Positions 1 to 64,000 of a DNA stretch of 64,000 nucleotides are shown here, in pieces; the first letter of the stretch is position 1, and each line of letters starts with the position of its first letter. This stretch comes from Candidatus Brocadia pituitae (GTDB lineage Bacteria > Planctomycetota > Brocadiia > Brocadiales > Brocadiaceae): the NCBI GenBank assembly GCA_017347445.1, contig AP021856.1, forward strand, positions 3,356,613 through 3,420,612, written 5' to 3'. Position numbers and translations under genes: made by a program. The notes under the pieces were generated by a model that ran no database searches, was not told the DNA's origin, and was given only the letters and a program-made list of their open reading frames with translations.

Positions 1-1280
1 CCATTAACAATTCTGGTAATCAGGAAAGGGCCAGGTAAAGAATCAGGAACAATCCGACTCCCTCGTTCTTGTTCCAGTCTCAAATGGAGCACGGCATTTG
101 CCAAAGGCTCAAATAAGAATCCATGCTGTGTTTTTTGTTTTTCTTTTTTTCGCAATTCATCAAGCGCCACACCTATTAATAACCGCATGACGTCAGCCCA
201 TGTCCTTGACTGCCAGTCCCATAAGCTATCTTCTACATGCTCACGTTTTAATAACTTTTTATACCATTCCCAGACCTTTTTATATCGGGTATCCTGCTGA
301 AGGACATAATTTGGCCGAATACCATGAGGTGGTTTCGCAACCTCTTCAAAGATAGTTTCTTTCAGGGAAGTATTACAAATCCATTTATAACTCTGTACGG
401 CCATTGCCCTAGTGGATTCCCTCTTGTTCTGAGTAACTTCACCCTGTAAGTAACGTGATGATTCAAGGTAGCACCGGTTAATGAAATCCTTCAGTACCTG
501 ATTTTCAAGGGTATTAAAGGATTCCTTCCGAACTACTGCAAGAAGTCTTTGTTTGTTTCCTGCCTTTTCTTCTTTCGTTCTTCCTGGCTGCTGCACATAC
601 CACCGCAGACAATGCACATCGCTTTCCTGAAAACGATGAATAGGGGCAAAATCGCGGCAACGTAAAAGGATTTTTCTCGCAGAGGCTACTGTTACTGGCA
701 GGCGATTTATCATATCTTCTGCTATGCTTACTATTAAAGCCTTTCTCGGCTCTCTTGTCGCATCTTTTGCTATCCCGCTCAAATATCCAAGAACAACCGA
801 CCATGAAATTTCTGAAGTATATTCCCATATAGAATCAGTAGCTTTATCACACAAGTCATCAAAAACCTGAGACCAAGCATCAACGTATTTGGCTATGGAA
901 GTTTTTTGAGAGAGACTTGCACTACCAGGAATAAAGCTTATAAACCTTGCTGCCGCATCTCTTGCATTAAATTCAACATCAAAGGTTTTATCGGCAATAC
1001 GAATTCTTAATTTTTTTAGTGCTGCTTGACCCGCTAAAATTCCGTGGGGAGTTTCATATACCTGATAACGTGCATTATCATAGGAAGTTCCTAATTGCTT
1101 GAATTGTTCCATGCGTGAAGGGATATACAACTTGGCTTCATGAGATATCGATAAAACGGGACTACCACAGAATGAAAATTCAATACAGCCGCCCGTTAAA
1201 CTTATGCTCTCTTCGGGTATTTCAACCGACCACGGCCAGAAATGGAGTTGGATTTCAATTTCTTCCAGAAAATTTGGCAT
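1..1280 (-). CDS. DUF2357-domain protein, McrC-like partner (partial, 3' end outside window)
   Basis: An open minus-strand frame of about 426 codons begins with MPNFLEEIEIQLHFWP and runs off the left edge without a stop, so the C-terminus is not visible. An in-frame TAG lies three codons before the chosen ATG, so the gene cannot start earlier. The middle contains the stretch KESFNTLENQVLKDFINRC, which resembles the conserved core of DUF2357 proteins that accompany McrB-type ATPases. In that family a PD-(D/E)xK nuclease often follows at the C-terminus; here that part would lie outside the window and cannot be confirmed. It is the last visible gene of a four-gene minus-strand operon, 137 bases after the McrB-like gene. 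Likely role: nuclease or adaptor subunit driven by the McrB-like motor. Family assignment is from motif memory. Confidence 0.72.
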   Translation of the reverse strand, partial: MPNFLEEIEIQLHFWPWSVEIPEESISLTGGCIEFSFCGSPVLSISHEAKLYIPSRMEQFKQLGTSYDNARYQVYETPHGILAGQAALKKLRIRIADKTFDVEFNARDAAARFISFIPGSASLSQKTSIAKYVDAWSQVFDDLCDKATDSIWEYTSEISWSVVLGYLSGIAKDATREPRKALIVSIAEDMINRLPVTVASARKILLRCRDFAPIHRFQESDVHCLRWYVQQPGRTKEEKAGNKQRLLAVVRKESFNTLENQVLKDFINRCYLESSRYLQGEVTQNKRESTRAMAVQSYKWICNTSLKETIFEEVAKPPHGIRPNYVLQQDTRYKKVWEWYKKLLKREHVEDSLWDWQSRTWADVMRLLIGVALDELRKKEKQKTQHGFLFEPLANAVLHLRLEQERGSRIVPDSLPGPFLITRIVN

Positions 1281-1417
1281 TTTTGTCTATTTGGATGCGG
1301 AAACAATACTGAAACAAGTTCAGTACATAGTACAGCATGACGGACTAAGGATTTCATTTGTCACCCTGAACTTTTTTCTAGGTTTCTGTTTCGGCAATCT
1401 CTATAAGTTTAAAATTA

Positions 1418-3553
1418 TCAAACACGCATATCGTCCAGAGAACGGGTAACTCCCCTCCATACAAACGTGCCCATAGAACGATCTTCCATACTTTGTGAAA
1501 AAGCTCGTGATAGTTCTTCATCTCTTAATTCGTCAATCAAGCGATGTACAATATCCAAACTTTCACTTAAACATGAACCTATATCAATACCCCGTAATTT
1601 AGGGATAATCTTTTGTTCTATTTGATCAGCAAATGCAATTTTATGTGTACGTCCATCGTCTACACTTGGATAATTTGCAACATACTCACGCATTGCCTGT
1701 TGAACACGGTGCCCAAAAGGTCTTCCAACTTTTTCCAATGCGTCATTTACCTGGATAATCCACTTATTTACATCATTCATCCAAGAGTCATTTGAAGAGT
1801 GTCTCTTTATCCATTTTTGCCATACATCAAATGGGAGGAATTTATCCTGTGTTTGATTTCTTGTTGTAGTGTTTTGAATCATACCACGATTGTTAGGTGG
1901 TTTACCAAATCTTAATACATTGGCACGGTCAAGCACCTTATCAGACAATGTCTGTGTGGATTCATCTTCATTCATAGTTCCAACAAAAATGACATTTCTT
2001 CCTACCCACAATCGAAATTCACTCTTTTCATTTTTGCCTTTCTCTTTTCCAGCACTACTGCGTGGTCCTGCCTCTAACACAAATTCTGCCACATTTCTTT
2101 CAGTTGCATCTTTTTCATTTTTCACTACCCAACGTAGCTCCAATTTAGAAAGGAATTCACTAAAATAGTATTCAATGCGTGCAAGGTTCATTTCGTCCAA
2201 CAAAACGAGTAATATCCTCTCCGATCTTTTATCGATCCCATCATCCTTGAAGTTATACGTATCCATACGAATAAGGGATCGTGCCAGTTCTGTTGCCTTG
2301 TATTTATGCTCCATATAATTGTAAAATCCAAAGAGGTCGTGAGGAGAGTCCCATCTCGGTTGTATCGATATCACAAGACTATGCATTCCCATAGTCTTAG
2401 CATATTCAATTGGTAAACGTGTTTTCCCGGTACCGGAGACACCCGCCAATACAGTGAGCGGGTTAATACCATTAATTTTTAGGGACGTATGAAATGCCCA
2501 GAGCGTTCTCTTTGGGAAATAGAGTCCTTGATTTTGCAATGATTGCCATACATTTCTGAGAGTGGAATTCTCATCTTCCTCGCGTTTGCCTCCCGGAAAA
2601 ACTCCGGCATCAAGGCATTTTGGTTCAACATCAAAGAGATCGGCATACCTACTTGCTGCATCCACATCTGTCCCCACTTCTTCTTTTAGAATTTCTAGCT
2701 TCTTCTTGAAACTTTCGATATCACCCTTTAACTTACCTTTTTCTTCTTCAAGCTCTCTTTTCTCTTTGAATAAATTATCTCTATCAATCCTTACACGATC
2801 CTTTTCGGCAATTAATTCTTCTAATGGAATAATATCAGCCTTTGCCCTTGCTAATTTTTCGCTGATTTGTTCAAGTTCATTTCGTTTAGTATTAAGCTTT
2901 TCCTCTATTGCAGAAATCTCTCCAAACAAACTCTGATGTTTTATTTCGTATTGTGCAATATTTTGTAAAAGATTATCAAATTTCTTTTTTTCTTCTTCAT
3001 ATCGAAGAATAACATCACGTAACACATGTTGTTTACTTTCAGCTTCATTTTGAACTTCTTTAATTTGATTTTGAATTCGCTCAAGCAATGCTTTTCCATC
3101 TGTTATTTCATTCGTAATCCGATCACGATCTTGGGCAAGTGTCGAGATAATATTTTGAAGGCTCGTTGATTCCTTACTCAGGTCGTCTACCTTTTGCTGT
3201 TCTTGTGCAGCCTTTGTCTGAAGATTTACAAGTTCTTGACGTAATAATTCTTGCTGTTGCCGTTCAGCCTCCAATCGTTGCAATTCTTCCTTATTTTTAT
3301 CCCACCAATCCCGACATTGCTTAATATCAGCTTCTAATATCTCTTTTTCAGCCGCCAGGTCAGCCACATCTTTAGAGTCCTTAAGTGCTGTCTTAAAGCG
3401 TTTGTGATACCATGCATACATGCCACAAGCCAACAGTACAAGTATTAAGCTCAATCCGGTCATCAATCCCCAAATAGAGGTCGGTAAAAAAGGGATTTCT
3501 ATTGATTGGACGGTATTTGCCATCATTATTTGGGTAAAAACATGAAATGACAT
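1418..3553 (-). CDS. Membrane-anchored coiled-coil McrB-family AAA+ NTPase
   Basis: 711 residues. A hydrophobic segment at about 27-47 is probably a membrane anchor. Residues about 55-295 are a long, charged coiled coil. The rest is an AAA+ domain: Walker A GVSGTGKT at 371-378, Walker B LVLLDEMN at 449-456 followed by LARIEYYFSEFL, and the McrB-type sensor GTMNEDESTQTLSDKVLDRA near 525-544 with a likely arginine finger in LDRA. The DEMNLA and MNxxD motifs mark the McrB GTPase branch rather than other AAA+ proteins. AAGGAG lies about 10 bases before the ATG. It sits 14 bases after the coiled-coil gene and before the DUF2357 gene, as expected for an McrB/McrC-type pair. Inferred role: NTP-driven motor of a type IV-like restriction or RNA-targeting defence complex at the membrane. 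A membrane anchor is unusual for classical McrB. Confidence 0.88.
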   Translation of the reverse strand: MSFHVFTQIMMANTVQSIEIPFLPTSIWGLMTGLSLILVLLACGMYAWYHKRFKTALKDSKDVADLAAEKEILEADIKQCRDWWDKNKEELQRLEAERQQQELLRQELVNLQTKAAQEQQKVDDLSKESTSLQNIISTLAQDRDRITNEITDGKALLERIQNQIKEVQNEAESKQHVLRDVILRYEEEKKKFDNLLQNIAQYEIKHQSLFGEISAIEEKLNTKRNELEQISEKLARAKADIIPLEELIAEKDRVRIDRDNLFKEKRELEEEKGKLKGDIESFKKKLEILKEEVGTDVDAASRYADLFDVEPKCLDAGVFPGGKREEDENSTLRNVWQSLQNQGLYFPKRTLWAFHTSLKINGINPLTVLAGVSGTGKTRLPIEYAKTMGMHSLVISIQPRWDSPHDLFGFYNYMEHKYKATELARSLIRMDTYNFKDDGIDKRSERILLVLLDEMNLARIEYYFSEFLSKLELRWVVKNEKDATERNVAEFVLEAGPRSSAGKEKGKNEKSEFRLWVGRNVIFVGTMNEDESTQTLSDKVLDRANVLRFGKPPNNRGMIQNTTTRNQTQDKFLPFDVWQKWIKRHSSNDSWMNDVNKWIIQVNDALEKVGRPFGHRVQQAMREYVANYPSVDDGRTHKIAFADQIEQKIIPKLRGIDIGSCLSESLDIVHRLIDELRDEELSRAFSQSMEDRSMGTFVWRGVTRSLDDMRV

Positions 3554-3567
3554 AATAGCATTTCTCC

Positions 3568-4776
3568 TTATTGTTTAGTTGCTTTTACTGTTTCATCTTT
3601 TGGTAATGAGTTGATAGCTTTACTTAAACTATCAAATTCTTTTTGGAGTTTTATATTAATCTCCTGAAGCTCCCCTATTTTTTTAATTGCGCCCGATGCA
3701 TCTTCCTTTAATTTCATAAATGTCTCTTGCAAACCTGATTTGTCAGCAGCGAAACCCGCCGCACTACTTTCTATCTGTTTAAGAAGCGTTACAAATTTAC
3801 TCTGTATCTCTGCCATAATTGTTTGTTTTTGCTGAAAACTATCTGTTTCCTTAATCATAGTATCGAGTAATTTACTTGATTGATTAGACGCGCTGGACAG
3901 TTGTTCAATATTCGTTTTTAACGTAATTGTTGCTTGATTCGTATCATTACTCAAATTATTTGCAGTGTTTTTAAGATTTATTACCTCCTGATCGAGTTTA
4001 GAACGAATATCTTGAGTAGCATCCTCAAACATCTGGTAAGCGCTCTTCAAATTAACCTTTGCTTCATTTTGAAACTGTTCAAACTTAGCAGAACCGGTTT
4101 TCAAATTTACAATTATATTTGAAAATTCAGTATTAATTTTCTGAAGCTCATCTTCGCGAATCTTTAAACGATTAATTTCAGCATTAAGAGAATTTTTTTC
4201 CGCTTGTAATTTGTTTATTTCTTCTTGCCGGGTATTTACATCGGAAGTATATACCTTAATTTTAGATTCAAACGCGCTGGATTCATTATTCAATTTTTTC
4301 TGATAAATAAGTGCATCGTCACACGCCTTTTTTCTTTCATTGAGTAAATTTTCTGAAGTTTTCAATTTGTTTTCATAAAATTCATTGTCTGATTTTAGCC
4401 TATTTACTTTTTGCTCGTTGAGTTTCACATCTTCAACAAACTGATTCCGTCTTATTTCTAATGCGCTAACATCATTTTTTAAAGTATTAACTTCGCCTTG
4501 AAACTCTGCTTTTTTTATTTCTAAATCCGATATTATCTTTTGCAATTCTGGCAACTGTTCTTTAAGCGAAGTAAAGTTCTGTTTTTCAGCTTCAAATGAT
4601 GCCTTTTCTCTTTCAAGATTTATTATCTTCCACGCTGATATGCTTTGTAAAAAGAATACAATCCCAAGAATACCTAAAAGTGTCATACCTGTTGGAAAAC
4701 CACGATCCAAATATGACCCCTTGCGTTCTTTTGGCGTTATATGTGGGGTATTTTCATTTTTTGCTGTTTCTACCAT
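3568..4776 (-). CDS. Membrane-anchored long coiled-coil protein of the defence operon
   Basis: About 402 residues from the ATG giving MVETAKNEN. A GTG nine bases earlier is possible, but GGAG sits at proper distance from the ATG and too close to the GTG. One transmembrane segment follows (roughly GMTLLGILGIVFFLQ). Nearly all the remainder is heptad-like, rich in Glu, Lys, Asn and Leu, with no enzymatic motif. The start overlaps the stop codon of the upstream helicase gene, so the two are translationally coupled, and the McrB-like gene follows after 14 bases. The shared plan of N-terminal membrane helix plus coiled coil with the McrB-like protein suggests that the two associate through their coiled coils at the membrane. 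It could be a structural scaffold or sensor. I recognise no named family. Confidence 0.8.
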   Translation of the reverse strand: MVETAKNENTPHITPKERKGSYLDRGFPTGMTLLGILGIVFFLQSISAWKIINLEREKASFEAEKQNFTSLKEQLPELQKIISDLEIKKAEFQGEVNTLKNDVSALEIRRNQFVEDVKLNEQKVNRLKSDNEFYENKLKTSENLLNERKKACDDALIYQKKLNNESSAFESKIKVYTSDVNTRQEEINKLQAEKNSLNAEINRLKIREDELQKINTEFSNIIVNLKTGSAKFEQFQNEAKVNLKSAYQMFEDATQDIRSKLDQEVINLKNTANNLSNDTNQATITLKTNIEQLSSASNQSSKLLDTMIKETDSFQQKQTIMAEIQSKFVTLLKQIESSAAGFAADKSGLQETFMKLKEDASGAIKKIGELQEINIKLQKEFDSLSKAINSLPKDETVKATKQ

Positions 4777-4777
4777 A

Positions 4778-7700
4778 CTATTCACTCCATGCCTTTAAAA
4801 TTTTATTGACACAATCGTCCAAATTCTCGCGAATTTGATATACCCAAAAACGCATAACTTTCCAATCCGCACCTTGCAATTGGATATCACGCCAAACATC
4901 GTCCCTTTTCCTCGTTCCATCAGGATTGCGATGGTAACTATCGCCGTCGACTTCTATATCAATTTTCTTTTTTTCATCACGAATAAGTGCCATATCAAGC
5001 CGACGTCCCATTATGTGATATTGAGGTTCGGGCTCCAATCCTTTTTCTTTTAAGGCATTATATAAAACTTTCTCCCACGGTGACTCATGCGGATGCCAGC
5101 GAGATTGAATACCCGAACCCTTTTGAATAGTATCTCTCCTTGAAAGTGCAAGTTTTTCAAGATGGGGAATACCAGACTGCGAAACCCATGATTTGTTTCC
5201 TACCACATGGAGAACTGCACGCGCACGACTCACCGCAACGTTCATCAAGTTTGCCGTATTCCTTATAAACCCTCTTGAGCCCAGTGGCATATCAGGACCT
5301 ACACACAAGCTCATAACCATAACGTCACGCTCATCACCTTGGAAACCGTGGGCTGTATCAACGAGCAGGTGTGTACGCATTCTTTGCTCTAAAGGGATCT
5401 CCTGACATAAAGCATCATACAAACGAATCTTTTGTTGAACAAATGGCGTTACAACACCAACGGTACCTTCGAATTGATTTTCCAGCAGTAGGCTTTTCAT
5501 GATACCAACAACACAAGCCACTTCCCCCGGAGCAATACACCCATGAGGCCCTGCACTCTTTATCTCAGAAACAACCTCTGTCCAATGTATTCCAGGCTTT
5601 ACATTTCTAGGAATATTTAAACGTTCTGTTGCCGTTAGAACTCGAAGTTGTCCTCCATAAAAGTTTTGATTAGAATATTCTGCAATCTCAGATGTTGATC
5701 TATACGTCTCTTTGAGCATAACCGGATTTACACTATTCGTCTGAGCAAAGAGATCATAGAGAGATGTGTCCGGGTAAGAAAATCTCTGTTCATTATTTAC
5801 CTGGGTAAGTCCGTGGCGCTTTCTAAGAAGCGCATCTCTTGATCCCTTAATTTTTGTTACGTGGGAAAGTTGTTGCGGGTCACCCACAACGCCAACCCGC
5901 CTGGCTCGGAATAAAATCGGTATAGCTGATGGTATATCACATTGACTTGCCTCATCTATTATTGCAAGGTCAAAAAGCCCGCTTAAAAGTGGAAACTTTG
6001 ACCCTACCGATAAATTGGTAACTGCCCATAGTGGAAAATGTTTAAGGATATAAGGTGTATAATTTGCGAGAGCCATCTGTACAGCATTTCTATCTTGCTC
6101 GTCAGAAACTGGCTGATCCAATCCTCTTAATGCAGACTTGAGCGATGCAAGAGATTCACGATCCGCATCTCCAGGCAAGCCACTTCTGCGTGAAATATCT
6201 AACCGAAGGATATCCTGAAATATTTTTTCTAATTCTTCTGAGATTAATTTTATATTCTCCGTCAGTTCATTAAGCGCTGGCATATTCTTTAGCTCTTCTT
6301 CAATTGGTTTTGCCTCTTTTTTCAGTGCACAATATCTGGCCGCTACAATTAACTGTTGCAGGATTTCTGATAAATTGCGTAACCCATCATAATCCTTATG
6401 TTGTGGAATTTCCGACCAGCACGGACAACTATTTTGCATAAATTTACGAAGTCGATTGGTCATCCTGTGAAGGAAAATATTCTTAAATTTTCCCCAGAAA
6501 CGGTCCAACATGGATACTTTCTTTTTTACTCTCAAGTGACCAATACTACGTTCTAATCTTTCAACAATTTTTACAGGAAACGTATCAGAACTATTATTAA
6601 GTTCTTCTATCATACTGAGACTCCAACCCTCTGAAGTATTCTCCATGTATTGCCCTAGGCTTCCGAGACGGTCACCCAGTTGCTGAATCTTGTCGACCTG
6701 CATACCGTATTCACCTCGCTTTTGGAGTAAGTGCATAACTCTGGATTGCACCTTTTGCCATCGTTCTTTTGCAGTTTCATCGTATTCCATGATCAACAAT
6801 TGCTTTATTGCTTCTTCAAAACCAAAATTAAGGGATGGGTCTTTCTTTGAATTTGCACGACTAACCAGTGGTCGCCCATTGTCCAAAACCAGCCTATCGA
6901 CAACTGCATCTATCGCTTTATGATTACGACTTGAAAATAGGACGTTTTGATCTCTTAGTCTTGCATTAGCCATTGACACGGCAACAACCTGGCTTTTCCC
7001 AGTACCCGGAGGCCCTGTAACTACGGTTAGATTCTCAAACAGCAAAGATGCTATACACTGTCTCTGCTCCCCGTTTAATTGGTCAGTTTCAAGCACTGCA
7101 CACTCATGAATACTTTCTTGTGATGTTATAGATTCTTGAAAAGAATCAGAGCCTTGTTCCCGATTTTTAAAAATAAATCTCAATGCAGTTTGATCTAACT
7201 GCGCATCATTGCATGAAACGATTTTAGCAAGCTCTTTTAACAATGTCTTTGTATATCTTGTCCTATTTCCAATCATCAATACTGTCTTATTATGAATGCC
7301 GCTGGCAGGTTTTCTGAGGAAATAAGACGATACGCCTTCAGGTAAAAGCGGTTCCCGTAGTTTTTCTGAAAAAAACTTTGTAACTCCGCTAGCAAGTGTT
7401 TTGAGGTCTGGTGTATCCATGAATCTGCTCCCGTCACCAAAGGATTCATCAATTTGGCCACGGTCCATTAAACCACATGCGGCCAAGAATGCCCTCTGTT
7501 GTTCAGATTGCTTTATTGCATAACTTAACCAATCCAAATTAACCTCAGGACATGGATCATCGCAGGTAATCTGGAAGCCATTAGTATCGTGTGTCACGGT
7601 AAGCTGATAAGTAAAAATGGGTTTCATAAATACACTTTCTATTCCATCAGCATCAGATTTTGTCCATATCTGTAAAGGATACCCTAATAAAAGCACTCCC

Positions 7701-8305
7701 GATTCTTCTAGCAGGCTAAGATTCCTTGCAAAACCTTGTAAATTTTGACTCAAAGGGATATGCATTCTCCACATTTGACCAACTTTGGGATACCAATAAC
7801 CAACCTTATCTAAAAATACAAATCGTTTCCCACAATCATCTAAATAGCAAGATGCCTCACACCCCTCATCATTTTTAACACAGTCAGCATAATAACCGAG
7901 TAGTTTACGGAATGTACCCCACGGGCCAAAAAATTCTGCTGGTTTTTGGGTTACCATTTTATTTTCAGTGGGAGTGGTAATATTATTTAATATACGATTT
8001 TTACTGGGTGACCAGGTAGGACTTATTTCTGAAAAGGGCAATTGTGTTGATGTTGTAGTCGTATTTGAAAGTGAAGATTGTATTTTAATCGATGGGGAGG
8101 TATTCGTTGTTTTAGGAGCAGTTGTAATCCAACGACCTCGTTCGAGGCGAACTACACCTTCAGACTGAAGTGTTCTCAACTCTTGCAGTACCTCGTATTC
8201 GGCTAACTTCAATGATCTGGCATGCAGTCTTGTTCGAAGCTCAGCCGAAGTAAACCCAACTGAGTTTTCTTTTAAAAATTGAATTATTACTTCTTTTCTA
8301 ATCAT
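4778..8305 (-). CDS. SF1 (Upf1/DNA2-like) helicase with N-terminal winged helix and C-terminal DUF559/Vsr-like nuclease
   Basis: About 1175 residues. The N-terminal 65 residues look like a winged-helix domain (FTSAELRTRL, VLQELRTLQSEGVVRLERGRW). Walker A GPPGTGKS is at about 435-442, and motif Ia (SSRNHKAIDAVVDRL) follows. Walker B IIDEASQCD is near 789, with GDPQQL after it. Motifs V and VI appear as DTAHGFQGDERDVMVMSLC and NVAVSRARAVLHVV. The last 100 residues carry RRLDMAL, IEVDGDSYH and RKRDDVWRD, typical of DUF559/Vsr-like PD-(D/E)xK nucleases. A GTG four codons upstream is an alternative start; the ATG giving MIRKEVI is preferred. As first gene of the operon it probably unwinds and cuts DNA or RNA for the McrB-type complex. 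Upf1-like helicases with nuclease tails are known partners of McrB-like coiled-coil systems. Confidence 0.88.
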   Translation of the reverse strand: MIRKEVIIQFLKENSVGFTSAELRTRLHARSLKLAEYEVLQELRTLQSEGVVRLERGRWITTAPKTTNTSPSIKIQSSLSNTTTTSTQLPFSEISPTWSPSKNRILNNITTPTENKMVTQKPAEFFGPWGTFRKLLGYYADCVKNDEGCEASCYLDDCGKRFVFLDKVGYWYPKVGQMWRMHIPLSQNLQGFARNLSLLEESGVLLLGYPLQIWTKSDADGIESVFMKPIFTYQLTVTHDTNGFQITCDDPCPEVNLDWLSYAIKQSEQQRAFLAACGLMDRGQIDESFGDGSRFMDTPDLKTLASGVTKFFSEKLREPLLPEGVSSYFLRKPASGIHNKTVLMIGNRTRYTKTLLKELAKIVSCNDAQLDQTALRFIFKNREQGSDSFQESITSQESIHECAVLETDQLNGEQRQCIASLLFENLTVVTGPPGTGKSQVVAVSMANARLRDQNVLFSSRNHKAIDAVVDRLVLDNGRPLVSRANSKKDPSLNFGFEEAIKQLLIMEYDETAKERWQKVQSRVMHLLQKRGEYGMQVDKIQQLGDRLGSLGQYMENTSEGWSLSMIEELNNSSDTFPVKIVERLERSIGHLRVKKKVSMLDRFWGKFKNIFLHRMTNRLRKFMQNSCPCWSEIPQHKDYDGLRNLSEILQQLIVAARYCALKKEAKPIEEELKNMPALNELTENIKLISEELEKIFQDILRLDISRRSGLPGDADRESLASLKSALRGLDQPVSDEQDRNAVQMALANYTPYILKHFPLWAVTNLSVGSKFPLLSGLFDLAIIDEASQCDIPSAIPILFRARRVGVVGDPQQLSHVTKIKGSRDALLRKRHGLTQVNNEQRFSYPDTSLYDLFAQTNSVNPVMLKETYRSTSEIAEYSNQNFYGGQLRVLTATERLNIPRNVKPGIHWTEVVSEIKSAGPHGCIAPGEVACVVGIMKSLLLENQFEGTVGVVTPFVQQKIRLYDALCQEIPLEQRMRTHLLVDTAHGFQGDERDVMVMSLCVGPDMPLGSRGFIRNTANLMNVAVSRARAVLHVVGNKSWVSQSGIPHLEKLALSRRDTIQKGSGIQSRWHPHESPWEKVLYNALKEKGLEPEPQYHIMGRRLDMALIRDEKKKIDIEVDGDSYHRNPDGTRKRDDVWRDIQLQGADWKVMRFWVYQIRENLDDCVNKILKAWSE

Positions 8306-8469
8306 TTCCAATTGCACTATGCAGGAGGTATACTATCTTTGTAAATAACTCAGCATGGCTTTTGCTATTCATATCAGCTCTGCAGAAAGTTTAGCGCAGA
8401 AATTACAAATCATTTTCCTCTATTTCAGCAATTTTCATGATTGCCTATAAGAAACCTAATTTTAAATCT

Positions 8470-9516
8470 TTATTTCCATTCACCAGAACACTTATCCGTT
8501 CTTTTCTTACTGTTTCTCTGCTCCATATGTTTAACCGTATTCCATATTACATTCAAGTGCCCTGCTATAAACAGATTCAACTCAATATAGGCATTGCAAA
8601 AACATCCCTTACATTTTGGGGTACGAATGCTTTCAAAGGCATTTTTGAATCCCAGCCGCCTTCCATTTGCTCCACACTGAGAACCAACAAAGAAATGACA
8701 GGGATATACCATCCCGTCGGAACCCACGGCGCAAAAATTCATACCTGCCCTGCAGTGAAGATGATTCGTATCAGGCCAATTTTGCAGAATATATCGAAAA
8801 TAACTCACGGAGTTAACGATCGGAGCCCCTTTTTTTTTCTGAAGGATCAAATTATTAATAGCCCCTTTAAAAGATGCTTCATCTGCGCTAAGGTGAGCAA
8901 TGGTATCTTTTGCTGCGCTTAAGGTATGGTCGAAAACCGGCATGAACATCACCTTCACCTGGTTATCTACAGCAAAATCGAGCAGGAAGGGAAGCTGGCT
9001 GACATTGCCTTTTGTTATTACGGCATTGATCCACACCGGAAGCTGAGCTTCATGGGCAGCATGGATTGCATTCTGTACGTGATTGAAGGAACCTTTCATC
9101 CCTCTCACGGTATCATGAATTTCCGGAGGGCCATCCAAACTGAGCAAAAGCAGGTCGAGGTGTTTAAGGCCGTCGATTTTTTTTGGAACCAGCGCCCCGT
9201 TGGAAAACAAGGTGGTCGTTATCCCTTTCTGATGCGCATAAGAAACGATGCTGCCCATGTCTTCCCGAAGCAGTGGTTCTCCTCCGGTAAATCCAATGCG
9301 CCTGATTCCCAGGCCAGAAAATTCATCGATCATCTGGAAAATCTCCCGGGTAGTCATTTCTTCCGAAGGGGTGTTATAGGTATTACAATAACCGCATCGC
9401 GAGTTACAGCGGTTGGTAATGACAAAGCTGGCCGATAACAGGAATTTTTTACCGGTAAATTTCGATAAAAATAGCCTTCCAAAGGTCTTTAACTGTTTAT
9501 ATACAGCAAAATTCAT
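8470..9516 (-). CDS. Radical SAM protein with SPASM-like C-terminal cysteines
   Basis: 348 residues. CNSRCGYC (Cys37, Cys41, Cys44) is the CX3CX2C motif that binds the SAM-cleaving 4Fe-4S cluster, and GFTGGEPLLRED matches the SAM-binding GGEP motif. C-terminal cysteines (CRAGMNFCAVGSDGMVYPC and KCKGCFC) resemble a SPASM/Twitch auxiliary-cluster region. This architecture occurs in peptide-maturation and lipid or sugar modifying radical SAM enzymes, so the substrate cannot be deduced. It lies at the downstream end of a minus-strand group with a methyltransferase, a B12-type radical SAM protein and a glycosyltransferase, but an S23 cassette separates it from them. It is probably part of the same pathway, perhaps a modified lipid or glycan. 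Confidence 0.85.
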   Translation of the reverse strand: MNFAVYKQLKTFGRLFLSKFTGKKFLLSASFVITNRCNSRCGYCNTYNTPSEEMTTREIFQMIDEFSGLGIRRIGFTGGEPLLREDMGSIVSYAHQKGITTTLFSNGALVPKKIDGLKHLDLLLLSLDGPPEIHDTVRGMKGSFNHVQNAIHAAHEAQLPVWINAVITKGNVSQLPFLLDFAVDNQVKVMFMPVFDHTLSAAKDTIAHLSADEASFKGAINNLILQKKKGAPIVNSVSYFRYILQNWPDTNHLHCRAGMNFCAVGSDGMVYPCHFFVGSQCGANGRRLGFKNAFESIRTPKCKGCFCNAYIELNLFIAGHLNVIWNTVKHMEQRNSKKRTDKCSGEWK

Positions 9517-9655
9517 AAGGTTTTTTCTTTCATAACCATGAAAGAACCTGCTCCAAGAAAATAATTCCTGATGTCCCTAACCCGAACGAACCGGGAGAGT
9601 AACACACCACCCAGTCTTACAAAGTTACGTATTCATTTAACCGTGTAATGAATAA

Positions 9656-10088
9656 CGAATATCGAACAAGGAATTTCGAATTATGAGGTTTTTTTATCTT
9701 CTTTTTGTTTCGCGGTTTTTACGCTTGTTACAAAAATCGAAATAAGCTCATTATTCTCATGAATCAGGGGTTCAAGCTTTGACGCTGGCTTTATGAGATT
9801 GGCTTTTACTATCATCAATAACCATATCCTTGTTTCACGCAACTCCTTAAGGCAGACTTTCATTTTGTGTATAAAGTCAGAACGAGATTCAGCGCTTTGG
9901 GCTTCACCATAATTGGGAGCGGGTGATGTACCGCAGCGAATAAGCTGCCCGGCAATGTGATTGCCCGCCCTGGTTTTTGGTAAGGATTCCGCTGTACGAA
10001 TAATTCTGACAGCAAAATCTATTAAACGTTCTTCGAGATCAAATATTCTCTTGTTCTTCAACATTCGTTATTCCTTGTTCGATATTCG
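9656..10088. repeat. Inverted-repeat bounded cassette around the four-helix-bundle gene
   Basis: The arms at 9656-9681 and 10063-10088 are 26-bp inverted copies with about two mismatches, sharing the core CGAATATCGAACAAGGAAT. The stop codon of the enclosed gene directly abuts the left arm and its ATG lies at the edge of the right arm, so gene and repeats form one unit of about 430 bp. A solo relative of the right arm is found at 49724-49753. This looks like a small mobile or formerly mobile cassette. Confidence 0.75.
9681..10064 (-). CDS. Four-helix-bundle protein (23S rRNA intervening-sequence / S23 family)
   Basis: 127 residues, the typical length for the family. The pattern FDLEERLIDFAVRIIRTAESLPKT, then AGQLIRCGTSPAPNYGEAQSAES, FIHKMKVCLKELRET and WLLMI is characteristic of four-helix-bundle proteins first seen as ORFs in intervening sequences of 23S rRNA and related to the Avd accessory protein of retroelements. 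No catalytic motif is visible, and the function of stand-alone copies is not established. Here it is not in an rRNA gene but between a radical SAM and a methyltransferase gene. It is enclosed by near-perfect inverted repeats, which suggests insertion as a cassette into an existing operon. Confidence 0.85.
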   Translation of the reverse strand: MLKNKRIFDLEERLIDFAVRIIRTAESLPKTRAGNHIAGQLIRCGTSPAPNYGEAQSAESRSDFIHKMKVCLKELRETRIWLLMIVKANLIKPASKLEPLIHENNELISIFVTSVKTAKQKEDKKTS

Positions 10089-10208
10089 ATATTTAGATTC
10101 ATCTGTAACCAAAAGTTAGACAGTGTTAAAATCGGCTTTAAAGCCTTATACAAGGTGGAACACAAGGCCTAAGAAAAAATATTTTCGAAAATTATGAAGA
10201 TGTATGGC

Positions 10209-10970
10209 TCATTTCATGCCGAATACCGAGTATAAACCCCCCAGGGGAATTTTCGCCAAAAATCTTTCAAGGGGTAAAAGAAAAGAAAGAAATTGTGGGA
10301 AGAAAATCAAATATTCCTGCCTCCGTATCCTGAAACCGGCCTGCAGGAGAATAGACCTGGCCTCCCATGAATAAAAAGTGGTTGGATAGAGGGATTTTTT
10401 GTATCCGTCAAGGTTTACCGCACGGTCAATTTCATTGGTGTTGACCACGCGCCGGGTAAGAGGGTTAAGGGGATTCATTTCATAGATGGCAATTATGCCT
10501 TCATTTTTTAATATCCGGTACGCCTCACGCAACGTTTGCATCAGTTGATCTTCACTGCCGATATGATGCAACATATTGAACAGGACTGCAACCGTAACGC
10601 TGCGGTCTTTCAATGGCAGCACTTCTGAAACGGAATTGACAAAAGAGATACGCTTGAGATGCTTTTGGGCAGCAAACTGAATCATCCCAAACGAATAATC
10701 ACACCCAATCGTATAGGCGAATTTATCCTGAAAGTACTCTGTTGTTTCTGCCGTACCACATCCCAAATCGACACAGACAGCCTCCCGGTAACCATGACAG
10801 AGGTTTTTGATCATCCTTAAAAAATGAAGCGATTTTACCCTGACAAAGTATTTATGGTCCTTAACGGCCATCTGTTCATATGTCTGGCCGATATCCGAAG
10901 ACGCATCCGGACGGGAAAACCAATCCTTGCCTGAATCATCTTTCATGTCCATGGAGTTCTGTATTTTCAT
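10209..10970 (-). CDS. Class I SAM-dependent methyltransferase
   Basis: 253 residues. VDLGCGTAETTEYF is the SAM-binding motif I, GCDYSFGMIQFA supplies the acidic residue after strand 2, and VLFNMLHHI is the motif IV region of Methyltransf_11-type enzymes. The C-terminus (FFPQFLSFLLPLERFLAKIPLGGLYSVFGMK) is hydrophobic and resembles methyltransferases that act on membrane-associated or lipid substrates. Its ATG overlaps the stop of the upstream B12 radical SAM gene (ATGA), which in turn overlaps the glycosyltransferase gene, so the three are one tight operon. Likely acts on the product of those enzymes; the substrate is unknown. Confidence 0.87.
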   Translation of the reverse strand: MKIQNSMDMKDDSGKDWFSRPDASSDIGQTYEQMAVKDHKYFVRVKSLHFLRMIKNLCHGYREAVCVDLGCGTAETTEYFQDKFAYTIGCDYSFGMIQFAAQKHLKRISFVNSVSEVLPLKDRSVTVAVLFNMLHHIGSEDQLMQTLREAYRILKNEGIIAIYEMNPLNPLTRRVVNTNEIDRAVNLDGYKKSLYPTTFYSWEARSILLQAGFRIRRQEYLIFFPQFLSFLLPLERFLAKIPLGGLYSVFGMK

Positions 10971-12394
10971 GATTTTAAGAGAAACTTTAAGCCGTATTTA
11001 ACGGAACCGGATAAAAAAGGTATTATACCGATATTCTTTATATGCCGGAAAATAAACCGTGGCCTTAGATAAAACCTGCGATAGGCGCGGGAAATAGCCT
11101 TTTTGACGGTCTTTTCATGCAGCTCTTTTGTTTTAATAACATAGTGCGAATATTCCATCTTATCCCATGAATTGCACTGAAGCAAACCATCGTTCACACA
11201 GGTATCGTAAAAGGCCGTTCCGGGATAGGGCACGGCAGGATAAAAATTGGCATAGTCTAATGGCAGGGAAAGGGCAAATCGAGTCGTTTCGGCCATATCC
11301 TCTTCGGTTTCACCCGGATATCCGTAAATAAAAAAACCAAACGACACAATCCCGGTTTTTCTGAGGAGGCTGATTGCCCGGGTTATTTTATCGGTTTCAA
11401 GTTTTTTTTGCATAGTATTGCGGGTTTTTTCGCTGAATGATTCGATACCAATCGACAACATCCAGCAGCCCGATTCCTTCATCTTTTTCACTAAATCCTG
11501 ATCATAAAGCGTATCGGCCCTTGTATTGGCCAGCCACCGGATTGAAAGCCGCCTTCCTATCAATTCATCGCAAAAAGTTTCAACAAACTTCTTATTGAGT
11601 GTTACGGTGTCCCCGAACAGGTTAAAGGTTGTTATATGAAATTTATTCTTTAAATTTTCAATTTCGTCAACCACGGTTTTGGCCTTTTTTTCACGGAATT
11701 TCTTCCCATGATTTAGCGTGGCCACGCAAAAATCACAGGCAAAGGGGCATCCCCTGCTCGTTTCAACCATGAGGTATCGTTCCCGGGTAAAGGGCAATAC
11801 ATATTTCTCCAGCGGGAAGAGATCCCATGCAGGTTGCGGAAGCTGGTTCATATCCTCTATCCACGGCCTTCTTTTTGTAACAACGATCTCTTTCCCGCTT
11901 CTCCAGACAATACCTGCTACGTCACTGAGGTGTTCCAGATTATTATTGTTTAAGAGATCCAATATAGTGTATTCGGGTTCGCCAATGATTCCAATATCGA
12001 TATCAGGAACCTTTTCCAGCGTTTCCCGGGGCACGCCCGAGATATGGGCGCCAAAAGCAACAAGTTTGGCATGAAACTTTTCTTTGAGCGGGGAAAGAGA
12101 TGCCGTATCGGCTGCTATGGTCGCAGTTGTCGTACCATAGACAATCATATCGGGATGGAAATTGATCTGCATCAGCCGTTGATACATTCCATTGCCGTTA
12201 AGACCGAGGGCGGTTGCGTCGAGCAATTGGAAATTAATGTTATTGTCCCGCAAAAGGGCGGCAATTAATGCGAGCGAAAGCGGGGGTTTCACGGTGCCTA
12301 ACGTATCCTCTTTTTCCTGGCATCTTCCTTCTCTCGTCCACGCAAACCCTTGTATGCGTGGTGGGTTTGTGAGTAAAACGGCGTGCGCATTCAT
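10967..12394 (-). CDS. B12-binding domain radical SAM protein
   Basis: 475 residues. The first 150 residues form a cobalamin-binding Rossmann-like domain (VLLTNPPRIQG, PPLSLALIAALLRDNNI, IIGEPEYTILDLL). The radical SAM motif is SRGCPFACDFC (Cys216, Cys220, Cys223), followed by FGDTVTLNKKF and IGIESFSEKTRNTMQKKL, typical of the BchE/MiaB-like Elp3 fold. Such enzymes catalyse methylations, ring formations or other radical chemistry on unactivated carbons. It overlaps both neighbours by four bases (glycosyltransferase upstream, methyltransferase downstream). In anammox bacteria radical SAM and methyltransferase clusters have been discussed for unusual membrane lipids; applying that here is speculation. 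Confidence 0.9.
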   Translation of the reverse strand: MNAHAVLLTNPPRIQGFAWTREGRCQEKEDTLGTVKPPLSLALIAALLRDNNINFQLLDATALGLNGNGMYQRLMQINFHPDMIVYGTTTATIAADTASLSPLKEKFHAKLVAFGAHISGVPRETLEKVPDIDIGIIGEPEYTILDLLNNNNLEHLSDVAGIVWRSGKEIVVTKRRPWIEDMNQLPQPAWDLFPLEKYVLPFTRERYLMVETSRGCPFACDFCVATLNHGKKFREKKAKTVVDEIENLKNKFHITTFNLFGDTVTLNKKFVETFCDELIGRRLSIRWLANTRADTLYDQDLVKKMKESGCWMLSIGIESFSEKTRNTMQKKLETDKITRAISLLRKTGIVSFGFFIYGYPGETEEDMAETTRFALSLPLDYANFYPAVPYPGTAFYDTCVNDGLLQCNSWDKMEYSHYVIKTKELHEKTVKKAISRAYRRFYLRPRFIFRHIKNIGIIPFLSGSVKYGLKFLLKS

Positions 12395-13116
12395 ACCGGT
12401 TGCACGTGCTTCTTCTTTAATGCCCTCTTAAAGGTATAGAGTTTGTATAAATGCTTTAGGTAAAAGAGGATTTCTTTTGTCCCCATTTTGCTTTTCCCGG
12501 TAACCCGGTCATTGAAGGTATAAGGCACTTCGATAATCGTCTGGTAGTCGCCTTTTACTAAGATTTCCAGGCAGATCTTAAACCCGACGGGGTCAAGGAT
12601 CTTATTGCTGATTACCTCTCTCCTGAAAAAAAAGTAACCGGACGTCACGTCTTTAATTGAGGTGAGTAAAGAACCTAAAAAGCAGGCGGTTCTCGATATT
12701 ACATGTCTTCGTACCGGCCAGTTAAGAATCCTTCCTCCATGAATATACCTGCTACCCACCGTAATATCACAAAGATGGTATAAGAGAGGATTGACTAAAT
12801 AGGGTAATGCATCGGGCGCATGGCTGAAATCAGAGTCCATGACCCCAAGAATAGGGCTATCTGCATGGCCGAAACCGTAAATACAGGCAGACGCCAGACC
12901 CATCTTTTCACCTCTGTTGAGCAAAAGAATATTGGAGTGCGTTTTCCTGAAATCATCGATTAACGCCGCCGTCCCATCCGGTGAGCCATCATCGACAACA
13001 ATAACCTCTGCGTTGAAATTATGCTTTGAAATCTGATGGGTTACCTTCTCCAAAAAACTGATAATGGTCTCTTTCTCATTATAGGTGGGGACAATGATCG
13101 ATATTTTATCTTTCAT
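12391..13116 (-). CDS. Glycosyltransferase family 2, dolichol/polyprenol-phosphate mannosyltransferase-like
   Basis: 241 residues. ISIIVPTYNEKETI opens a GT-A fold, VVDDGSPDGT holds the nucleotide-binding aspartates, and MDSDFSHAPDALP holds the DxD-like metal site. DVTSGYFFFRRE and the C-terminal region fit polyprenol-phosphate mannose synthases. The length suits the catalytic domain only; no extra transmembrane domain is present. It transfers a sugar from a nucleotide donor, probably to a polyprenyl phosphate, at the inner face of the membrane. It is the first gene of the operon with the B12 radical SAM and methyltransferase genes. I see no clear promoter upstream, although the 676-base gap before it leaves room for one. 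Confidence 0.87.
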   Translation of the reverse strand: MKDKISIIVPTYNEKETIISFLEKVTHQISKHNFNAEVIVVDDGSPDGTAALIDDFRKTHSNILLLNRGEKMGLASACIYGFGHADSPILGVMDSDFSHAPDALPYLVNPLLYHLCDITVGSRYIHGGRILNWPVRRHVISRTACFLGSLLTSIKDVTSGYFFFRREVISNKILDPVGFKICLEILVKGDYQTIIEVPYTFNDRVTGKSKMGTKEILFYLKHLYKLYTFKRALKKKHVQPV

Positions 13117-13792
13117 ACGTTTTGCAGAATTTTTTCTCTAGGGTTTTGGCACCAAAATATCACACGCCCAGCCCTCTCCCATAAGGGGCAAAAGAGCTTT
13201 CCCTCCCTTGATATGGGGGGTTAGGGATGGCGGCACATTTCATACCCCTTTGTGAGTCTGTGGTTCATGATTGTTTCCTAGGTAAAAAATTCTTTTCTCC
13301 ATTTCCCGCTTTCACAAGGACAAGCTCATATAAGTTTTTTAACACACCCCTGAATCCCAGAGTCAGTCAGGGTAACCGACCCGGTTGGCAACATAAAGAC
13401 AAACGGGGCTATTTGTTCTACCAAAAAAGTGGGGATTAGATTATGGCTACACTGCTCTATGGTATTCCAGTATAAAGGATTGAAATATAGTGTCAATCAT
13501 TTTTCATTTTCTTTATGCGGGTTTTAAGGTAATCGGCAACATAGTACTAAAATAATGGTGAAAAACACACCATGAAACTAAACCAGGATAGGTAGCTATT
13601 CGCACGATCCAGTCGCTTTCTTCCGTAACAGAGGTTCACCTCTTAGATGAAGGATATCATTAGAAACGAAACAGGACGTCGGCAGCGTTCAAAAACAAAA
13701 AGCCAATAACTCTGAGAAAGAATTAATAACCTATTTGGAAATATTGAGGGTGGTTTTTTCAGGGGGAAAAACGCCAGGTATGGCTCGTAAGG
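13117..13792. other. Intergenic region between the glycosyltransferase operon and the tRNA-Asp island
   Basis: No credible gene. A stretch near 13165-13225 holds C-rich and G-rich runs of the kind seen in dispersed intergenic repeats (compare 53733-53821). Short ORFs here have no family features. The remainder is AT-rich sequence before the left attachment repeat. Confidence 0.6.
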
Positions 13793-13824
13793 AGATAAAA
13801 CGAGGCCGACGGGACTCGAACCCG
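13793..13824. repeat. Left attachment repeat: 3' fragment of tRNA-Asp
   Basis: Thirty-two bases identical to 28113-28144. It includes the T-arm and 3' acceptor strand of tRNA-Asp in reverse orientation, with no 5' half of a tRNA next to it. This is the expected att copy left by integration at a tRNA 3' end. Confidence 0.92.
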
Positions 13825-14285
13825 TCGGTTTAATTTGTTAAATCTTATAATATCAATAACTTATGATTTTTAAAACCTTAGAAATACCGTCACCAATGTG
13901 TCACCAAAATGAAATTTTGCCGTTGGTTCTTTATCAGGGTTAAAGGCTTTTTATAGTCAGGCGATATCGACTTCTTGCTATTAAAGTTATTAATACTTTT
14001 TTAAAATAGCCTTCCCATAAAATTGACAGTCCTGTTAGCACTGGCAGTTTCTCTTACCGTTATCGTCTCTTTTGATTTTGGATTGTATTCCCGCGTCTTT
14101 TTTTGTTATATTCTTCATTTGAAAAGTGCATCATTGAATTTATTTGTTTGATTTTTAAGTCCTTTGGAAATTCCATACTTTTTACACTTGCAATTCATTC
14201 AGATAACACCTGATTGCAGGAATTTAAGTTTTACGAAAAATTTCATGTCATAACGATAAAAAGACCAATAGGAGGTGAATAATAA
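13825..14285. other. Left end of the tRNA-Asp island, non-coding, with an integrase 3'-end remnant
   Basis: No ORF of note. At 13886-13906 a 21-base stretch differs by one base from 28054-28074, which encodes TVTNLSP in the integrase C-terminus. The left copy would read TVTNVSPK then stop, consistent with the tail of a lost related integrase. A strong AGGAGG precedes the first gene at 14286. Confidence 0.55.
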
Positions 14286-14597
14286 ATGAAGCGAACCTTG
14301 TCAAAGGTCAAAAATTTAGAGAAATTTATCGAAAAGCATGGAGAAGACCCGTTTATCTCACAAAGTATATCGAAAATGCTGGATTATAAAATAAAGAATT
14401 ATGAAGTAGAGATAAAGAGACTGGATAAAGAGTTAAAGACTTTTGAACATACTTACGGGATGAAATCATCCATTTTTTTTAAGAAATTCAGTGAAGGTAA
14501 GCTTGGTGATAATATGGATTTTATCGAATGGTCATCCTTGTATCAAATGTACAACCGTCTCCTGAAAAAAAAGGTTGAACTTGAAGGTAAAAAATAG
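14286..14597 (+). CDS. Probable antitoxin of a TumE-type toxin-antitoxin pair
   Basis: 103 residues, mostly helical and charged, with a central motif FFKKFSEGKLGDNMDFIEWSSLYQMY that resembles small proteins found in front of DUF6516 (TumE-type) toxins. TAGGAGGTGAATAATAA precedes the ATG, a strong ribosome binding site. The stop codon is followed immediately by the ATG of the next gene, as in toxin-antitoxin operons. No DNA-binding motif is obvious. Antitoxin identity is inferred from gene order and the resemblance of the motif. First gene of the tRNA-Asp island, where such pairs may stabilise the island. Confidence 0.6.
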   Translation: MKRTLSKVKNLEKFIEKHGEDPFISQSISKMLDYKIKNYEVEIKRLDKELKTFEHTYGMKSSIFFKKFSEGKLGDNMDFIEWSSLYQMYNRLLKKKVELEGKK

Positions 14598-14987
14598 ATG
14601 CTTGAAAATTATTTTGATAGCATAGTCCAAGAGCTTGTTGTAAGCAATGTAGTATATTCGTTTAAGTTATTGAAACGTGAGATTGGAGAGGAAGACGGAT
14701 ACATCCGAATAAAATGTAATTTATCAAATGGAGATATTCTGGAATTTGCTGAATATATACGGGTCATTAAAAATATAATCTATCTTGAGACCTATAGCTT
14801 TCACTGGCAAAGTGTTGATGGCAAATTGGTAAAAAGATGGGATAATGTAAAGCACCATAAAGAGGTTGTTACATATCCTCACCACCTTCACCTTTCCAAT
14901 AATACGGTAATTGATTCTGAACCAATGAATTTGAAAAAGGTATTAGCAGAAATAGGGAAGGTTTTGCATATGAAGAAGCTAGAGTGA
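14598..14987 (+). CDS. DUF6516 / TumE-family toxin-like protein
   Basis: 129 residues. The segment LVKRWDNVKHHKEVVTYPHHLHL is close to the conserved core of DUF6516 (TumE) proteins, which have a WDN..HH..FPHH pattern, and LKKVLAEIGKVL follows as the usual C-terminal helix. Members are reported as toxins of type II-like pairs. It starts directly after the small upstream gene, so the two are co-translated. The second island in this window has another TumE-type protein (30713-31027) with a different antitoxin type, so the family is represented twice. Confidence 0.7.
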   Translation: MLENYFDSIVQELVVSNVVYSFKLLKREIGEEDGYIRIKCNLSNGDILEFAEYIRVIKNIIYLETYSFHWQSVDGKLVKRWDNVKHHKEVVTYPHHLHLSNNTVIDSEPMNLKKVLAEIGKVLHMKKLE

Positions 14988-15093
14988 AGATGATGAAAAG
15001 TAAATATTAGATAAGTATACATTAATCTATTTTTTTCTACTTGATAAACCATTCTGATTTTATAAATTTCTTCCTCGTTATTCAGTGAGTTTT

Positions 15094-17145
15094 TCATGGC
15101 GATATTTCGATTTCAATTTCCGTTTCTTTTCCAGCTTCAACCATTACCCGCTGTTTCATTTTCTTATAACCTTTCTTAAAAACAGCGACGATATATGTGC
15201 CAGCATCTAAATCAGTAAACTCAAAAAAACCCTTCTCATTTGAAATTGTTTTCTTGAAAATATTTGTATTTACTGCTTTAAGCCCTATTTTTGCAAATTT
15301 GATTGGATTACCATCAGTATCGATAACATTACCAGAGATACTACCTTTACCAATAGGTGTTGGGGTGGGAGTTGGAGTTGACGTAAATAATGTATTGAAA
15401 GACATCTCGTCTCCATAAGTATTTCCTGAATTATTATTGGCTGCTAGTCTATAGTAATAACTTCTTCCAGCTGTCAATCCATTTATATTCATACTTACGT
15501 TCGCGTCATCATTACTTGATAATGCTTGTGTGGTTGTGGAATAAATATATTCTTCATTAGTAATACCGTATTCAAACCACACGGTAACTTTAATTCCATG
15601 AGAATTAACAGAACCGTTCAAGGTTGCTGTATTCGATTTTATATTTGTTGCCGCTTTAGTTATAACTAAGGGAGTTGATTCAAAAGATTCTCCAGAAAAA
15701 TCACCTTTCAGAACATAAGCATCACTTGAACCATTCAAGGTGGTGTCGTAGGTATTAGTATCTGATAAATCTGTTTTGGTAGTATATCCGGTTGTATTAA
15801 ATTTTTTACTTGAATCTATTACTATATCATTTACAGAGATATTACTTCCGCCGTTATCTTCACCCAGGAAAGTGGATGCAAGTAAATTTGTCAGGTTTGA
15901 ATTAAATTTTGAGATAATCGGGAGATGGTTATGAGGTTTAAATGGGGTACCCCAAATATTAGTAAGCAAAGGAAAATCTTGTGATATTGTTTTACCGACT
16001 ACAAAAATAGTACCATCAGAATCTAGCTTTAACGAAGAAACTTCTTCATTATTGCCCCCACCAAGAAAAGTAGATGCAAGTAAGGTCGTTAGGTTCGTAT
16101 CAAATTTAGACACGAAAATATCATTAGTTAAACCATTCTTGGAATAAGATTCTCTGTTAAAAGTAGTATCATAAGCACCTTTAGTTACTGGAAAATCTGG
16201 TGCTCTATCGTCCGACCAATCTCCTACAATACCAGTTACATATACATTACCAGAAGAGTCCACCGCAATAGATTTCCCTTCATCGTCATATTGGGCTCCT
16301 AAATAAGTTCCATAACCAGATATATCTGATAAATCCCCCCCAAACTTTACTACAAAAGCATCGGGAAGATATTCACCGTTATTTCCACCTTGTTTTATGA
16401 CACTATTAAAAGTATTATCATACGATTTTTTTCCATAATAAGCATTATCCATTGGAGAAAAATCCGGCGACTTCGTGTAACCAGTTACATATACGTTTCC
16501 GAGTAAGTCTGTTGCTACCGAAGTTACTGAATCTCTTCCGGACCCGCCCACTCTTTTTTTGTTTGTCCCATAGTTAGGTATTGTTAAATCGTTTTTTAGT
16601 TTTCTTATATATCCCTCAAATCCTGTATAACCTACTATATATACACTACCTACCGGGCTTACAGCTATTCCATTCGGGTATTCCTGAGTGAATGTTGTAT
16701 AGGCGAGTAAATGAGTTAAGGTTTTGTCATATTTTGCGACTACACAGTTATAGGTATTGTTAGTGTCGGTTTGTATAGCTACAAAAACGTTATCATTGGA
16801 ATCTATAGCTATTCCCGAAACATTGTAATTTCCCGTATCGGTAAACCTTATATAGGTAGATGCGAGTAAGGTTGTTAAAGTTGAGTTAAATTTTGAGATA
16901 AAACAATTATTATAATTGCTACTAATAGTGGTAGTACCGTAAGCATCTTGTGTTACCGGAAAATCGAGTGAACGAGTACTTCCCACTACATAAATATTTT
17001 CTTCTGAGTCTTTAGTAATATAAACACCTTGATCGTTGCTTGACCCTCCTAAATACGTAGCGATAAAATTATTGGCGAAGGCAGGAATTGAGTGCAGCAG
17101 GAATAAAAGAAAAAATAGTAAAAATTTAAATATGGTAGTTTTCAT
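15094..17145 (-). CDS. Exported SBBP-repeat beta-propeller protein with Fn3-like and CarboxypepD_reg-like C-terminal domains
   Basis: About 683 residues. The ATG giving MKTTIFKFLLFFLLFLLHSIPAFA is preferred because AGGAG lies five bases upstream and a signal peptide follows directly; an ATG seven codons earlier is less good. Residues up to about 480 are SBBP-type repeats (ATYLGGSSNDQG, LLASTFLGGGNNEEV, DSSGNVYVTGIVGD, DFPVTKGAYDTTFN). Then comes an Fn3-like region (NTATLNGSVNSHG, GLTAGRSYYYRLAAN), a TPTPTPTP linker and a carboxypeptidase-regulatory-like domain (GSISGNVIDTDGNPI, DLDAGTYIVAVFKKGYKK). Probably extracellular or surface-bound with a binding role; the ligand is unknown. It is divergent from a second SBBP gene across an IS3 element. 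Confidence 0.85.
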   Translation of the reverse strand: MKTTIFKFLLFFLLFLLHSIPAFANNFIATYLGGSSNDQGVYITKDSEENIYVVGSTRSLDFPVTQDAYGTTTISSNYNNCFISKFNSTLTTLLASTYIRFTDTGNYNVSGIAIDSNDNVFVAIQTDTNNTYNCVVAKYDKTLTHLLAYTTFTQEYPNGIAVSPVGSVYIVGYTGFEGYIRKLKNDLTIPNYGTNKKRVGGSGRDSVTSVATDLLGNVYVTGYTKSPDFSPMDNAYYGKKSYDNTFNSVIKQGGNNGEYLPDAFVVKFGGDLSDISGYGTYLGAQYDDEGKSIAVDSSGNVYVTGIVGDWSDDRAPDFPVTKGAYDTTFNRESYSKNGLTNDIFVSKFDTNLTTLLASTFLGGGNNEEVSSLKLDSDGTIFVVGKTISQDFPLLTNIWGTPFKPHNHLPIISKFNSNLTNLLASTFLGEDNGGSNISVNDIVIDSSKKFNTTGYTTKTDLSDTNTYDTTLNGSSDAYVLKGDFSGESFESTPLVITKAATNIKSNTATLNGSVNSHGIKVTVWFEYGITNEEYIYSTTTQALSSNDDANVSMNINGLTAGRSYYYRLAANNNSGNTYGDEMSFNTLFTSTPTPTPTPIGKGSISGNVIDTDGNPIKFAKIGLKAVNTNIFKKTISNEKGFFEFTDLDAGTYIVAVFKKGYKKMKQRVMVEAGKETEIEIEISP

Positions 17146-17468
17146 AGGGGCTCCTATAATAAACATGTGTAAGATAATTTAAACTCACTTTATTTTAGGA
17201 ATCATCAGTGGCGGGTATTCTTAAAAATTTTGAACTGGTCACGTATTTTGAATTTAAGATGGATTGATAATGATTATGGTAAGCCAGAACCCTTTTAAAA
17301 CCCACTAAACCGCCATAATACAAACTTCATTTGCCTATGTCAATTTCTTTTCTTTTAAAATAATCGGCGTATAAATAAATATAATAAGTTAGTTTTAACA
17401 GAAAAGGTTTGAGGCTTCGGAATATGTCAATGGAAATTAGACACTTTTAAAAATAATTTAGACTCTAA

Positions 17469-18469
17469 TCATAGAGTATTTTCGGTTTTTGGTTTATTAA
17501 TCCAAGCAGCCACAGGCGCACTTGGTGGTTTAGGCGGTATACCTTTGAATCGTTCAGGATGATTTTCAGAGGCGGTTTTTAAGACAAGACAACGTTCTTT
17601 CATAATTTGATACGTACGCCCATAGTGGACGTCTTCCGGTTTCAGGAGGCCGATGCCGGAATGATGATGTTCTCTGTTGTACCAGGTAAAAAAGCTTTTG
17701 CAGAATACCCTGGCGTCCTCAATTGAGCCGAAATTGCCGGGGAAATCCGGTCTGTACTTGAGGGTTTTAAATTGTGCCTCAGAATAGGGATTGTCGTTAC
17801 TGACGTAAGGACGAGAATGGCTTTTTGTTATTCCCAGATCAGAAAGAAGAAACGCCACGGATTTCGACGTCATACTTGAACCGCGATCGGCGTGGATTAC
17901 CAGTTGTTCAGGCTTGATAGCCTGTTTTTGGCAGCTATCAGCGATAAGCCGTTGTGCCAATACGGCCTGTTCACGGTGTGCAACCATCCATCCGACGACA
18001 TAACGGCTGAAGATGTCGAGAATGACATAGAGATAGAAATATGTCCACTTTGCAGGCCCCTTGAGTTTTGTAATATCCCATGACCATACCTGATTAGAGG
18101 CCGTTGCCAGAATCTCCGGTTTCTGGTAATGGGGTCTGAGCAACTGGTTTCTCCTTTCACGCACTTCACCCTGTTTTTCAGGATACGGTACATGGTTCTT
18201 GTGGAACACAGGTAGGTTCCTTCGTCAAGCAAGGTCGCGTAAATCTCATGCGGGGCCTTATCAATAAAGCGTTCACTATGTAAGATATCAAGCACCACGT
18301 GCTGTTCCTGCTCAGATAATGCCAGGGGAGGCGTCGAAGATACCCTTTTGCAAAAAAGGTCTTTTTTGTACTTTTGGTAGTAATAATAACTTGCTCTTGG
18401 TATACCCAGCGCCTGGCAGGCCTTTTTGATACGCACATTTCGAGCAAGAGATTCAGCGGCAAGCATCAT
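17469..18469 (-). pseudogene. IS3-family transposase OrfB (DDE integrase core), frameshifted
   Basis: The N-terminal part (to about 18180) has the HTH_21-type region (LGIPRASYYYYQK, HEIYATLLDEGTYLCSTRTMYRILK). The C-terminal part carries the rve core: WSWDITKLKGPAKWTYFYLYVILDIFSRYVVGW with the first Asp, VIHADRGSSMTS with the second, and the FKTLKYRPDFP region where the Glu normally sits. The two parts are in different frames, joined at a run of five As (plus-strand Ts at 18174-18178), where a single-base slip would restore RILK to QGEVRERRNQL. Its ATG overlaps the OrfA stop. Either a recent inactivating indel or a sequencing error in the homopolymer; a programmed shift at this site would be atypical for IS3. 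Confidence 0.85.
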
Positions 18470-18957
18470 ATCTTCTCTCCTGTTGGATCGAGTGGTATCT
18501 GAAGTATTTCCGAGAGTTTTTTTTGGACGTCAATAATGGTTGCCGCCTGTTTGAGTTCCTTTTTAAGCCGATGGTTTTCTTTTTCCAGTTCAGCAATACG
18601 ACAAACGGAAGGATCACTCTTTTTCATCTTTGGGCCACGATGTTTTGGGGAACGCGCTTCCAGTGCGCCTTGTTTGCGTTGACGACGCCACGTAGTGAGA
18701 TTGGACGAGTAGAGTCCTTCACGGCGTAACAGCGCCCCTGTTTGACCCTGTGTGGCACACGATTCTGCCTCCTGAAGGATGCGGAGTTTGTATTTCGCGG
18801 TGAATTTCCTCCGAACAACCTTCTCGGTTACCTCAGGGTCAGGAAAATGGCCGCTTTGAGTTGCGCCGCCAGGGGAAACTCCAGTCGCCCTACGGGCTCC
18901 TTCCGTTTCCCCTGGCGTGTTATTTGTTTTCAGACTTATTGCACTACTATTTTTCAT
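18466..18957 (-). CDS. IS3-family transposase OrfA with palindrome-encoded N-terminal extension
   Basis: 163 residues. The recognisable OrfA begins at VVRRKFTAKYKLRILQEAESC, with helix-turn-helix GALLRREGLYSSNLTTWRRQR and a C-terminal leucine-zipper-like helix IAELEKENHRLKKELKQAATII that mediates OrfA/OrfAB multimers. The first 50 residues (NNTPGETEGARRATGVSPGG) do not belong to the family. They are read through a hairpin repeat (18867-18917) that also occurs at 26909-26967, so a palindromic repeat has extended the coding sequence in frame. It overlaps OrfB by a few bases. Confidence 0.8.
   Translation of the reverse strand: MKNSSAISLKTNNTPGETEGARRATGVSPGGATQSGHFPDPEVTEKVVRRKFTAKYKLRILQEAESCATQGQTGALLRREGLYSSNLTTWRRQRKQGALEARSPKHRGPKMKKSDPSVCRIAELEKENHRLKKELKQAATIIDVQKKLSEILQIPLDPTGEKI
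18867..18917. repeat. Hairpin repeat with conserved 25-nt loop, copy 1 (inside OrfA)
   Basis: Arms of 13 bp at 18867-18879 and 18905-18917 enclose a 25-nt loop (18880-18904) whose centre is GCCCTACGGGC. The loop differs by one base from the reverse complement of the loop at 26926-26950, while the stem sequences are different. Confidence 0.8.
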
Positions 18958-19086
18958 GGTTTTTCTCCTTTACGCCCTACACTAAACTATATGGGGTAAA
19001 GTGTCCAACTATTATTGACACAGAGGGGCTTATTTAAGACATTTTTTTTGTTTGATTTAAAACTTAAAGATGGGAGTAATAATAAA

Positions 19087-21885
19087 ATGAAATGGAGAAA
19101 TGCAGTGTTTGCATTGTCTTCGATTGCAGTGGTTTTAATGGTTGGATTTTTAACCAGGACATTTTTATCAAAACAAGCATGCGTAAAGAAATTTTCAGAG
19201 ACAGGGATTGCTCAGGAGTTAGAGAATAGTGTCAGGAATCAAAGTCTGGGCATCGACAAGCCATTAAAGTCAGAGGTCGTTCAGAAGATGAATAAACTCC
19301 AAATGCCTTTTATCGCCAATGAAGGTCAGATAGAAGAGCAGGTGGGATTCTATGCAAAGACATTCAGCGGGACAATGTTTGTGACAAATAATGGGGAGAT
19401 TGTATATACACTGCCGGGAAAGAGTTCAGGAGATGTAAGTTCAGAGTCAGGAGTTCTGAGTTTAGAGGATAGGAACTGTGACCAATTAAAGGTCGACAGT
19501 AAACAGCCTGGGCATACTCTTGCAAACAAAACTGAAAGGCTATTATGCGGTATTTCTCTCCTAAAAAGAGGAGATCAAGGGGTATGTAATACGACTCCAA
19601 TCCACCCTGATAAGAGTGAGACACATCCAAAACCCTTCTTGCCAGAGGTGAGGACAAGATTTGCCTTAAAGGAGGAACTAGTAGGTGCACAGGTCGAAAC
19701 GGTACAAGGAGAACAATCATCGATAACGAAGGTGAACTATTTCAAAGGAAACGATCCTTCATTATGGAAGCCAAATATCTCAACGTATGATGTGGTAACT
19801 CTTGCAGAGGTATATGAGGGGATTCATTTAAAGTTAAAGGCTTACGGAAGCAATGTGGAGAAGTTGTTTTATGTAAAGCCGGGCGCCGATCCGGAACAGA
19901 TACTGGTAAAGCTCAATGGTGTAAGTGGTTTGTGCGTAAATGATGAAGGACAACTCGTGGCAGAGACAGAATTGGGACCTGTAAAGTTCACAAAACCAAT
20001 AGCATATCAGGAAAACGATGGCAAGAGGGTGGAAGTGGGAGTTGAATACCGTATTCAGAAGTCAGAAGCCCGAGGTCAGAATACAGACCATTTAACTGAT
20101 AACTCTAAACTCGAAAAACAAACCTCCGAACTGATTTACGGTTTCAAAATAGCCGCCTACGACAGGACGAAAGAACTCATCATAGATCCCCTCCTTGCAT
20201 CCACATTTTTGGGGGGATCGGGCAGTGATCGTATTACATCTATTGCTTTAGATCAAGGTGGAAATGTATATGTGGCAGGCCATACGCAATCTTTAGATTT
20301 TCCTAATACTGTCGGCGCTTATGATACTTCATTTAATGGCAATTACGATGTCTTTATATCAAAGCTCGATGGGAATTTAACACAACTTTTTGCATCCACG
20401 TATCTAGGAGGGTCTTCATATGACGTTGCTCAAGATGTAACCATAGGCTCAGATGGAAATGTATATGTGACAGGCTATATATATACGGAAGATTACGAAT
20501 CAGATTTTCCGGTAACCAACGGTGCCTATGATGAGTCTTATAATGGTGGTTCTTATGATAGCTTTATATCAAAACTAAATGGAGAATTAACAGACCTCCT
20601 TGCATCTACCTATTTGGGAGGAGGTAATGACGAGCATCCCTATTCTATAGCCATAGATACAAGTGGAAATGTGTATATTGGCGGTACTACCATGTCACGG
20701 GATTTTCCAATAACGATTGATGCTTATGATATTTCTTTTAATGGTTATTATACTGAGGCCTTTGTATCAAAACTAAGTGAAGATTTAACAAGTCTGCTTG
20801 CATCCACATATCTAGGGGGTTCTTCTGGTGATAATGGTTATTTTTTAGCCATTGACTCAAGTGGGAATATATATGTTGGAGGGCATACTTCCTCTTCAGA
20901 CTTTCCAACAACTAGTGGTGCTTATGACACTATTTACAATTATACTGAAGACGATCGTAGTGATGTCTTTGTATCAAAGTTAAACGGAGATTTAACAACT
21001 CTCCTTGCTTCTACTTATTTGGGAGGCTTTGGCAATGATAGCCCCTTTTGTGTTGCTTTAGACTCAGACAGAAATGTATATTTAGCCGGTTATACATACT
21101 CATCAAATTTTCCAACTACCGCTGGTGCTTATGATACATCCCGTAATGGTAATTCCGATTCTGCTGACATCTTTGTATCAAAGTTAAACGGAGATTTAAC
21201 AACCCTCCTTGCATCTACCTATTTGGGAGGATCTTTTGACGAGCATTCTACTGATATTGCAATAGATACAAACGAAAATGTATATATTGCTGGTAATACT
21301 ATGTCATGGGACTTTCCAATAACTCTTGGTGCTTATAGTACATGTCATAATTTCAATGATTTTAATGCCTTTGTATCAAAGCTCAGTGGTGATTTAACAA
21401 GCCTGATTGCATCTACCTTTTTTGGAGCAACTGTGATTTCTATAGCTATAGAATCAGGTGGAAACGTTTACTTGGCTGGAGAAGTTGCGTCACCAGACTT
21501 TCCAACAATTTCTGATGCGTACGATACTTCTTATAATGGTGGTAGTGATGCCTTTCTATCAAAGTTAGATAGTAATCTTTCTGTATCGTGTCAGGCAGAT
21601 TCAATAGAGGCTTCTCCGAAAACGTTAAAGCTCAAGATTAAAGAAAGCGGTACTGCAACGCTAACTGTGTTATGTTCAGACGGTTCTCCAGTTATTTGTG
21701 AAACCGTAATGGCTACGATTAAGTCAGGTAAGAAGCGTATATCGGTAACACCATTGAGTCAAGATACAGATGTCAACGGAGAGGCCATTTTTACCATTAC
21801 TGCTACAACTAAGACTGGCAAGGCAAAGGTCGAATTTGAGGCTACTGGCTTGAAGACGACAGTGACCGTGAAGGTTAAAAAATAA
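19087..21885 (+). CDS. Exported SBBP-repeat beta-propeller protein with Ig-like C-terminal domain
   Basis: 932 residues from the ATG giving MKWRNAVFALSS, preceded by GGGAG at about 10 bases; upstream in-frame TTG codons start inside the IS end and are unlikely. An N-terminal hydrophobic segment (AVFALSSIAVVLMVGFL) is a signal peptide or anchor. Residues about 70-365 match the region usually preceding SBBP repeats (MPFIANEGQIEEQVGFYAK, NVYVAGH, IIDPLLASTFLGG). Seven SBBP units of 60-75 residues follow (about 369-830), each starting with variants of LLASTYLGG and carrying GNVYVAG and DFP..GAYD motifs. The last 95 residues are an Ig-like domain (TLTVLCSDGSPVICETV, VKVKK). Probably secreted, function unknown. 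The IS3 right end lies 67 bases upstream and may have displaced its native promoter. Confidence 0.87.
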   Translation: MKWRNAVFALSSIAVVLMVGFLTRTFLSKQACVKKFSETGIAQELENSVRNQSLGIDKPLKSEVVQKMNKLQMPFIANEGQIEEQVGFYAKTFSGTMFVTNNGEIVYTLPGKSSGDVSSESGVLSLEDRNCDQLKVDSKQPGHTLANKTERLLCGISLLKRGDQGVCNTTPIHPDKSETHPKPFLPEVRTRFALKEELVGAQVETVQGEQSSITKVNYFKGNDPSLWKPNISTYDVVTLAEVYEGIHLKLKAYGSNVEKLFYVKPGADPEQILVKLNGVSGLCVNDEGQLVAETELGPVKFTKPIAYQENDGKRVEVGVEYRIQKSEARGQNTDHLTDNSKLEKQTSELIYGFKIAAYDRTKELIIDPLLASTFLGGSGSDRITSIALDQGGNVYVAGHTQSLDFPNTVGAYDTSFNGNYDVFISKLDGNLTQLFASTYLGGSSYDVAQDVTIGSDGNVYVTGYIYTEDYESDFPVTNGAYDESYNGGSYDSFISKLNGELTDLLASTYLGGGNDEHPYSIAIDTSGNVYIGGTTMSRDFPITIDAYDISFNGYYTEAFVSKLSEDLTSLLASTYLGGSSGDNGYFLAIDSSGNIYVGGHTSSSDFPTTSGAYDTIYNYTEDDRSDVFVSKLNGDLTTLLASTYLGGFGNDSPFCVALDSDRNVYLAGYTYSSNFPTTAGAYDTSRNGNSDSADIFVSKLNGDLTTLLASTYLGGSFDEHSTDIAIDTNENVYIAGNTMSWDFPITLGAYSTCHNFNDFNAFVSKLSGDLTSLIASTFFGATVISIAIESGGNVYLAGEVASPDFPTISDAYDTSYNGGSDAFLSKLDSNLSVSCQADSIEASPKTLKLKIKESGTATLTVLCSDGSPVICETVMATIKSGKKRISVTPLSQDTDVNGEAIFTITATTKTGKAKVEFEATGLKTTVTVKVKK

Positions 21886-22265
21886 GTGTCTCCTATTCAA
21901 ATAACATTGTAATAGTCCATCACTATTACCACGTATCAGACTATTTTAGATGAGCGTTTGAATATATATGTAAGTTTTAGTTTTTAATAACTAAAATATC
22001 TTGAACGAGTCGGAAGAGTATTTTTTGATAGGAGATGTTGAAATAAATTTATCAATGTCATTTACGTTTTGTAATTCAGAACTTGTTTTCGGAATCTCCT
22101 ATATTATAATAGGTTTTCTTCCGATTCATTCGGATTGTCTCTTAAATTTAAAAAGTTTGTCACATTACAAATTGGTTTTAAGTCTTGATATTACATGGTA
22201 ACCATGTTTTTGATAAAAATATTTTTGTAAGGACTGAACGTCAGACCTTACGATCGAGAGCGGAC
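21886..22265. other. Intergenic, AT-rich, no supported feature
   Basis: Between the SBBP gene and the AbiGi-like gene. Short frames here have poor starts and hydrophobic, composition-driven translations. I see no tRNA, hairpin or clear promoter. Confidence 0.5.
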
Positions 22266-22985
22266 ATGAGTTTACAATTGACTCATTACACAAGAGAGAC
22301 GACCACAGTTCTGAACATTTTATCCAACGGATTCGCTTGGGTTCCAAATTGTCGGAATCTAATATCGTACCTAATCCCAGATCATGATTTTTCTGAAAGA
22401 GAGCCCCAACAGTTTGGTATGATTTCCTTTACAGAGCTAACCCCAGGTGAGGCGGTGGAACACCGCAAGGAATTTGGGAATTACGGAATCACAGTTTCGG
22501 AGAATTGGACACGAAAACACAGGGTGCAAAAAGTCCTCTACATAGATAAATCCGGAGGACCAATTTTCGATGCTTTAAGTTTAATTTTTAAGGAAGGATA
22601 TAATGACGTTCGATCAAAAATTCGTTTCCCTGACGATGCTATGTGGCAGATGGCATATACGAATAAGGCTGCCGCTGCTATAACCAACAGTCGTCTTTGG
22701 ATTGGCCTTCTGCAACTCTATGAATACATTGAGCCCATAGAAAATGCTTATCAGAGCGAGTGGAGAATCATACACCCTGAACCGTACTACGGTTACGCAA
22801 ACACAAAAGCGAAAATCATTAAAAACGTCTCCCCACCACAGGGTTGGGCTAAGGTTCTTAACGTAGTGACAGTACAACCGGAAGACGTTATCGGATTTGT
22901 TTGTCCACGAGGAAATCAGGAAAGTCTAAAAAGTGTTTTGCCGAAAGTTTATAAAACGAAGCCAGTGGTAATTGTTGAGGTTTAA
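22266..22985 (+). CDS. AbiGi-family abortive-infection protein
   Basis: 239 residues from the ATG giving MSLQLTHYTRETTTV; an upstream in-frame ATG would add 27 residues outside the family pattern. LQLTHYTR, then ILSNGFAWVPNCRNLISYLIPDHDFSEREPQQFGMISFTEL, GNYGITVSENW and YEYIEPIENAYQSEWRI, fit the putative AbiGi family, annotated as the antitoxin-like component of the AbiG abortive phage-resistance system. The toxin partner AbiGii, a nucleotidyltransferase-like protein, is not visible nearby; the next gene is an HNH-type protein. It may be an orphan or use a different partner. Located in the tRNA-Asp island with other accessory genes. Confidence 0.7.
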   Translation: MSLQLTHYTRETTTVLNILSNGFAWVPNCRNLISYLIPDHDFSEREPQQFGMISFTELTPGEAVEHRKEFGNYGITVSENWTRKHRVQKVLYIDKSGGPIFDALSLIFKEGYNDVRSKIRFPDDAMWQMAYTNKAAAAITNSRLWIGLLQLYEYIEPIENAYQSEWRIIHPEPYYGYANTKAKIIKNVSPPQGWAKVLNVVTVQPEDVIGFVCPRGNQESLKSVLPKVYKTKPVVIVEV

Positions 22986-23110
22986 CATGTAATTTGAAAC
23001 CTATGGCTTATCCTTCCGCTATGCTGTAGGGCAAGTCACTGTCTCAATTCCAGCGTTATATGCTTAACAAGATGATACTATAAATTACGGTAAACAGGGT
23101 CGAAGAAGAT

Positions 23111-23815
23111 ATGCCAAGCCTCCCTACAAACTTTCCAAGAGATATGTGCGCTTATTGCGGGTCTCGTGATAATCTGGACAGCGATCACGTCCCTCCGAAA
23201 AACCTGTTCCTAAAGCCACGTCCCATGAATATCATTACCGTTCCTGCCTGTCCAGAGTGCCATTCAGGTACATCGATGGATGATGAATATTTTCGTGTGA
23301 AGCTCTGTTTGCGTAGCGATGCAAGTGAACATCCAAAGGCAAAGGCAAGTTGGGATTCCATATTTCGCTCTCTCAATAGGAAAGAAGCAAAGGGTCTACG
23401 AAGTTCATTTTTTTCGGACATTCGTCACATTCAATTACGTACCCAGACCGGCCTCTATATTGGAAGTGCCTTGGCTTATGATGTTGATATGAACCGGATT
23501 CGTCGTGTTGTTGAACGTACAGTCCGTGGTCTTTACTTCGCAGAATCTTGTAAACCATTGGGTTTAAGCAATGAAGTGAGAATTAACACCTACGAGGAAA
23601 TACCATCTGACAAATTAGATGAAATCAAGCAAACTATATTGATGTCTCACACTGCAGTGAATTCCAAGGTAATCGGTGATAATGTTTTTTCTTATTGTTT
23701 TCACATTGCGAACGAGAATCCAGTATATTCGATATGGGGAATGAGTTTCTATGCAAAAGTCCTTTTCCTATGCATTACTGGGCCTCCTAGACCTAAAACA
23801 AGTGAGGATTTATAA
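23111..23815 (+). CDS. HNH-endonuclease-like zinc protein
   Basis: 234 residues. The N-terminus has CAYCGSRDNLDSDHVPPKNLF and then VPACPECHSG. The two CxxC pairs bind zinc, and the DHVPPKNLF segment corresponds to the HNH catalytic region; the final His or Asn of the motif is not obvious. The remaining 170 residues have no recognised domain (WDSIFRSLNRKEAKGL, FYAKVLFLCITGPP). Proteins of this type are common in defence islands, but the target is unknown. It lies 125 bases after the AbiGi-like gene on the same strand, so co-transcription is possible. Confidence 0.65.
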   Translation: MPSLPTNFPRDMCAYCGSRDNLDSDHVPPKNLFLKPRPMNIITVPACPECHSGTSMDDEYFRVKLCLRSDASEHPKAKASWDSIFRSLNRKEAKGLRSSFFSDIRHIQLRTQTGLYIGSALAYDVDMNRIRRVVERTVRGLYFAESCKPLGLSNEVRINTYEEIPSDKLDEIKQTILMSHTAVNSKVIGDNVFSYCFHIANENPVYSIWGMSFYAKVLFLCITGPPRPKTSEDL

Positions 23816-24350
23816 ATCCGCTTGATTTTAGGTCCAGTGACGTTGAATAGCAAATAAATTGAGATCAAGTGGTATGAAGAGAAAGAGGGGTGACACAGGA
23901 GAAAAGTGCATGCACTTTGTAACAAGAAGTATGACAGTAATAAAATCCATGTTTTTAAATTTTATTGCATAAGGGAATAAATTCTCTTTGTATCGAGCAG
24001 GACTTTTCAATGGATATCAGGGTAGAATGGGGGCTGGTCTTTAAAGATTGTCAGAGAATGAAATTAAACCAATCAATGTATACAATAGATTGTTTATCGA
24101 GAAGTTAATTTAAATACATTCTAGAGCAATCTGTTTTGTAATGACAAATCTGTTGTAATCACTCAAAGAAATATGTGCCCAGGTCTTTTATACCTCTTGA
24201 AGTGATATGATAAAAAGCCCCTCTCAAATCCTATTCCTAATAGTTCTATAATGTTTTCCCATTTAATCTATTTCTCCTTGCTCATTAATTGAAATACAAA
24301 AACCTAAAACTATTGACCATATTTGCTACTATGCTTTATCCACCAGTCTC
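23816..24350. other. Intergenic, AT-rich, between two convergent genes
   Basis: About 535 bases between the HNH-like gene and the convergent hypothetical gene. Only short, low-complexity frames are present. I see no tRNA, promoter or strong hairpin. It may hold remnants of lost cargo. Confidence 0.5.
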
Positions 24351-24986
24351 TCATGTCGGCCGGATGTAGTTCTGGTAGTCCATCTTGGCAATGAACTTAT
24401 TAAGCCGCTTATATCGGACAAATCCTCTTACTCCGCGGCGAAGATTCCAGTTCAGTTTCAGCTTATCAATCGCATCCTTTACCTTAATGGAGCTTGAGAT
24501 TCGCTCTAGTACCGCCATGCCTAGAAAGTCAAAGGACTTATACTGTCCGTACTCGATGACAAGAGCGAAAGTATACAACCCCTCAGGACATTCATAAGGG
24601 AACAAATGAGTGCCCGTTCCTTCCACTGGCACATTGATAACATCCAATTCGGCCCAACAGTATCGCCTTTCGTTGAACTCAATAGCTGCCGCGGTTGACT
24701 CGCGATTTAGGAAATCGTAATCGTTATCCACCACCGGCGACCAGAAGACTCCTCTTCCACTGGAGATTTCCCGGAGACTCGGATCGAAGATGGTCCAGAA
24801 CCCCATGCAATCGGACGCTACCACTCGCCCACAGTTGAGCACACTTGCGCGGAACACTAAACGGTTTTCAGTAGAATCGGGACGAAAGGATATAATTTTT
24901 ACACTGAGTCTAGGTTTATTGTACCTAGCACCGGAGATCTTGCTAATCAGCTCGATCAAGAAGTTGACTGTACCTATTACATCCAT
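24351..24986 (-). CDS. Hypothetical protein, not recognised
   Basis: 211 residues. A mildly hydrophobic N-terminal helix (MDVIGTVNFLIELISKISGA) is followed by a domain rich in beta-strands (RLSVKIISFRPDSTENRLVFRASVLNCGRVVASDCMGFWTIF, GLYTFALVIEYGQYKSFDFLG). This pattern fits an immunoglobulin-like or C2-like sandwich in membrane-proximal proteins, but I cannot name a family. The basic C-terminus (NWNLRRGVRGFVRYKRLNKFIAK) could bind nucleic acid or membrane. It is transcribed on the minus strand in the island, in line with the small CxxC genes upstream. Confidence 0.55.
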   Translation of the reverse strand: MDVIGTVNFLIELISKISGARYNKPRLSVKIISFRPDSTENRLVFRASVLNCGRVVASDCMGFWTIFDPSLREISSGRGVFWSPVVDNDYDFLNRESTAAAIEFNERRYCWAELDVINVPVEGTGTHLFPYECPEGLYTFALVIEYGQYKSFDFLGMAVLERISSSIKVKDAIDKLKLNWNLRRGVRGFVRYKRLNKFIAKMDYQNYIRPT

Positions 24987-25078
24987 AGGTGTCCTGATTC
25001 AGGCCAATGTTTTGGGCCACATAACGTAAAATTAGAAATCGCTATTAGCGGTTGGCTGATTGCTTTGTTTGGCAAATA

Positions 25079-25279
25079 TTATCGACCACAGCAGGGACAA
25101 CCTCCAGGATTAGTCGGACCAAGTACTATTCCTGCTTGTTTCTCGAAATTTTCTCGCAGAGATTGTTTTCTCACAAAGCTCTCCCTCATGTAGTTAGTGA
25201 TCTCAGTTATAATTTCTTTCTGCTCTGATTCTGTAAGCCTCATAAAACCTGCAATTACTCGGTCAGATGCTTTGCTCAT
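25079..25279 (-). CDS. Small protein with C-terminal CPCC motif
   Basis: 66 residues. A helical N-terminal part (VIAGFMRLTESEQKEIITEITNYM) precedes a cysteine motif GGCPCCGR at the end, possibly for metal binding. It lies 18 bases downstream of the CxxCx(11)CxxC membrane protein gene on the same strand, so both are probably one transcription unit. Both proteins end in cysteine-rich tails, which suggests a common metal or redox role or direct contact. No established function. Confidence 0.55.
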   Translation of the reverse strand: MSKASDRVIAGFMRLTESEQKEIITEITNYMRESFVRKQSLRENFEKQAGIVLGPTNPGGCPCCGR

Positions 25280-25297
25280 TTAATCATCTCCTTTCTT

Positions 25298-25870
25298 TTA
25301 TTTTCCACATACACCACAATTTGTTGGCTTCATGGATGACGGCATTGTGCTACAGCCTGCACATAGACGTCGATATTGTCTCAACCCCGCTCTCATGCCC
25401 ATACGTTTTTCTTTATCAGTAATATCATGCCGATTATCTAAGTCATTCCGCAATTTTCCTTCAGTTTCCAAGACTTGTAGCTTAGTGTCAAATTCGGTTT
25501 GGGAAATTGATATTATATTTGCTAATTGTGTATATTCATCAGCTAACCGGTAATTCGCCGATTTTGATTCCAAGTAATATGAAAGATGATCGTTCCATCC
25601 TGAAGCAAGTGCCCATATTGAAAATATAAGCTGCAAAATGCTTATTAATCCTGCTAAAACTAAAACGAATTTTGTAACATTAGGGCTTAGATTAAATGTA
25701 CCAATGAAGGCTCCGACTGTGGCAGGTGCTGCAATTCCAAGAAATGTCAGGAAAGTAATTTTTCTCCGAATTGATTTAGCGTGCTTTTCAAACATGTATG
25801 CGGTACCAAAACAATGAAGAGCATTGTCATTGCATCTCCTGCGTGTTTCAGAAGGTATTATCATGTTCAT
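25298..25870 (-). CDS. Membrane protein of the mobilome CxxCx(11)CxxC / SLATT-like type
   Basis: 190 residues. Two transmembrane segments (KITFLTFLGIAAPATVGAFIG and FVLVLAGLISILQLIFSIWALASG) follow a short helical N-terminus, resembling SLATT-domain proteins thought to act as membrane effectors in nucleotide-signalling defence. A helical cytoplasmic part comes next. The C-terminus reads CAGC, eleven residues, CGVC, exactly the CxxCx(11)CxxC spacing of a family annotated on mobile elements. The adjacent small CPCC protein is its likely partner. Inferred role: pore-forming or membrane-perturbing effector. No nucleotide cyclase is visible in the window. Confidence 0.65.
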   Translation of the reverse strand: MNMIIPSETRRRCNDNALHCFGTAYMFEKHAKSIRRKITFLTFLGIAAPATVGAFIGTFNLSPNVTKFVLVLAGLISILQLIFSIWALASGWNDHLSYYLESKSANYRLADEYTQLANIISISQTEFDTKLQVLETEGKLRNDLDNRHDITDKEKRMGMRAGLRQYRRLCAGCSTMPSSMKPTNCGVCGK

Positions 25871-26084
25871 TTATATGCCAGCATGAAATAGGGTACAAAA
25901 ACTATCTTATTTTACGTCATTCCTTATAGATAATACTTGTTAAGGTGCCTTATTATACACCCATTTGGGCATATAATAAAGTCCACAAATGATTCACTGA
26001 TATCATATAAACATTGCTTTCTAAAAAACGTGTGGGTAAATAAATCTTTCGAAACTTGGATTTTCTCTCTGTTGAAGTATTCTT

Positions 26085-26750
26085 TTATCCCCATTTTCTA
26101 AAACTAAAAACCACTTTCCCGATTATGGGGTTTTCTTCTATTTCTTTCAGGTTAATATATTCAAACCCATGCTTCTTGGTAAAATGAGTACTGGCACTGA
26201 TAAGCTGGAGTGTCTTACTCTTTTCCTCAAAATGCAAATGCTTTATGTAATATAGGTCATCCTTCCGAACCGCATAAATACCATTTTCGTGTATCTTCTT
26301 TAAATCACAATCAGCCCTGTCAATAACTACAATGTCATTTTCTTCCAAGAGAGGCTCCATTGAATAACCGTTCATCTTTAGGGCCACATATCGAAAATCA
26401 TGTCCTGCCAGTGATCGAAGGTATTTCTTCGGTATCCAGAGTTTTTCAACAATATGCTCTATGGGAATACTTCCCGTACCGCCGGAGATATAACCATCCA
26501 CAAGGGGCACTGAATAGCCTTCTTCTTCATTGATTTTCTGTTCAGGTAAGACATGGTAACGATCCTCACCTGTGAGAAGCCTTTCTATACTTACCCCTAA
26601 AATTTTAGCAACCTCGTAGGCATTTGAAACACTAATATCACTACCACGCATAATGCTGTCAATGATGGATCGCTTGAGGCCTTTGCTAATCAAGACATGC
26701 GTTCCACCAAATTTTTTTGATAATTTTATGTAGTTATTTTTCAGAGACAT
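26085..26750 (-). CDS. XRE-family phage-type repressor with S24 (LexA/CI) peptidase domain
   Basis: 221 residues. The N-terminal 65 residues are a helix-turn-helix (LISKGLKRSIIDSIMRGSDISVSNAYEVAKILGVSIERLLTGE). The C-terminal half is an S24 domain: YVALKMNGYSMEPLLEENDIVVID holds the nucleophilic Ser and AVRKDDLYYIKHL the Lys of the Ser-Lys dyad. Such proteins repress prophage or island promoters and cleave themselves after DNA damage through RecA. A strong divergent promoter with an imperfect dyad lies directly upstream (26785-26812), but the genes it should drive are gone, so the repressor is a leftover of a larger regulated element. Confidence 0.85.
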   Translation of the reverse strand: MSLKNNYIKLSKKFGGTHVLISKGLKRSIIDSIMRGSDISVSNAYEVAKILGVSIERLLTGEDRYHVLPEQKINEEEGYSVPLVDGYISGGTGSIPIEHIVEKLWIPKKYLRSLAGHDFRYVALKMNGYSMEPLLEENDIVVIDRADCDLKKIHENGIYAVRKDDLYYIKHLHFEEKSKTLQLISASTHFTKKHGFEYINLKEIEENPIIGKVVFSFRKWG

Positions 26751-26784
26751 ACAATAAATATACTTCTTGTGATGTATTTTGTTA

Positions 26785-26812
26785 TTGACAAATACAACAT
26801 TGGTAGTATAAT
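26785..26812 (+). promoter_or_regulatory. Sigma-70 promoter divergent from the repressor gene
   Basis: TTGACA at 26785-26790 and TATAAT at 26807-26812 are both perfect consensus, with a 16-base spacer. An imperfect dyad TGTATTT ... AAATACA overlaps the -35 box and is a candidate operator for the adjacent S24 repressor. No gene now follows on the plus strand within 200 bases. Confidence 0.75.
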
Positions 26813-26908
26813 TCGCTTAGTAATTTGATAAATAAAGAAAAATAAAGTGGACGGGTTTGTCAAGGCCAATTTTTGCTAATATTTAGATGCATTAATTTAT
26901 TAATAACC

Positions 26909-26967
26909 GTGTGCAGAAGGGTAACGGAAAGAGCCCGTAGGGCGACTGGAGTTACCCTTCTGCACAC
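26909..26967. repeat. Hairpin repeat with conserved 25-nt loop, copy 2
   Basis: Perfect 17-bp arms (26909-26925 and 26951-26967) enclose a 25-nt loop that is the reverse complement of the loop at 18880-18904 with one mismatch. Next to the loop the stems read GGGTAAC/GTTACCC here and GGGAAAC/GTTTCCC in copy 1, a compensatory base-pair change. Confidence 0.85.
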
Positions 26968-27002
26968 TCCACAATTTTTCGCCACTCCTCGCCGTCTTTT
27001 CC

Positions 27003-27524
27003 TTATTCGGTCCCGTAAGGAACTCCAAAATGAACTTCATACGGTGTTTTATACTCCAGGGATTGATGATACCTCCGATTGTTATAAAATGAAAAATACT
27101 TCTCCAATCCCTCACGCGCATCACGACAAACCTCATAATCCTTTATATAAACTTCCTCGTATTTTACGCTCCTCCAAAGCCGTTCCATAAAAATGTTATC
27201 AAATGCACGACCACGACCATCCATACTGATTGCGATCTCTTTGTCTAAGAGTATTCCCGTAAAATCATTACTCGTAAACTGAGAACCCTGATCACTATCG
27301 AATATCTCCGGACGTCCCTTTCCCAAGGCTTCCTCCAAAGCCTCTCTGCAAAAGGAAACATCCATTGCATTGCTTATACGCCACGACAACACATAGCGAC
27401 TATGATTAAAGCATGAAAAGCTTTTTACTTTGTGATTGCCTTCATAACGCTGAACACATTTGCGAAATTCATGCATGGGTAAAAAATCGATTACTTGTGA
27501 GAAAACAGTTTTTCCTATATTCAT
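27003..27524 (-). pseudogene. Chimeric transposase remnant: IS4-type (DUF4372) N-terminus fused to IS3-type DDE C-terminus
   Basis: One open frame of 173 residues joins two unrelated pieces. MNIGKTVFSQVIDFLPMHEFRKCVQRYEGNHKVKSFSCFNHS is the start of a DUF4372 (IS4-family) transposase. From RYVLSWRISNAMDVSFCREALEEAL onward it is the C-terminal half of an IS3-family rve transposase (IFDSDQGSQFTSNDFTG, FMERLWRSVKYEEVY, FYNNRRYHQSLEYKTPYEVHF). The upstream halves are missing, so neither enzyme can work. The fusion most likely arose by deletion or insertion between two elements at the right side of the island. Confidence 0.8.
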
Positions 27525-27666
27525 GAGCCATTCCTTTCTGTTTGTTATGAAGAATAGAATGGCTATAGTATACGTTGAATTTCAAATCGGTTATGTCCTT
27601 TTTCCCTTGTATCTCTCTTGAATTATAATACTTACAACAAATATTTATTTAAACGTCCGGACAGTA

Positions 27667-28095
27667 GTGATGGAAAGAAGAAAAGGGAGAAACGCAAAGA
27701 CTGTAACTATTCCCATACATCCGGAATTATTTGCTTATGTAAAAAGTAGGGTGGAAAATAATTTACCCGGTGCTTATCTATTTGTTAACCTTAAAACAGG
27801 TCAACATTACTCAGAAGATAAGTTAAGAAACATATGGGATGATGTAAGGGAAGAAATAGGCCTGAGTAAATCAATTAGACTATATGATGCCACAAGGCAC
27901 AGCGTGGCATCGCAGTTAGTAAATAAAGGGGTTCCGCTTCTTAGTGTACCGCGCTTACTTGGTCATAGTAATACAAAGATGACAGAACGATATGCACACA
28001 CCGATTTAGAAAAGCTAAAAGTTGATATCACAAACCTTTCGCTGAAAGGCGAGACCGTCACCAATCTGTCACCAGAAGCAAAAACAGTTTTGTAA
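27667..28095 (+). pseudogene. Tyrosine integrase, C-terminal catalytic fragment (tRNA-Asp island)
   Basis: 142 residues. It retains the beta-hairpin KTVTIPIHPEL, RHSVASQLVNKG with the HxxR-type Arg (here preceded by DAT rather than the usual DLRH), and LLGHSNTKMTERYAHTD with the catalytic His and Tyr. The N-terminal arm-binding and core-binding domains and the first catalytic Arg are missing, and a stop lies shortly upstream in frame. It points toward tRNA-Asp, which starts 26 bases after its stop, the usual position of an integrase beside its attachment site. Probably inactive. Confidence 0.82.
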
Positions 28096-28112
28096 GTGTT
28101 TTAATACCAATC

Positions 28113-28144
28113 AGATAAAACGAGGCCGACGGGACTCGAACCCG
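28113..28144. repeat. Right attachment repeat within tRNA-Asp
   Basis: Thirty-two bases identical to 13793-13824, covering the 3' part of tRNA-Asp and eight bases of its flank. Marks the tRNA-side boundary of the first island. Confidence 0.92.
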
Positions 28145-28194
28145 CAACATCCAGATCGACAGTCTGGTACTCTAACCAATTGAGCTACGGCCCC
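28121..28194 (-). tRNA. tRNA-Asp (GTC)
   Basis: 74 nt. The acceptor GGGGCCG pairs with CGGCCTC, with discriminator G; CCA is not encoded. The D-arm is GCTCAATTGGTTAGAGT, the anticodon loop CTGTCGA gives GUC, and the T-arm is GCGGGTTCGAGTCCCGT. The 3' end is the integration target of the 14-kb island. The second island now lies immediately upstream of its 5' side. Confidence 0.95.
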
Positions 28195-28228
28195 ACTTGT
28201 GATTGTAATTTCACCTTCGTGGTAAATC

Positions 28229-28279
28229 ATGGTGGGCGATATAGGACTCGAACCTATGACCCCTTGCTTGTAAGGCAAG
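28229..28279 (-). repeat. 3' fragment of tRNA-Val, attachment repeat of the second island
   Basis: Fifty-one bases identical to 33347-33397. They cover the anticodon 3' strand, variable loop, T-arm, acceptor 3' strand and CCA of tRNA-Val, with no 5' half. Lies 34 bases upstream of tRNA-Asp in transcription direction. Confidence 0.93.
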
Positions 28280-28286
28280 AGGAATA

Positions 28287-28315
28287 AGTATAATTATTTT
28301 TCATTTTGATTTCAA
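28287..28315 (-). promoter_or_regulatory. Sigma-70 promoter at the island end reading into tRNA-Asp
   Basis: On the minus strand TTGAAA (28310-28315), a 17-base spacer and TATACT (28287-28292). The predicted start is at or next to the tRNA-Val fragment, so the transcript would contain that fragment and tRNA-Asp. It resembles the native tRNA-Val promoter at 33439-33467. Confidence 0.75.
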
Positions 28316-28503
28316 GTATTTTATTTTGTTCGTGTTATCGGCCATATTGATAAATTCAATTAAAGTTAATTTTGGGGTGTTTTGGGAAATTGAGTTCACA
28401 TTTAGTTCACATTCCTTTTTCCTTGTGAAGGACAAGGATAACGGAAAAAACTTTACCGTGTTTGGGATCTGTCAGAACTTTTTTGAAAGGAGGCAGTAAA
28501 GAC

Positions 28504-28725
28504 ATGATTACGAAAAGAACCCTCAAAGTGGGTGAAGAGTGCTTTTTGGAGTATATTGACGATCAAACGGGGGAACGGATTAAACAAATCCCACTGGATG
28601 AAATTGAATATAACCACAAAACAGCGGAAGCCTTGATTGAAGGTCACATGAGAGAAAATCAAGGTGTTGGTTACGATAAAGCCCTCGTAGCAGTTTCAGC
28701 AAGGTATCCAGAACTTTTTATTTAG
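28504..28725 (+). CDS. Small hypothetical protein
   Basis: 73 residues from the ATG giving MITKRTLKVGEEC, with AAAGGAGG nine bases upstream. Acidic and probably soluble: LEYIDDQTGERIKQIPLDEIEYNHKTAEALIEGHM. No family recognised. Eleven bases separate its stop from the next ATG, and both genes have strong ribosome binding sites, so they form a transcription unit at the left end of the tRNA-Val island. Confidence 0.65.
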   Translation: MITKRTLKVGEECFLEYIDDQTGERIKQIPLDEIEYNHKTAEALIEGHMRENQGVGYDKALVAVSARYPELFI

Positions 28726-28736
28726 GAGGTAAGAAC

Positions 28737-29330
28737 ATGGCACAACAAGCAACATTCAAAGCAATTCCAGAAGTCAAAACTTTTAAGCAGTTAAAAGGGC
28801 AACAGGAACTAGGGCAAAAAAAGCTGGCAGAGGCAGAGGATGAACTGGTAAAGCTGCATGTCAGAATTAAGGAGTTGGAAGATAGCGTTCAAAAAGGCGA
28901 ATTGAAAAAGAAAGCAGCTTTAGAACGCTACGCATCGAACGAAACCAGCTTAACCGAATTGAAAAACGAGGTTAAGACACACTCCCTGGAAATGACACAA
29001 GAACTGAAAAACACCCATGAACTTATTGCCCTTGTTGAGGCAGCAATTGAAAAACAAAGAGATATCATCTTGCAACTACAACCACAAATTCAAGACGTTT
29101 CTAAGACTATTTGGGGACGGATTGCGGACATATACCAGAAAAAATTAGATGATGCTATAGGCGATACCGCAAATTTATTATGGGTAGCCATGCGTAATGA
29201 GCAACCTTTATTGCGTCCCTTATTGTTTAGTGATCTACCGGAAAGATTAAAGCAACTAACCACACCTGATCCACAAGAACTGAGAAACTTGAGTGATAAG
29301 CTCTGGAATGAGTTTGTTGGAGCGGATTAA
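28737..29330 (+). CDS. Coiled-coil hypothetical protein
   Basis: 197 residues, preceded by TTAGGAGG at a good distance. Residues about 15-125 are a long charged coiled coil (ELGQKKLAEAEDELVKLHVRIKELEDSV). The C-terminal 70 residues (IWGRIADIYQKKLDDAIGDTANLLWVAMRNEQPLLRPLLFSDLPERL) look globular and helical. No signal peptide or membrane segment. No family recognised. Co-transcribed with the 73-residue gene and followed by a two-part hairpin at 29341-29418. Confidence 0.65.
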   Translation: MAQQATFKAIPEVKTFKQLKGQQELGQKKLAEAEDELVKLHVRIKELEDSVQKGELKKKAALERYASNETSLTELKNEVKTHSLEMTQELKNTHELIALVEAAIEKQRDIILQLQPQIQDVSKTIWGRIADIYQKKLDDAIGDTANLLWVAMRNEQPLLRPLLFSDLPERLKQLTTPDPQELRNLSDKLWNEFVGAD

Positions 29331-29340
29331 AAACTACTAG

Positions 29341-29418
29341 ATAAGGGCTTGTAATAGAATGAAACGTTTAGATCCTCATACCGTCTAAACGGCCTCCTTT
29401 CCTATTGCAGGCCCTTAT
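29341..29418 (+). terminator. Two-part RNA hairpin after the coiled-coil gene
   Basis: Outer arms of 17 bp (29341-29357, 29402-29418) pair completely on the plus strand if two G-U pairs are allowed. An inner 8-bp stem (29365-29372, 29384-29391) is nested inside. There is no clean U-tail, so it may be a structured 3' end or small RNA element rather than a simple terminator. Confidence 0.5.
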
Positions 29419-29534
29419 ATTTTGCAGGATGGAAGGCCGGCTTCTCCCCTTCATATCGCTGCCGGGTTGATACCCAGAAACGCCGTAGGCAACGCCGAAA
29501 TTTTCCTACTGTCTCCTCCCTTAAAGATTTGAAA

Positions 29535-29789
29535 CTACCGGTAAACATCTTTGCGATGTCGGATACGATAGATCGTTATAACCTTTTGTTTTTCATCTAC
29601 CGTATAAACTACCCTGAAATCTCCCACACGTAACATATGCTCATCTTCATCTTTTAGCTTCTTGGATTGCGGGAAGGGATATGGATTTTCTCTCAGAGAC
29701 AAAATCGCTTTGTCAATTTTTAAAAAGAACGGATCCGAAATCTTATCCAGTTCCTTCCTTGCCGACTTTTGGATAATGAGCTTATACAC
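29535..29789 (-). CDS. RelE/ParE-family toxin
   Basis: 84 residues, the family length. MYKLIIQKSARKELDKISDPFFLKIDKAILSL is the usual two-helix start, and LRVGDFRVVYTVDEKQKVITIYRIRHRKDVYR is the RelE core with the basic C-terminal residues that contact mRNA and the ribosome. It overlaps its upstream antitoxin gene by eight bases. Likely cleaves mRNA at the ribosome when the antitoxin is degraded. Part of the tRNA-Val island, where it may favour island retention. Confidence 0.87.
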   Translation of the reverse strand: MYKLIIQKSARKELDKISDPFFLKIDKAILSLRENPYPFPQSKKLKDEDEHMLRVGDFRVVYTVDEKQKVITIYRIRHRKDVYR

Positions 29790-30009
29790 TTAGCTTTGAC
29801 CTTCTCTTTTTGCTATAGGCTTCGTAATCCTCACCCGGTTCGCTTTTCCTATCTTCGATAGTCTTTATGTCAGCCATATCTTCAATCAACTCCTCTAGCC
29901 GTTTCAGCTCTTCCATTTCGATAATTGCGGCAACTTTCTGGCCTTCGCTATTGGTTACAAATTGTTTGACCTTGATAAGGTCTTTCTTCTGTTTTAAGAC
30001 TGCACCCAT
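29782..30009 (-). CDS. Antitoxin of the RelE-type pair (Phd/YefM or RelB-like)
   Basis: 75 residues. The start (KQFVTNSEGQKVAAIIEMEELKRLEELIED) resembles prevent-host-death and RelB-type antitoxins with an N-terminal DNA-binding region. The acidic and then basic C-terminus (EDRKSEPGEDYEAYSKKRRSKLSV) would wrap the toxin. It comes before and overlaps the toxin gene, the usual order. It probably represses its own operon. Confidence 0.78.
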   Translation of the reverse strand: MGAVLKQKKDLIKVKQFVTNSEGQKVAAIIEMEELKRLEELIEDMADIKTIEDRKSEPGEDYEAYSKKRRSKLSV

Positions 30010-30013
30010 ATTT

Positions 30014-30295
30014 TCATTCCTTCCTTATTTGTTTTTCGTAATCATCCCCTTTTGATTCACTTAATTCTTTTCGCAATTGTTTAATCTCACTTTTCAATTG
30101 CTCAATTTCATTGTTGGTCTTCTTTCCGTACTCTGATTCCTGGATTACCTCGTTGATAAGTCCCTCAACCTCTTTTGCCATTTTTTTCGTCTGTTTTTCA
30201 TGCTCATATGATGCAAGTTCTTTCTTTTTGTGCTGATGTTTTATGAATGCACAGACTATCAAAATTATGATAATTAATCCGATTAATGCTTCCAT
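30014..30295 (-). CDS. Small membrane-anchored coiled-coil protein
   Basis: 93 residues. MEALIGLIIIILIVCAFI is a single N-terminal transmembrane segment, followed by a charged coiled coil (NNEIEQLKSEIKQLRKELSES). No catalytic motif. It ends four bases before the antitoxin gene on the same strand, so it may be co-transcribed with the RelE pair. Function unknown. Confidence 0.6.
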   Translation of the reverse strand: MEALIGLIIIILIVCAFIKHQHKKKELASYEHEKQTKKMAKEVEGLINEVIQESEYGKKTNNEIEQLKSEIKQLRKELSESKGDDYEKQIRKE

Positions 30296-30369
30296 ATTTT
30301 ATAGGGAAAACTGCATATTAATATGCGATTGCTGGAGCTGGAGAGGCGCTCACTTTTCTGTCTGAAAAT

Positions 30370-30744
30370 TTAAACTGGAATCTCAAGGAGTATCTTATCA
30401 TACTTTACGAGCGGGGTGGCTTTTTCCCTGCCTTCTTTCGTCTTCTTGAGCTCTATGAAGCCCGCCCGGGCAAGATACTGTACGTCATCAAAGGTATTTT
30501 TCATGTCTCTCCCAAGTATTTTTGCAAGCCGGTAAATCGAGGAAGGATGTTCCTTCTTTACGGTCTTTAATATCCTCAATCGCTCTTCTGTAAGCACCTT
30601 CCTCATTACATCAAGGTTTTCAAACGAAATGCCTTCGTGCCTTTTGACCTTTTCCCCCTTCTCCAGCTTTTCACATACTTCTTTCACCTCTTTGAAAAGT
30701 TCCTCATCGGTTTTAATCGCTATTTTTATGTTTCTCACCCTCAT
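30370..30744 (-). CDS. Winged-helix antitoxin (TumA-like)
   Basis: 124 residues. FENLDVMRKVLTEERLRILKTVKKEHPSSIYRLAKILGRDMKNTFDDVQYLARAGFIELKK is a MarR/ArsR-like winged helix of the type found in TumA-like antitoxins. Its start overlaps the upstream TumE-like gene by 32 bases, so the toxin is translated first and coupled to the antitoxin. It probably neutralises the toxin and represses the operon. Confidence 0.75.
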   Translation of the reverse strand: MRVRNIKIAIKTDEELFKEVKEVCEKLEKGEKVKRHEGISFENLDVMRKVLTEERLRILKTVKKEHPSSIYRLAKILGRDMKNTFDDVQYLARAGFIELKKTKEGREKATPLVKYDKILLEIPV

Positions 30745-31027
30745 GGCTTTCCTCCTCGAATTGCTTAATATCGTTCATAAAATCCTTCCAGAGTTTGTCT
30801 AACCCATGGAATTTATACGGATATTCTTTTCCCCTGTGATGCCTATGGTCTCCCTTGCCTTCTGCGTTATCGTAACCAATTACCCTTTTCCCATCAACGA
30901 TGTAAACCAGGGAATATTTATATCCATGTGGTTTGTCTTCACTTTCTGGCACCCTCCATATCTTTACTTCCCGAAAAGTATTCTCCGTAACATATTTCTT
31001 TTCGTGATAGACAAGCCCGGCTTTCAT
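30713..31027 (-). CDS. TumE-family (DUF6516) toxin
   Basis: 104 residues. The conserved features are GYDNAEGKGDHRHHRGKEYPYKFHGLDKLWKDFMNDI, the GYDN..G..HRH.RGKE core of TumE-like toxins, preceded by beta-strands (KIWRVPESEDKPHGYKYSLVYIVDGKRV). It overlaps the wHTH antitoxin gene downstream. Distinct from the TumE-like protein of the first island at 14598-14987, which belongs to another branch with a different partner. Confidence 0.77.
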   Translation of the reverse strand: MKAGLVYHEKKYVTENTFREVKIWRVPESEDKPHGYKYSLVYIVDGKRVIGYDNAEGKGDHRHHRGKEYPYKFHGLDKLWKDFMNDIKQFEEESHEGEKHKNSD

Positions 31028-31159
31028 GGTGGTTTTATAATACCATATATTAACGGATGATTCAAGAGCGGTTAAAGAATTTGGGAGGGTTTCGGACGGT
31101 ATAGAGTGGAGGTAAAATAAGGGATTAGAGGTTAATATTTCTTTCCAAAATCCTGTCGG

Positions 31160-31498
31160 GTGAGAATTCTTACGATGTTAATCGTGATCCTCCGGGCGCC
31201 AGACAGGAGGACGTTACAAGGCAAGCGGGATTATGCCCTCTTGCTCCTGATGTTCTCCACGGGACTCAGAAAGGCAGAGGTGTGCAATCTCAGGGTTGCT
31301 GACGTTATCACGTACCGGAATCAACCGGTGGTTGATGTGATGGGAAAGGGGGAGAAACACCGGCTCGTTGCATTGAATAAGGACGTGATGGAGGCAGTGC
31401 TTGATTATCAGAAGGCGATGAAACAAAGATTCACCGCAGAGGGCGCGGAGGACGCAGAGAAAAAACCCGAAACTCTAAACTCGAAAACACGAAACTAA
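31160..31498 (+). pseudogene. Tyrosine recombinase fragment (first half of catalytic domain)
   Basis: 112 residues with RDYALLLLMFSTGLRKAEVCNLRVADV, including the first catalytic Arg, and VVDVMGKGEKHRLVALN, the beta-hairpin with the catalytic Lys. The HxxR and Tyr parts are absent; the frame runs into a repeat-type tail (about 31431-31495) and ends before the ISL3 element. It duplicates the Lys region of the fragment beyond the IS, so the two fragments come from different integrases. Confidence 0.75.
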
Positions 31499-31502
31499 TT
31501 TG

Positions 31503-32852
31503 GGGTCTTCAGGCAAGTGAGTAGGTAAAATTGAGCAGTTTTATATCTCCTTCAGCATGCAAGTAAGAATTTTTAGCCGAAGATATTCCTCATCTCTCAA
31601 GCCGTATGCCCTCCTCTGGATCACCCGAATCTTGTTATTGAGACCTTCGACAAAGCCTAATGAGACTTTATTTACAGGTCTGCTGTAAGCTGCAATACCA
31701 TCCCAGTGCTTTTCTATCATTTCTGCAAACTTCTCATAAGGCTTTAACCGTTGCCACTTCAACGATTCCTTCCAGTTATCGAAAAACTTCCTTGCCCATC
31801 CCTCTGTCCGATAGCTCCATAATTGTCCAAACGACTCCCTTAATACATAAGCAGTATTGAGTCGTTTATTTGCCGTAAGCAATTTCTTTAAAGCCTTGCG
31901 CCCATAATCTCTCTGTTTGATAAAAGCGTATACTTCTGCCCTTTGATATAAGAACGGTCTTTACCAGAAAGCCGTGCATATTCCATCTTCCGCACCGTAT
32001 CCAACGCATCACCCAAATGTCTCATTACATGAAACTTGTCATAGACAATAGCAGCTTGGGACACATTCTCTCTCGTTGACTTCTCAAATGCCTTCCACAT
32101 ATCCATCACTGCCAACCGTATCTTTTTTACTTTTTTTGCGCCAAGCCATTGGTAAAATATATCAAGGCTCTCTTTCGACCTATCCTTTCCTCCAAACCAA
32201 ATCGGCCTTCTACGCTCCAAATCGCTTACTACTATCCGATAACTATGCCCTTTCCGCAAGGATACTTCGTCTATCCCAATTACACGAGGCGCTGCTACTG
32301 GATATCTCCGAAGCTGCTCCTGCATGTAATGTCTTCACCGTATCCCAGTCCAGCTGGAACTCCTTCGCTACATCCTTGACCGTCATAGTTCGACACTTCC
32401 GTCCCACAGAATAGGCAAATCGTTTCGTGTAAAAGGGATTGTTCCCTAGCCATTCCAGTTTTTCCCGCTTCACGTTCCCACACTGCCGACAGAATATTCG
32501 CCGAACCTCCACTTCCAGGTAAATCCGTGCATCCCCACAGGATAAATCCCGTACCCGACGCACCTTCTTGTCGTAATGACTCCAATGTATCTTTCCACAA
32601 CACCCGCATACCGTTTTTTTTGTGTCCGCTTAAGTTGAATAACACGCGCCTTCGAGTCTCCAAATATCCCCCTTATTTCTGCTTTCGGACCAAATCCGGG
32701 GAACTGATATTCGTCCAGCAGTCTCCTCTTTTTTCCCATAGAGAAATCTTACAGGTTTTTTTGCTCATATAAAACTTCTTTTTCTCCGTATTTCATGCTA
32801 TATTATAACCAATTTACTGCTCAATTTTACCCACTCACTTGCCTGAAGACCC
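31503..32852 (-). mobile_element. ISL3-family insertion sequence, decayed (1350 bp)
   Basis: Terminal inverted repeats of about 36 bp with one mismatch, beginning GGGTCTTCAGGCAAGTGAGT at 31503 and mirrored at 32852. The 8-bp flanks (CTAATTTG left, TTTATTTA right) are not a duplication, so the adjacent DNA has been rearranged. It contains a transposase broken into several frames. Confidence 0.87.
31541..32739 (-). pseudogene. ISL3-family transposase, multiply frameshifted
   Basis: The intact protein would be about 400 residues. Pieces in different frames are: an N-terminal start MGKKRRLLDEYQFPGFGP; the zinc-binding and HTH region RRIFCRQCGNVKREKLEWL with VKDVAKEFQLDWDTVK; the DDE core RVIGIDEVSLRKGHSYRIVVSDL and LAVMDMWKAFEKSTRENV with YDKFHVMRHLGDALD; and the C-terminal VNKVSLGFVEGLNNKIRVIQRRAYGLRDEEYLRLKIL with the last acidic residue. 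Shifts are near 32580, 32320 and 31885. Inactive in this state. Confidence 0.85.
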
Positions 32853-33391
32853 TTTATTTAAGATGGGATCAAGTGGGTCTCCGGCATAACCTTATCTTGC
32901 TTGATAAAACCAAGAATGGAGAGCATAGGGAAATCCCAATTAACAGCACGCTCAAAGAACTATTTGCCAGTATGCCGAGGAGCCTTGAAAGTGAATATGT
33001 TTTTGTAGACATGAAGGGAAAGCCTTACGGAAACATCAAGCGTAGTTTTAGTACAGCGTTAAGGAGAGCGGAAATTCGGGATTTTCGTTTCCACGATCTA
33101 AGGCATACCTTTGCTTCTCATTCGGTAATGACCGGAGTTGACTTAACAAGTGTTAAAGAGTTGTTAGGACATAAATCCTTAACCATGACCCTTAGGTATT
33201 CACACTTGGCACCGGGACATAAAAGAAAGGCAGTTGAAATGCTGGGTAAAGTATTGAGTGGTAATCAATCTGAAAAAAGACTTCACAATTTGTTCACATT
33301 TTTGGAATCCGATTCTGATACTACAAGTTGTAAGTCCTTGCGGGATATGGTGGGCGATATAGGACTCGAACCTATGACCCCTTGCTTGTAA
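32853..33391 (+). pseudogene. Tyrosine integrase, C-terminal fragment ending inside tRNA-Val
   Basis: After the ISL3 end the frame encodes LILLDKTKNGEHREIPINSTLKELF with the catalytic Lys, FHDLRHTFASHSVMTG and LLGHKSLTMTLRYSHLAPGHKRKAVEML with the Arg, His and Tyr. The N-terminal domains and the first catalytic Arg are lost to the IS. The last residues (DIGLEPMTPCL) are encoded by the tRNA-Val sequence, so the gene stop lies within the att site. Presumed integrase of the second island. Confidence 0.85.
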
Positions 33392-33424
33392 GGCAAGTGC
33401 TCTAGCCAATTGAGCTAATCGCCC
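33348..33424 (-). tRNA. tRNA-Val (TAC)
   Basis: 77 nt including encoded CCA. The acceptor GGGCGAT pairs with ATCGCCC, the anticodon stem is CTTGC/GCAAG, and the loop CTTACAA gives UAC. Its 3' 51 bases are duplicated at 28229-28279. A good promoter lies 15 bases upstream of its 5' end. Confidence 0.95.
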
Positions 33425-33438
33425 ATGTAAGATTATCA

Positions 33439-33467
33439 AGTATAGCATCTCATTTTTTATGAGTCAA
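33439..33467 (-). promoter_or_regulatory. Sigma-70 promoter of tRNA-Val
   Basis: On the minus strand TTGACT (33462-33467), a 17-base spacer and TATACT (33439-33444), placing the start a few bases before the tRNA 5' end. Originally it probably also served tRNA-Asp, which is now 5.1 kb away. Confidence 0.8.
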
Positions 33468-33488
33468 CAGAATTCTAACGTATGCTTT

Positions 33489-34973
33489 CTAACGTTTCCA
33501 CGTTATCGGCAAAAAGATCAGGATCAAACTATAAATTTCCAATCTACCCAGGAGCATAGAGAAACTCAAGACCCACTTACCAGCATAAGCCACATCACTA
33601 AAATTGGCCATAGGACCAACCTTTGCCAAACCAGGCCCACAGTTGGCCATACAGGTAGCTACGGCTGAAAAGGCGGTAACTATATCCGTGTTCATTGCCA
33701 TTAATGCCAGGGAAGAGATGCCAAAACATCCTAAATAGACGACAAAAAACACAGAACTCTCGGTAACAATCTCTTCGCTTACCGATTCTCCGTTGAGTTT
33801 TATATGTTTTACCATGCGTGGCCGCAATATGCGTGTTAATTCTCGCAAGCTCGATTTTAGCAATAATAATATCCTCACGCATTTTATGGCACCACCCGTA
33901 GATCCTGCACACGCCCCTATAAACATTAATAAAATCAAGAGAAAACGACATGCGTTTGGCCATAAATCAAAATCGGCAGAAGCATGACCGGTTCCTGTGC
34001 ATACGGTTATTACCTGAAAAAACGCATATCGAAAAGAATTTCCCAAGTCGTAATAGCGGTTGTCCTTGATCCCTCCATGAAAGAATTCTGGGCGGTTAAA
34101 ATACAAAGTCATTGCTATAAACAGAACCGCTAGCAAAATTAAACCTGCAAAGAATTTAAGTTCTGAATTATTCAATACCTTCTTAAATTCCCTTTTGAAA
34201 CATTTATAGTAAAGTGCGAAGTTACATCCACAAATAAACATAAAAACTGCAACAACAATTTCGATATACAGATTGTTATAAAATGCAATACTGGTGTTTT
34301 TTGTAGAAAAACCGGCTGTAGAGACCGTGGCGAAGGTATGACATATCGCATCAAAAATAGGCATGCCTCCACAAAAAAGCGCCAATATCATTGAGGCGGT
34401 AATGATGAGATAAATGACCCATAGCAACTTTGCTGTTTCACCGATCCTTGGTTTCAGTCTATCTGCAGTGGGTCCGCTGACCTCGGCGCTAAAGAGCTGA
34501 TACCCACTGATACCCAGGGCTGGCAGCAAGGCAACAAAGATAACGATAATGCCCATACCTCCCAGCCAGGCGGTAAATGCCCTCCAAAAGAGAATGCTGT
34601 GAGGAAGTATCTCAACGTTTTTAAAAATGGATGCACCGGTCGTAGTAAAGCCGCTCGTCGTCTCGAACACTGCGTCACAATACGTGGCACACACCCCGGA
34701 AAACCAGAAGGGAAGCGCACCCAAAAAGATACATACGATCCAGCTAAACGTCACAATAGCGATGCTGTCCCGGACACCAATCTCCTCCCTTTTTTTCCTG
34801 AAAAAAGCCTTGCTTAATCCGCCTAAAATACCGGTGATGATAATGGTATACGTGAATGCCCACATGGCGGCATCGTCGTTATAATAACAGGCCACACCAA
34901 AGGGAATAAGCAGGATTGCAGTCAGCATGAGTACCAGGTTGCTTATGGTATACAAAACAATCGTGATGTTCAT
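33489..34973 (-). CDS. trkH: TrkH-type potassium uptake membrane protein
   Basis: 494 residues with many transmembrane segments. Selectivity-filter-like P-loops include TTSGFTTTGASIF, FATVSTAGFSTKN, VITVCTGTGHAS and a final one near TAFSAVATCMANCGPGL. These four loops define the Trk/Ktr/HKT superfamily: a K+-conducting pore regulated by a TrkA ring. The trkA gene lies upstream with a 29-base gap on the same strand, so they are one operon. The family length is about 480-490 residues, so the gene is complete. It mediates K+ uptake for osmotic and pH balance. Confidence 0.93.
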   Translation of the reverse strand: MNITIVLYTISNLVLMLTAILLIPFGVACYYNDDAAMWAFTYTIIITGILGGLSKAFFRKKREEIGVRDSIAIVTFSWIVCIFLGALPFWFSGVCATYCDAVFETTSGFTTTGASIFKNVEILPHSILFWRAFTAWLGGMGIIVIFVALLPALGISGYQLFSAEVSGPTADRLKPRIGETAKLLWVIYLIITASMILALFCGGMPIFDAICHTFATVSTAGFSTKNTSIAFYNNLYIEIVVAVFMFICGCNFALYYKCFKREFKKVLNNSELKFFAGLILLAVLFIAMTLYFNRPEFFHGGIKDNRYYDLGNSFRYAFFQVITVCTGTGHASADFDLWPNACRFLLILLMFIGACAGSTGGAIKCVRILLLLKSSLRELTRILRPRMVKHIKLNGESVSEEIVTESSVFFVVYLGCFGISSLALMAMNTDIVTAFSAVATCMANCGPGLAKVGPMANFSDVAYAGKWVLSFSMLLGRLEIYSLILIFLPITWKR

Positions 34974-35002
34974 AACCTCAGTGCTCTACTCCATGGCTGA
35001 AT

Positions 35003-36364
35003 TTATGTCCGGTCTTTCTTGCCGATGAAAAGGGATTGGACCTTTTCGATGGCATTGGGTAGAGCAAAGACGATGACCCTCTCGCCGGGATTGATGATGG
35101 TATTGCCTGCCGGTATCTGCATGACACCTTCACGCACAAGAGCTCCCAGAATTGAACCCTGCGGAAAAGGCACTTCGCGGAGGTGTTTCCCCACAATCTT
35201 TGAGCCTTCCGCAGCCACGAGCTCTATGGCCTCAGCCTCACTCTGTTGAAATTTTACCACGGAAAGTGTATGCCCGCGCCGGATATGCTGTAGTATAGAA
35301 CCTACCGTAATGAGGCGGGGATTGATCACAATATCCATACCCAATGAATTGATAATAGGCACAAATGCCGGGTCTACGGTGAGCACGATTGCCTTCTTTG
35401 CGCCGAGCCTTTTGGCTAACAATGCGGAGAGGATATTGGCTTGCTCGCTCCCGGACACCGCCACGAAAAAATCAGAGATGTCAATGGATGCTTCTTTCAG
35501 GAGATCGATATCAAGGGCATCTCCTTGAAGTATGACCGTTTTATTAAGCACCGTCGCGGCCTGCTGGGTTTTTTCACTATCGGGTTCAATTACGGTGACC
35601 TGAACCCTCTGTTCCTCCAGTTTTTTCGCCAGCTCAATGCTTGCCCGATTTACACCATAGATAACGACCTTTTCTACCTCGTCTGCTCGCCGATTGACCA
35701 TCGGCAGAAAATACGGCAATGCCGCTTTTGCCACGAGCACAAAAATATTGTCATGAGGCATTATCTTGGTTTCACCCGTCGGGATGACCATCTCCTCGTT
35801 TCGCTGGATGGCGACGATGAGAAATGAATCAGTAGATTCGACTTCCTTCAATTCAGAAAGTTTTTTTCCAGCGATTGGGGCGTCATCCGGTACGCTGAAC
35901 CCCCTTAAAAGGATATCTCCTTCGGTAAAATCGGCCACATAGATCGCCCCCGGCGTTCCGATAATATTCAAAATAGAATTCACCGTGATATTTTCAGGAT
36001 TTACCACATGATCTATGTGAAAGCCATTTTGGTGCATGACCGGCTGCCCTTCAGTAAACTCAGGACTTCTTATCCGGGCGATTTTGGTCTTGACGCCATA
36101 ATGGTGGGCAATCATACATACCACCATATTGATCTCATCACTATTGGTAACCGCCAGCACCATATCGGTACCTTTTATTCCAGCCTCTTCCAGGATTGCA
36201 AGAGAACTGGCGCTTCCTGACACAACAGAGACATCCATCTTTTCACCAATCCGTTTTACGAGCTCGTGACTCTTTTCGACAACGGAGATATCATGCCCCT
36301 CTTTTGACAATTGCCTTGCCAGATTAAAACCAACTGCACCCGCACCAATAATAAGTATTTTCAT
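35003..36364 (-). CDS. trkA: TrkA, NAD-binding regulator of Trk potassium uptake
   Basis: 453 residues with two RCK modules. Each has a Rossmann nucleotide-binding part (MKILIIGAGAVGFNLARQL at the start, VVIYGVNRASIELAKKL near 230) followed by a TrkA-C domain (LLRGFSVPDDAPIAGKKLSEL and EAIELVAAEGSKIVGKHLREV). The double-RCK layout is typical of TrkA. It forms a cytoplasmic ring that gates TrkH in response to NAD(H) and ATP/ADP. First gene of the trkA-trkH operon. Confidence 0.93.
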   Translation of the reverse strand: MKILIIGAGAVGFNLARQLSKEGHDISVVEKSHELVKRIGEKMDVSVVSGSASSLAILEEAGIKGTDMVLAVTNSDEINMVVCMIAHHYGVKTKIARIRSPEFTEGQPVMHQNGFHIDHVVNPENITVNSILNIIGTPGAIYVADFTEGDILLRGFSVPDDAPIAGKKLSELKEVESTDSFLIVAIQRNEEMVIPTGETKIMPHDNIFVLVAKAALPYFLPMVNRRADEVEKVVIYGVNRASIELAKKLEEQRVQVTVIEPDSEKTQQAATVLNKTVILQGDALDIDLLKEASIDISDFFVAVSGSEQANILSALLAKRLGAKKAIVLTVDPAFVPIINSLGMDIVINPRLITVGSILQHIRRGHTLSVVKFQQSEAEAIELVAAEGSKIVGKHLREVPFPQGSILGALVREGVMQIPAGNTIINPGERVIVFALPNAIEKVQSLFIGKKDRT

Positions 36365-36390
36365 AACAATTGCCAGACCTCATCGCGTAA

Positions 36391-38514
36391 TTATTTTGTG
36401 TCCTGAAGATTAGACGCTTCTTCCGCCCCCACCTTCTTGCTAACCTTATCCGGACGAGCTAAATTCTCAGAACTCTGCTCGCCCAATTCCCGAAAAGACG
36501 ACTTAAACGGTTCCCCTCCTAAATCAGGATCCTCTGCTTTTAAGCCATCAACAAGACTCTTTACCTTTTCATACCGTTCCTGAGTAAACATGGTTTTGGC
36601 TATATCCAAACGACTCTGCCAGCACCATGGTTTGTTTTCCGGCTTTTCTTTGATCCAGACTGAACACCATTCTAATGCACGGTCATATTGCTTTGTCTCC
36701 TTTAAACACTGAATGAGTTCCGGTTTTATGGTATCGTCATTCGGAAACTGCTTTCCTAGTTCTTCGTATAGCCCCAGGGCCTTTTGCCAATCCCGTAAGG
36801 CGAACAGCGTTTTCGCCAACTTAATCTTCGTTTGTGAAACCTTCTCCTGAAGCTCAGGTTGGTTTGCATATTCTGCAATTTGTCTCTCAAAGAGGTGTTC
36901 GGCCCTTTTATAATCTTTATTGGCATAAAAAGTCGCTGCCACCGTATCCATACTGTCAAAATTCATCTTCTTAATACTGGCAAGAGATTCAGCGGCCTGT
37001 TCAGCCACACGCTTATCACTATCCTGCAGCGCCTTAATCAAAGATTCTATTGCCTGCTCATTTCCGATTTGTCCCAATGCCTCCACCGCAGATTCTCGCA
37101 CCCGCGCACTAGCATCGGAGAGAAGCTTTATGAGGGAATCGACGCAAACGGGATCTCCAATCTTACCCAAACTGTCGGCGGCATACCAGCGCACACGTTC
37201 CTGCTCATCATTCAAGGCTGCAATCAAAGCATCTACCGCCCGGCCATCACGGAGCTTCCCCAGCGCTGCTGCCGTACATTCCCGTACCTGTGGTTCTTTG
37301 TGAGTTAAAAACCCCAGCAAAGGATCAACTGCGCGTGGGTCTCCAATTTGACCAAGCGCTTCTATGATGGCGCAGACAATAGATAAATCAGTATTTTTGC
37401 TGAGCGCCGAAACTAACGCATCCCCTGCCTCGCGTTTCCCCAGCTTACCCAGCGATTTGGCCGTTTTTTCTCTGACTTCCAGGCTTTCGTCGCCCATGAC
37501 GCCAATCAGGGGCTGAACAGCCCTTTCATCACCAAGCTCTCCCAATGCCTGAATTGCTTCGATGCGGACATCTTCCGACGTGTCTGAAATCGCCTGAATT
37601 AATACATCCACTACAGACGGGTCTTTGAGCTTTACCAGTTCTTTTGTCGCAAATATTTTCACCTCGGGATACTCGCTCTTGAGGGCTTCCACCAAAGGTT
37701 TCGGGTCTGTCTTATCAGGGCGGGTCTCAAGCAGTTTGATCGATTTTTGAGCCACCTCAAGTTTTATTTGCTCGATTGTTGATTCCAGCTGTTTTTCATG
37801 TTCTTCCTGTTTAACCACAAGATCCTCAAGCCATTGCTCGCGGGTTTTTGCCTTATTAAGCTCCCACCATTTATTCCACCAGCCAGGATCGGCACTACTT
37901 GAAAGTTTTGTAATCTTTTCCAGTGATTTTCTTGCAGCTTCACGCAATCCAGAGTCATCGGCCGCAAGCATTTTAATCAAAGGCTCTATAGCATCCCGGT
38001 CGTTCGTATTTCCCAGCGCCCTTGCCAATAATATCTTTGTATTGAGTGATTTTTGAGGATCCAGCATCGCCTCCGATACCATCAGAACAGAATGCGTTGT
38101 TTTCAATTCCCCCAGTGTTTCAACCACGGCATTCTGTATTGCAGCCGAATCGCTATCCAGGAGAGAAATCAGGATGTCGGTAGCCCGATCGTCTCTGGCA
38201 AATCCAAACGCCCTAATAACAGAGATCTTAACATCCTCACGTTCCTTGGTATCTTTTAATATTCGTACCAAAGGTTCCTGTGCATTGAGCAGATTAAGAT
38301 TCAACAAAGAAACTGCCGCAGAGCTTCGAATCGTAGGGTCCTGGGAATGCAACTGTCCTGTCCACTCATCCAGTTTTCGCCGAAGTTCAACAGCCGTTTT
38401 GAGTTGTACCCGCTCAATTGCAATTTTTTCTGAGATTGCAGAACATCCTCCTATAAACGACAAACTTGCCAATACAAGGACGGAACGACACAATGAATTT
38501 TGTAATTTTTGCAT
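36391..38514 (-). CDS. HEAT/PBS-lyase repeat and TPR lipoprotein
   Basis: About 707 residues from the ATG giving MQKLQNSLCRSVLVLASLSFIGGC. A GTG ten codons earlier would add a short tail, but the lipobox LSFIGGC suits a lipoprotein signal peptide starting at this ATG. Residues about 40-500 are HEAT/PBS-lyase repeats (DVLIQAISDTSEDVRIEAIQALGELGDERAVQPL repeated with variations). The last 150 residues contain TPR-like helices (LALYEELGKQFPNDDTIKPELIQCL). A protein-interaction scaffold, probably lipid-anchored in the periplasm or outer membrane. It lies 26 bases upstream of trkA, but functional linkage is uncertain. Confidence 0.85.
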   Translation of the reverse strand: MQKLQNSLCRSVLVLASLSFIGGCSAISEKIAIERVQLKTAVELRRKLDEWTGQLHSQDPTIRSSAAVSLLNLNLLNAQEPLVRILKDTKEREDVKISVIRAFGFARDDRATDILISLLDSDSAAIQNAVVETLGELKTTHSVLMVSEAMLDPQKSLNTKILLARALGNTNDRDAIEPLIKMLAADDSGLREAARKSLEKITKLSSSADPGWWNKWWELNKAKTREQWLEDLVVKQEEHEKQLESTIEQIKLEVAQKSIKLLETRPDKTDPKPLVEALKSEYPEVKIFATKELVKLKDPSVVDVLIQAISDTSEDVRIEAIQALGELGDERAVQPLIGVMGDESLEVREKTAKSLGKLGKREAGDALVSALSKNTDLSIVCAIIEALGQIGDPRAVDPLLGFLTHKEPQVRECTAAALGKLRDGRAVDALIAALNDEQERVRWYAADSLGKIGDPVCVDSLIKLLSDASARVRESAVEALGQIGNEQAIESLIKALQDSDKRVAEQAAESLASIKKMNFDSMDTVAATFYANKDYKRAEHLFERQIAEYANQPELQEKVSQTKIKLAKTLFALRDWQKALGLYEELGKQFPNDDTIKPELIQCLKETKQYDRALEWCSVWIKEKPENKPWCWQSRLDIAKTMFTQERYEKVKSLVDGLKAEDPDLGGEPFKSSFRELGEQSSENLARPDKVSKKVGAEEASNLQDTK

Positions 38515-38912
38515 AAAGTAACGATTTATACTTTTTTTATACACAGCCGCTAATTTTGGGAAAAGGCTAGCATTGGGCGAGGATATTGATGCAGTAGTTC
38601 ATAATACATGCACCCGTACCTTAACAAATTTTGCTTCCTCAGTCAATACAAAAGACCTGACATCGGGGCATTCATAAAATTGCATCTATTTGCTTTCAAG
38701 GCTGAGATTCTCCGGTCGTTTTACACCTACAGAATGGCAGAGTAATGCGAAAATGTCATTCTGGGCAGAGCGAAGAATCCAATTCAATAGTAAGGAATTC
38801 AAAGCCGGATTGTAGAGAGGCGAGCCTTGCCACCCTATAGATAAAATGTTGCCGAAGTCCTGCTTCGGTAATGTAGGCTGCACGGGCACACACAGTTTAT
38901 CGGTATCCGCGT
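38515..38912. other. Intergenic with a dispersed repeat
   Basis: No supported gene. Near 38745-38790 the sequence ATTCTGGGCAGAGCGAAGAAT belongs to a dispersed repeat family also seen near 51870-51950. Frames across it give the LRSAQND peptide typical of such repeats and are not genes. Confidence 0.55.
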
Positions 38913-39668
38913 CTATTTTGATCCTTTACCTTCGTGGGTAAAGGAAAAAAACCTTTTTTTCAACAAACCTGCTACCGTGAAATAATTCACATAGAACTGT
39001 TCCGCCTGTCTCATATACCCCTTCTCCAAGGCAACATAATCACCCAACATCTTTTGTTTGTCCGAAACAATACCCTTAAGGGCGTCCAGTTCTTTCGCGT
39101 AGGCATCTGCCCACCGGGTGATCATATCTTTTGTTACTTCTACATGAAACTGGATACCGTATGCATTCCGGCCGTATTTGAATGCCTGATTCTGGCAGAG
39201 TTCGGAGAAGGCTAATCGTTTTCCTCCATAAGGTACGCCAAAGGTATCGCCATGCCACTGAAACACCTTAAAAACTTCCGGAAGGTCTTTGAAGAGGTCG
39301 TCCTTTAGTCCATAATCATTAAGAACGATCTTGTACCAACCAATCTCTTTCTCAGGATTTTTCGTTACCCGGGCACCGGCTGCTTTTGCAATCAACTGAG
39401 CACCCAGACAAATTCCTAAAAAGGGCACTTCCTCATCAACGATTCTTTTGAGTAAGAGGTCTTCCTCTTTCAGGAACCGGTATTTCTCTTCTTCATATAC
39501 ATTCATAGGCCCGCCAAGACAAATGACCGACTGAAAATCCTTTTCCCATTTAGGCACTTTATCTCCCTGTGAGAGATCAATAATCGTATACGGCAACGTG
39601 TTGTCATCCAGAAAATCAGCAATAGTGCCTGGACCCTCGATATCAATATGCTGTATGAATAAAACCAC
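38913..39668 (-). CDS. Class I glutamine amidotransferase-like protein (GATase type 1)
   Basis: 251 residues. FLGICLGAQLIAKAAGA holds the nucleophilic Cys of the GATase1 fold, and YGIQFHVEVTKDMI holds the catalytic His and Glu, so the Cys-His-Glu triad is complete. It resembles stand-alone GMP-synthase-like amidotransferases, including gamma-glutamyl-GABA or unspecific types, rather than a domain fused to a synthase. It stands alone: 133 bases from the caspase operon upstream and 398 bases before the HEAT lipoprotein gene. The acceptor substrate is not evident. Confidence 0.87.
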   Translation of the reverse strand: MVLFIQHIDIEGPGTIADFLDDNTLPYTIIDLSQGDKVPKWEKDFQSVICLGGPMNVYEEEKYRFLKEEDLLLKRIVDEEVPFLGICLGAQLIAKAAGARVTKNPEKEIGWYKIVLNDYGLKDDLFKDLPEVFKVFQWHGDTFGVPYGGKRLAFSELCQNQAFKYGRNAYGIQFHVEVTKDMITRWADAYAKELDALKGIVSDKQKMLGDYVALEKGYMRQAEQFYVNYFTVAGLLKKRFFSFTHEGKGSK

Positions 39669-39801
39669 CGCTCAACCCCGCAAATAAAATTTAAAAACGC
39701 ATTTTACCATGAACTATGAAGATTTAAATATACAGAAGTTAAAGGTTGAATACAAGATGAAAGTCGATCGGTCTCTCATGGGCAAAGCCTCTTCGTCCAA
39801 G

Positions 39802-41262
39802 CTATAATGAAAACAATGTATGAATCGCCTTCTTCACTGAAGCAACCGGGAGCCCCGTCTGGCGGAAATCGTTAAGAGAAAGTTTTGACAGTTCTCCTGC
39901 ATCACCCGTATTCTGCAAATCAGAGATGTACCGGATAACACGTTGTACAGCCGGATCAGATAAATCAGGTACTTTTAGGAAATCAAAAGAATCTGGCAAA
40001 ACAAGTTCGTTTATTATCCCTTGCAATACCCGTCTCGAGCTGGGAATTTGCGTGATCATGCGCCGCGTTAAGTCATGGAAAAAACTGGAGGAGGTTTTTT
40101 TCTCAAGCCAGCAAGTCCAGGGTGATTCAGGCAACAGGCTGGCCGCAGATATCTCGGCGATGCTACCGTCCTTGATAATGTCGTTTTCAACCCAGTCGTG
40201 AGCAATTAATGCGCGATATCCAGTGTAAAGCATCGGTGGCCAGCACAAGTACCTGATGCCGGTACAGCTTGTGTCGTTTCGTAAATGCCTGCCAAGCAAT
40301 CTGAGCGCGATAACGTCTGGATCACCAGGAACCAATTTTTCTAAAGTATCAAGCACTATGTCGAACAGAGACCAATCCTTCTGGTGGCGCTGTAACATGG
40401 CGTGCGCACCGACAATACCCAGCATAGGATTTTGAAACTTTCCATACAACAGTAAATCCAGCAGATTATCCGGCACAACCAGATTGCCGGTTCGCAATCC
40501 TCCGAGCACCAGTTCCAACGCCTGATTGACTTTCGGCTCAAAGTCGTTGAACCCCATTTCCGGACGAACCATATGGATTGAGGCACTCTGACGTTCAAGT
40601 TGCCCGCGAGCCGAGTTGTAGCCTAAAAAAACGACCGTCATCCAATCTTTAGCCACCCACAGAGATTGATTGATTGGCAACACTTCAGTCGCTCCACCCA
40701 TTTTTGATCCAGTTCCAACCGGGCTCCATTGCAAAGCGTAACCGCCTGGGCTAAGCTGAATGCATTGACCAGCCCATCCTTCCGCAGTGTTTTGCACTGG
40801 TTGATCGCCTAGGTTCAGAATCCTTCGCAATTGCGAATCCCACAATGAGAGACTATCAAGCGAAACAGGCGTTCTGCCATCACTATCAATCGTGCGGACA
40901 AAGATCATCAGAAACCCACCCATGCCAAGCTGTTTATTCGGCTGGCGGCTCAGTGCTGAAGCAGGGTAATGATGAAATTCATGAGTCGTGCTGCCGCCGG
41001 TAACCGGCGCTGACGACGGGAACGGCAGATCAACCGTGATAGGAGACAACGTTTCACGGGGATCAACGCTGATACGTTCCTCGCTCTGAGCCGTTCCTGC
41101 AGTGTATCGCAGAATATACAAACCTTCCGGCACCCGTTGATGCAGTTCACCAAAGCCGATAGCCAGACGCTTAAACTTATGATCGAACAACTCAATGCGT
41201 ATCGGCCCGTTTTCCGATACGACGTTGACTTCAGCTTCATATTTCTCTGCAGAGCTCGACAT
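39802..41262 (-). CDS. Unrecognised protein of the caspase/hydrolase operon
   Basis: About 486 residues from the ATG giving MSSSAEKYEAEVN; an in-frame start eight codons earlier is possible. It begins inside the end of the caspase gene (26-base overlap), so translation is coupled. The N-terminal 80 residues (VVSENGPIRIELFDHKFKRLAIGFGEL, VPEGLYILRYTAGTAQSEERISVD) look like a small beta-sandwich of PEGA type, similar in plan to the C-terminal domain of the caspase protein. The C-terminal 200 residues are alpha-helical (DVIALRLLGRHLRND, LLDLLLYGKFQNPML). No catalytic motif and no membrane segment. It could be the substrate, regulator or target sensor of the caspase. Confidence 0.65.
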   Translation of the reverse strand: MSSSAEKYEAEVNVVSENGPIRIELFDHKFKRLAIGFGELHQRVPEGLYILRYTAGTAQSEERISVDPRETLSPITVDLPFPSSAPVTGGSTTHEFHHYPASALSRQPNKQLGMGGFLMIFVRTIDSDGRTPVSLDSLSLWDSQLRRILNLGDQPVQNTAEGWAGQCIQLSPGGYALQWSPVGTGSKMGGATEVLPINQSLWVAKDWMTVVFLGYNSARGQLERQSASIHMVRPEMGFNDFEPKVNQALELVLGGLRTGNLVVPDNLLDLLLYGKFQNPMLGIVGAHAMLQRHQKDWSLFDIVLDTLEKLVPGDPDVIALRLLGRHLRNDTSCTGIRYLCWPPMLYTGYRALIAHDWVENDIIKDGSIAEISAASLLPESPWTCWLEKKTSSSFFHDLTRRMITQIPSSRRVLQGIINELVLPDSFDFLKVPDLSDPAVQRVIRYISDLQNTGDAGELSKLSLNDFRQTGLPVASVKKAIHTLFSL

Positions 41263-42328
41263 CAATCTTGTCCCCCAAGACCTCAAAAAAGCCTTTATCG
41301 CGGAAATTCATTGCACCAGCTTTGTTTTCGGGCGTCACTCTGTACAAACCGTTGGACAATTCGACGACCCAATCACCTTCAGCCGTGTTATGCCTTTCAA
41401 TGATGGTGTTGTCACCACCTCGCAACTCGACTATTCCGTCATATTTCTTGCCAAATTTTAGTCGTATCTGATATTTGACGGTCCCCTTGGAACCAGATCC
41501 ATGCGCCTTTCCAAATATGATCGGATTTCCCGGGTCGGCATCCATTGTTGGAACCTGTTTGTTTGCCCGATGCTCAGTCAATTCGCCGACTCGTCGCACT
41601 ACATACTGGCCGAGCGTATTCGAATCAATAAAGCCCTCATTATTACGAGAAGCATTGCCTCGTAAGCCTTCCAACAGCGCCTTGGTGAAATAACCGCGCA
41701 ATTCGTCAGGCTTTTTCGTCTCCTCTTCGCTCGGCTCGTAAGCCAAATCACCAAAGTAGGTTGCGCAGCCAACAATTTTCAATACCTGTCCGTTATTGCG
41801 TTCGGTAAGCGTCCATGGAAAACCTCCAAGTGGAGCACCAGTCACACGCTCACGGCAACAATCGGCAAAAATGACTAATTCGTGAAAAGGCTGATTCTTG
41901 AGCAAAAAATCGAGCAGCAGAGAACAGGCAACATTTTCACCGTAATCTTCCGGTCCTGAATCAGCCATCAACAATGCAGCATCACGCGGCTCGGGAGCAA
42001 TACCATGACCGGAGACATAAAAATACAAACGGGTACGTTCCCAATCGCTGGGATTCTCTTTGATATGATCGTTAACTTTATCACGGAATTTTCTGAGCGC
42101 GCAGACTACCTCTTTGCGTGTCGGAATAGCCTTTTCACGTGATGTACCATCAGGCACGTCAGCCACAATGGTAATTATATTATCCTCTGATAGCGCACCA
42201 CCCATGGGGTCTTGCAACCACTTAGCAAACTCTTCAGCATCACCTTTTGCGAATTTCAGATCACGAATAGCGGGATACTTATTGATGCCTACAACCACTG
42301 CAAAATGCCATTGATTCATCGCTACCAT
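41237..42328 (-). CDS. Caspase-fold protease (peptidase family C14) with C-terminal beta-domain
   Basis: 363 residues. HFAVVVGINKYP opens the caspase fold, LYFYVSGHG holds the catalytic His108, and ELVIFADCCRE holds the Cys (158 by alignment with DSCHSG-type sites). The dyad is therefore complete. The first 275 residues form the protease; the last 80 (RLKFGKKYDGIVELRG, ELSNGLYRVTPENKAGAMNF) are a beta-rich domain like that at the start of the next protein. No signal peptide, so it probably acts in the cytoplasm. It overlaps the hydrolase stop by a few bases. Prokaryotic caspase-like proteases are known effectors of abortive defence; this pairing is inferred to work in that way. Confidence 0.87.
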   Translation of the reverse strand: MVAMNQWHFAVVVGINKYPAIRDLKFAKGDAEEFAKWLQDPMGGALSEDNIITIVADVPDGTSREKAIPTRKEVVCALRKFRDKVNDHIKENPSDWERTRLYFYVSGHGIAPEPRDAALLMADSGPEDYGENVACSLLLDFLLKNQPFHELVIFADCCRERVTGAPLGGFPWTLTERNNGQVLKIVGCATYFGDLAYEPSEEETKKPDELRGYFTKALLEGLRGNASRNNEGFIDSNTLGQYVVRRVGELTEHRANKQVPTMDADPGNPIIFGKAHGSGSKGTVKYQIRLKFGKKYDGIVELRGGDNTIIERHNTAEGDWVVELSNGLYRVTPENKAGAMNFRDKGFFEVLGDKIDVELCREI

Positions 42329-43857
42329 CCATTTTGCAAAATATGCTGAACCGAAACCATTGTCTTCCTGCGATCATCTGTTTCGTCAAAACCGCTGTGT
42401 TCAATTACGTCAGAAGCCAGCCCCGCGCCACGATCTTCCTCCGACCAGACCTCAGCACGCCGGTTGGAAGCCTCCGACAGAAATTGTCGCAATCGTTTAA
42501 CCTCTGGTTGTTGATAAACCGCGGCAGCGGTGAAGTAACGCTCCATTCCGACCAGAGGCAGATCATAAGCCGACTTCTCTCCATCTTTCTCGAGCGCACC
42601 TGAAACCAAATAGAGCAGCGAACGCGGATAGACCACAGGCACTTCCCAATAACCCGATTCCAGTTCGTCCTTTAGCGCAAAAAGCCGAAAGTGATCGAAC
42701 AGCGGTGATTGACGATGCAAAGACAGCACCCCGTCAAATTGCGAAAAGCTGCAAGCCGGAGCCAAAAAAATCAGATTCTTGAGCCTGAAATCTTTTGGTA
42801 GCGGATGGCTTCCATTACGACGTGCCCAGTCCAGGTGCCGCAGCAAGTTTGAAGCGTAAACGCACCCGCAACTGTGTCCAACAACAGAAACCTCCAGCGT
42901 ATGGCCTCCTTTCAGCAACTGTCCCAACTCTTGGATAAAGAACCAGCCCCCACGTGCCGGCTGTCCACCAAAATTTTCGAACGTATCGGCGGTATCCGTT
43001 TTCATAAATCCCCAAACGGCTGCGCCGATATTTGCAATATAAAATTCACGAAAGATCTCCTCGACTACCGTGGCGTAAAGACCGTGATCTCTCCCTTCGC
43101 GATAGCGATGAATAACGCTCCATAAAATCTTTCCTGCTTTTGCCACCGCTCTCGCCACCGCCAGAACACCCTTGCCGTCTTTCTCTTTATGCTCAGCAAC
43201 CAGTTCGTCAACGACTCCTGGCGACATCAACGTTTTTGACGATTTTCGATGTACTACCGTGATTCCTTTTGAAGTCTCCTTCTTTTCGTTTGCAGATACT
43301 GCACCATGAACAATGGCTTGCAGTTCTTTCTGGAAATCGGGATCGGCAGCCAGAGAGTCTTCGAATTTTTTCCTCTCGGCGTCATTCAAATCCTGCAATG
43401 CTGGTGAAGCCTTGATGTTTTCAAACGGTTCTTTTTCCTCTTCACGATTCTTGAACTCTTTGGCCACAGTGATGTCATTAGGTAGCGCTAATTGCCCTGA
43501 GGCTTTGCCGCCTGCAAGATCCTTCAGCTTGCCTACGGCATACTGCATCACTTTTTTAACCAGAATCCTGAAGATCTCTTCTTTGTTAATTTCGCCAAGG
43601 TTATTTCTCACGGACTCCAGCAGGCCGGACTCCCAAACCATAAAAACCGGATGCACACCCGCTTGTTCATAAAATGGTTGTAATCGTTCCGCTGTTTTTA
43701 GCGCAGAAGATTTCGATACCAACCCTCCATGCAGATGGATGACCAGCTTCGAAGCGTTTTTGAGATCAGCAACCAGTGCCCTGACGTCGTCCTCAGTGGT
43801 ATCTTCCAGCACGCCGTCGCCACCTGTGTTGATGTAATACTTTTTATCTATCGCCAT
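42322..43857 (-). CDS. Alpha/beta-hydrolase-like protein with GHSCG nucleophile elbow
   Basis: 511 residues. LVIHLHGGLV near 38-47 is a lipase-type oxyanion region, and VSVVGHSCGCVYASNLL carries the nucleophile Ser329 in GHSxG. A candidate Asp lies near SPLFDHFRLFALKDELE and a His at VIEHSGFDE; these assignments are tentative. Between the two conserved parts is a long charged helical insertion (residues about 90-250). GGAGAAG precedes the ATG. First gene of a three-gene operon with the caspase and the unrecognised protein. Possible roles: lipase or esterase effector, or a substrate activated by caspase cleavage in the charged insertion. Confidence 0.75.
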   Translation of the reverse strand: MAIDKKYYINTGGDGVLEDTTEDDVRALVADLKNASKLVIHLHGGLVSKSSALKTAERLQPFYEQAGVHPVFMVWESGLLESVRNNLGEINKEEIFRILVKKVMQYAVGKLKDLAGGKASGQLALPNDITVAKEFKNREEEKEPFENIKASPALQDLNDAERKKFEDSLAADPDFQKELQAIVHGAVSANEKKETSKGITVVHRKSSKTLMSPGVVDELVAEHKEKDGKGVLAVARAVAKAGKILWSVIHRYREGRDHGLYATVVEEIFREFYIANIGAAVWGFMKTDTADTFENFGGQPARGGWFFIQELGQLLKGGHTLEVSVVGHSCGCVYASNLLRHLDWARRNGSHPLPKDFRLKNLIFLAPACSFSQFDGVLSLHRQSPLFDHFRLFALKDELESGYWEVPVVYPRSLLYLVSGALEKDGEKSAYDLPLVGMERYFTAAAVYQQPEVKRLRQFLSEASNRRAEVWSEEDRGAGLASDVIEHSGFDETDDRRKTMVSVQHILQNGW

Positions 43858-43902
43858 GATTATTCTTCTCCAATTTCTGAAATGGCTGAATTTGATGCCT
43901 TA

Positions 43903-43930
43903 ATTATAGCAAATCGTTTTTTTGGATCAA
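43903..43930 (-). promoter_or_regulatory. Sigma-70 promoter of the hydrolase-caspase operon
   Basis: On the minus strand TTGATC (43925-43930), a 16-base spacer and TATAAT (43903-43908), about 45 bases before the ATG of the hydrolase gene. No obvious operator dyad. Confidence 0.65.
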
Positions 43931-43968
43931 TTAATATAATAACACCGATAAGATTGCAAACTTTAATC

Positions 43969-43997
43969 TTTTCATCCAGGGCTTCCCCAGTTATAAT
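43969..43997 (+). promoter_or_regulatory. Probable sigma-70 promoter of proS
   Basis: TTTTCA (43969-43974), a 17-base spacer and TATAAT (43992-43997), about 57 bases before the proS ATG. The -35 match is weak (four of six). Confidence 0.5.
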
Positions 43998-44053
43998 ATT
44001 TTCGCTTACAGAGCACGAACCTGTTCACGTACAATTTTTAAGGAATAGAACTG

Positions 44054-45769
44054 ATGAAATGGTCTCAAACACTCGTTCCCACCCTAAAGGAAAGTCCATC
44101 AGAGGCGGAGATTGTGAGCCACAAACTCATGATCCGCGCCGGGCTGATCCGGAGGGTCACGGCGGGCGCTTATGCCTATTTGCCGCTGGGAACCCTTGTC
44201 CTGAATAAAGTTATCGCCATTGTGCGCGAAGAGATGAACCGGGCAGGCGCCGTCGAGGTATTCCTCCCGTCGCTGCAACCGCTGGATCTCCTCGAAGAAA
44301 GTGGACGCTTACAGATATTTGGAGACGACCTGATCACCTTTGAGGACCGGCATGGCAAGACCACGGCGCTCGGCCCTACCCATGAAGAAATCATCACGGA
44401 TATTGTAAGAAATGAAGTTAATTCTTACCGGCAACTCCCCATCACTTTGTACCAAATTCAAACCAAATTCCGGGATGAAACGAGACCCCGTTTTGGCGTC
44501 CTGCGCAGCAAGGAATTTATTATGAAAGATGCCTATAGCTTCGATATAGATTACGAGGGCCTTAACAAGAGTTACAAATCCATGTATGATGCCTACTGCC
44601 GCATCTTTGACCGCTGTGGCCTGGACTATCTCGTTGTTGAAGCAGACTCAGGCGCTATGGGCGGGGATGTTTCCCATGAATTTATGGTTCCGAGTCCGGT
44701 GGGTGAGGATGTCCTCATCCGATGCCTGGAATGCGGTTACAGCGCCAATCGCGAGCGGGCGGAACCTGCCCCTCTTTTGCAAGAAAGCGATGCAGCCTTT
44801 CAAGCGCTTAAGGAAATTCCAACGCCCAACAAGCATACCATCCAGGAAGTCAGCAACTTCTTACAGGTGAAACCGTGCCAGGTGGTCAAAACCATGATCT
44901 ATGTCTCAAATGGGCAACCGGTTGCCGTCCTCCTGCGGGGCGACCATGAGGCCAATGAAACCAAATTAAGCAAGGTGCTTGGCCAGGATGCTGTCGCACT
45001 GGCAGACCAGGCCACCATAGAACAGGTCACAGGTGCCAAGGTTGGGTTTGCCGGTCCAGTCGGATTGAAAATAGAAATCATAGCAGACCAGGCCGTATCC
45101 GTCCTTCGCAATTTCGTTACGGGGGCTAATAAGCCAGACACGCACTTAGGCAATGTAAATGCAGAACGTGATTTTAAAATCAGCCGTGTTGCTGATATCC
45201 GTTATGTGACCACGGGCGACCGGTGCATAAAATGTAATCACGAGATCAATATCTCGCAGGGAATTGAAATCGGACACGTATTTAAACTGGGCACGAAATA
45301 CAGCGATGCTTTGAAGGCAAAGTTCCTGGACACTAATGGCAAGGGAAAATCAATGATCATGGGCTGCTACGGTATCGGGGTTAACCGTATCATTGCATCT
45401 GCTATTGAAAGATCACATGATGAAAACGGAATTATCTGGCCGCTTTCTCTGGCGCCGTACAAGATTATTATCATTCCCGTTAACGTCAACGATCCTTCTA
45501 TCATGCAGGCGGCAAATCACCTTTACGACGATCTCACAAATATTGCAGGCATGGAGGTATTGCTGGACGACCGGGATCAGCGACCCGGCGTAAAATTCAA
45601 AGACGCAGATCTGATTGGCATCCCTATAAAAATCATCATTGGCAAAAAATTTACCGAGACAAAAGAGCTTGAAATAAAGTTAAGGAGAGGTGGCGAGACA
45701 TTCCTGGCCACCCCTGATGGAGTTCGGCCAAAGATCAAACAGCTTTTTGAAATGCTGTCAAAAATTTAA
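44054..45769 (+). CDS. proS: Prolyl-tRNA synthetase (bacterial type with editing domain)
   Basis: 571 residues, the normal length of the bacterial-type enzyme. Class II motifs are present: motif 2 around TKFRDETRPRFGVLRSKEFIMKDAYSF, and motif 3 in SMIMGCYGIGVNRIIASAIE. GPTHEEIITDIVRNEV is the typical ProS signature. A YbaK-like editing insertion lies between (about 230-390: HTIQEVSNFLQVKPCQVVKTMIY). The C-terminal anticodon-binding domain contains DDRDQRPGVKFKDADLIGIP. It charges tRNA-Pro. AAGGAATAGAACTG precedes the ATG. Confidence 0.95.
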   Translation: MKWSQTLVPTLKESPSEAEIVSHKLMIRAGLIRRVTAGAYAYLPLGTLVLNKVIAIVREEMNRAGAVEVFLPSLQPLDLLEESGRLQIFGDDLITFEDRHGKTTALGPTHEEIITDIVRNEVNSYRQLPITLYQIQTKFRDETRPRFGVLRSKEFIMKDAYSFDIDYEGLNKSYKSMYDAYCRIFDRCGLDYLVVEADSGAMGGDVSHEFMVPSPVGEDVLIRCLECGYSANRERAEPAPLLQESDAAFQALKEIPTPNKHTIQEVSNFLQVKPCQVVKTMIYVSNGQPVAVLLRGDHEANETKLSKVLGQDAVALADQATIEQVTGAKVGFAGPVGLKIEIIADQAVSVLRNFVTGANKPDTHLGNVNAERDFKISRVADIRYVTTGDRCIKCNHEINISQGIEIGHVFKLGTKYSDALKAKFLDTNGKGKSMIMGCYGIGVNRIIASAIERSHDENGIIWPLSLAPYKIIIIPVNVNDPSIMQAANHLYDDLTNIAGMEVLLDDRDQRPGVKFKDADLIGIPIKIIIGKKFTETKELEIKLRRGGETFLATPDGVRPKIKQLFEMLSKI

Positions 45770-45803
45770 CCTTTTGGTAACCATTGAATTTTTTTTAAAA
45801 GTG

Positions 45804-45869
45804 GGGGCGAAGCATTTGCAATAGTTGTCTTGAACGCATTTATACTAAAACGGGCAAATGCTTCGCCCC
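45804..45869. repeat. Inverted repeat (GCGAAGCATTTGC type)
   Basis: Perfect 16-bp arms at 45804-45819 and 45854-45869 separated by 34 bases, in the gap after proS. This pattern is a dispersed intergenic palindrome in many genomes rather than a terminator, since no T-run follows. Confidence 0.7.
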
Positions 45870-45964
45870 TACCCTGTACGTCAAATATTGCAATTATTGG
45901 AAATTTTCAAAAAACTAAATTATTACACCTTTTGTAATTTTAACATTTGTAAACAGCAACCACC

Positions 45965-46513
45965 TTGGGCTGCATCACCAAACCAAAACCGGTAAATCTC
46001 ATTATTGGCGTTTTGACAAACATTCCTGATCTTCTCGGGGAAATTAAGAAAACCCTGGAACTATCGTTTGGTGGCATTGACATGAAGAGCAACATTTTGC
46101 CCTTTCACTTTACCGAGTATTATCATGCCGAGATGGGCAAAGAAATTCAAAGGCAATTTTACAGCTGCAAAACACTCATTTCTCCCGATGAGATTGCCTC
46201 AATCAAAGTACAGACCAATACTATAGAAGAGGCCGTTGCTGCCTCAAAGAGATATACCGTGAAACGTCCCATCAATATTGATCCTGGTTACCTGAATGAA
46301 AGCAGGCTCATCCTGGCTTCTACCAAAGATTTTTCCCATCGCATCTATTTACGGGACGGCATCTATGCGGAAGTAACCCTTAATTATCGCAGAGGAGGAT
46401 ACGAATCCTTCCCATGGACGTTTCCTGACTATAAGAGCCCGGAATACCAGAATTTTTTCTTGCGGGTAAGGGAACTTTATGTCAAAAAGCTTAAAGAAGG
46501 TAATTATAAATGA
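45965..46513 (+). CDS. DUF4416 family protein
   Basis: 182 residues, the family length. KPKPVNLIIGVLTNIPDLL, FHFTEYYHAEMGKEIQRQFYSC, RPINIDPGYLNESRLILASTKDFSHRIYL and VTLNYRRGGYESFPWTFPDYKSPEY follow DUF4416, a conserved protein of Planctomycetes and some deltaproteobacteria with no assigned function. The start is a TTG giving MGCITKPKPV, because no ATG lies close enough upstream. It is followed by ndk after 49 bases on the same strand. Confidence 0.8.
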   Translation: MGCITKPKPVNLIIGVLTNIPDLLGEIKKTLELSFGGIDMKSNILPFHFTEYYHAEMGKEIQRQFYSCKTLISPDEIASIKVQTNTIEEAVAASKRYTVKRPINIDPGYLNESRLILASTKDFSHRIYLRDGIYAEVTLNYRRGGYESFPWTFPDYKSPEYQNFFLRVRELYVKKLKEGNYK

Positions 46514-46562
46514 ACCACAGAGACCGCCGTACAAGACTGAAAAGTGAAAGGAAAGACGTGGA

Positions 46563-47033
46563 ATGGAAAAGACCTTAATTATCTTAAAACCGGACACCCT
46601 TCAGCGCCGTCTCATGGGCAAGATCATTTCCCGCTTTGAGGAAAAGGGATTTCAAATTATAGGGCTGAAGATGATCCACATTACGGAAACGGTGGCGAGG
46701 AAACACTATGCCGAACATGAGGGCAAGGATTTTTTTGAACCCCTGGTCAGATATACCACTTCTGCACCTGTCATTGTTATGGTGCTCAAAGGAAAAAATA
46801 TTGTAGAAATTGCCCGGAAGATGATGGGGGCAACCTTCGGCTTCAGGGCAGAACCCGGTACTATCCGCGGCGATTACGCTGTCAGTAATCGGTTTAATCT
46901 GATCCATGGTTCAGACTCTTCCGCCGCTGCAGAAAGAGAGATAGCCATCTTTTTCCAGAAAGGCGAACTTTTTGAATACAAACCAGCAGATTTCTCCTGG
47001 ATCTATGATCTCTCTACCGGCGACATCATCTGA
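46563..47033 (+). CDS. ndk: Nucleoside diphosphate kinase
   Basis: 156 residues. KTLIILKPDTLQRRLMG at the start and the active-site region NRFNLIHGSDSSAAAEREIAIFF, whose His forms the phosphohistidine, define Ndk. It balances NTP and dNTP pools by transferring the gamma phosphate. Slightly longer than the usual 140 residues because of a C-terminal tail (ADFSWIYDLSTGDII). AGACGTGGA lies just before the ATG. Confidence 0.95.
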   Translation: MEKTLIILKPDTLQRRLMGKIISRFEEKGFQIIGLKMIHITETVARKHYAEHEGKDFFEPLVRYTTSAPVIVMVLKGKNIVEIARKMMGATFGFRAEPGTIRGDYAVSNRFNLIHGSDSSAAAEREIAIFFQKGELFEYKPADFSWIYDLSTGDII

Positions 47034-47256
47034 AATCGCACTGCAATGAACCCTGTTTTGTTTGAATTGCATTCAAAGGTATAGATTTTTCAAAAAGCTA
47101 AAAGGCAACCTTATTTTACCATACTCTTACCTTTCCATTTTCCTTGACAATATTCTGAGTTAAAAATATAATTTTTACCTTATCAATTGATAATAAGTTA
47201 CTGGTTAACACCCTGCTAATAATGAGGCTTAGGCCTCGTCTATTTTTGAAAATGCT

Positions 47257-48597
47257 ATGATGCGGATACTCAGGACGTGGGAATGTAACATTGAGAGGGA
47301 AATTGAAAAGTTCAAGCGTCGACTAAGCGTTTTGGATGGATTATCAACCAGTAGATCAACCGTACTTAAAATTATCCAGGATGTCAGAAAACGCGGCGAT
47401 AAAGCCCTTGTAAGTTATAGCAAACAGTTTGACAGAGTTTCTCTTTCGCCTGATAAATTCCGGGTAAGAGAGAGTGAAATTGAAGATGCTTACAAGAGAA
47501 CATCCCTCCCTTTTATAAAGGCCATTCAACGAGCCATTACCAATATTGAGGCATATCAGGAACACATAAAAATCAGTAAAGTCGGTCCGTTAAAGGTACG
47601 TGGTGTTTCGCTCGACACCTTCTATACTCCTATCGACAGTGTTGGAATATATGTCCCTGGTGGCAGTGCATCTTATCCTTCTACGGTATTGATGAATACC
47701 ATACCTGCTCAGGTGGCGGGGGTACAAAACATCGTGATGACCACTCCACCCGCAATGGACGGTGCGATCCCCCCCGAAAGGTTGGTAGCAGCCAGAGAAG
47801 CAGGTGTACATGAGATTTACAAAGTAGGCGGAGCCCAGGCTATAGCAGCCCTTGCGTTTGGAACAGAAACGATCCCGAAGGTTGATAAAATCGTAGGGCC
47901 AGGAAATGTTTTTGTAACGATCGCCAAAAAAGAAGTTTTTGGATATGCTGGTATTGATATGCTCGCAGGGCCAAGCGAAGTGCTCATCATAGCTGATGGC
48001 CACGCTAACCCTTCATTTGTTGCATCTGATTTGTTATCCCAGGCAGAGCATACCCCTGGAATTTCAATTTTAGTTTCTTTTTCAGAATCGTTGGTGGAAA
48101 AAGTAATAATAGCATTAAAACAACAGTTATCCAAACTTAAACGCAGCGCTGATACAAAGAAATATCTTGCGAAATTTGGAGTTATATTTTTGACAAAAAA
48201 CATCGATGAATGCATAGAAATTGCAAATACATTAGCCCCAGAACATTTACAGATTATTACAGAAAATCCCAGAAATATTCAGGCACGGATAAAACATGCC
48301 GGGGCAATCTTCTTAGGCCCATATACCCCTGTCGCGCTGGGCGATTATGTAGCTGGGCCCTCCCATGTATTACCAACAAGCGGAACGGCCCGTTTTTCGT
48401 CTGGTTTATCAGTCAATGATTTCTTGAAAAGAACAAGCGTAATATCCTATTCGAAGTCTGCACTAAAGGATACGTATCGGGATGTGCTTGAGATATCAGG
48501 GGCAGAGGGTCTGGACGCACATTCCCGTTCTGTTCAAATCAGATTAAACCTTTTAAAAGAAAAAACCCAAAGTGAACCAAAAGGAGTACATGATTGA
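47257..48597 (+). CDS. hisD: Histidinol dehydrogenase
   Basis: 446 residues. YVPGGSASYPSTVLMNTIPAQVAGV, KVGGAQAIAALAFGTETIPKVDKIVGPGNVFV and DMLAGPSEVLIIADGHANPSFVASDLLSQAEH, with PEHLQIIT later, are diagnostic and include the zinc ligands (Gln/His in LSQAEH). It catalyses the last two oxidations of histidine synthesis, L-histidinol to L-histidine. It overlaps hisC by four bases (ATGA-type), so hisD-hisC are translated together. Confidence 0.96.
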   Translation: MMRILRTWECNIEREIEKFKRRLSVLDGLSTSRSTVLKIIQDVRKRGDKALVSYSKQFDRVSLSPDKFRVRESEIEDAYKRTSLPFIKAIQRAITNIEAYQEHIKISKVGPLKVRGVSLDTFYTPIDSVGIYVPGGSASYPSTVLMNTIPAQVAGVQNIVMTTPPAMDGAIPPERLVAAREAGVHEIYKVGGAQAIAALAFGTETIPKVDKIVGPGNVFVTIAKKEVFGYAGIDMLAGPSEVLIIADGHANPSFVASDLLSQAEHTPGISILVSFSESLVEKVIIALKQQLSKLKRSADTKKYLAKFGVIFLTKNIDECIEIANTLAPEHLQIITENPRNIQARIKHAGAIFLGPYTPVALGDYVAGPSHVLPTSGTARFSSGLSVNDFLKRTSVISYSKSALKDTYRDVLEISGAEGLDAHSRSVQIRLNLLKEKTQSEPKGVHD

Positions 48598-49670
48598 GTT
48601 ATTTTCGGAAAAACATTGAAATGATGTCCGGATATACGCCAGGAGAACAACCACAAGACGGTATCTATATAAAGCTCAATACAAACGAAAATCCTTATCC
48701 CCCTTCACCAAAAGTCCTGAACGCCATTAAAAATGCGGTAAGTGACAGTTTACGTCTTTATCCGGACCCTGTTGCAACACAAGCGAGGCAGAAGGTCGCT
48801 GAGGTATTAGGAACAAAGCCAGAGTACGTCATGGCTGGAAACGGCTCAGACGATTTGCTGTCTATCATTATCCGGAGTTTTGCAGGGCCCTGTGATAAGG
48901 TGATCTTCCCTTACCCTTCATACATGCTTTACAAAACACTTGCAGAACTCCAGGATGGCGATGCTTGTGCAATCGATTTTACAGAAGATTACACGCTGCC
49001 CGAAGACTTCATCGTAAAAGGGGCCAGGGTTACTTTTATTGCGAATCCGAACTCACCTTCGGGAACCATGATACCGCCTGATGATATTTCAAAGATAGCG
49101 TTAAAGATAGATGGCGTGCTTGTTGTAGATGAGGCATACGCAGATTTCGCCGATGATAACTGTCTCCGTCTTGTCGAAAAGCACGACAATATCCTTATCC
49201 TCCGCACACTGTCAAAATCCTATTCTTTGGCTGGTATCAGACTAGGTTTTTGTATTGCCCAGGAGCATCTCATTCAAGGAATGATGAAGGTAAAGGATTC
49301 GTATAACGTTGACCGCCTCAGCATTGCCGCCGTGGTGGCAGCGCTGGATGATCAAAAAAGCATGAAAGCGCATGTTGAAAAAATTAAAGAAACGAGGCTC
49401 CACCTTAAGAGAACGCTGCAGGAAATGGGATTTTTTGTATATCCGTCCCAAACCAACTTTGTATTGGCACGATGTATGAAAGGAGTTTCTGCGCACACGC
49501 TGTACCAGACACTCAAATCGCGAAAGATACTGGTTCGATATTTTAATCTGAGGCGGCTGGACGATTGTTTGCGCATTACCATTGGGACAAGGGAAGAAAT
49601 CGATGCTTTACTGAAACTTCTCAAAGAGCTTGTGAGTGACAGCCATTCAAAGGTAGTGCATACCTGTTGA
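48594..49670 (+). CDS. hisC: Histidinol-phosphate aminotransferase
   Basis: 358 residues. KLNTNENPYPPSPKVL, GNGSDDLLSIIIRSF and VDEAYADFAD are HisC signatures. RTLSKSYSLAGIRLGF contains the Lys that binds pyridoxal phosphate, and RYFNLRRLDDCLRITIGTREE is the C-terminal substrate-binding region. It converts imidazole-acetol phosphate to histidinol phosphate. It overlaps hisD. The stop codon lies inside the left arm of a 27-bp inverted repeat (49666-49727). Confidence 0.95.
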   Translation: MSYFRKNIEMMSGYTPGEQPQDGIYIKLNTNENPYPPSPKVLNAIKNAVSDSLRLYPDPVATQARQKVAEVLGTKPEYVMAGNGSDDLLSIIIRSFAGPCDKVIFPYPSYMLYKTLAELQDGDACAIDFTEDYTLPEDFIVKGARVTFIANPNSPSGTMIPPDDISKIALKIDGVLVVDEAYADFADDNCLRLVEKHDNILILRTLSKSYSLAGIRLGFCIAQEHLIQGMMKVKDSYNVDRLSIAAVVAALDDQKSMKAHVEKIKETRLHLKRTLQEMGFFVYPSQTNFVLARCMKGVSAHTLYQTLKSRKILVRYFNLRRLDDCLRITIGTREEIDALLKLLKELVSDSHSKVVHTC

Positions 49671-49727
49671 ATCATAAATTAGGTTGGGGTTTAAAAGACG
49701 AAACTCCAACCTAATTTATGATTCAAC
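49666..49727. repeat. Long hairpin at the 3' end of hisC
   Basis: 27-bp arms (49666-49692, 49701-49727) with one mismatch and an 8-nt loop. It overlaps the hisC stop. No T-run follows, so it is more like an inserted palindromic element than a simple terminator. It would stabilise or end the hisDC message. Confidence 0.8.
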
Positions 49728-49753
49728 ATTCTTTGTTCGAAATTCGATATTCA
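49724..49753. repeat. Solo relative of the S23-cassette terminal repeat
   Basis: CAACATTCTTTGTTCGAAATT, then CGATATTCAG, is closely similar to the right arm of the S23 cassette at 10060-10095 (CAACATTCG, TTCCTTGTTCGATATTCGATATT). No S23 gene is here, so it is a solo end or footprint beside the hisC hairpin. Confidence 0.6.
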
Positions 49754-49859
49754 GCGTACTATTTTTCAATGCAGAACGAAGAAGCTCTTCGCCCTGCAAT
49801 AACTTTGAGATTCTTAAACATTACATAGAGGGCACAGCGCGCGTGCCAGTGCAATTCAA

Positions 49860-50450
49860 ATGACAAAAAGAACCGCTACCATTCACCGAAAAACCAAAGA
49901 GACGGAGATTGCTTTAACCGTTAATATCGACGGAAAGGGGGAGAGTCACATTACCACCGGAATCGGCTTCCTGGATCACATGCTTGACATCCTCACGAAA
50001 CACGGTCTGTTCGACCTGAAACTCAAGGCGACTGGTGACCGCATGGTGGATGATCATCACACCGTGGAAGACGTTGGAATATGTCTGGGACTTGCATTAA
50101 AAGAGGCATTAGGAGACAAAAAGGGAATCTGGAGATTTTCAAATTCAAGCGTCCCGATGCAAGAGACCCTTGCCTCCATTGCCATAGATATTAGCGGCAG
50201 GCCTGCATTGGTATATCATGCTAACTTCCATACCGGAAAGATCGGAAATTTTGATACAGAACTCATCGAAGAGTTTCTCAAGGCCTTCAGCACCAATGCC
50301 GGGATAAATTTGCATGTAAACGTGCCATACGGCAACAATACACACCATATCGCCGAAGCTATTTTTAAGGGACTAGCAAGGGCATTGCGTGATGCCGTTC
50401 GGATAGACGAACGCGTGAAAGATGTCCCTTCAACGAAAGGGATGCTCTGA
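49860..50450 (+). CDS. hisB: Imidazoleglycerol-phosphate dehydratase
   Basis: 196 residues, the length of the monofunctional enzyme. [54 protein letters not shown] and [24 protein letters not shown] are diagnostic, with the paired His/Glu metal ligands in DHHTVED and later in NNTHHIAEA. It dehydrates imidazole-glycerol phosphate. Separated from hisC by 189 bases holding a palindrome and a solo repeat, yet same strand and pathway. Confidence 0.96.
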
Positions 50451-50545
50451 GGTCATCTGTCAGGATGCGCCAGATGTTACAAGCAAGGGCATCCGTGTCT
50501 TCAAGCGGCGTTTTAATAAGGCTGCCTTCGGCAACTTTTAACGGT

Positions 50546-50574
50546 GTAGTGGCAATTCATGAATTGCCGACTAC
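50546..50574. repeat. Small palindromic repeat
   Basis: GGCAATTCATGAATTGCC at 50551-50568 is a perfect 18-base palindrome, flanked by GTAGT and ACTAC. It is typical of dispersed intergenic palindromes and lies before the PQQ-repeat gene. Confidence 0.7.
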
Positions 50575-50618
50575 AGAGTCGGTTTGAAATTCCTATATGT
50601 TAAAATAAGGAAAGATGC

Positions 50619-51767
50619 ATGCTGAAAAAATATATCGAAGCTCTTACTCTACCAATATTCGTCTTTTTTTTGCTCTTTACCTCACTGCCCACTCTCCTTT
50701 CTGCGCAACTCGCAGAAACCCCATGGCCTATGTTCAGACATGACTTACAACACACCGGCAGAAGTCCCTCTGCAGGCATTCAGAAACCTGCACTCAAGTG
50801 GGTTTTTCAAACCCAGGGACCTGTGGCTTCTTCTCCGGCAATCGGGGAAGATGGCACCATTTACTTTGGTTCAAAAGACAAAAAGTTCTATGCCGTTACC
50901 AGAAATGGCAAACTGAAATGGACGTTCGAAACCCAGGACGAGATTGATTCCTCGCCTGCCATCCGAAAGGACGGCGTAATTCTTTTTGGATCGTGGGACG
51001 GCCATCTCTATGCGGTAAATTCCGATGGTAGCTTACGGTGGAAGTATAAATCTGAAGGGGGCATTATTTCATCCCCTGCCATTGCGCCCAATGGCATGAT
51101 TTACGTTGGATCATGGGATAAAAGACTCCATGCCATTACCCATGATGGAAAACTGCAGTGGACACAAAAGACTGCAGACCACATTGCATCGTCCCCTGCC
51201 ATTGCACCAGACGGTATGATCTACTTCGGCTCAGGAGACTATTATCTCTTTGCTATGAATCCTGAAGGCAAGGCGATATGGAGTTTTGGCACCAGATACC
51301 TCTTAGATGCATCTCCCTTAATTGCGCCAAACGGAAATATCTATATTGGTTCTGAGGATGCGAGGTTTTACGCCTTTCTTCCTGACGGAAAGACGGCATG
51401 GACGTTTAACACCGAGTATGATATCGATTCTTCCGCTGCAATTGACCTGGAAGGAAACGTATATGTTGGCTCCGGAGATAATCATCTCTATGCATTCAAT
51501 GCCGATGGGAAGTTGAAGTGGAAATTTGAAACAGGCTCCTCTATTCATTCATGCCCTGCCGTTGCGGCAGATGGCACCATTTACGCTGCCTCCAGGGATA
51601 AAAAATTGTATGCCTTTCATCCTGATGGCAATTTGAAGTGGGTCTTCGAAACCGGTGATGCCATAGAATCATCGCCAGCAATTGACGCCGATGGTACTAT
51701 TTACCTTGGCTCGAACGATGGGAACCTTTATGCTATAGGAGAAACAATCACCGATCATGCGCGATAG
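50619..51767 (+). CDS. Exported PQQ-like beta-propeller repeat protein
   Basis: 382 residues. The N-terminal signal peptide is LPIFVFFLLFTSLPTLLSAQ. Then about eight repeats of 40 residues follow, with the consensus SSPAIA.DG.IYFGS.D..LYA...DGKLKW.F.T, characteristic of PQQ-like beta-propellers of the outer-membrane-assembly BamB/quinoprotein fold. The repeats lack the conserved residues for PQQ binding that would mark a dehydrogenase, so this is more likely a structural or binding propeller outside the cytoplasm. A comparatively isolated gene after hisB. Confidence 0.87.
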   Translation: MLKKYIEALTLPIFVFFLLFTSLPTLLSAQLAETPWPMFRHDLQHTGRSPSAGIQKPALKWVFQTQGPVASSPAIGEDGTIYFGSKDKKFYAVTRNGKLKWTFETQDEIDSSPAIRKDGVILFGSWDGHLYAVNSDGSLRWKYKSEGGIISSPAIAPNGMIYVGSWDKRLHAITHDGKLQWTQKTADHIASSPAIAPDGMIYFGSGDYYLFAMNPEGKAIWSFGTRYLLDASPLIAPNGNIYIGSEDARFYAFLPDGKTAWTFNTEYDIDSSAAIDLEGNVYVGSGDNHLYAFNADGKLKWKFETGSSIHSCPAVAADGTIYAASRDKKLYAFHPDGNLKWVFETGDAIESSPAIDADGTIYLGSNDGNLYAIGETITDHAR

Positions 51768-52107
51768 GGCATTGAATTCGGCTTTCGGCAACTTTCCCTC
51801 CTGTTTCTCCCCGTAAACGAGGAGGATTATGGGGGGGGTAATTGAAATTCCTACACATAAAATTAGATTCTTCGCTCCGCTCTGAATGACATTTTTCGCG
51901 TTATTCTGTCATTCTGAGGGGGAGAAACGACCGAAGAATCTCAACTTTGAATTACAAAACCTAAACCTACGCCTTTAAACACGGACAAACAAAGTTTGTC
52001 CGTGCCACCCCTGAAACCCGTATAACTAAAATAAAGATTCCTATACGATCAATCCGTTAAAAGACTTAAAACTCCCCGACACCCGGTATTTCACAAAATA
52101 TGATAAT
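51768..52107. other. Intergenic with dispersed repeats
   Basis: No supported gene. It contains a repeat pair around 51870-51950 (ATTCTTCGCTCCGCTCTGAATGAC and its inverse) and a perfect 11-bp hairpin at 51980-52004 (CACGGACAAAC/GTTTGTCCGTG). These belong to dispersed palindromic families, not terminators. Confidence 0.6.
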
Positions 52108-52140
52108 AAAAAAGGGCCGGCGTTAAACCGGCCCTTTTTA
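52108..52140. terminator. Bidirectional rho-independent terminator
   Basis: Inverted repeat AAAAGGGCCGG ... CCGGCCCTTTTT with a short TTAA-type loop and T-runs on both strands. It can end the plus-strand PQQ transcript and the minus-strand focA transcript, which stops 74 bases away. Confidence 0.8.
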
Positions 52141-52213
52141 TTTATTCCATCCGAAACGTCTTTTATCAGCTTTTGTATGATATCATCTGATCTTCCGTTT
52201 CGTCACCATTTTC

Positions 52214-53104
52214 TTACTTCATTCTTACCTTAACATCTTTTATTTCCTCAGGAGATCCACCGGCACGAGGCAAACTTCCTGCTCCGGAACCACCCTTTAT
52301 GCCCTCCATCTTCCTGGCTCCTCTTTCATCCATGTACGTAGCGAACCAATAGAGGAAGGTGACGAAGAAGGTGCCACCCACGATGTTACCGAGGGTCACG
52401 GGAACAAGGTTCCATCCAAACATCTTACCCCAGGAAATTGCTGCCGGGTCATGGGGCAACATATTCGCAATCGCCAATAACGTCATATTTGCCACGCTGT
52501 GTTCCATTCCGGTAGTAACAAAAACGAACAAGACCCACCAAGCCATCATGATCTTGGCGCTGTCGCTGGTAACCCGAAAGGTACTCCATATACCCAGACA
52601 TACGAGCCAGTTGCAAAAAATACCTCTGAAAAATAATTCCCACCATGGTGCATTGCATTTATAGGTAGCCACCTTGTTCAAAAAGGTATGCCATGGATCA
52701 GGGGCAAACACACCAGTCATATAAATTATAAGCGCAAAAATCATGGAGCCGCCCAGATTGCCTACGTAAGTCCAAAACCAGCCCAGCATTGAATCGCCAA
52801 ATGTTACCGTGCCCCGCAAAGTACCCTTAAATAGCAGTAAGTTGTATCCGGTAAACAACTCAGCTCCGGCAATAATTACTAATATCAAAGCAATACCAAA
52901 TGTTGCACCACCAACTATTTTCCCTATTCCAGGATTTATCGCGGCAACAGGAGCAGCTGCAATAATCATGAGAAGGACACCAAATCCAATAAAAAAACCG
53001 GCAACTACAGAAAGCGTCAGGAAGCCTATCAGACTGTGCTTCATTGCAGTAGCCTTCTTTAATGATACCGCTGCAATTGCATCTACATTTCCAGTATATA
53101 ACAT
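52214..53104 (-). CDS. focA: FocA/NirC-family formate/nitrite transporter
   Basis: 296 residues with six membrane segments. AGAELFTGYNLLLFKGTLRG is the family signature (FTGN/FTGY loop), and FVTTGMEHSVANMTLLAIAN includes the central His of the FNT pore (GMEHSVANM). Members are pentameric anion channels for formate, nitrite or hydrosulfide; in anammox bacteria such proteins are proposed to import nitrite. The Gly-rich C-terminal tail (GGSGAGSLPRAGGSPEEIKD) is long for the family. AGAGGAGAACAATTA precedes the ATG. It is followed by a terminator. Confidence 0.93.
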   Translation of the reverse strand: MLYTGNVDAIAAVSLKKATAMKHSLIGFLTLSVVAGFFIGFGVLLMIIAAAPVAAINPGIGKIVGGATFGIALILVIIAGAELFTGYNLLLFKGTLRGTVTFGDSMLGWFWTYVGNLGGSMIFALIIYMTGVFAPDPWHTFLNKVATYKCNAPWWELFFRGIFCNWLVCLGIWSTFRVTSDSAKIMMAWWVLFVFVTTGMEHSVANMTLLAIANMLPHDPAAISWGKMFGWNLVPVTLGNIVGGTFFVTFLYWFATYMDERGARKMEGIKGGSGAGSLPRAGGSPEEIKDVKVRMK

Positions 53105-53301
53105 TAATTGTTCTCCTCTAAAATGTTGTTGTGAATATCATCTCAGAACAACACCCCTTTGATTTTTACTACATATTTACTCTCAAATACACATTGTTAC
53201 GCTTACATATCACCTACTCTTTTTATATCTATTCTATTTAATACACCCCCTTTCTTCCTTTTCAGTATTTAAAAATCCCTTCTTCCCAAAAATATTCCCC
53301 T

Positions 53302-53706
53302 TCAGCCATCAATAATCTTCTCCAATTTACGCACCTTATCAGCCAATTGTTTTTTCTCCAGCGCCTTCCGTACTAAATCAATTACTTCTTTCTGCCGGAA
53401 GGGCTTGTGAAGACAATCATATATTCCGTAACTATTCATTTGTTTAGCATCACACCTGCTCCGTGAAGCAATGGCTACAATTTCTGCACCAAAGCTGATA
53501 CGTTTTATCTTCTTTAAAATCTCATCAACTTCCGATGGCTTTGTATCTAAATCTACCACGAAGAGATCATAGGCACTTTTTTCACATGCCTCCAATGCCC
53601 CATCCCATCCAGTTCCCTCACATATCCCATAACCTTCCCGCTTTAAGATACTGAGCAACGACCGGCGTGTCTTCCCCTGTCCTTCGATAATTAAAATCCT
53701 TATCAT
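53302..53706 (-). CDS. Stand-alone response-regulator receiver protein
   Basis: 134 residues, one receiver domain. VVDLDTKPSEVDEIL holds the phospho-acceptor Asp52, and GIYDCLHKPFRQKEVIDLVRKAL has the conserved Lys in KPF. The usual acidic pair near residue 8-9 is altered (LIIEGQGKTRR), so only one acidic residue remains, which may weaken metal binding. No output domain. The C-terminal helix is short and charged. It could relay signals between the sensor genes upstream and an unidentified partner. Confidence 0.85.
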   Translation of the reverse strand: MIRILIIEGQGKTRRSLLSILKREGYGICEGTGWDGALEACEKSAYDLFVVDLDTKPSEVDEILKKIKRISFGAEIVAIASRSRCDAKQMNSYGIYDCLHKPFRQKEVIDLVRKALEKKQLADKVRKLEKIIDG

Positions 53707-53732
53707 AATAATCTTTCGGAGGTATCATCAAA

Positions 53733-53821
53733 TTAATCCCCCTTAGAAAAGGGGGAATCAGGGGGTTGTGTTTTTCTCGGGGTTATGTTACAACCCCCCA
53801 GCCCCCTTTATTAAGGGGGAT
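53733..53821. repeat. Nested palindromic repeat cluster
   Basis: Nested inverted segments TCCCCCTTAGAAAAGGGGGA and CCCCCTTTATTAAGGGGG surround GGGGGTTGT and ACAACCCCCC. A dispersed intergenic family; a related C-rich run lies near 13165-13225. Confidence 0.65.
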
Positions 53822-53887
53822 TTTTGTATCCATTATCTCCTGATCCGCATAAATAAAATGAAAATACCTATACAATTAAATTAAATC

Positions 53888-54421
53888 CTACTGCTTGGGA
53901 AGACTCCACGCTCCTGGTGTTTTTGAATATTCCTCAAGCTGTTTCTTGAGCGCGGACTTTTCCTTTCCAAGAATTTCTAAATTATTCATAAGCTCCTGAA
54001 TGGTTAAATCTTTATTGCTTAACGTCTTTTTTGCAAGCGACAACGAGTCTTCTAACTCCCAGATCTCTCTTTGCAGTCGCGCCTTTTCCTCCTCTAACTG
54101 CGCCTTTGCGTCTTCAAGGTTTTTGTTTGCAAGCTTTATTTGCTCCCCTTGCTCCTGGAAAGACGCTGCGGTCTTTTCTGCCTCCTCCTTTCGCCGTGTT
54201 ATATCATCCACCATCTTGTTCAAGTCTTCCATGGAACCAAAGGCCTTCATCACCCTTGTCTCAAGCTGATCGCGAAAGGTCTTTTCTCTGATGTACCCGG
54301 CCTCTTTCATTGCGTAGTACTTATGAATCATCTTGAATGCAAACCCGACATTTACAAACAACAATATTAAGATAAGGGTCTTCGCATTTACCGACAAACC
54401 CTTTGTCGCTCCATTACCCAT
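53888..54421 (-). CDS. Membrane-anchored coiled-coil protein
   Basis: 177 residues. One N-terminal transmembrane segment (TLILILLFVNVGFAFKMI) is followed by a long coiled coil (LNKMVDDITRRKEEAEKTAASFQEQGEQI, KSALKKQLEEYSK). No catalytic motif. Between the PASx3 sensor and the lone receiver on the same strand, 53 bases after the sensor stop, so probably co-transcribed. Possible structural link between sensor and receiver. Confidence 0.65.
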   Translation of the reverse strand: MGNGATKGLSVNAKTLILILLFVNVGFAFKMIHKYYAMKEAGYIREKTFRDQLETRVMKAFGSMEDLNKMVDDITRRKEEAEKTAASFQEQGEQIKLANKNLEDAKAQLEEEKARLQREIWELEDSLSLAKKTLSNKDLTIQELMNNLEILGKEKSALKKQLEEYSKTPGAWSLPKQ

Positions 54422-54474
54422 AATTTTCTGCTCCCCACGTTCAGTGTATTTAAATTCTTTTATAAATAATCGCT

Positions 54475-56763
54475 TTATCTTTCTGTTATATCCCTAAATA
54501 CACCCTCAATTCTTACCGGTTTACCGTTTTCGTCACGCACAAGATTGCATGTTCGCTCCGAAATAAACCGTTCCCCATTTTTTCTCTTGCAATAGGAGGT
54601 AAAATCCCGCCATACCCCTTCTTTTTCCAGCTTTTCGACCAATTCTTTCCGGTCATCAGGATTTACATATACTTCTTTAACCCGTGTGCCAATTACTTCT
54701 TCCGGTGAACTGTAGCCAAGCATCTCTGCGCCAGCCTGATTGATCCAGGTAAACATCCCTTCCTCAGTAGGTTCGCTTTGATATATCCCTTCTTTCAACG
54801 AATTCAGTAATTGTCTATGGTGCTTTTCTGATTCCTGCAATTCCTCTTCAAACTTCTTCCGTTCGGTAATATCTCTGAATATTCCATCAACCCGAACGGC
54901 TTTACCCTTCTCATCAACTACGAGATTGGATGTACGTTCCATATAGAAACGTTCACCATTTTTTCTCTTACAAAAAGAGACAAAACCTTTCCATACCCCT
55001 TCCTTCCCAAGCTTTTCGAGAAGCTTTATACGATCATCAGGATTTACGTAAACATCCTTTACTTTTGTTCCAACCACTTCTCCCGGAGAACTGAAACCGA
55101 GAATCTCTGCACCCGCCTGGTTGATCCAGGTAAACGCACCTTCCGGTCCCGACTCGGATTGATAAACACCCTCTCGTAACGAATCGAATAACAATCGATA
55201 CCGCTTTTCTGATTCTGTAATCTCCTGCTCTGCCTTTTTCCTCTCCGAGATGTCCCGAAGGACTCCGTAAATAGCCACCGGGATTCCTTTTTCATTCCGG
55301 AGCATATTGCTTGTGCGTTCTGCATAAAAACTATCGCCATTTTTTCTTTTACACAGCGATACAAAATCCCTCCAAATGCCGTCTTTTTCAAGTTTCTCAC
55401 AAAGACGCCTTCTGTCCTCCGGATCCACGTAAATATCTTTTACCTTTGTCCCAATCACCTCTTCCGGAGTGCTGTACCCTAGTATTTCAGCACCTGCTTT
55501 ATTAATAAAGGTAAAAACACCATCAACACCGGGATCCGATTGATACACCCCTTCTTTTATAGAGCTAAACAATCCCCGGTAACGTTTCTCTGACTCGGTA
55601 ACTTCCTTTGTCTTCTCATCCAGAGATTTCGCCATGGTATTAAAAGAATTTGCTAATATCCCAATCTCATCGTCCCTCTTGATGTCCACTCTTTGGGTTA
55701 AATCCCCCGATGCCATCTTTTCGGTTACTTCTTTCAACTTAAGAATCGGTGTCGAGGTCTTTCTGCCAATAAAATACGCCACAATCACAATAGGAAATGC
55801 AATCACCAGCAAGATCGAACTCACAATATACTTAAGATTATAGGCGGCGCCATACCCTTCATCCCTGTCAATCTCTGCAACAACGCCCCAATTCAATTCT
55901 GGCAACCAGCGCCACACCCCTAATACGGTCAGCCCGCTGTAATCTTTATATCCTTTTGCGTCAAAACCATTATTGCCTGCAATACACTGCTTCACACCCG
56001 TGGTAAATTCACCCGTTTCCGGATTAACCAACTTCAATTCCAGGGCGCACCTCTTTTTCACCAGTCCCATCTCTTTTAAATGTGCAGCAAACCTCGATTC
56101 GGTGATCATATACCCATCTTTATTTACCAGATACGTCTCTCCCGTCTTCCCCAAATGAAGACTTAACATCAGATCGTTGAGCGTCTTTTCATCGACTCTA
56201 ATGGCAACAACACCAATGACAACTCCTTCACGATCCTTCAGTGGTGTTGAAACAAACAGCGTAGGCATACCCAGCTCTTTCTCACCCAATTCATTGGTAA
56301 GTGGAATTTCAGACGGAATAACATTTGACACAAATGAATTTCCCTGTAATGCCTGATTGAAGTAATCCATCTGCGAAACATCGCTTCCTACGTCTTCCCC
56401 TGCTGTAGCTACGGTTACTACGCCTTTATCATTACTTACCAGTACCCCTTTATAACCATATTCACTCTTTACCACCTCCAGATATTGGACGACATCCTGG
56501 TAATCTTTATCATTCTTTGTGATCTTTGCACATTTGATCATCAGTGGATTGTTTGCTACAACGCGGGCATTTTTCATCCTCTCCTGCGCCCAGGAAGTCA
56601 CCAATTCAGCCTGTTTATGCCCAACACCATCGAGGTTTCGTATGAGCACATCCTGAAGATCGGATTGTATTCTCGGGTAGGCAACAACCCGCAACAATAC
56701 GAATGGCAGTAACGTAAATACAATCAGTAAAAAAATAAGCCGATTTTTAATCGAGATATACAT
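54475..56763 (-). CDS. Cache-HAMP-PASx3 sensor protein lacking a kinase domain
   Basis: 762 residues. Transmembrane segment 1 is near 9-28 and an extracellular Cache-type domain spans about 30-300 (LVSNDKGVVTVATAGEDVGSD, GKTGETYLVNKDGYMITES). Segment 2 is near 310-330, followed by HAMP (LKEVTEKMASGDLTQRVDIKRDDEIGILANSFN). Then three PAS domains repeat the pattern RYRLLFDSLREGVYQSESG, EILGFSSPGEVVGTKVKDVYV and GIFRDITERK. The protein ends at GVFRDITER after the third PAS, where a histidine kinase would normally begin. Its N-terminal half is clearly similar to that of the 1065-residue kinase (59172-62369). It may act as a decoy or partner sensor, or have lost its kinase. Confidence 0.87.
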   Translation of the reverse strand: MYISIKNRLIFLLIVFTLLPFVLLRVVAYPRIQSDLQDVLIRNLDGVGHKQAELVTSWAQERMKNARVVANNPLMIKCAKITKNDKDYQDVVQYLEVVKSEYGYKGVLVSNDKGVVTVATAGEDVGSDVSQMDYFNQALQGNSFVSNVIPSEIPLTNELGEKELGMPTLFVSTPLKDREGVVIGVVAIRVDEKTLNDLMLSLHLGKTGETYLVNKDGYMITESRFAAHLKEMGLVKKRCALELKLVNPETGEFTTGVKQCIAGNNGFDAKGYKDYSGLTVLGVWRWLPELNWGVVAEIDRDEGYGAAYNLKYIVSSILLVIAFPIVIVAYFIGRKTSTPILKLKEVTEKMASGDLTQRVDIKRDDEIGILANSFNTMAKSLDEKTKEVTESEKRYRGLFSSIKEGVYQSDPGVDGVFTFINKAGAEILGYSTPEEVIGTKVKDIYVDPEDRRRLCEKLEKDGIWRDFVSLCKRKNGDSFYAERTSNMLRNEKGIPVAIYGVLRDISERKKAEQEITESEKRYRLLFDSLREGVYQSESGPEGAFTWINQAGAEILGFSSPGEVVGTKVKDVYVNPDDRIKLLEKLGKEGVWKGFVSFCKRKNGERFYMERTSNLVVDEKGKAVRVDGIFRDITERKKFEEELQESEKHHRQLLNSLKEGIYQSEPTEEGMFTWINQAGAEMLGYSSPEEVIGTRVKEVYVNPDDRKELVEKLEKEGVWRDFTSYCKRKNGERFISERTCNLVRDENGKPVRIEGVFRDITER

Positions 56764-56835
56764 AATTTTCTCCGTAATTTAACAAACTTTATGCCCTCAG
56801 GTTCACGAACATCACAGCCAATAGATGCCGTCTTT

Positions 56836-57519
56836 TTAGTACCAATGTGTCGGATAATCTCTCTTGCTCATCTTATTAAAGATCACTGCTACGGTCAGCA
56901 TGATAAATATTCCAAACATCGTGGGATTCAGGATGAACCAATATCCGACGCCCAAGCCCCCCGTTTGAACAGCTACATATGCCGTTGCACCTGCCGGAGG
57001 ATGTATCGAATACGTTGTAAACATAAGAATAATAGCAAGGGCGACGGTAAGCGCAATCGACCACCACGTCACACCAAAGAAATCATTGACAACCACACCG
57101 ATACTTGCGCCGAGGAAATGCCCCAGCACGACATTCCGTGGCTGCGCCAGAGGCGACTTGTACGCACAATAAATCAATGGTGCGGTAGATCCAAAAGACC
57201 CTAACAGCATCGGACACTTCCAGGTAAATGCCAGCAACGCCGTTATCCCTATCCCCAAAAGCGCCCCCCAGAGAGAAAGCACTACCTCTCTTGAAGTAAG
57301 CTCAGGCTGTGGCGCCTTGGGCAACTTTTTTACGAACGCACTTATTTTATTTATTCCCTCCGCTAATGGCATAATCCTCTTCCCCCCCTGTATTGACGTT
57401 TTAAAAATCCCTACGAAACGGACAAAATACCCTTCTTTTTTCTCTTCAAGACTTTCCTTTACTTCAAACTCAACATCGATAACTTTTTTAACCTCGGCAA
57501 TCTTTCTCCTTTTTACCAT
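56836..57519 (-). CDS. HPP-family membrane protein
   Basis: 227 residues. After a charged cytoplasmic N-terminus (about 70 residues) come four transmembrane segments of the HPP family: LWGALLGIGITALLAF, LLGSFGSTAPLIYCAYKSPLAQPRNVVLGHFLGA, ALTVALAIILMFTTYSIHPPAGATAYVAV, and a last one ending FIMLTVAVIF. IHPPAGATA contains the family-naming HPP. Some HPP proteins transport nitrite in chloroplasts and cyanobacteria, and this gene lies near focA and NtrC-type regulators, so a nitrogen-anion role is plausible. Own transcription unit after a terminator. Confidence 0.85.
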   Translation of the reverse strand: MVKRRKIAEVKKVIDVEFEVKESLEEKKEGYFVRFVGIFKTSIQGGKRIMPLAEGINKISAFVKKLPKAPQPELTSREVVLSLWGALLGIGITALLAFTWKCPMLLGSFGSTAPLIYCAYKSPLAQPRNVVLGHFLGASIGVVVNDFFGVTWWSIALTVALAIILMFTTYSIHPPAGATAYVAVQTGGLGVGYWFILNPTMFGIFIMLTVAVIFNKMSKRDYPTHWY

Positions 57520-57607
57520 CAGCCAAAACCTTTTTCCTCACTCTCAGCTGTACCACCCAAATGTTATTTTGATCCATCATGAATACGAAAGATATACCAA
57601 CTTCGCA

Positions 57608-57649
57608 CAAAAAAACAAAATGCCACTTATGTTTTATATAAGTGGCATT
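57608..57649 (-). terminator. Rho-independent terminator after the NtrC-type regulator
   Basis: Arms of 12 bp (57619-57630, 57638-57649; AATGCCACTTAT type) followed on the minus strand by TTTTGTTTTTTTG. It ends the kinase-regulator transcript before the HPP gene. Confidence 0.8.
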
Positions 57650-57754
57650 AAATCAATATCTTACCAAAGTATTCGACGCCTTCAGATTATCCCAAGGCGT
57701 AGGACGTTTTAAACCAAACACATTCCATAATGCAATAGTGGTTTCAGTATGAAA

Positions 57755-59161
57755 TTACCGATCCGTTTTATCTGAAATTTCATGTTGCGGCCTTATCCTA
57801 TATTTTTTTATCTTTCTCCAAAGCGTTGTTGTTGATATGCCAAGTATCTGCGCCACTTTTGTTTGATTGCCTCCGTATTTGTTCAATGCCTCAACAATCG
57901 CATTCTTTTCTTGTTCTGCGAGGGTCGTCACAATAAAAGACTTCCTCTTCTGTTCCTCGATGGGATCCCTGGTAATCACAGCAACGTGCTCGACGGGGAG
58001 GGGAAGTTCTTCCACATTGACTACCTCATTCTTAGACAGGGTAACGGCTCTTTCAATAATATTCTGAAGCTCTCTGATATTGCCTGGCCAGTCATAATTC
58101 GTGAATGCCCGCATCGATTCTTCGGAAAACGCCCTTTTTCCTTTTTTTAATTTTTCCAAAATTTTTTCCAAAAAATATTCTACCAAAAGGGGAATATCTT
58201 CCCGCCGTTCTCTCAGGGTGGGAAGATGTATGCGGATCACATTGATGCGATAAAAGAGGTCCTTTCTGAACTTTCCAGACTCAACGGCCTTTTCTAAATT
58301 TTCATTGGTAGACGCAATAATCCTTGCGTCTATGCATATCGCCCTGTTTCCACCAACAGGGCGAATCTCGCCGTCCTGCAAAAACCGCAGAAGTTTTACC
58401 TGTGTTGACTGCGAAGTTTCTCCAATTTCGTCCAGCAAAATTGTTCCCTTTTGAGCCTGCTGGAATAATCCTACTTTATCTTTAATGGCACCGGTAAATG
58501 CCCCTTTCATATGTCCAAACAATTCGCTTTCCTGTAAATTCTCTGGCAAGGCACCACAATTAATTACAACAAAGGGACCGTCCTTCCGCAGGCTGTTATA
58601 ATGGATGGCCCGCGCTATTAACTCTTTTCCTGTTCCGCTCTCCCCCGTGACCAGAACGGTACTTTCCGTACGGCACACCTGTGAAGTTATTTTCAGCACT
58701 TCCAGCATCACATTCGAATTACCCACAATACCTTCAAATTTATATTTCTCCCGAATTTCCCCTTCAAGGTACCTGACCCTGTCTTTTAAGCTCTTTTTCT
58801 CGAGAGCCTTTTTTGCAACTTTCAAAATTTCCTGATGGCGAAAAGGTTTTGTCACATAATCATATGCCCCATCACGAATCGCCTGCACTGCCGTACTGAT
58901 AGTACCATAGGCGGTAATCAATACTACTTCTGTGGATGGACACATAGCTTTCGCCGATTTAAGCACTTCCAGGCCGTCAACCTTTTTCATCTTTAAATCT
59001 GTCACGATCAGGTCATATCCGTCATGACTCCCTAATCTTTGAATAGCCTCCTCCCCGCTTACCGCGACATCTACCTGGTACCCTTCATCCCGAAAGGCAA
59101 TCATGAGGGATTCTCTCATGGCATCCTGATCTTCCACAACAAGGATTTTACCGTTTTCCAT
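57755..59161 (-). CDS. NtrC-family sigma-54-dependent response regulator
   Basis: About 468 residues from the ATG giving MENGKILVVEDQDAMRESL; a TTG seven codons earlier overlaps the kinase stop and is unlikely. It has a receiver domain (Asp in LIVTDLKMKKVDG, Lys in YVTKPF) and a sigma-54 AAA+ domain with Walker A GESGTGKE, the GAFTGA loop in HMKGAFTGAIKDK, and LLDEIGETSQSTQVKLLRFLQDGEIRPVGG. A Fis-type helix-turn-helix follows (EALNKYGGNQTKVAQILGISTTTLWRKIKKY). It activates sigma-54 promoters after phosphorylation by the adjacent kinase. No sigma-54 box was recognised upstream of focA or the HPP gene by eye. Confidence 0.94.
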   Translation of the reverse strand: MENGKILVVEDQDAMRESLMIAFRDEGYQVDVAVSGEEAIQRLGSHDGYDLIVTDLKMKKVDGLEVLKSAKAMCPSTEVVLITAYGTISTAVQAIRDGAYDYVTKPFRHQEILKVAKKALEKKSLKDRVRYLEGEIREKYKFEGIVGNSNVMLEVLKITSQVCRTESTVLVTGESGTGKELIARAIHYNSLRKDGPFVVINCGALPENLQESELFGHMKGAFTGAIKDKVGLFQQAQKGTILLDEIGETSQSTQVKLLRFLQDGEIRPVGGNRAICIDARIIASTNENLEKAVESGKFRKDLFYRINVIRIHLPTLRERREDIPLLVEYFLEKILEKLKKGKRAFSEESMRAFTNYDWPGNIRELQNIIERAVTLSKNEVVNVEELPLPVEHVAVITRDPIEEQKRKSFIVTTLAEQEKNAIVEALNKYGGNQTKVAQILGISTTTLWRKIKKYRIRPQHEISDKTDR

Positions 59162-59171
59162 AATTCCTGAA

Positions 59172-62100
59172 TTATCCCACAAAAAGATTGTTCTGGACTG
59201 CTAATTTTTCATTTCCGACAGGCAGCTTGATATAAAAGGTCGTTCCTTTGTCTTTTTTGCTTCTGGCATCAATCGTCCCTCCATGATCATCAATAATCCG
59301 CTGAACCACCGAGAGACCCAATCCGGTCCCTTCTGTCTTTGTTGTATAAAAAGGTTCAAATATCTTGTCCAATTCATGAACCGGCACACCAATCCCCGTG
59401 TCTGATATCACAATCTCCACCGCATCCCGTAAAAAAACATTCGTCTTTCTTACCGTTATCTTAATCTGCCCGCCATCCGGCATTGCGTCAAGAGAGTTTA
59501 CCAATAAGTTCCACAATACCTGGTGAATGAGGTCCGGATCTATGTAAACTTTTGGCAAGACACTCTCGTATACCTCTTTTATCTCAATCTGATTGGTAAA
59601 CCGGCTATCCTGCTCTAACAGGAAAAGGGTATTTTTAATCACTTCCCGTATATCCTGCAAAGAGAAAGAAGGTTCGCGGGGATGTGCAAACGTCAGGAAA
59701 TCACTGATAATTCTGTCTAGTCTTTCAGACTGGCCGACAATCATTTCCAGCAAGTCTTTGTCCTGTCCCGTCAATTTTAAATGGGTGTCCAAAATGCCCA
59801 CGGAATTACATATTGCGCCGAGAGGGTTTCGAATCTCATGTGCAATCGCTGCAGCGAGTTCACCCATCGAGGCCAATTTTTCTGATCTCCGGACCTGCTC
59901 CTCCATCCTTTTTCTTTCCGTAATATCCCTCACAAATGCCCTCACACAAATGCATTCCCCCGTTTTGTTGTTATAAAGGCCTGTTCCGTTAATCTCGACG
60001 TTTATTTCCTTTCCGTATTTTGTCAGAAACACCGTCTCCAATTCGCTACTTCCGGTTTCCTGAGTCCGTTTAATAAACCTCCTGATTTCTCCGCGATATT
60101 CACGGGGAACAATGTCTTCCAGGGCCATCTGCCTCATTTCTTCGAGGGTATATCCCAATTTATTTAATTCTGTTTTGTTAACGTTAATAAAATTTCCCTT
60201 CAGGCTGACCTCATGAATCATTTCCGGCGCATTTTCCACAAGGTCACGATATTTCTTTTCCGATTCCCGTGTTGAAAGAAAAAGCCTCGCATTTTCAATG
60301 GCAATAGCCAATTGGGGTGTAATCTGACTTAATAATCCAAAATGTGTTTCGCCAAATACTTCCCGCTGCTTACTCCCCAGGGTAACAACGCCGGTAGTTA
60401 TTCCTTTTGATTTCAACGGGTAGCAAACATAAGAACGTATCCCTTTTTCGTACAATTCCCGATCAAACTGATACGCACCCTCACCGGTATCCTTTACAAA
60501 AATAGGCATACCCTTTTTAATTGCAATGTCCTGGGCAGTTGCATGGGAAAGAGACCGGTAGCAATGCGGCCAATCCGTGGACAATAATACCCCATCGACA
60601 ACATGGGAATCCTCTACAATTTCTGTCCCATCGATGAGACATGCCACTCCCAGCCAGCTAAAATCAATTCTCCGTTTCAATTCGCGATAAATATTTTTAT
60701 AAACTTCTTTAATATCCAGACCAGATGCAATAATCTTATTGACGTTATCAACAATCTCTTTTTCAAGTGCCACGATCTTTTCTTCGGTAATATCTTTGGA
60801 TATGACAACAAATCCAATGGGTTGACCTTTTTCGTCCCGACGCAAGGTGAAGGTAACATGAACGGGAAAGACCTCTCCACTCTTTCGCTTTCTTAAAACT
60901 TCTCCCTCATATCGTCCCGTTTTGCGCGCTACTTCCAACATATGATCGACCTTCCCCGCTTTTAAATCTTCTCCGGTATGAAGGATCCTCACATTCGCAA
61001 CACCAATCATTTCTTCCGGTTTGTAACCATAGACAAGACTTGCGCCTTTATTAAAGGCAAGGATATTACCCTGCAAATCTTCTGCAATAATTGAATATTC
61101 CGTAGAGCCTGCTAAAATGCTATTTAAAAAATTCGTCATTTCCTGCAGCTTCAGGGTCCTCTCTTTTACCGTATTCTCCAGGTCGGCTGTATAGTTTCTT
61201 AATTTGACCGTTTTTTCTTCCAGGGATTCTGCCATAACGTTGAATGCCTGCGCCAGCTCGCTAATTTCGTCTTTTTTACCACGGTCTTTTACCCGTTGTC
61301 CCAGGTTGCCACCGGTAATCTTTTTTGTTACCTCTGTTATATTTAAAATGGGAGCAGAAATTCGCCTTCCAAAATAAAATGCAGCTAATGTTAACGGGAA
61401 GGCCAATACCAGCAGCATCGAAAGAACAAATTTATTTAAACTGTAGGCCGCTCCATACCCTTCCTGGATAGTAATCTGAGCAAGCAAACCACAATCGTAC
61501 TCTGGAATCCAGCACCAGGCACCCAGAACCTTCCTGCCATCGTAATTTTTATAGCCTTCCGCATCGTAGCCCTCCTTGCCACTCAGGCATTCTTGCGCCC
61601 CTTCGGTAAGTTTTCCGGTACGCGGGTTTATTACCCGTAACGCTAATGCCGTTCCCTGCTGAACCAGGCCAGCCTTTCTTATTTCATCGGCAAAAGGTGA
61701 TTCGGTAAGCATAAAACCCTCCCGATTAAAAAGAAAGGTTTCCCCTGTCTTTCCCAGTTTTGCACTTTTCATGATTTCGCTGAGGTGCAAGGTATCTATT
61801 TTGAGAATGACCGCACCGATGATAAGGCTGTCTGAACTCATGAGCGGGGCGGATAGATACAGTATCGGGCCATCGCTATCGCTCATTTTGTTCTCGTTTT
61901 CATTCTGAACAGAAGATTGAATCTTTGATATACAAACATTCCCATTCAATGCCTCCTTGCAATAGTCGTTTCTCAGCATGTTAGAACCTACCTGCTGCCG
62001 TTCCGTCGCCACGAGCACCGTTCCATCACGTGAAGTAATGTACACGGCTTTATATCCATACTCTTTTTTGATCGTCCCAATATAATCGTTCAACTTTGGG

Positions 62101-62369
62101 AAACCCCTGGCCTTATCATCCACACTGCGATCCATTACGTCAGAGATGTTTCTGCTGATAACCTTTGTGTCATGTCGCCTTTCAGCAAACCACATCTTTA
62201 CAATTTCCGCTTGTTTTTGCCTTACCCCTTCAAGGTTGCGTATCAAGGCCTCTTCCAAATCCTTTTGCGCCTTGGGAAATGCCATAAACCGCAACAACAG
62301 TAATGGAGTAAATGAGCAGAACAAAAGTATCAGCACAAGTCTGTTTTTAATGGATCTGCGTGAAAACAT
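59172..62369 (-). CDS. Cache-HAMP-PAS-GAF-PAS histidine kinase
   Basis: 1065 residues. Membrane segment 1 is near 11-28 and a Cache-type sensor follows to about 300 (AVYITSRDGTVLVATERQQVGSN). Segment 2 is near 312-335, then HAMP (EVTKKITGGNLGQRVKDRGKKDEISELAQAF). The cytoplasmic part has a PAS (STEYSIIAEDLQGNILAFNKGASLVYGY), a GAF (GIRSYVCYPLKSKGITTGVVTLG), a second PAS (APEMIHEVSLKGNFINVNKTELN), HisKA with the phospho-His in IAHEIRNPLGAICNS, and HATPase_c (QVLWNLLVNSLDAMPDGG, GTGLGLSVVQRII). Directly followed by the NtrC-type gene with a 10-base gap, so they form a two-component pair. Confidence 0.94.
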   Translation of the reverse strand: MFSRRSIKNRLVLILLFCSFTPLLLLRFMAFPKAQKDLEEALIRNLEGVRQKQAEIVKMWFAERRHDTKVISRNISDVMDRSVDDKARGFPKLNDYIGTIKKEYGYKAVYITSRDGTVLVATERQQVGSNMLRNDYCKEALNGNVCISKIQSSVQNENENKMSDSDGPILYLSAPLMSSDSLIIGAVILKIDTLHLSEIMKSAKLGKTGETFLFNREGFMLTESPFADEIRKAGLVQQGTALALRVINPRTGKLTEGAQECLSGKEGYDAEGYKNYDGRKVLGAWCWIPEYDCGLLAQITIQEGYGAAYSLNKFVLSMLLVLAFPLTLAAFYFGRRISAPILNITEVTKKITGGNLGQRVKDRGKKDEISELAQAFNVMAESLEEKTVKLRNYTADLENTVKERTLKLQEMTNFLNSILAGSTEYSIIAEDLQGNILAFNKGASLVYGYKPEEMIGVANVRILHTGEDLKAGKVDHMLEVARKTGRYEGEVLRKRKSGEVFPVHVTFTLRRDEKGQPIGFVVISKDITEEKIVALEKEIVDNVNKIIASGLDIKEVYKNIYRELKRRIDFSWLGVACLIDGTEIVEDSHVVDGVLLSTDWPHCYRSLSHATAQDIAIKKGMPIFVKDTGEGAYQFDRELYEKGIRSYVCYPLKSKGITTGVVTLGSKQREVFGETHFGLLSQITPQLAIAIENARLFLSTRESEKKYRDLVENAPEMIHEVSLKGNFINVNKTELNKLGYTLEEMRQMALEDIVPREYRGEIRRFIKRTQETGSSELETVFLTKYGKEINVEINGTGLYNNKTGECICVRAFVRDITERKRMEEQVRRSEKLASMGELAAAIAHEIRNPLGAICNSVGILDTHLKLTGQDKDLLEMIVGQSERLDRIISDFLTFAHPREPSFSLQDIREVIKNTLFLLEQDSRFTNQIEIKEVYESVLPKVYIDPDLIHQVLWNLLVNSLDAMPDGGQIKITVRKTNVFLRDAVEIVISDTGIGVPVHELDKIFEPFYTTKTEGTGLGLSVVQRIIDDHGGTIDARSKKDKGTTFYIKLPVGNEKLAVQNNLFVG

Positions 62370-62428
62370 GTTCTTTTATTTCCTCGACCCGGGGACTGAA
62401 TCAAAGCCATACTCAATCTTTACTCTTT

Positions 62429-64000
62429 TCACAATCCCTTTTGCATCCTTTCCCTACGATCTCCTCTTTTCGTTTTTAATTGGGCGATATATAACAGCCC
62501 GTCAGACATTGAATAATTGTAGGGGAACGGACACAACTTCTCACTTAATCGGTTTATAACATAATGGTACATCCGCTCAGCCTCTTCCGGGGACATCCCC
62601 TCTGCCACTTCAAAAAAATAACCCAACCCTAAATCCTCATTGCCAGGAGCCATAATGCTTTTCAGTCTGTATTCTGAAGGGTTGTAGGTAATCGGTGAGT
62701 CTTTTTCCATACCAAAAAGAGAAGGTAAACAGGAAAACCCTGGTGAATCCAGATATTCTTTCTTGAGTACAAAGTCAAGCGTTTCCAATGCTTCTTTTTC
62801 CGTTTCGGTCGGAAACCCAATAATTACGTAGAGGTGGAAAGATATCCCTAATTTAAGGCATTCATCCAGGATATTCTTCACGCGATCGGCCTTTGTTCCC
62901 TTCTTCATGAGATCCAATACCCGCTGGTTGTACGACTCTAAACCAAAGACCAGTTTCTGGCATCCGGATTCATGCATCTTCCTGAGCACATCGTGGCTGA
63001 GGGCATTCTCAAATCGCACCCCTCCCATCCATTTAATATCCTGTTTGTTTTCCATCAGACCTTGAGATACATCGCGCAACTGATTGACAGGCACCGATTC
63101 GTCCGTGAAGAAGAAATACGGCGTATTGTATTTTTGTGAAAGCTTGTGGATGTCCTCCAGGAGCAATTCCGGCCTGCGCAAACGAAAATTCCGGTGATCC
63201 AGATGCAAATTACAGAAGGCGCATTTCCCGTAATAACAGCCTCGTGAAGTCTGCACTGGCAAGACGGTTGCGGGGGCATGGTAGAGCCGCAGAGGAAGCC
63301 CGTCAAAATCCGGGGTGGGGAGTCTGTTTAAATCTTCAGCAAAAAATGGCTCGTTGACCCAGGTACTTTTATTATCCCGATAAATCAGGTTACGGACCTT
63401 TGCAAAATCCCTCTTGCCATTCACCTGCTCTGCAAGGTCCAACAGTGCGTGCTCTCCCTCAAAAACAACAAAACTATCAACAATTGAAAATAGCCCATCG
63501 ATCTTTTTTACATTTTCAATGAGCTTGGTAAAGACACTCCCACCAATGGTAATATGGACGTCCTTGTTCCGATCCTTTATCAATTTTGCGAGGGTCAGAC
63601 CAGGAATAATCTGGGAGGTGCTGGTAATGGAAATCCCTATGATCGCGGGAGAAAACTCCAGGATGGAAGGAAGAATATGGTCCTTGTACAGATTGAGGAA
63701 GATGTTTTCTTCTTCATCGCCGAGTGCAGTAAAAATCTCCCGTGATGAATAGACCGAATACCGCATATCGTTACTGAGTGCCGTCATTGATGAAGGGTAA
63801 TACAAGACCGACAGAACACCAAGTGCATCATTTATGGTATTGACACTTTCGATGTAGCGTTCGAGGTCATAAAAACCTTCTGACCGCAATGTTTGTTTTG
63901 CAGGTTCAACCTTTTTCGCAAGAACGGGAATTGTCTCTAGCGCATGAATTAATGCCTGGCGCTTCTCCTGATCAAAAGGCGCACCCCGGCGGGATGGCCA
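62429..64000 (-). CDS. B12-binding-type radical SAM protein (partial, 5' end outside window)
   Basis: The frame is open to the right edge (at least 523 residues visible), so the true start is outside. IIGISITSTSQIIPGLTLAKLIKDRNKDVHITIGGSVF belongs to the cobalamin-binding-type domain. The radical SAM motif is QTSRGCYYGKCAFCNLH, followed by FFFTDESVPVNQLRDVSQGL and LVFGLESYNQRVLDLMKKGTKADRVKNILDECLKLGISFHLYVIIGFPTET, typical of BchE-like and RiPP-linked enzymes. The substrate cannot be inferred. It ends 59 bases before the sensor kinase on the same strand; functional linkage unclear. Confidence 0.88.
   Translation of the reverse strand, partial: WPSRRGAPFDQEKRQALIHALETIPVLAKKVEPAKQTLRSEGFYDLERYIESVNTINDALGVLSVLYYPSSMTALSNDMRYSVYSSREIFTALGDEEENIFLNLYKDHILPSILEFSPAIIGISITSTSQIIPGLTLAKLIKDRNKDVHITIGGSVFTKLIENVKKIDGLFSIVDSFVVFEGEHALLDLAEQVNGKRDFAKVRNLIYRDNKSTWVNEPFFAEDLNRLPTPDFDGLPLRLYHAPATVLPVQTSRGCYYGKCAFCNLHLDHRNFRLRRPELLLEDIHKLSQKYNTPYFFFTDESVPVNQLRDVSQGLMENKQDIKWMGGVRFENALSHDVLRKMHESGCQKLVFGLESYNQRVLDLMKKGTKADRVKNILDECLKLGISFHLYVIIGFPTETEKEALETLDFVLKKEYLDSPGFSCLPSLFGMEKDSPITYNPSEYRLKSIMAPGNEDLGLGYFFEVAEGMSPEEAERMYHYVINRLSEKLCPFPYNYSMSDGLLYIAQLKTKRGDRRERMQKGL

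What the first reader, a model, noticed from the sequence alone, without database searches (positions are those of the whole stretch)
1..8305. Four-gene McrBC-like defence operon with two membrane-anchored coiled-coil proteins
One tight minus-strand operon encodes an SF1 helicase with an N-terminal winged helix and C-terminal PD-(D/E)xK nuclease, a membrane-anchored coiled-coil protein, an McrB-type AAA+ protein with membrane helix and coiled coil, and a DUF2357 (McrC-like) protein. As I recall the CoCoNuT literature, such coiled-coil McrBC relatives with Upf1-like helicases are predicted to target RNA. The shared anchor-plus-coiled-coil plan of two subunits suggests a membrane-tethered complex, and the separate coiled-coil subunit may make this an unlisted variant.
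Basis: partly seen in the sequence, partly recalled or inferred. Interest (0 to 1): 0.8.

Follow-up and report, generated by a model that had tools for sequence, protein, structure and literature searches.

The report
Membrane-anchored Type III-B CoCoNuT defence operon
A planctomycete related to the anammox bacterium Jettenia carries a complete five-gene copy of an already catalogued but untested bacterial immune system (Type III-B CoCoNuT); what the published text does not mention is that two of its five proteins carry likely membrane anchors in every copy examined.

Summary
The operon has five genes, not four: the window edge cuts the DUF2357 gene, and a fifth gene (862 aa) follows it. Gene order and domains match the published Type III-B CoCoNuT: CnuH (N-terminal winged helix, UPF1/SEN1-like helicase, C-terminal Vsr/MTES_1575 nuclease), separate coiled-coil CnuA, CnuB (McrB GTPase with the CoCoNuT NxD motif), CnuC (DUF2357 with no catalytic PD-(D/E)xK motif) and CnuD (Hsp70-like in the literature). 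Eight relatives (Jettenia, three other planctomycetes, three rhizobial plasmids, an integrase-bearing viral contig) have the same order, and their CnuB proteins form one clade with the window's (99/96). A congeneric genome has an empty site: 49 bp where this genome has 11.57 kb holding exactly these five genes. So "unlisted variant" is refuted. The membrane anchors are the unlisted part: an N-terminal hydrophobic helix occurs in both CnuA and CnuB in 9 of 9 loci and in the one III-C CnuB, but in none of four III-A CnuBs. Flanking charges suggest opposite topologies (CnuB coil inside, CnuA coil possibly periplasmic), which argues against the two coils simply pairing. No RNA-only nuclease was found, so the target is open. 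AF2 models failed (pLDDT 35).

The parts
4778..8317 (-). CnuH: winged helix + UPF1/SEN1-like SF1 helicase + C-terminal Vsr/MTES_1575-type PD-(D/E)xK nuclease (1179 aa)
   Evidence: Pfam AAA_11/AAA_12/MTES_1575; PDB profile hits SEN1 2e-40, UPF1 (NAM7) 5.6e-33, endonuclease-like 3hrl 8e-6; motifs located; 8-member alignment
8108..8317 (-). probable winged helix at the CnuH N-terminus (residues 1-70)
   Evidence: 9-sequence profile; marginal PDB hits (E 0.01-0.8), largely winged-helix proteins such as MarR-type, TFE, LexA
4793..5074 (-). nuclease domain of CnuH (residues 1082-1175; invariant WE, LD, EVDG)
   Evidence: MTES_1575 51.6 bits; invariant in 8 of 8
3568..4785 (-). CnuA: N-terminal membrane helix + long coiled coil (405 aa), overlaps the CnuH stop
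4633..4689 (-). CnuA membrane helix (residues 33-51)
   Evidence: KD 1.85, shuffle p 0.009; present in 9/9 loci
1418..3553 (-). CnuB: N-terminal membrane helix + coiled coil + McrB-type GTPase (711 aa)
3419..3475 (-). CnuB membrane helix (residues 27-45)
   Evidence: KD 2.13, shuffle p 0.003; present in 9/9 III-B loci, absent in 4/4 III-A
1964..1972 (-). NxD signature (NED) of the CoCoNuT branch of McrB GTPases
   Evidence: VGTMNEDE at residues 524-531
1..1280 (-). CnuC: DUF2357 (McrC-like) protein, cut by the window edge; full length 575 aa at L001:6166-7893. Followed outside the window by CnuD (862 aa, L001:3585-6173)
   Evidence: DUF2357 31.0 bits; profile match to III-A CnuCD 2.3e-19
1..8513 (-). 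in-window part of the 11,573-bp stretch (L001:3554-15126) replaced by 49 bp in congeneric genome G378

Best explanation
This is a complete Type III-B CoCoNuT, a five-gene McrBC-derived defence cassette. Shown: gene content and order, GTPase phylogeny, motifs, the empty site, and membrane-anchor-like segments in CnuA and CnuB. Inferred: CnuB forms a GTPase ring held at the inner membrane by its N-terminal helix, with the coiled coil as a spacer; CnuC stimulates GTP hydrolysis as McrC does for McrB; CnuD (Hsp70-like) and/or CnuC recognises the invading nucleic acid or stalled translation complexes; and the CnuH helicase-nuclease, the only part with an intact nuclease motif, unwinds and cuts the target near the membrane. 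CnuA is the second membrane element; its helix could relay an envelope or entry signal. Whether the target is RNA or DNA is not decided. The stated confidence is for the identity as Type III-B; I would give the membrane-tethered mechanism as a whole about 0.5.
For: Five genes in one direction, CnuH-CnuA-CnuB-CnuC-CnuD, the published III-B content. Same order in eight other loci. NxD motif in every III-A/B/C CnuB compared. III-B GTPases form a clade at 99/96, next to III-C. CnuC matches the DUF2357 part of III-A CnuCD (2.3e-19) and CnuD matches the region after it (4.1e-9). Helicase and nuclease motifs intact in CnuH. Membrane helices in CnuA and CnuB 9/9, in III-C CnuB, not in III-A. Empty site of exactly these five genes. 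The Rhizobium leguminosarum copy lies beside a Shedu nuclease and restriction-modification genes; another copy lies on an integrase-bearing viral contig.
Against: I found no paper in the searched library reporting an experiment on any CoCoNuT of Types I-III. Membrane helices are called by hydropathy only, and the CnuB call in L003 is weak (KD 1.48, p 0.065). AF2 models of CnuC and CnuD failed (pLDDT 35), so the inactivated nuclease fold and the Hsp70 fold are not confirmed here. Against DnaK itself, CnuD shows no profile similarity (E 0.12), only against a DnaK-related family (1.4e-4).
Confidence: 0.9

Rival explanations
1. Membrane-entry DNA restriction: III-B acts on phage DNA as it enters, not on RNA. 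The membrane-held GTPase and CnuA place the wHTH-helicase-Vsr nuclease at the site of genome injection, in the manner of membrane-linked defence systems such as Zorya (recalled, not tested).
For: The only intact nuclease seen is Vsr/MTES_1575-type, a family usually DNA-specific (general knowledge); the CnuH N-terminus looks like a winged helix; no HEPN hit among the family hits of the five proteins, and the 11.57-kb insert holds no further gene for one; both anchors conserved.
Against: The helicase is closest to RNA/DNA helicases SEN1/UPF1; CnuD is related to the Hsp70-like part of III-A systems, which carry RNases (PMC11090510); membrane location has not been measured.
Confidence: 0.4
2. RNA-targeting system as published: CnuD brings the complex to aberrant or viral RNA or ribosomes, and CnuH degrades RNA; anchors only set location.
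For: Published prediction for Types III-B/III-C from CnuD similarity; UPF1/SEN1-like helicase.
Against: No RNA-specific nuclease or cold-shock domain among the family hits; the paper itself says III-B RNA targeting can only 'perhaps be inferred'.
Confidence: 0.45
3. An unlisted CoCoNuT subtype.
For: Two membrane anchors are not mentioned in the published text; published III-B is primarily from Alphaproteobacteria, here it is in Planctomycetota.
Against: Every listed III-B gene is present in the same order and the GTPase nests with rhizobial systems of III-B architecture; the anchors are in the rhizobial copies too.
Confidence: 0.03
4. A non-defence housekeeping membrane complex.
For: The immediate neighbours in this genome are not defence genes.
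Against: Patchy: in own genome only among 11 of the genus; empty site; copies on plasmids and a viral contig, one beside Shedu and restriction-modification genes.
Confidence: 0.07

Closest known systems
Type III-B CoCoNuT (Bell et al. 2024, PMC11090510; primarily Alphaproteobacteria)
   Same: Five genes: CnuH with wHTH and fused Vsr nuclease, separate coiled-coil CnuA, NxD CnuB, DUF2357 CnuC without catalytic motif, separate CnuD; no TerY-P in the cassette
   Different: Host phylum (Planctomycetota); membrane helices of CnuA and CnuB not mentioned in the paper's main text or listed in its domain legends (supplements not readable here)
Type III-C CoCoNuT (architecture of Synechocystis plasmid pSYSX, L054)
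   Same: Hydrophobic N-terminus + coiled coil + NxD GTPase in CnuB; separate DUF2357 protein
   Different: PLD-family protein in the operon; no Vsr-fused helicase and no anchored CnuA next to it; GTPase branches outside the III-B clade
Type III-A CoCoNuT (architecture of Enterobacter and Photobacterium plasmids, L058, L073)
   Same: NxD CnuB with coiled coil; UPF1-like helicase; DUF2357
   Different: CnuC-CnuD fusion, TerY-P genes, CnuB without a membrane helix
E. coli McrBC
   Same: GTPase plus DUF2357 partner logic
   Different: Active McrC nuclease, NxxD motif, no helicase, coiled coils or anchors (literature; not compared here)

Membership tests
CoCoNuT (NxD branch) | McrB GTPase with NxD motif, usually followed by E/D | tested here: met
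   VGTMNEDE
[quoted passage not shown]
   Heptad periodicity z mostly 3-9 over residues ~92-275; SMC/Rad50/myosin coiled-coil profile hits
Type II/III CoCoNuT | UPF1-like SF1 helicase CnuH with a large helical insertion after Walker A | tested here: met
   SEN1/UPF1 profile hits; Walker A at 435, DEAS at 788, ~350 residues apart. Helical nature of the insert not modelled
Type III-B CoCoNuT | Vsr-like nuclease fused directly to CnuH | tested here: met
   MTES_1575 51.6 bits, invariant EVDG motif
Type III-B CoCoNuT | wHTH at the CnuH N-terminus | tested here: inconclusive
   Marginal profile hits, largely to winged-helix proteins
Type III-B CoCoNuT | OB-fold in CnuH | not tested
Type III-B CoCoNuT | Separate coiled-coil protein CnuA with no other recognised domain | tested here: met
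   Own gene in 9/9 loci; only coiled-coil-type hits
Type III-B CoCoNuT | CnuC with DUF2357 but no catalytic PD-(D/E)xK motif | tested here: met
   DUF2357 in 7/7; no conserved Lys or ExK after it
Type III-B CoCoNuT | Inactivated nuclease fold and IG-like domain in CnuC | tested here: inconclusive
   AF2 model failed, pLDDT 35
Type III-B CoCoNuT | Separate Hsp70-like CnuD | tested here: inconclusive
   Separate gene: met. Matches III-A CnuCD 4e-9; DnaK-related 1.4e-4 but DnaK 0.12; PDB best hits Hsp70, E 0.02; AF2 failed
Type III-B CoCoNuT | No TerY-P module | tested here: met
   Cassette bounded by the empty site holds only five genes
Type III-B CoCoNuT | GTPase in the III-B clade | tested here: met
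   99/96 clade; reference members typed by architecture, not by the authors' accessions

The most novel reading that the evidence does not exclude
[quoted passage not shown] In III-B the two anchors have opposite topology: CnuB's coil and GTPase inside, CnuA's 350-500-residue coil in the periplasm, so that CnuA senses an envelope event such as phage attachment or genome entry and signals through the membrane helices to the GTPase and helicase-nuclease.
Probability: 0.25. Interest if true: 0.65.

Novelty: new member of a known kind. Interest (0 to 1): 0.4.

Why it matters
CoCoNuTs were defined by computation and I found no experiment on Types I-III in the searched papers. Conserved membrane anchoring in III-B (and in the III-C example) would change where these systems are thought to act and offers a clear test: location and topology of CnuA and CnuB. 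It also makes the RNA-versus-DNA question testable in a subtype whose only recognised intact nuclease is the Vsr-type domain of CnuH. The empty site shows that the unit of transfer is exactly five genes, which tells experimenters what to clone.

Tried and rejected
AF2 of Jettenia CnuD and CnuC with 2-3-sequence alignments gave pLDDT 35; no fold search was run on them because it would be meaningless. The CnuC profile search against PDB gave only chance-level hits, mostly T-cell receptor chains. CnuA by tblastn against plasmids found nothing with the window copy; position in the operon and a profile were used instead. PF04411 search of the own genome was uninformative, as its controls did not ring. 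A first ORF filter made it look as if G019 fused CnuC to CnuD; a profile search found CnuC as a separate overlapping ORF, so the fusion was dropped. CnuA-profile hits in CnuB proteins were put down to generic coiled-coil similarity. Promoter and terminator scans of the locus found no more sites than shuffles.

Full report
Observation. The four minus-strand ORFs described are present and nearly contiguous. The whole genome is held (4.08 Mb, one contig), so the sequence left of the window could be read: the DUF2357 gene is 575 aa (L001:6166-7893) and overlaps a fifth gene of 862 aa (L001:3585-6173). The operon therefore has five genes.

Identity of the parts. Gene 1 (1179 aa) carries SF1 helicase domains and a C-terminal MTES_1575 nuclease. 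Its family profile is closest in PDB to SEN1 and UPF1, and its C-terminus to an endonuclease-like protein, 3hrl. Walker A, DEAS, GDPQQL, QG and SRA motifs and the nuclease EVDG motif are intact. Its N-terminus gives marginal hits, largely to winged-helix proteins. Gene 2 (405 aa) is a membrane helix plus coiled coil. Gene 3 (711 aa) is a membrane helix, coiled coil and McrB-type GTPase with MNEDE, i.e. the NxD motif. It scores just below the Pfam AAA_5 cut-off but matches PADLOC candidate PDC-M26A at 6e-41. Gene 4 has DUF2357 (31.0 bits against a cut-off of 23.3; 7/7 family members) and no conserved Lys or ExK afterwards, so no catalytic PD-(D/E)xK motif is seen. Gene 5 has no Pfam hit. Its profile's best PDB hits are Hsp70 chains at E 0.02. 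It matches the part of III-A CnuCD that follows DUF2357 (4.1e-9) and a DnaK-related family (1.4e-4), but not DnaK itself (0.12). AF2 gave no usable model.

Comparison with the literature. Bell et al. 2024 (PMC11090510) define Type III-B CoCoNuT by a CnuH with N-terminal wHTH and a Vsr nuclease fused to it, a separate coiled-coil CnuA, NxD CnuB, CnuC with an inactivated nuclease, a separate CnuD, and no TerY-P. The window's operon fits on every point that could be tested. The paper places III-B primarily in Alphaproteobacteria.

Relatives. The same five genes in the same order occur in Candidatus Jettenia ecosi (L002), three further planctomycetes (L003, L059, L061), Rhizobium leguminosarum and Sinorhizobium meliloti plasmids (L055, L056), a Rhizobium tropici plasmid (L057, helicase N-terminus missing beside an IS21 element) and a viral contig with a phage integrase (L078). 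A tree of GTPase domains places all nine together at 99/96, with III-C as nearest and III-A beyond. Among 11 genomes of the window's genus only this one gave a strong, extended CnuB match; a second had a short, distant match.

Empty site. In congener G378 the two flanking genes are about 100 bp apart. Alignment shows 92.9% and 94.2% identical flanks with 49 bp between them, against 11,573 bp here (L001:3554-15126), holding exactly the five genes. This supports one mobile unit. Direction (gain or loss) is not proven, but absence elsewhere in the genus favours gain.

Membrane anchors. In all nine III-B loci both CnuA and CnuB begin with a hydrophobic stretch (best 19-residue KD 1.5-3.1; shuffle p at most 0.01 except CnuB of L003, 0.065). 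The III-C CnuB has one; four III-A CnuBs have none. The paper's text mentions transmembrane helices only for other systems and for accessory proteins, and its domain legends list none for III-B. Flanking charges: no or one Lys/Arg before the CnuB helix in all nine, with net charge equal or more positive after it, so the coil and GTPase are probably inside. For CnuA the side before the helix is the more positive in eight of nine, which by the positive-inside rule suggests the coil outside; differences are small in several planctomycetes. This is inference from hydropathy and charge, not a topology measurement. If correct, the two coils lie on opposite sides of the membrane and cannot pair with each other.

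Mechanism. Most likely a membrane-held GTPase ring (CnuB with CnuC) coupled to target recognition (CnuD, CnuC) and to a helicase-nuclease (CnuH). RNA targeting is published for CoCoNuTs generally, but the paper says it can only 'perhaps be inferred' for III-B, and no RNA-only nuclease turned up here. DNA restriction near the membrane is about as likely. All of this paragraph is inference.

Verdict. Real, complete, and a new member of a known subtype, in a phylum outside the one where the paper mainly found it. The conserved double anchor is a modest, testable addition.

Noticed in passing
L078:1022-13599: An IMG/VR contig carries a complete five-gene III-B CoCoNuT about 1 kb from a phage integrase gene, suggesting that these systems travel on integrative elements or proviruses.
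   Followed up: partly
L054:11315-20500: Synechocystis plasmid pSYSX (also in PCC 6803, L091) holds a III-C-like operon whose CnuB has an N-terminal hydrophobic stretch; a model organism for testing.
   Followed up: partly
L067:5858-12781: A planctomycete contig has a CnuC tail, CnuD, then CnuH, i.e. the helicase at the 3' end: permuted gene order; the contig edge limits the view.
   Followed up: no
L068:65-3837: CnuD split over two overlapping ORFs beside a cut CnuC: probably a broken copy.
   Followed up: no
L057:5042-9683: In R. tropici CIAT 899 the helicase ORF lacks about 300 N-terminal residues and lies just downstream of an IS21 element; the system is probably inactive there.
   Followed up: partly
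window:9681-10064: A 23S rRNA-intervening-sequence (four-helix bundle) protein gene of 127 aa near the operon.
   Followed up: no
window:1418-3553: CnuB matches PADLOC candidate PDC-M26A (6e-41); no paper in the library names PDC-M26.
   Followed up: partly
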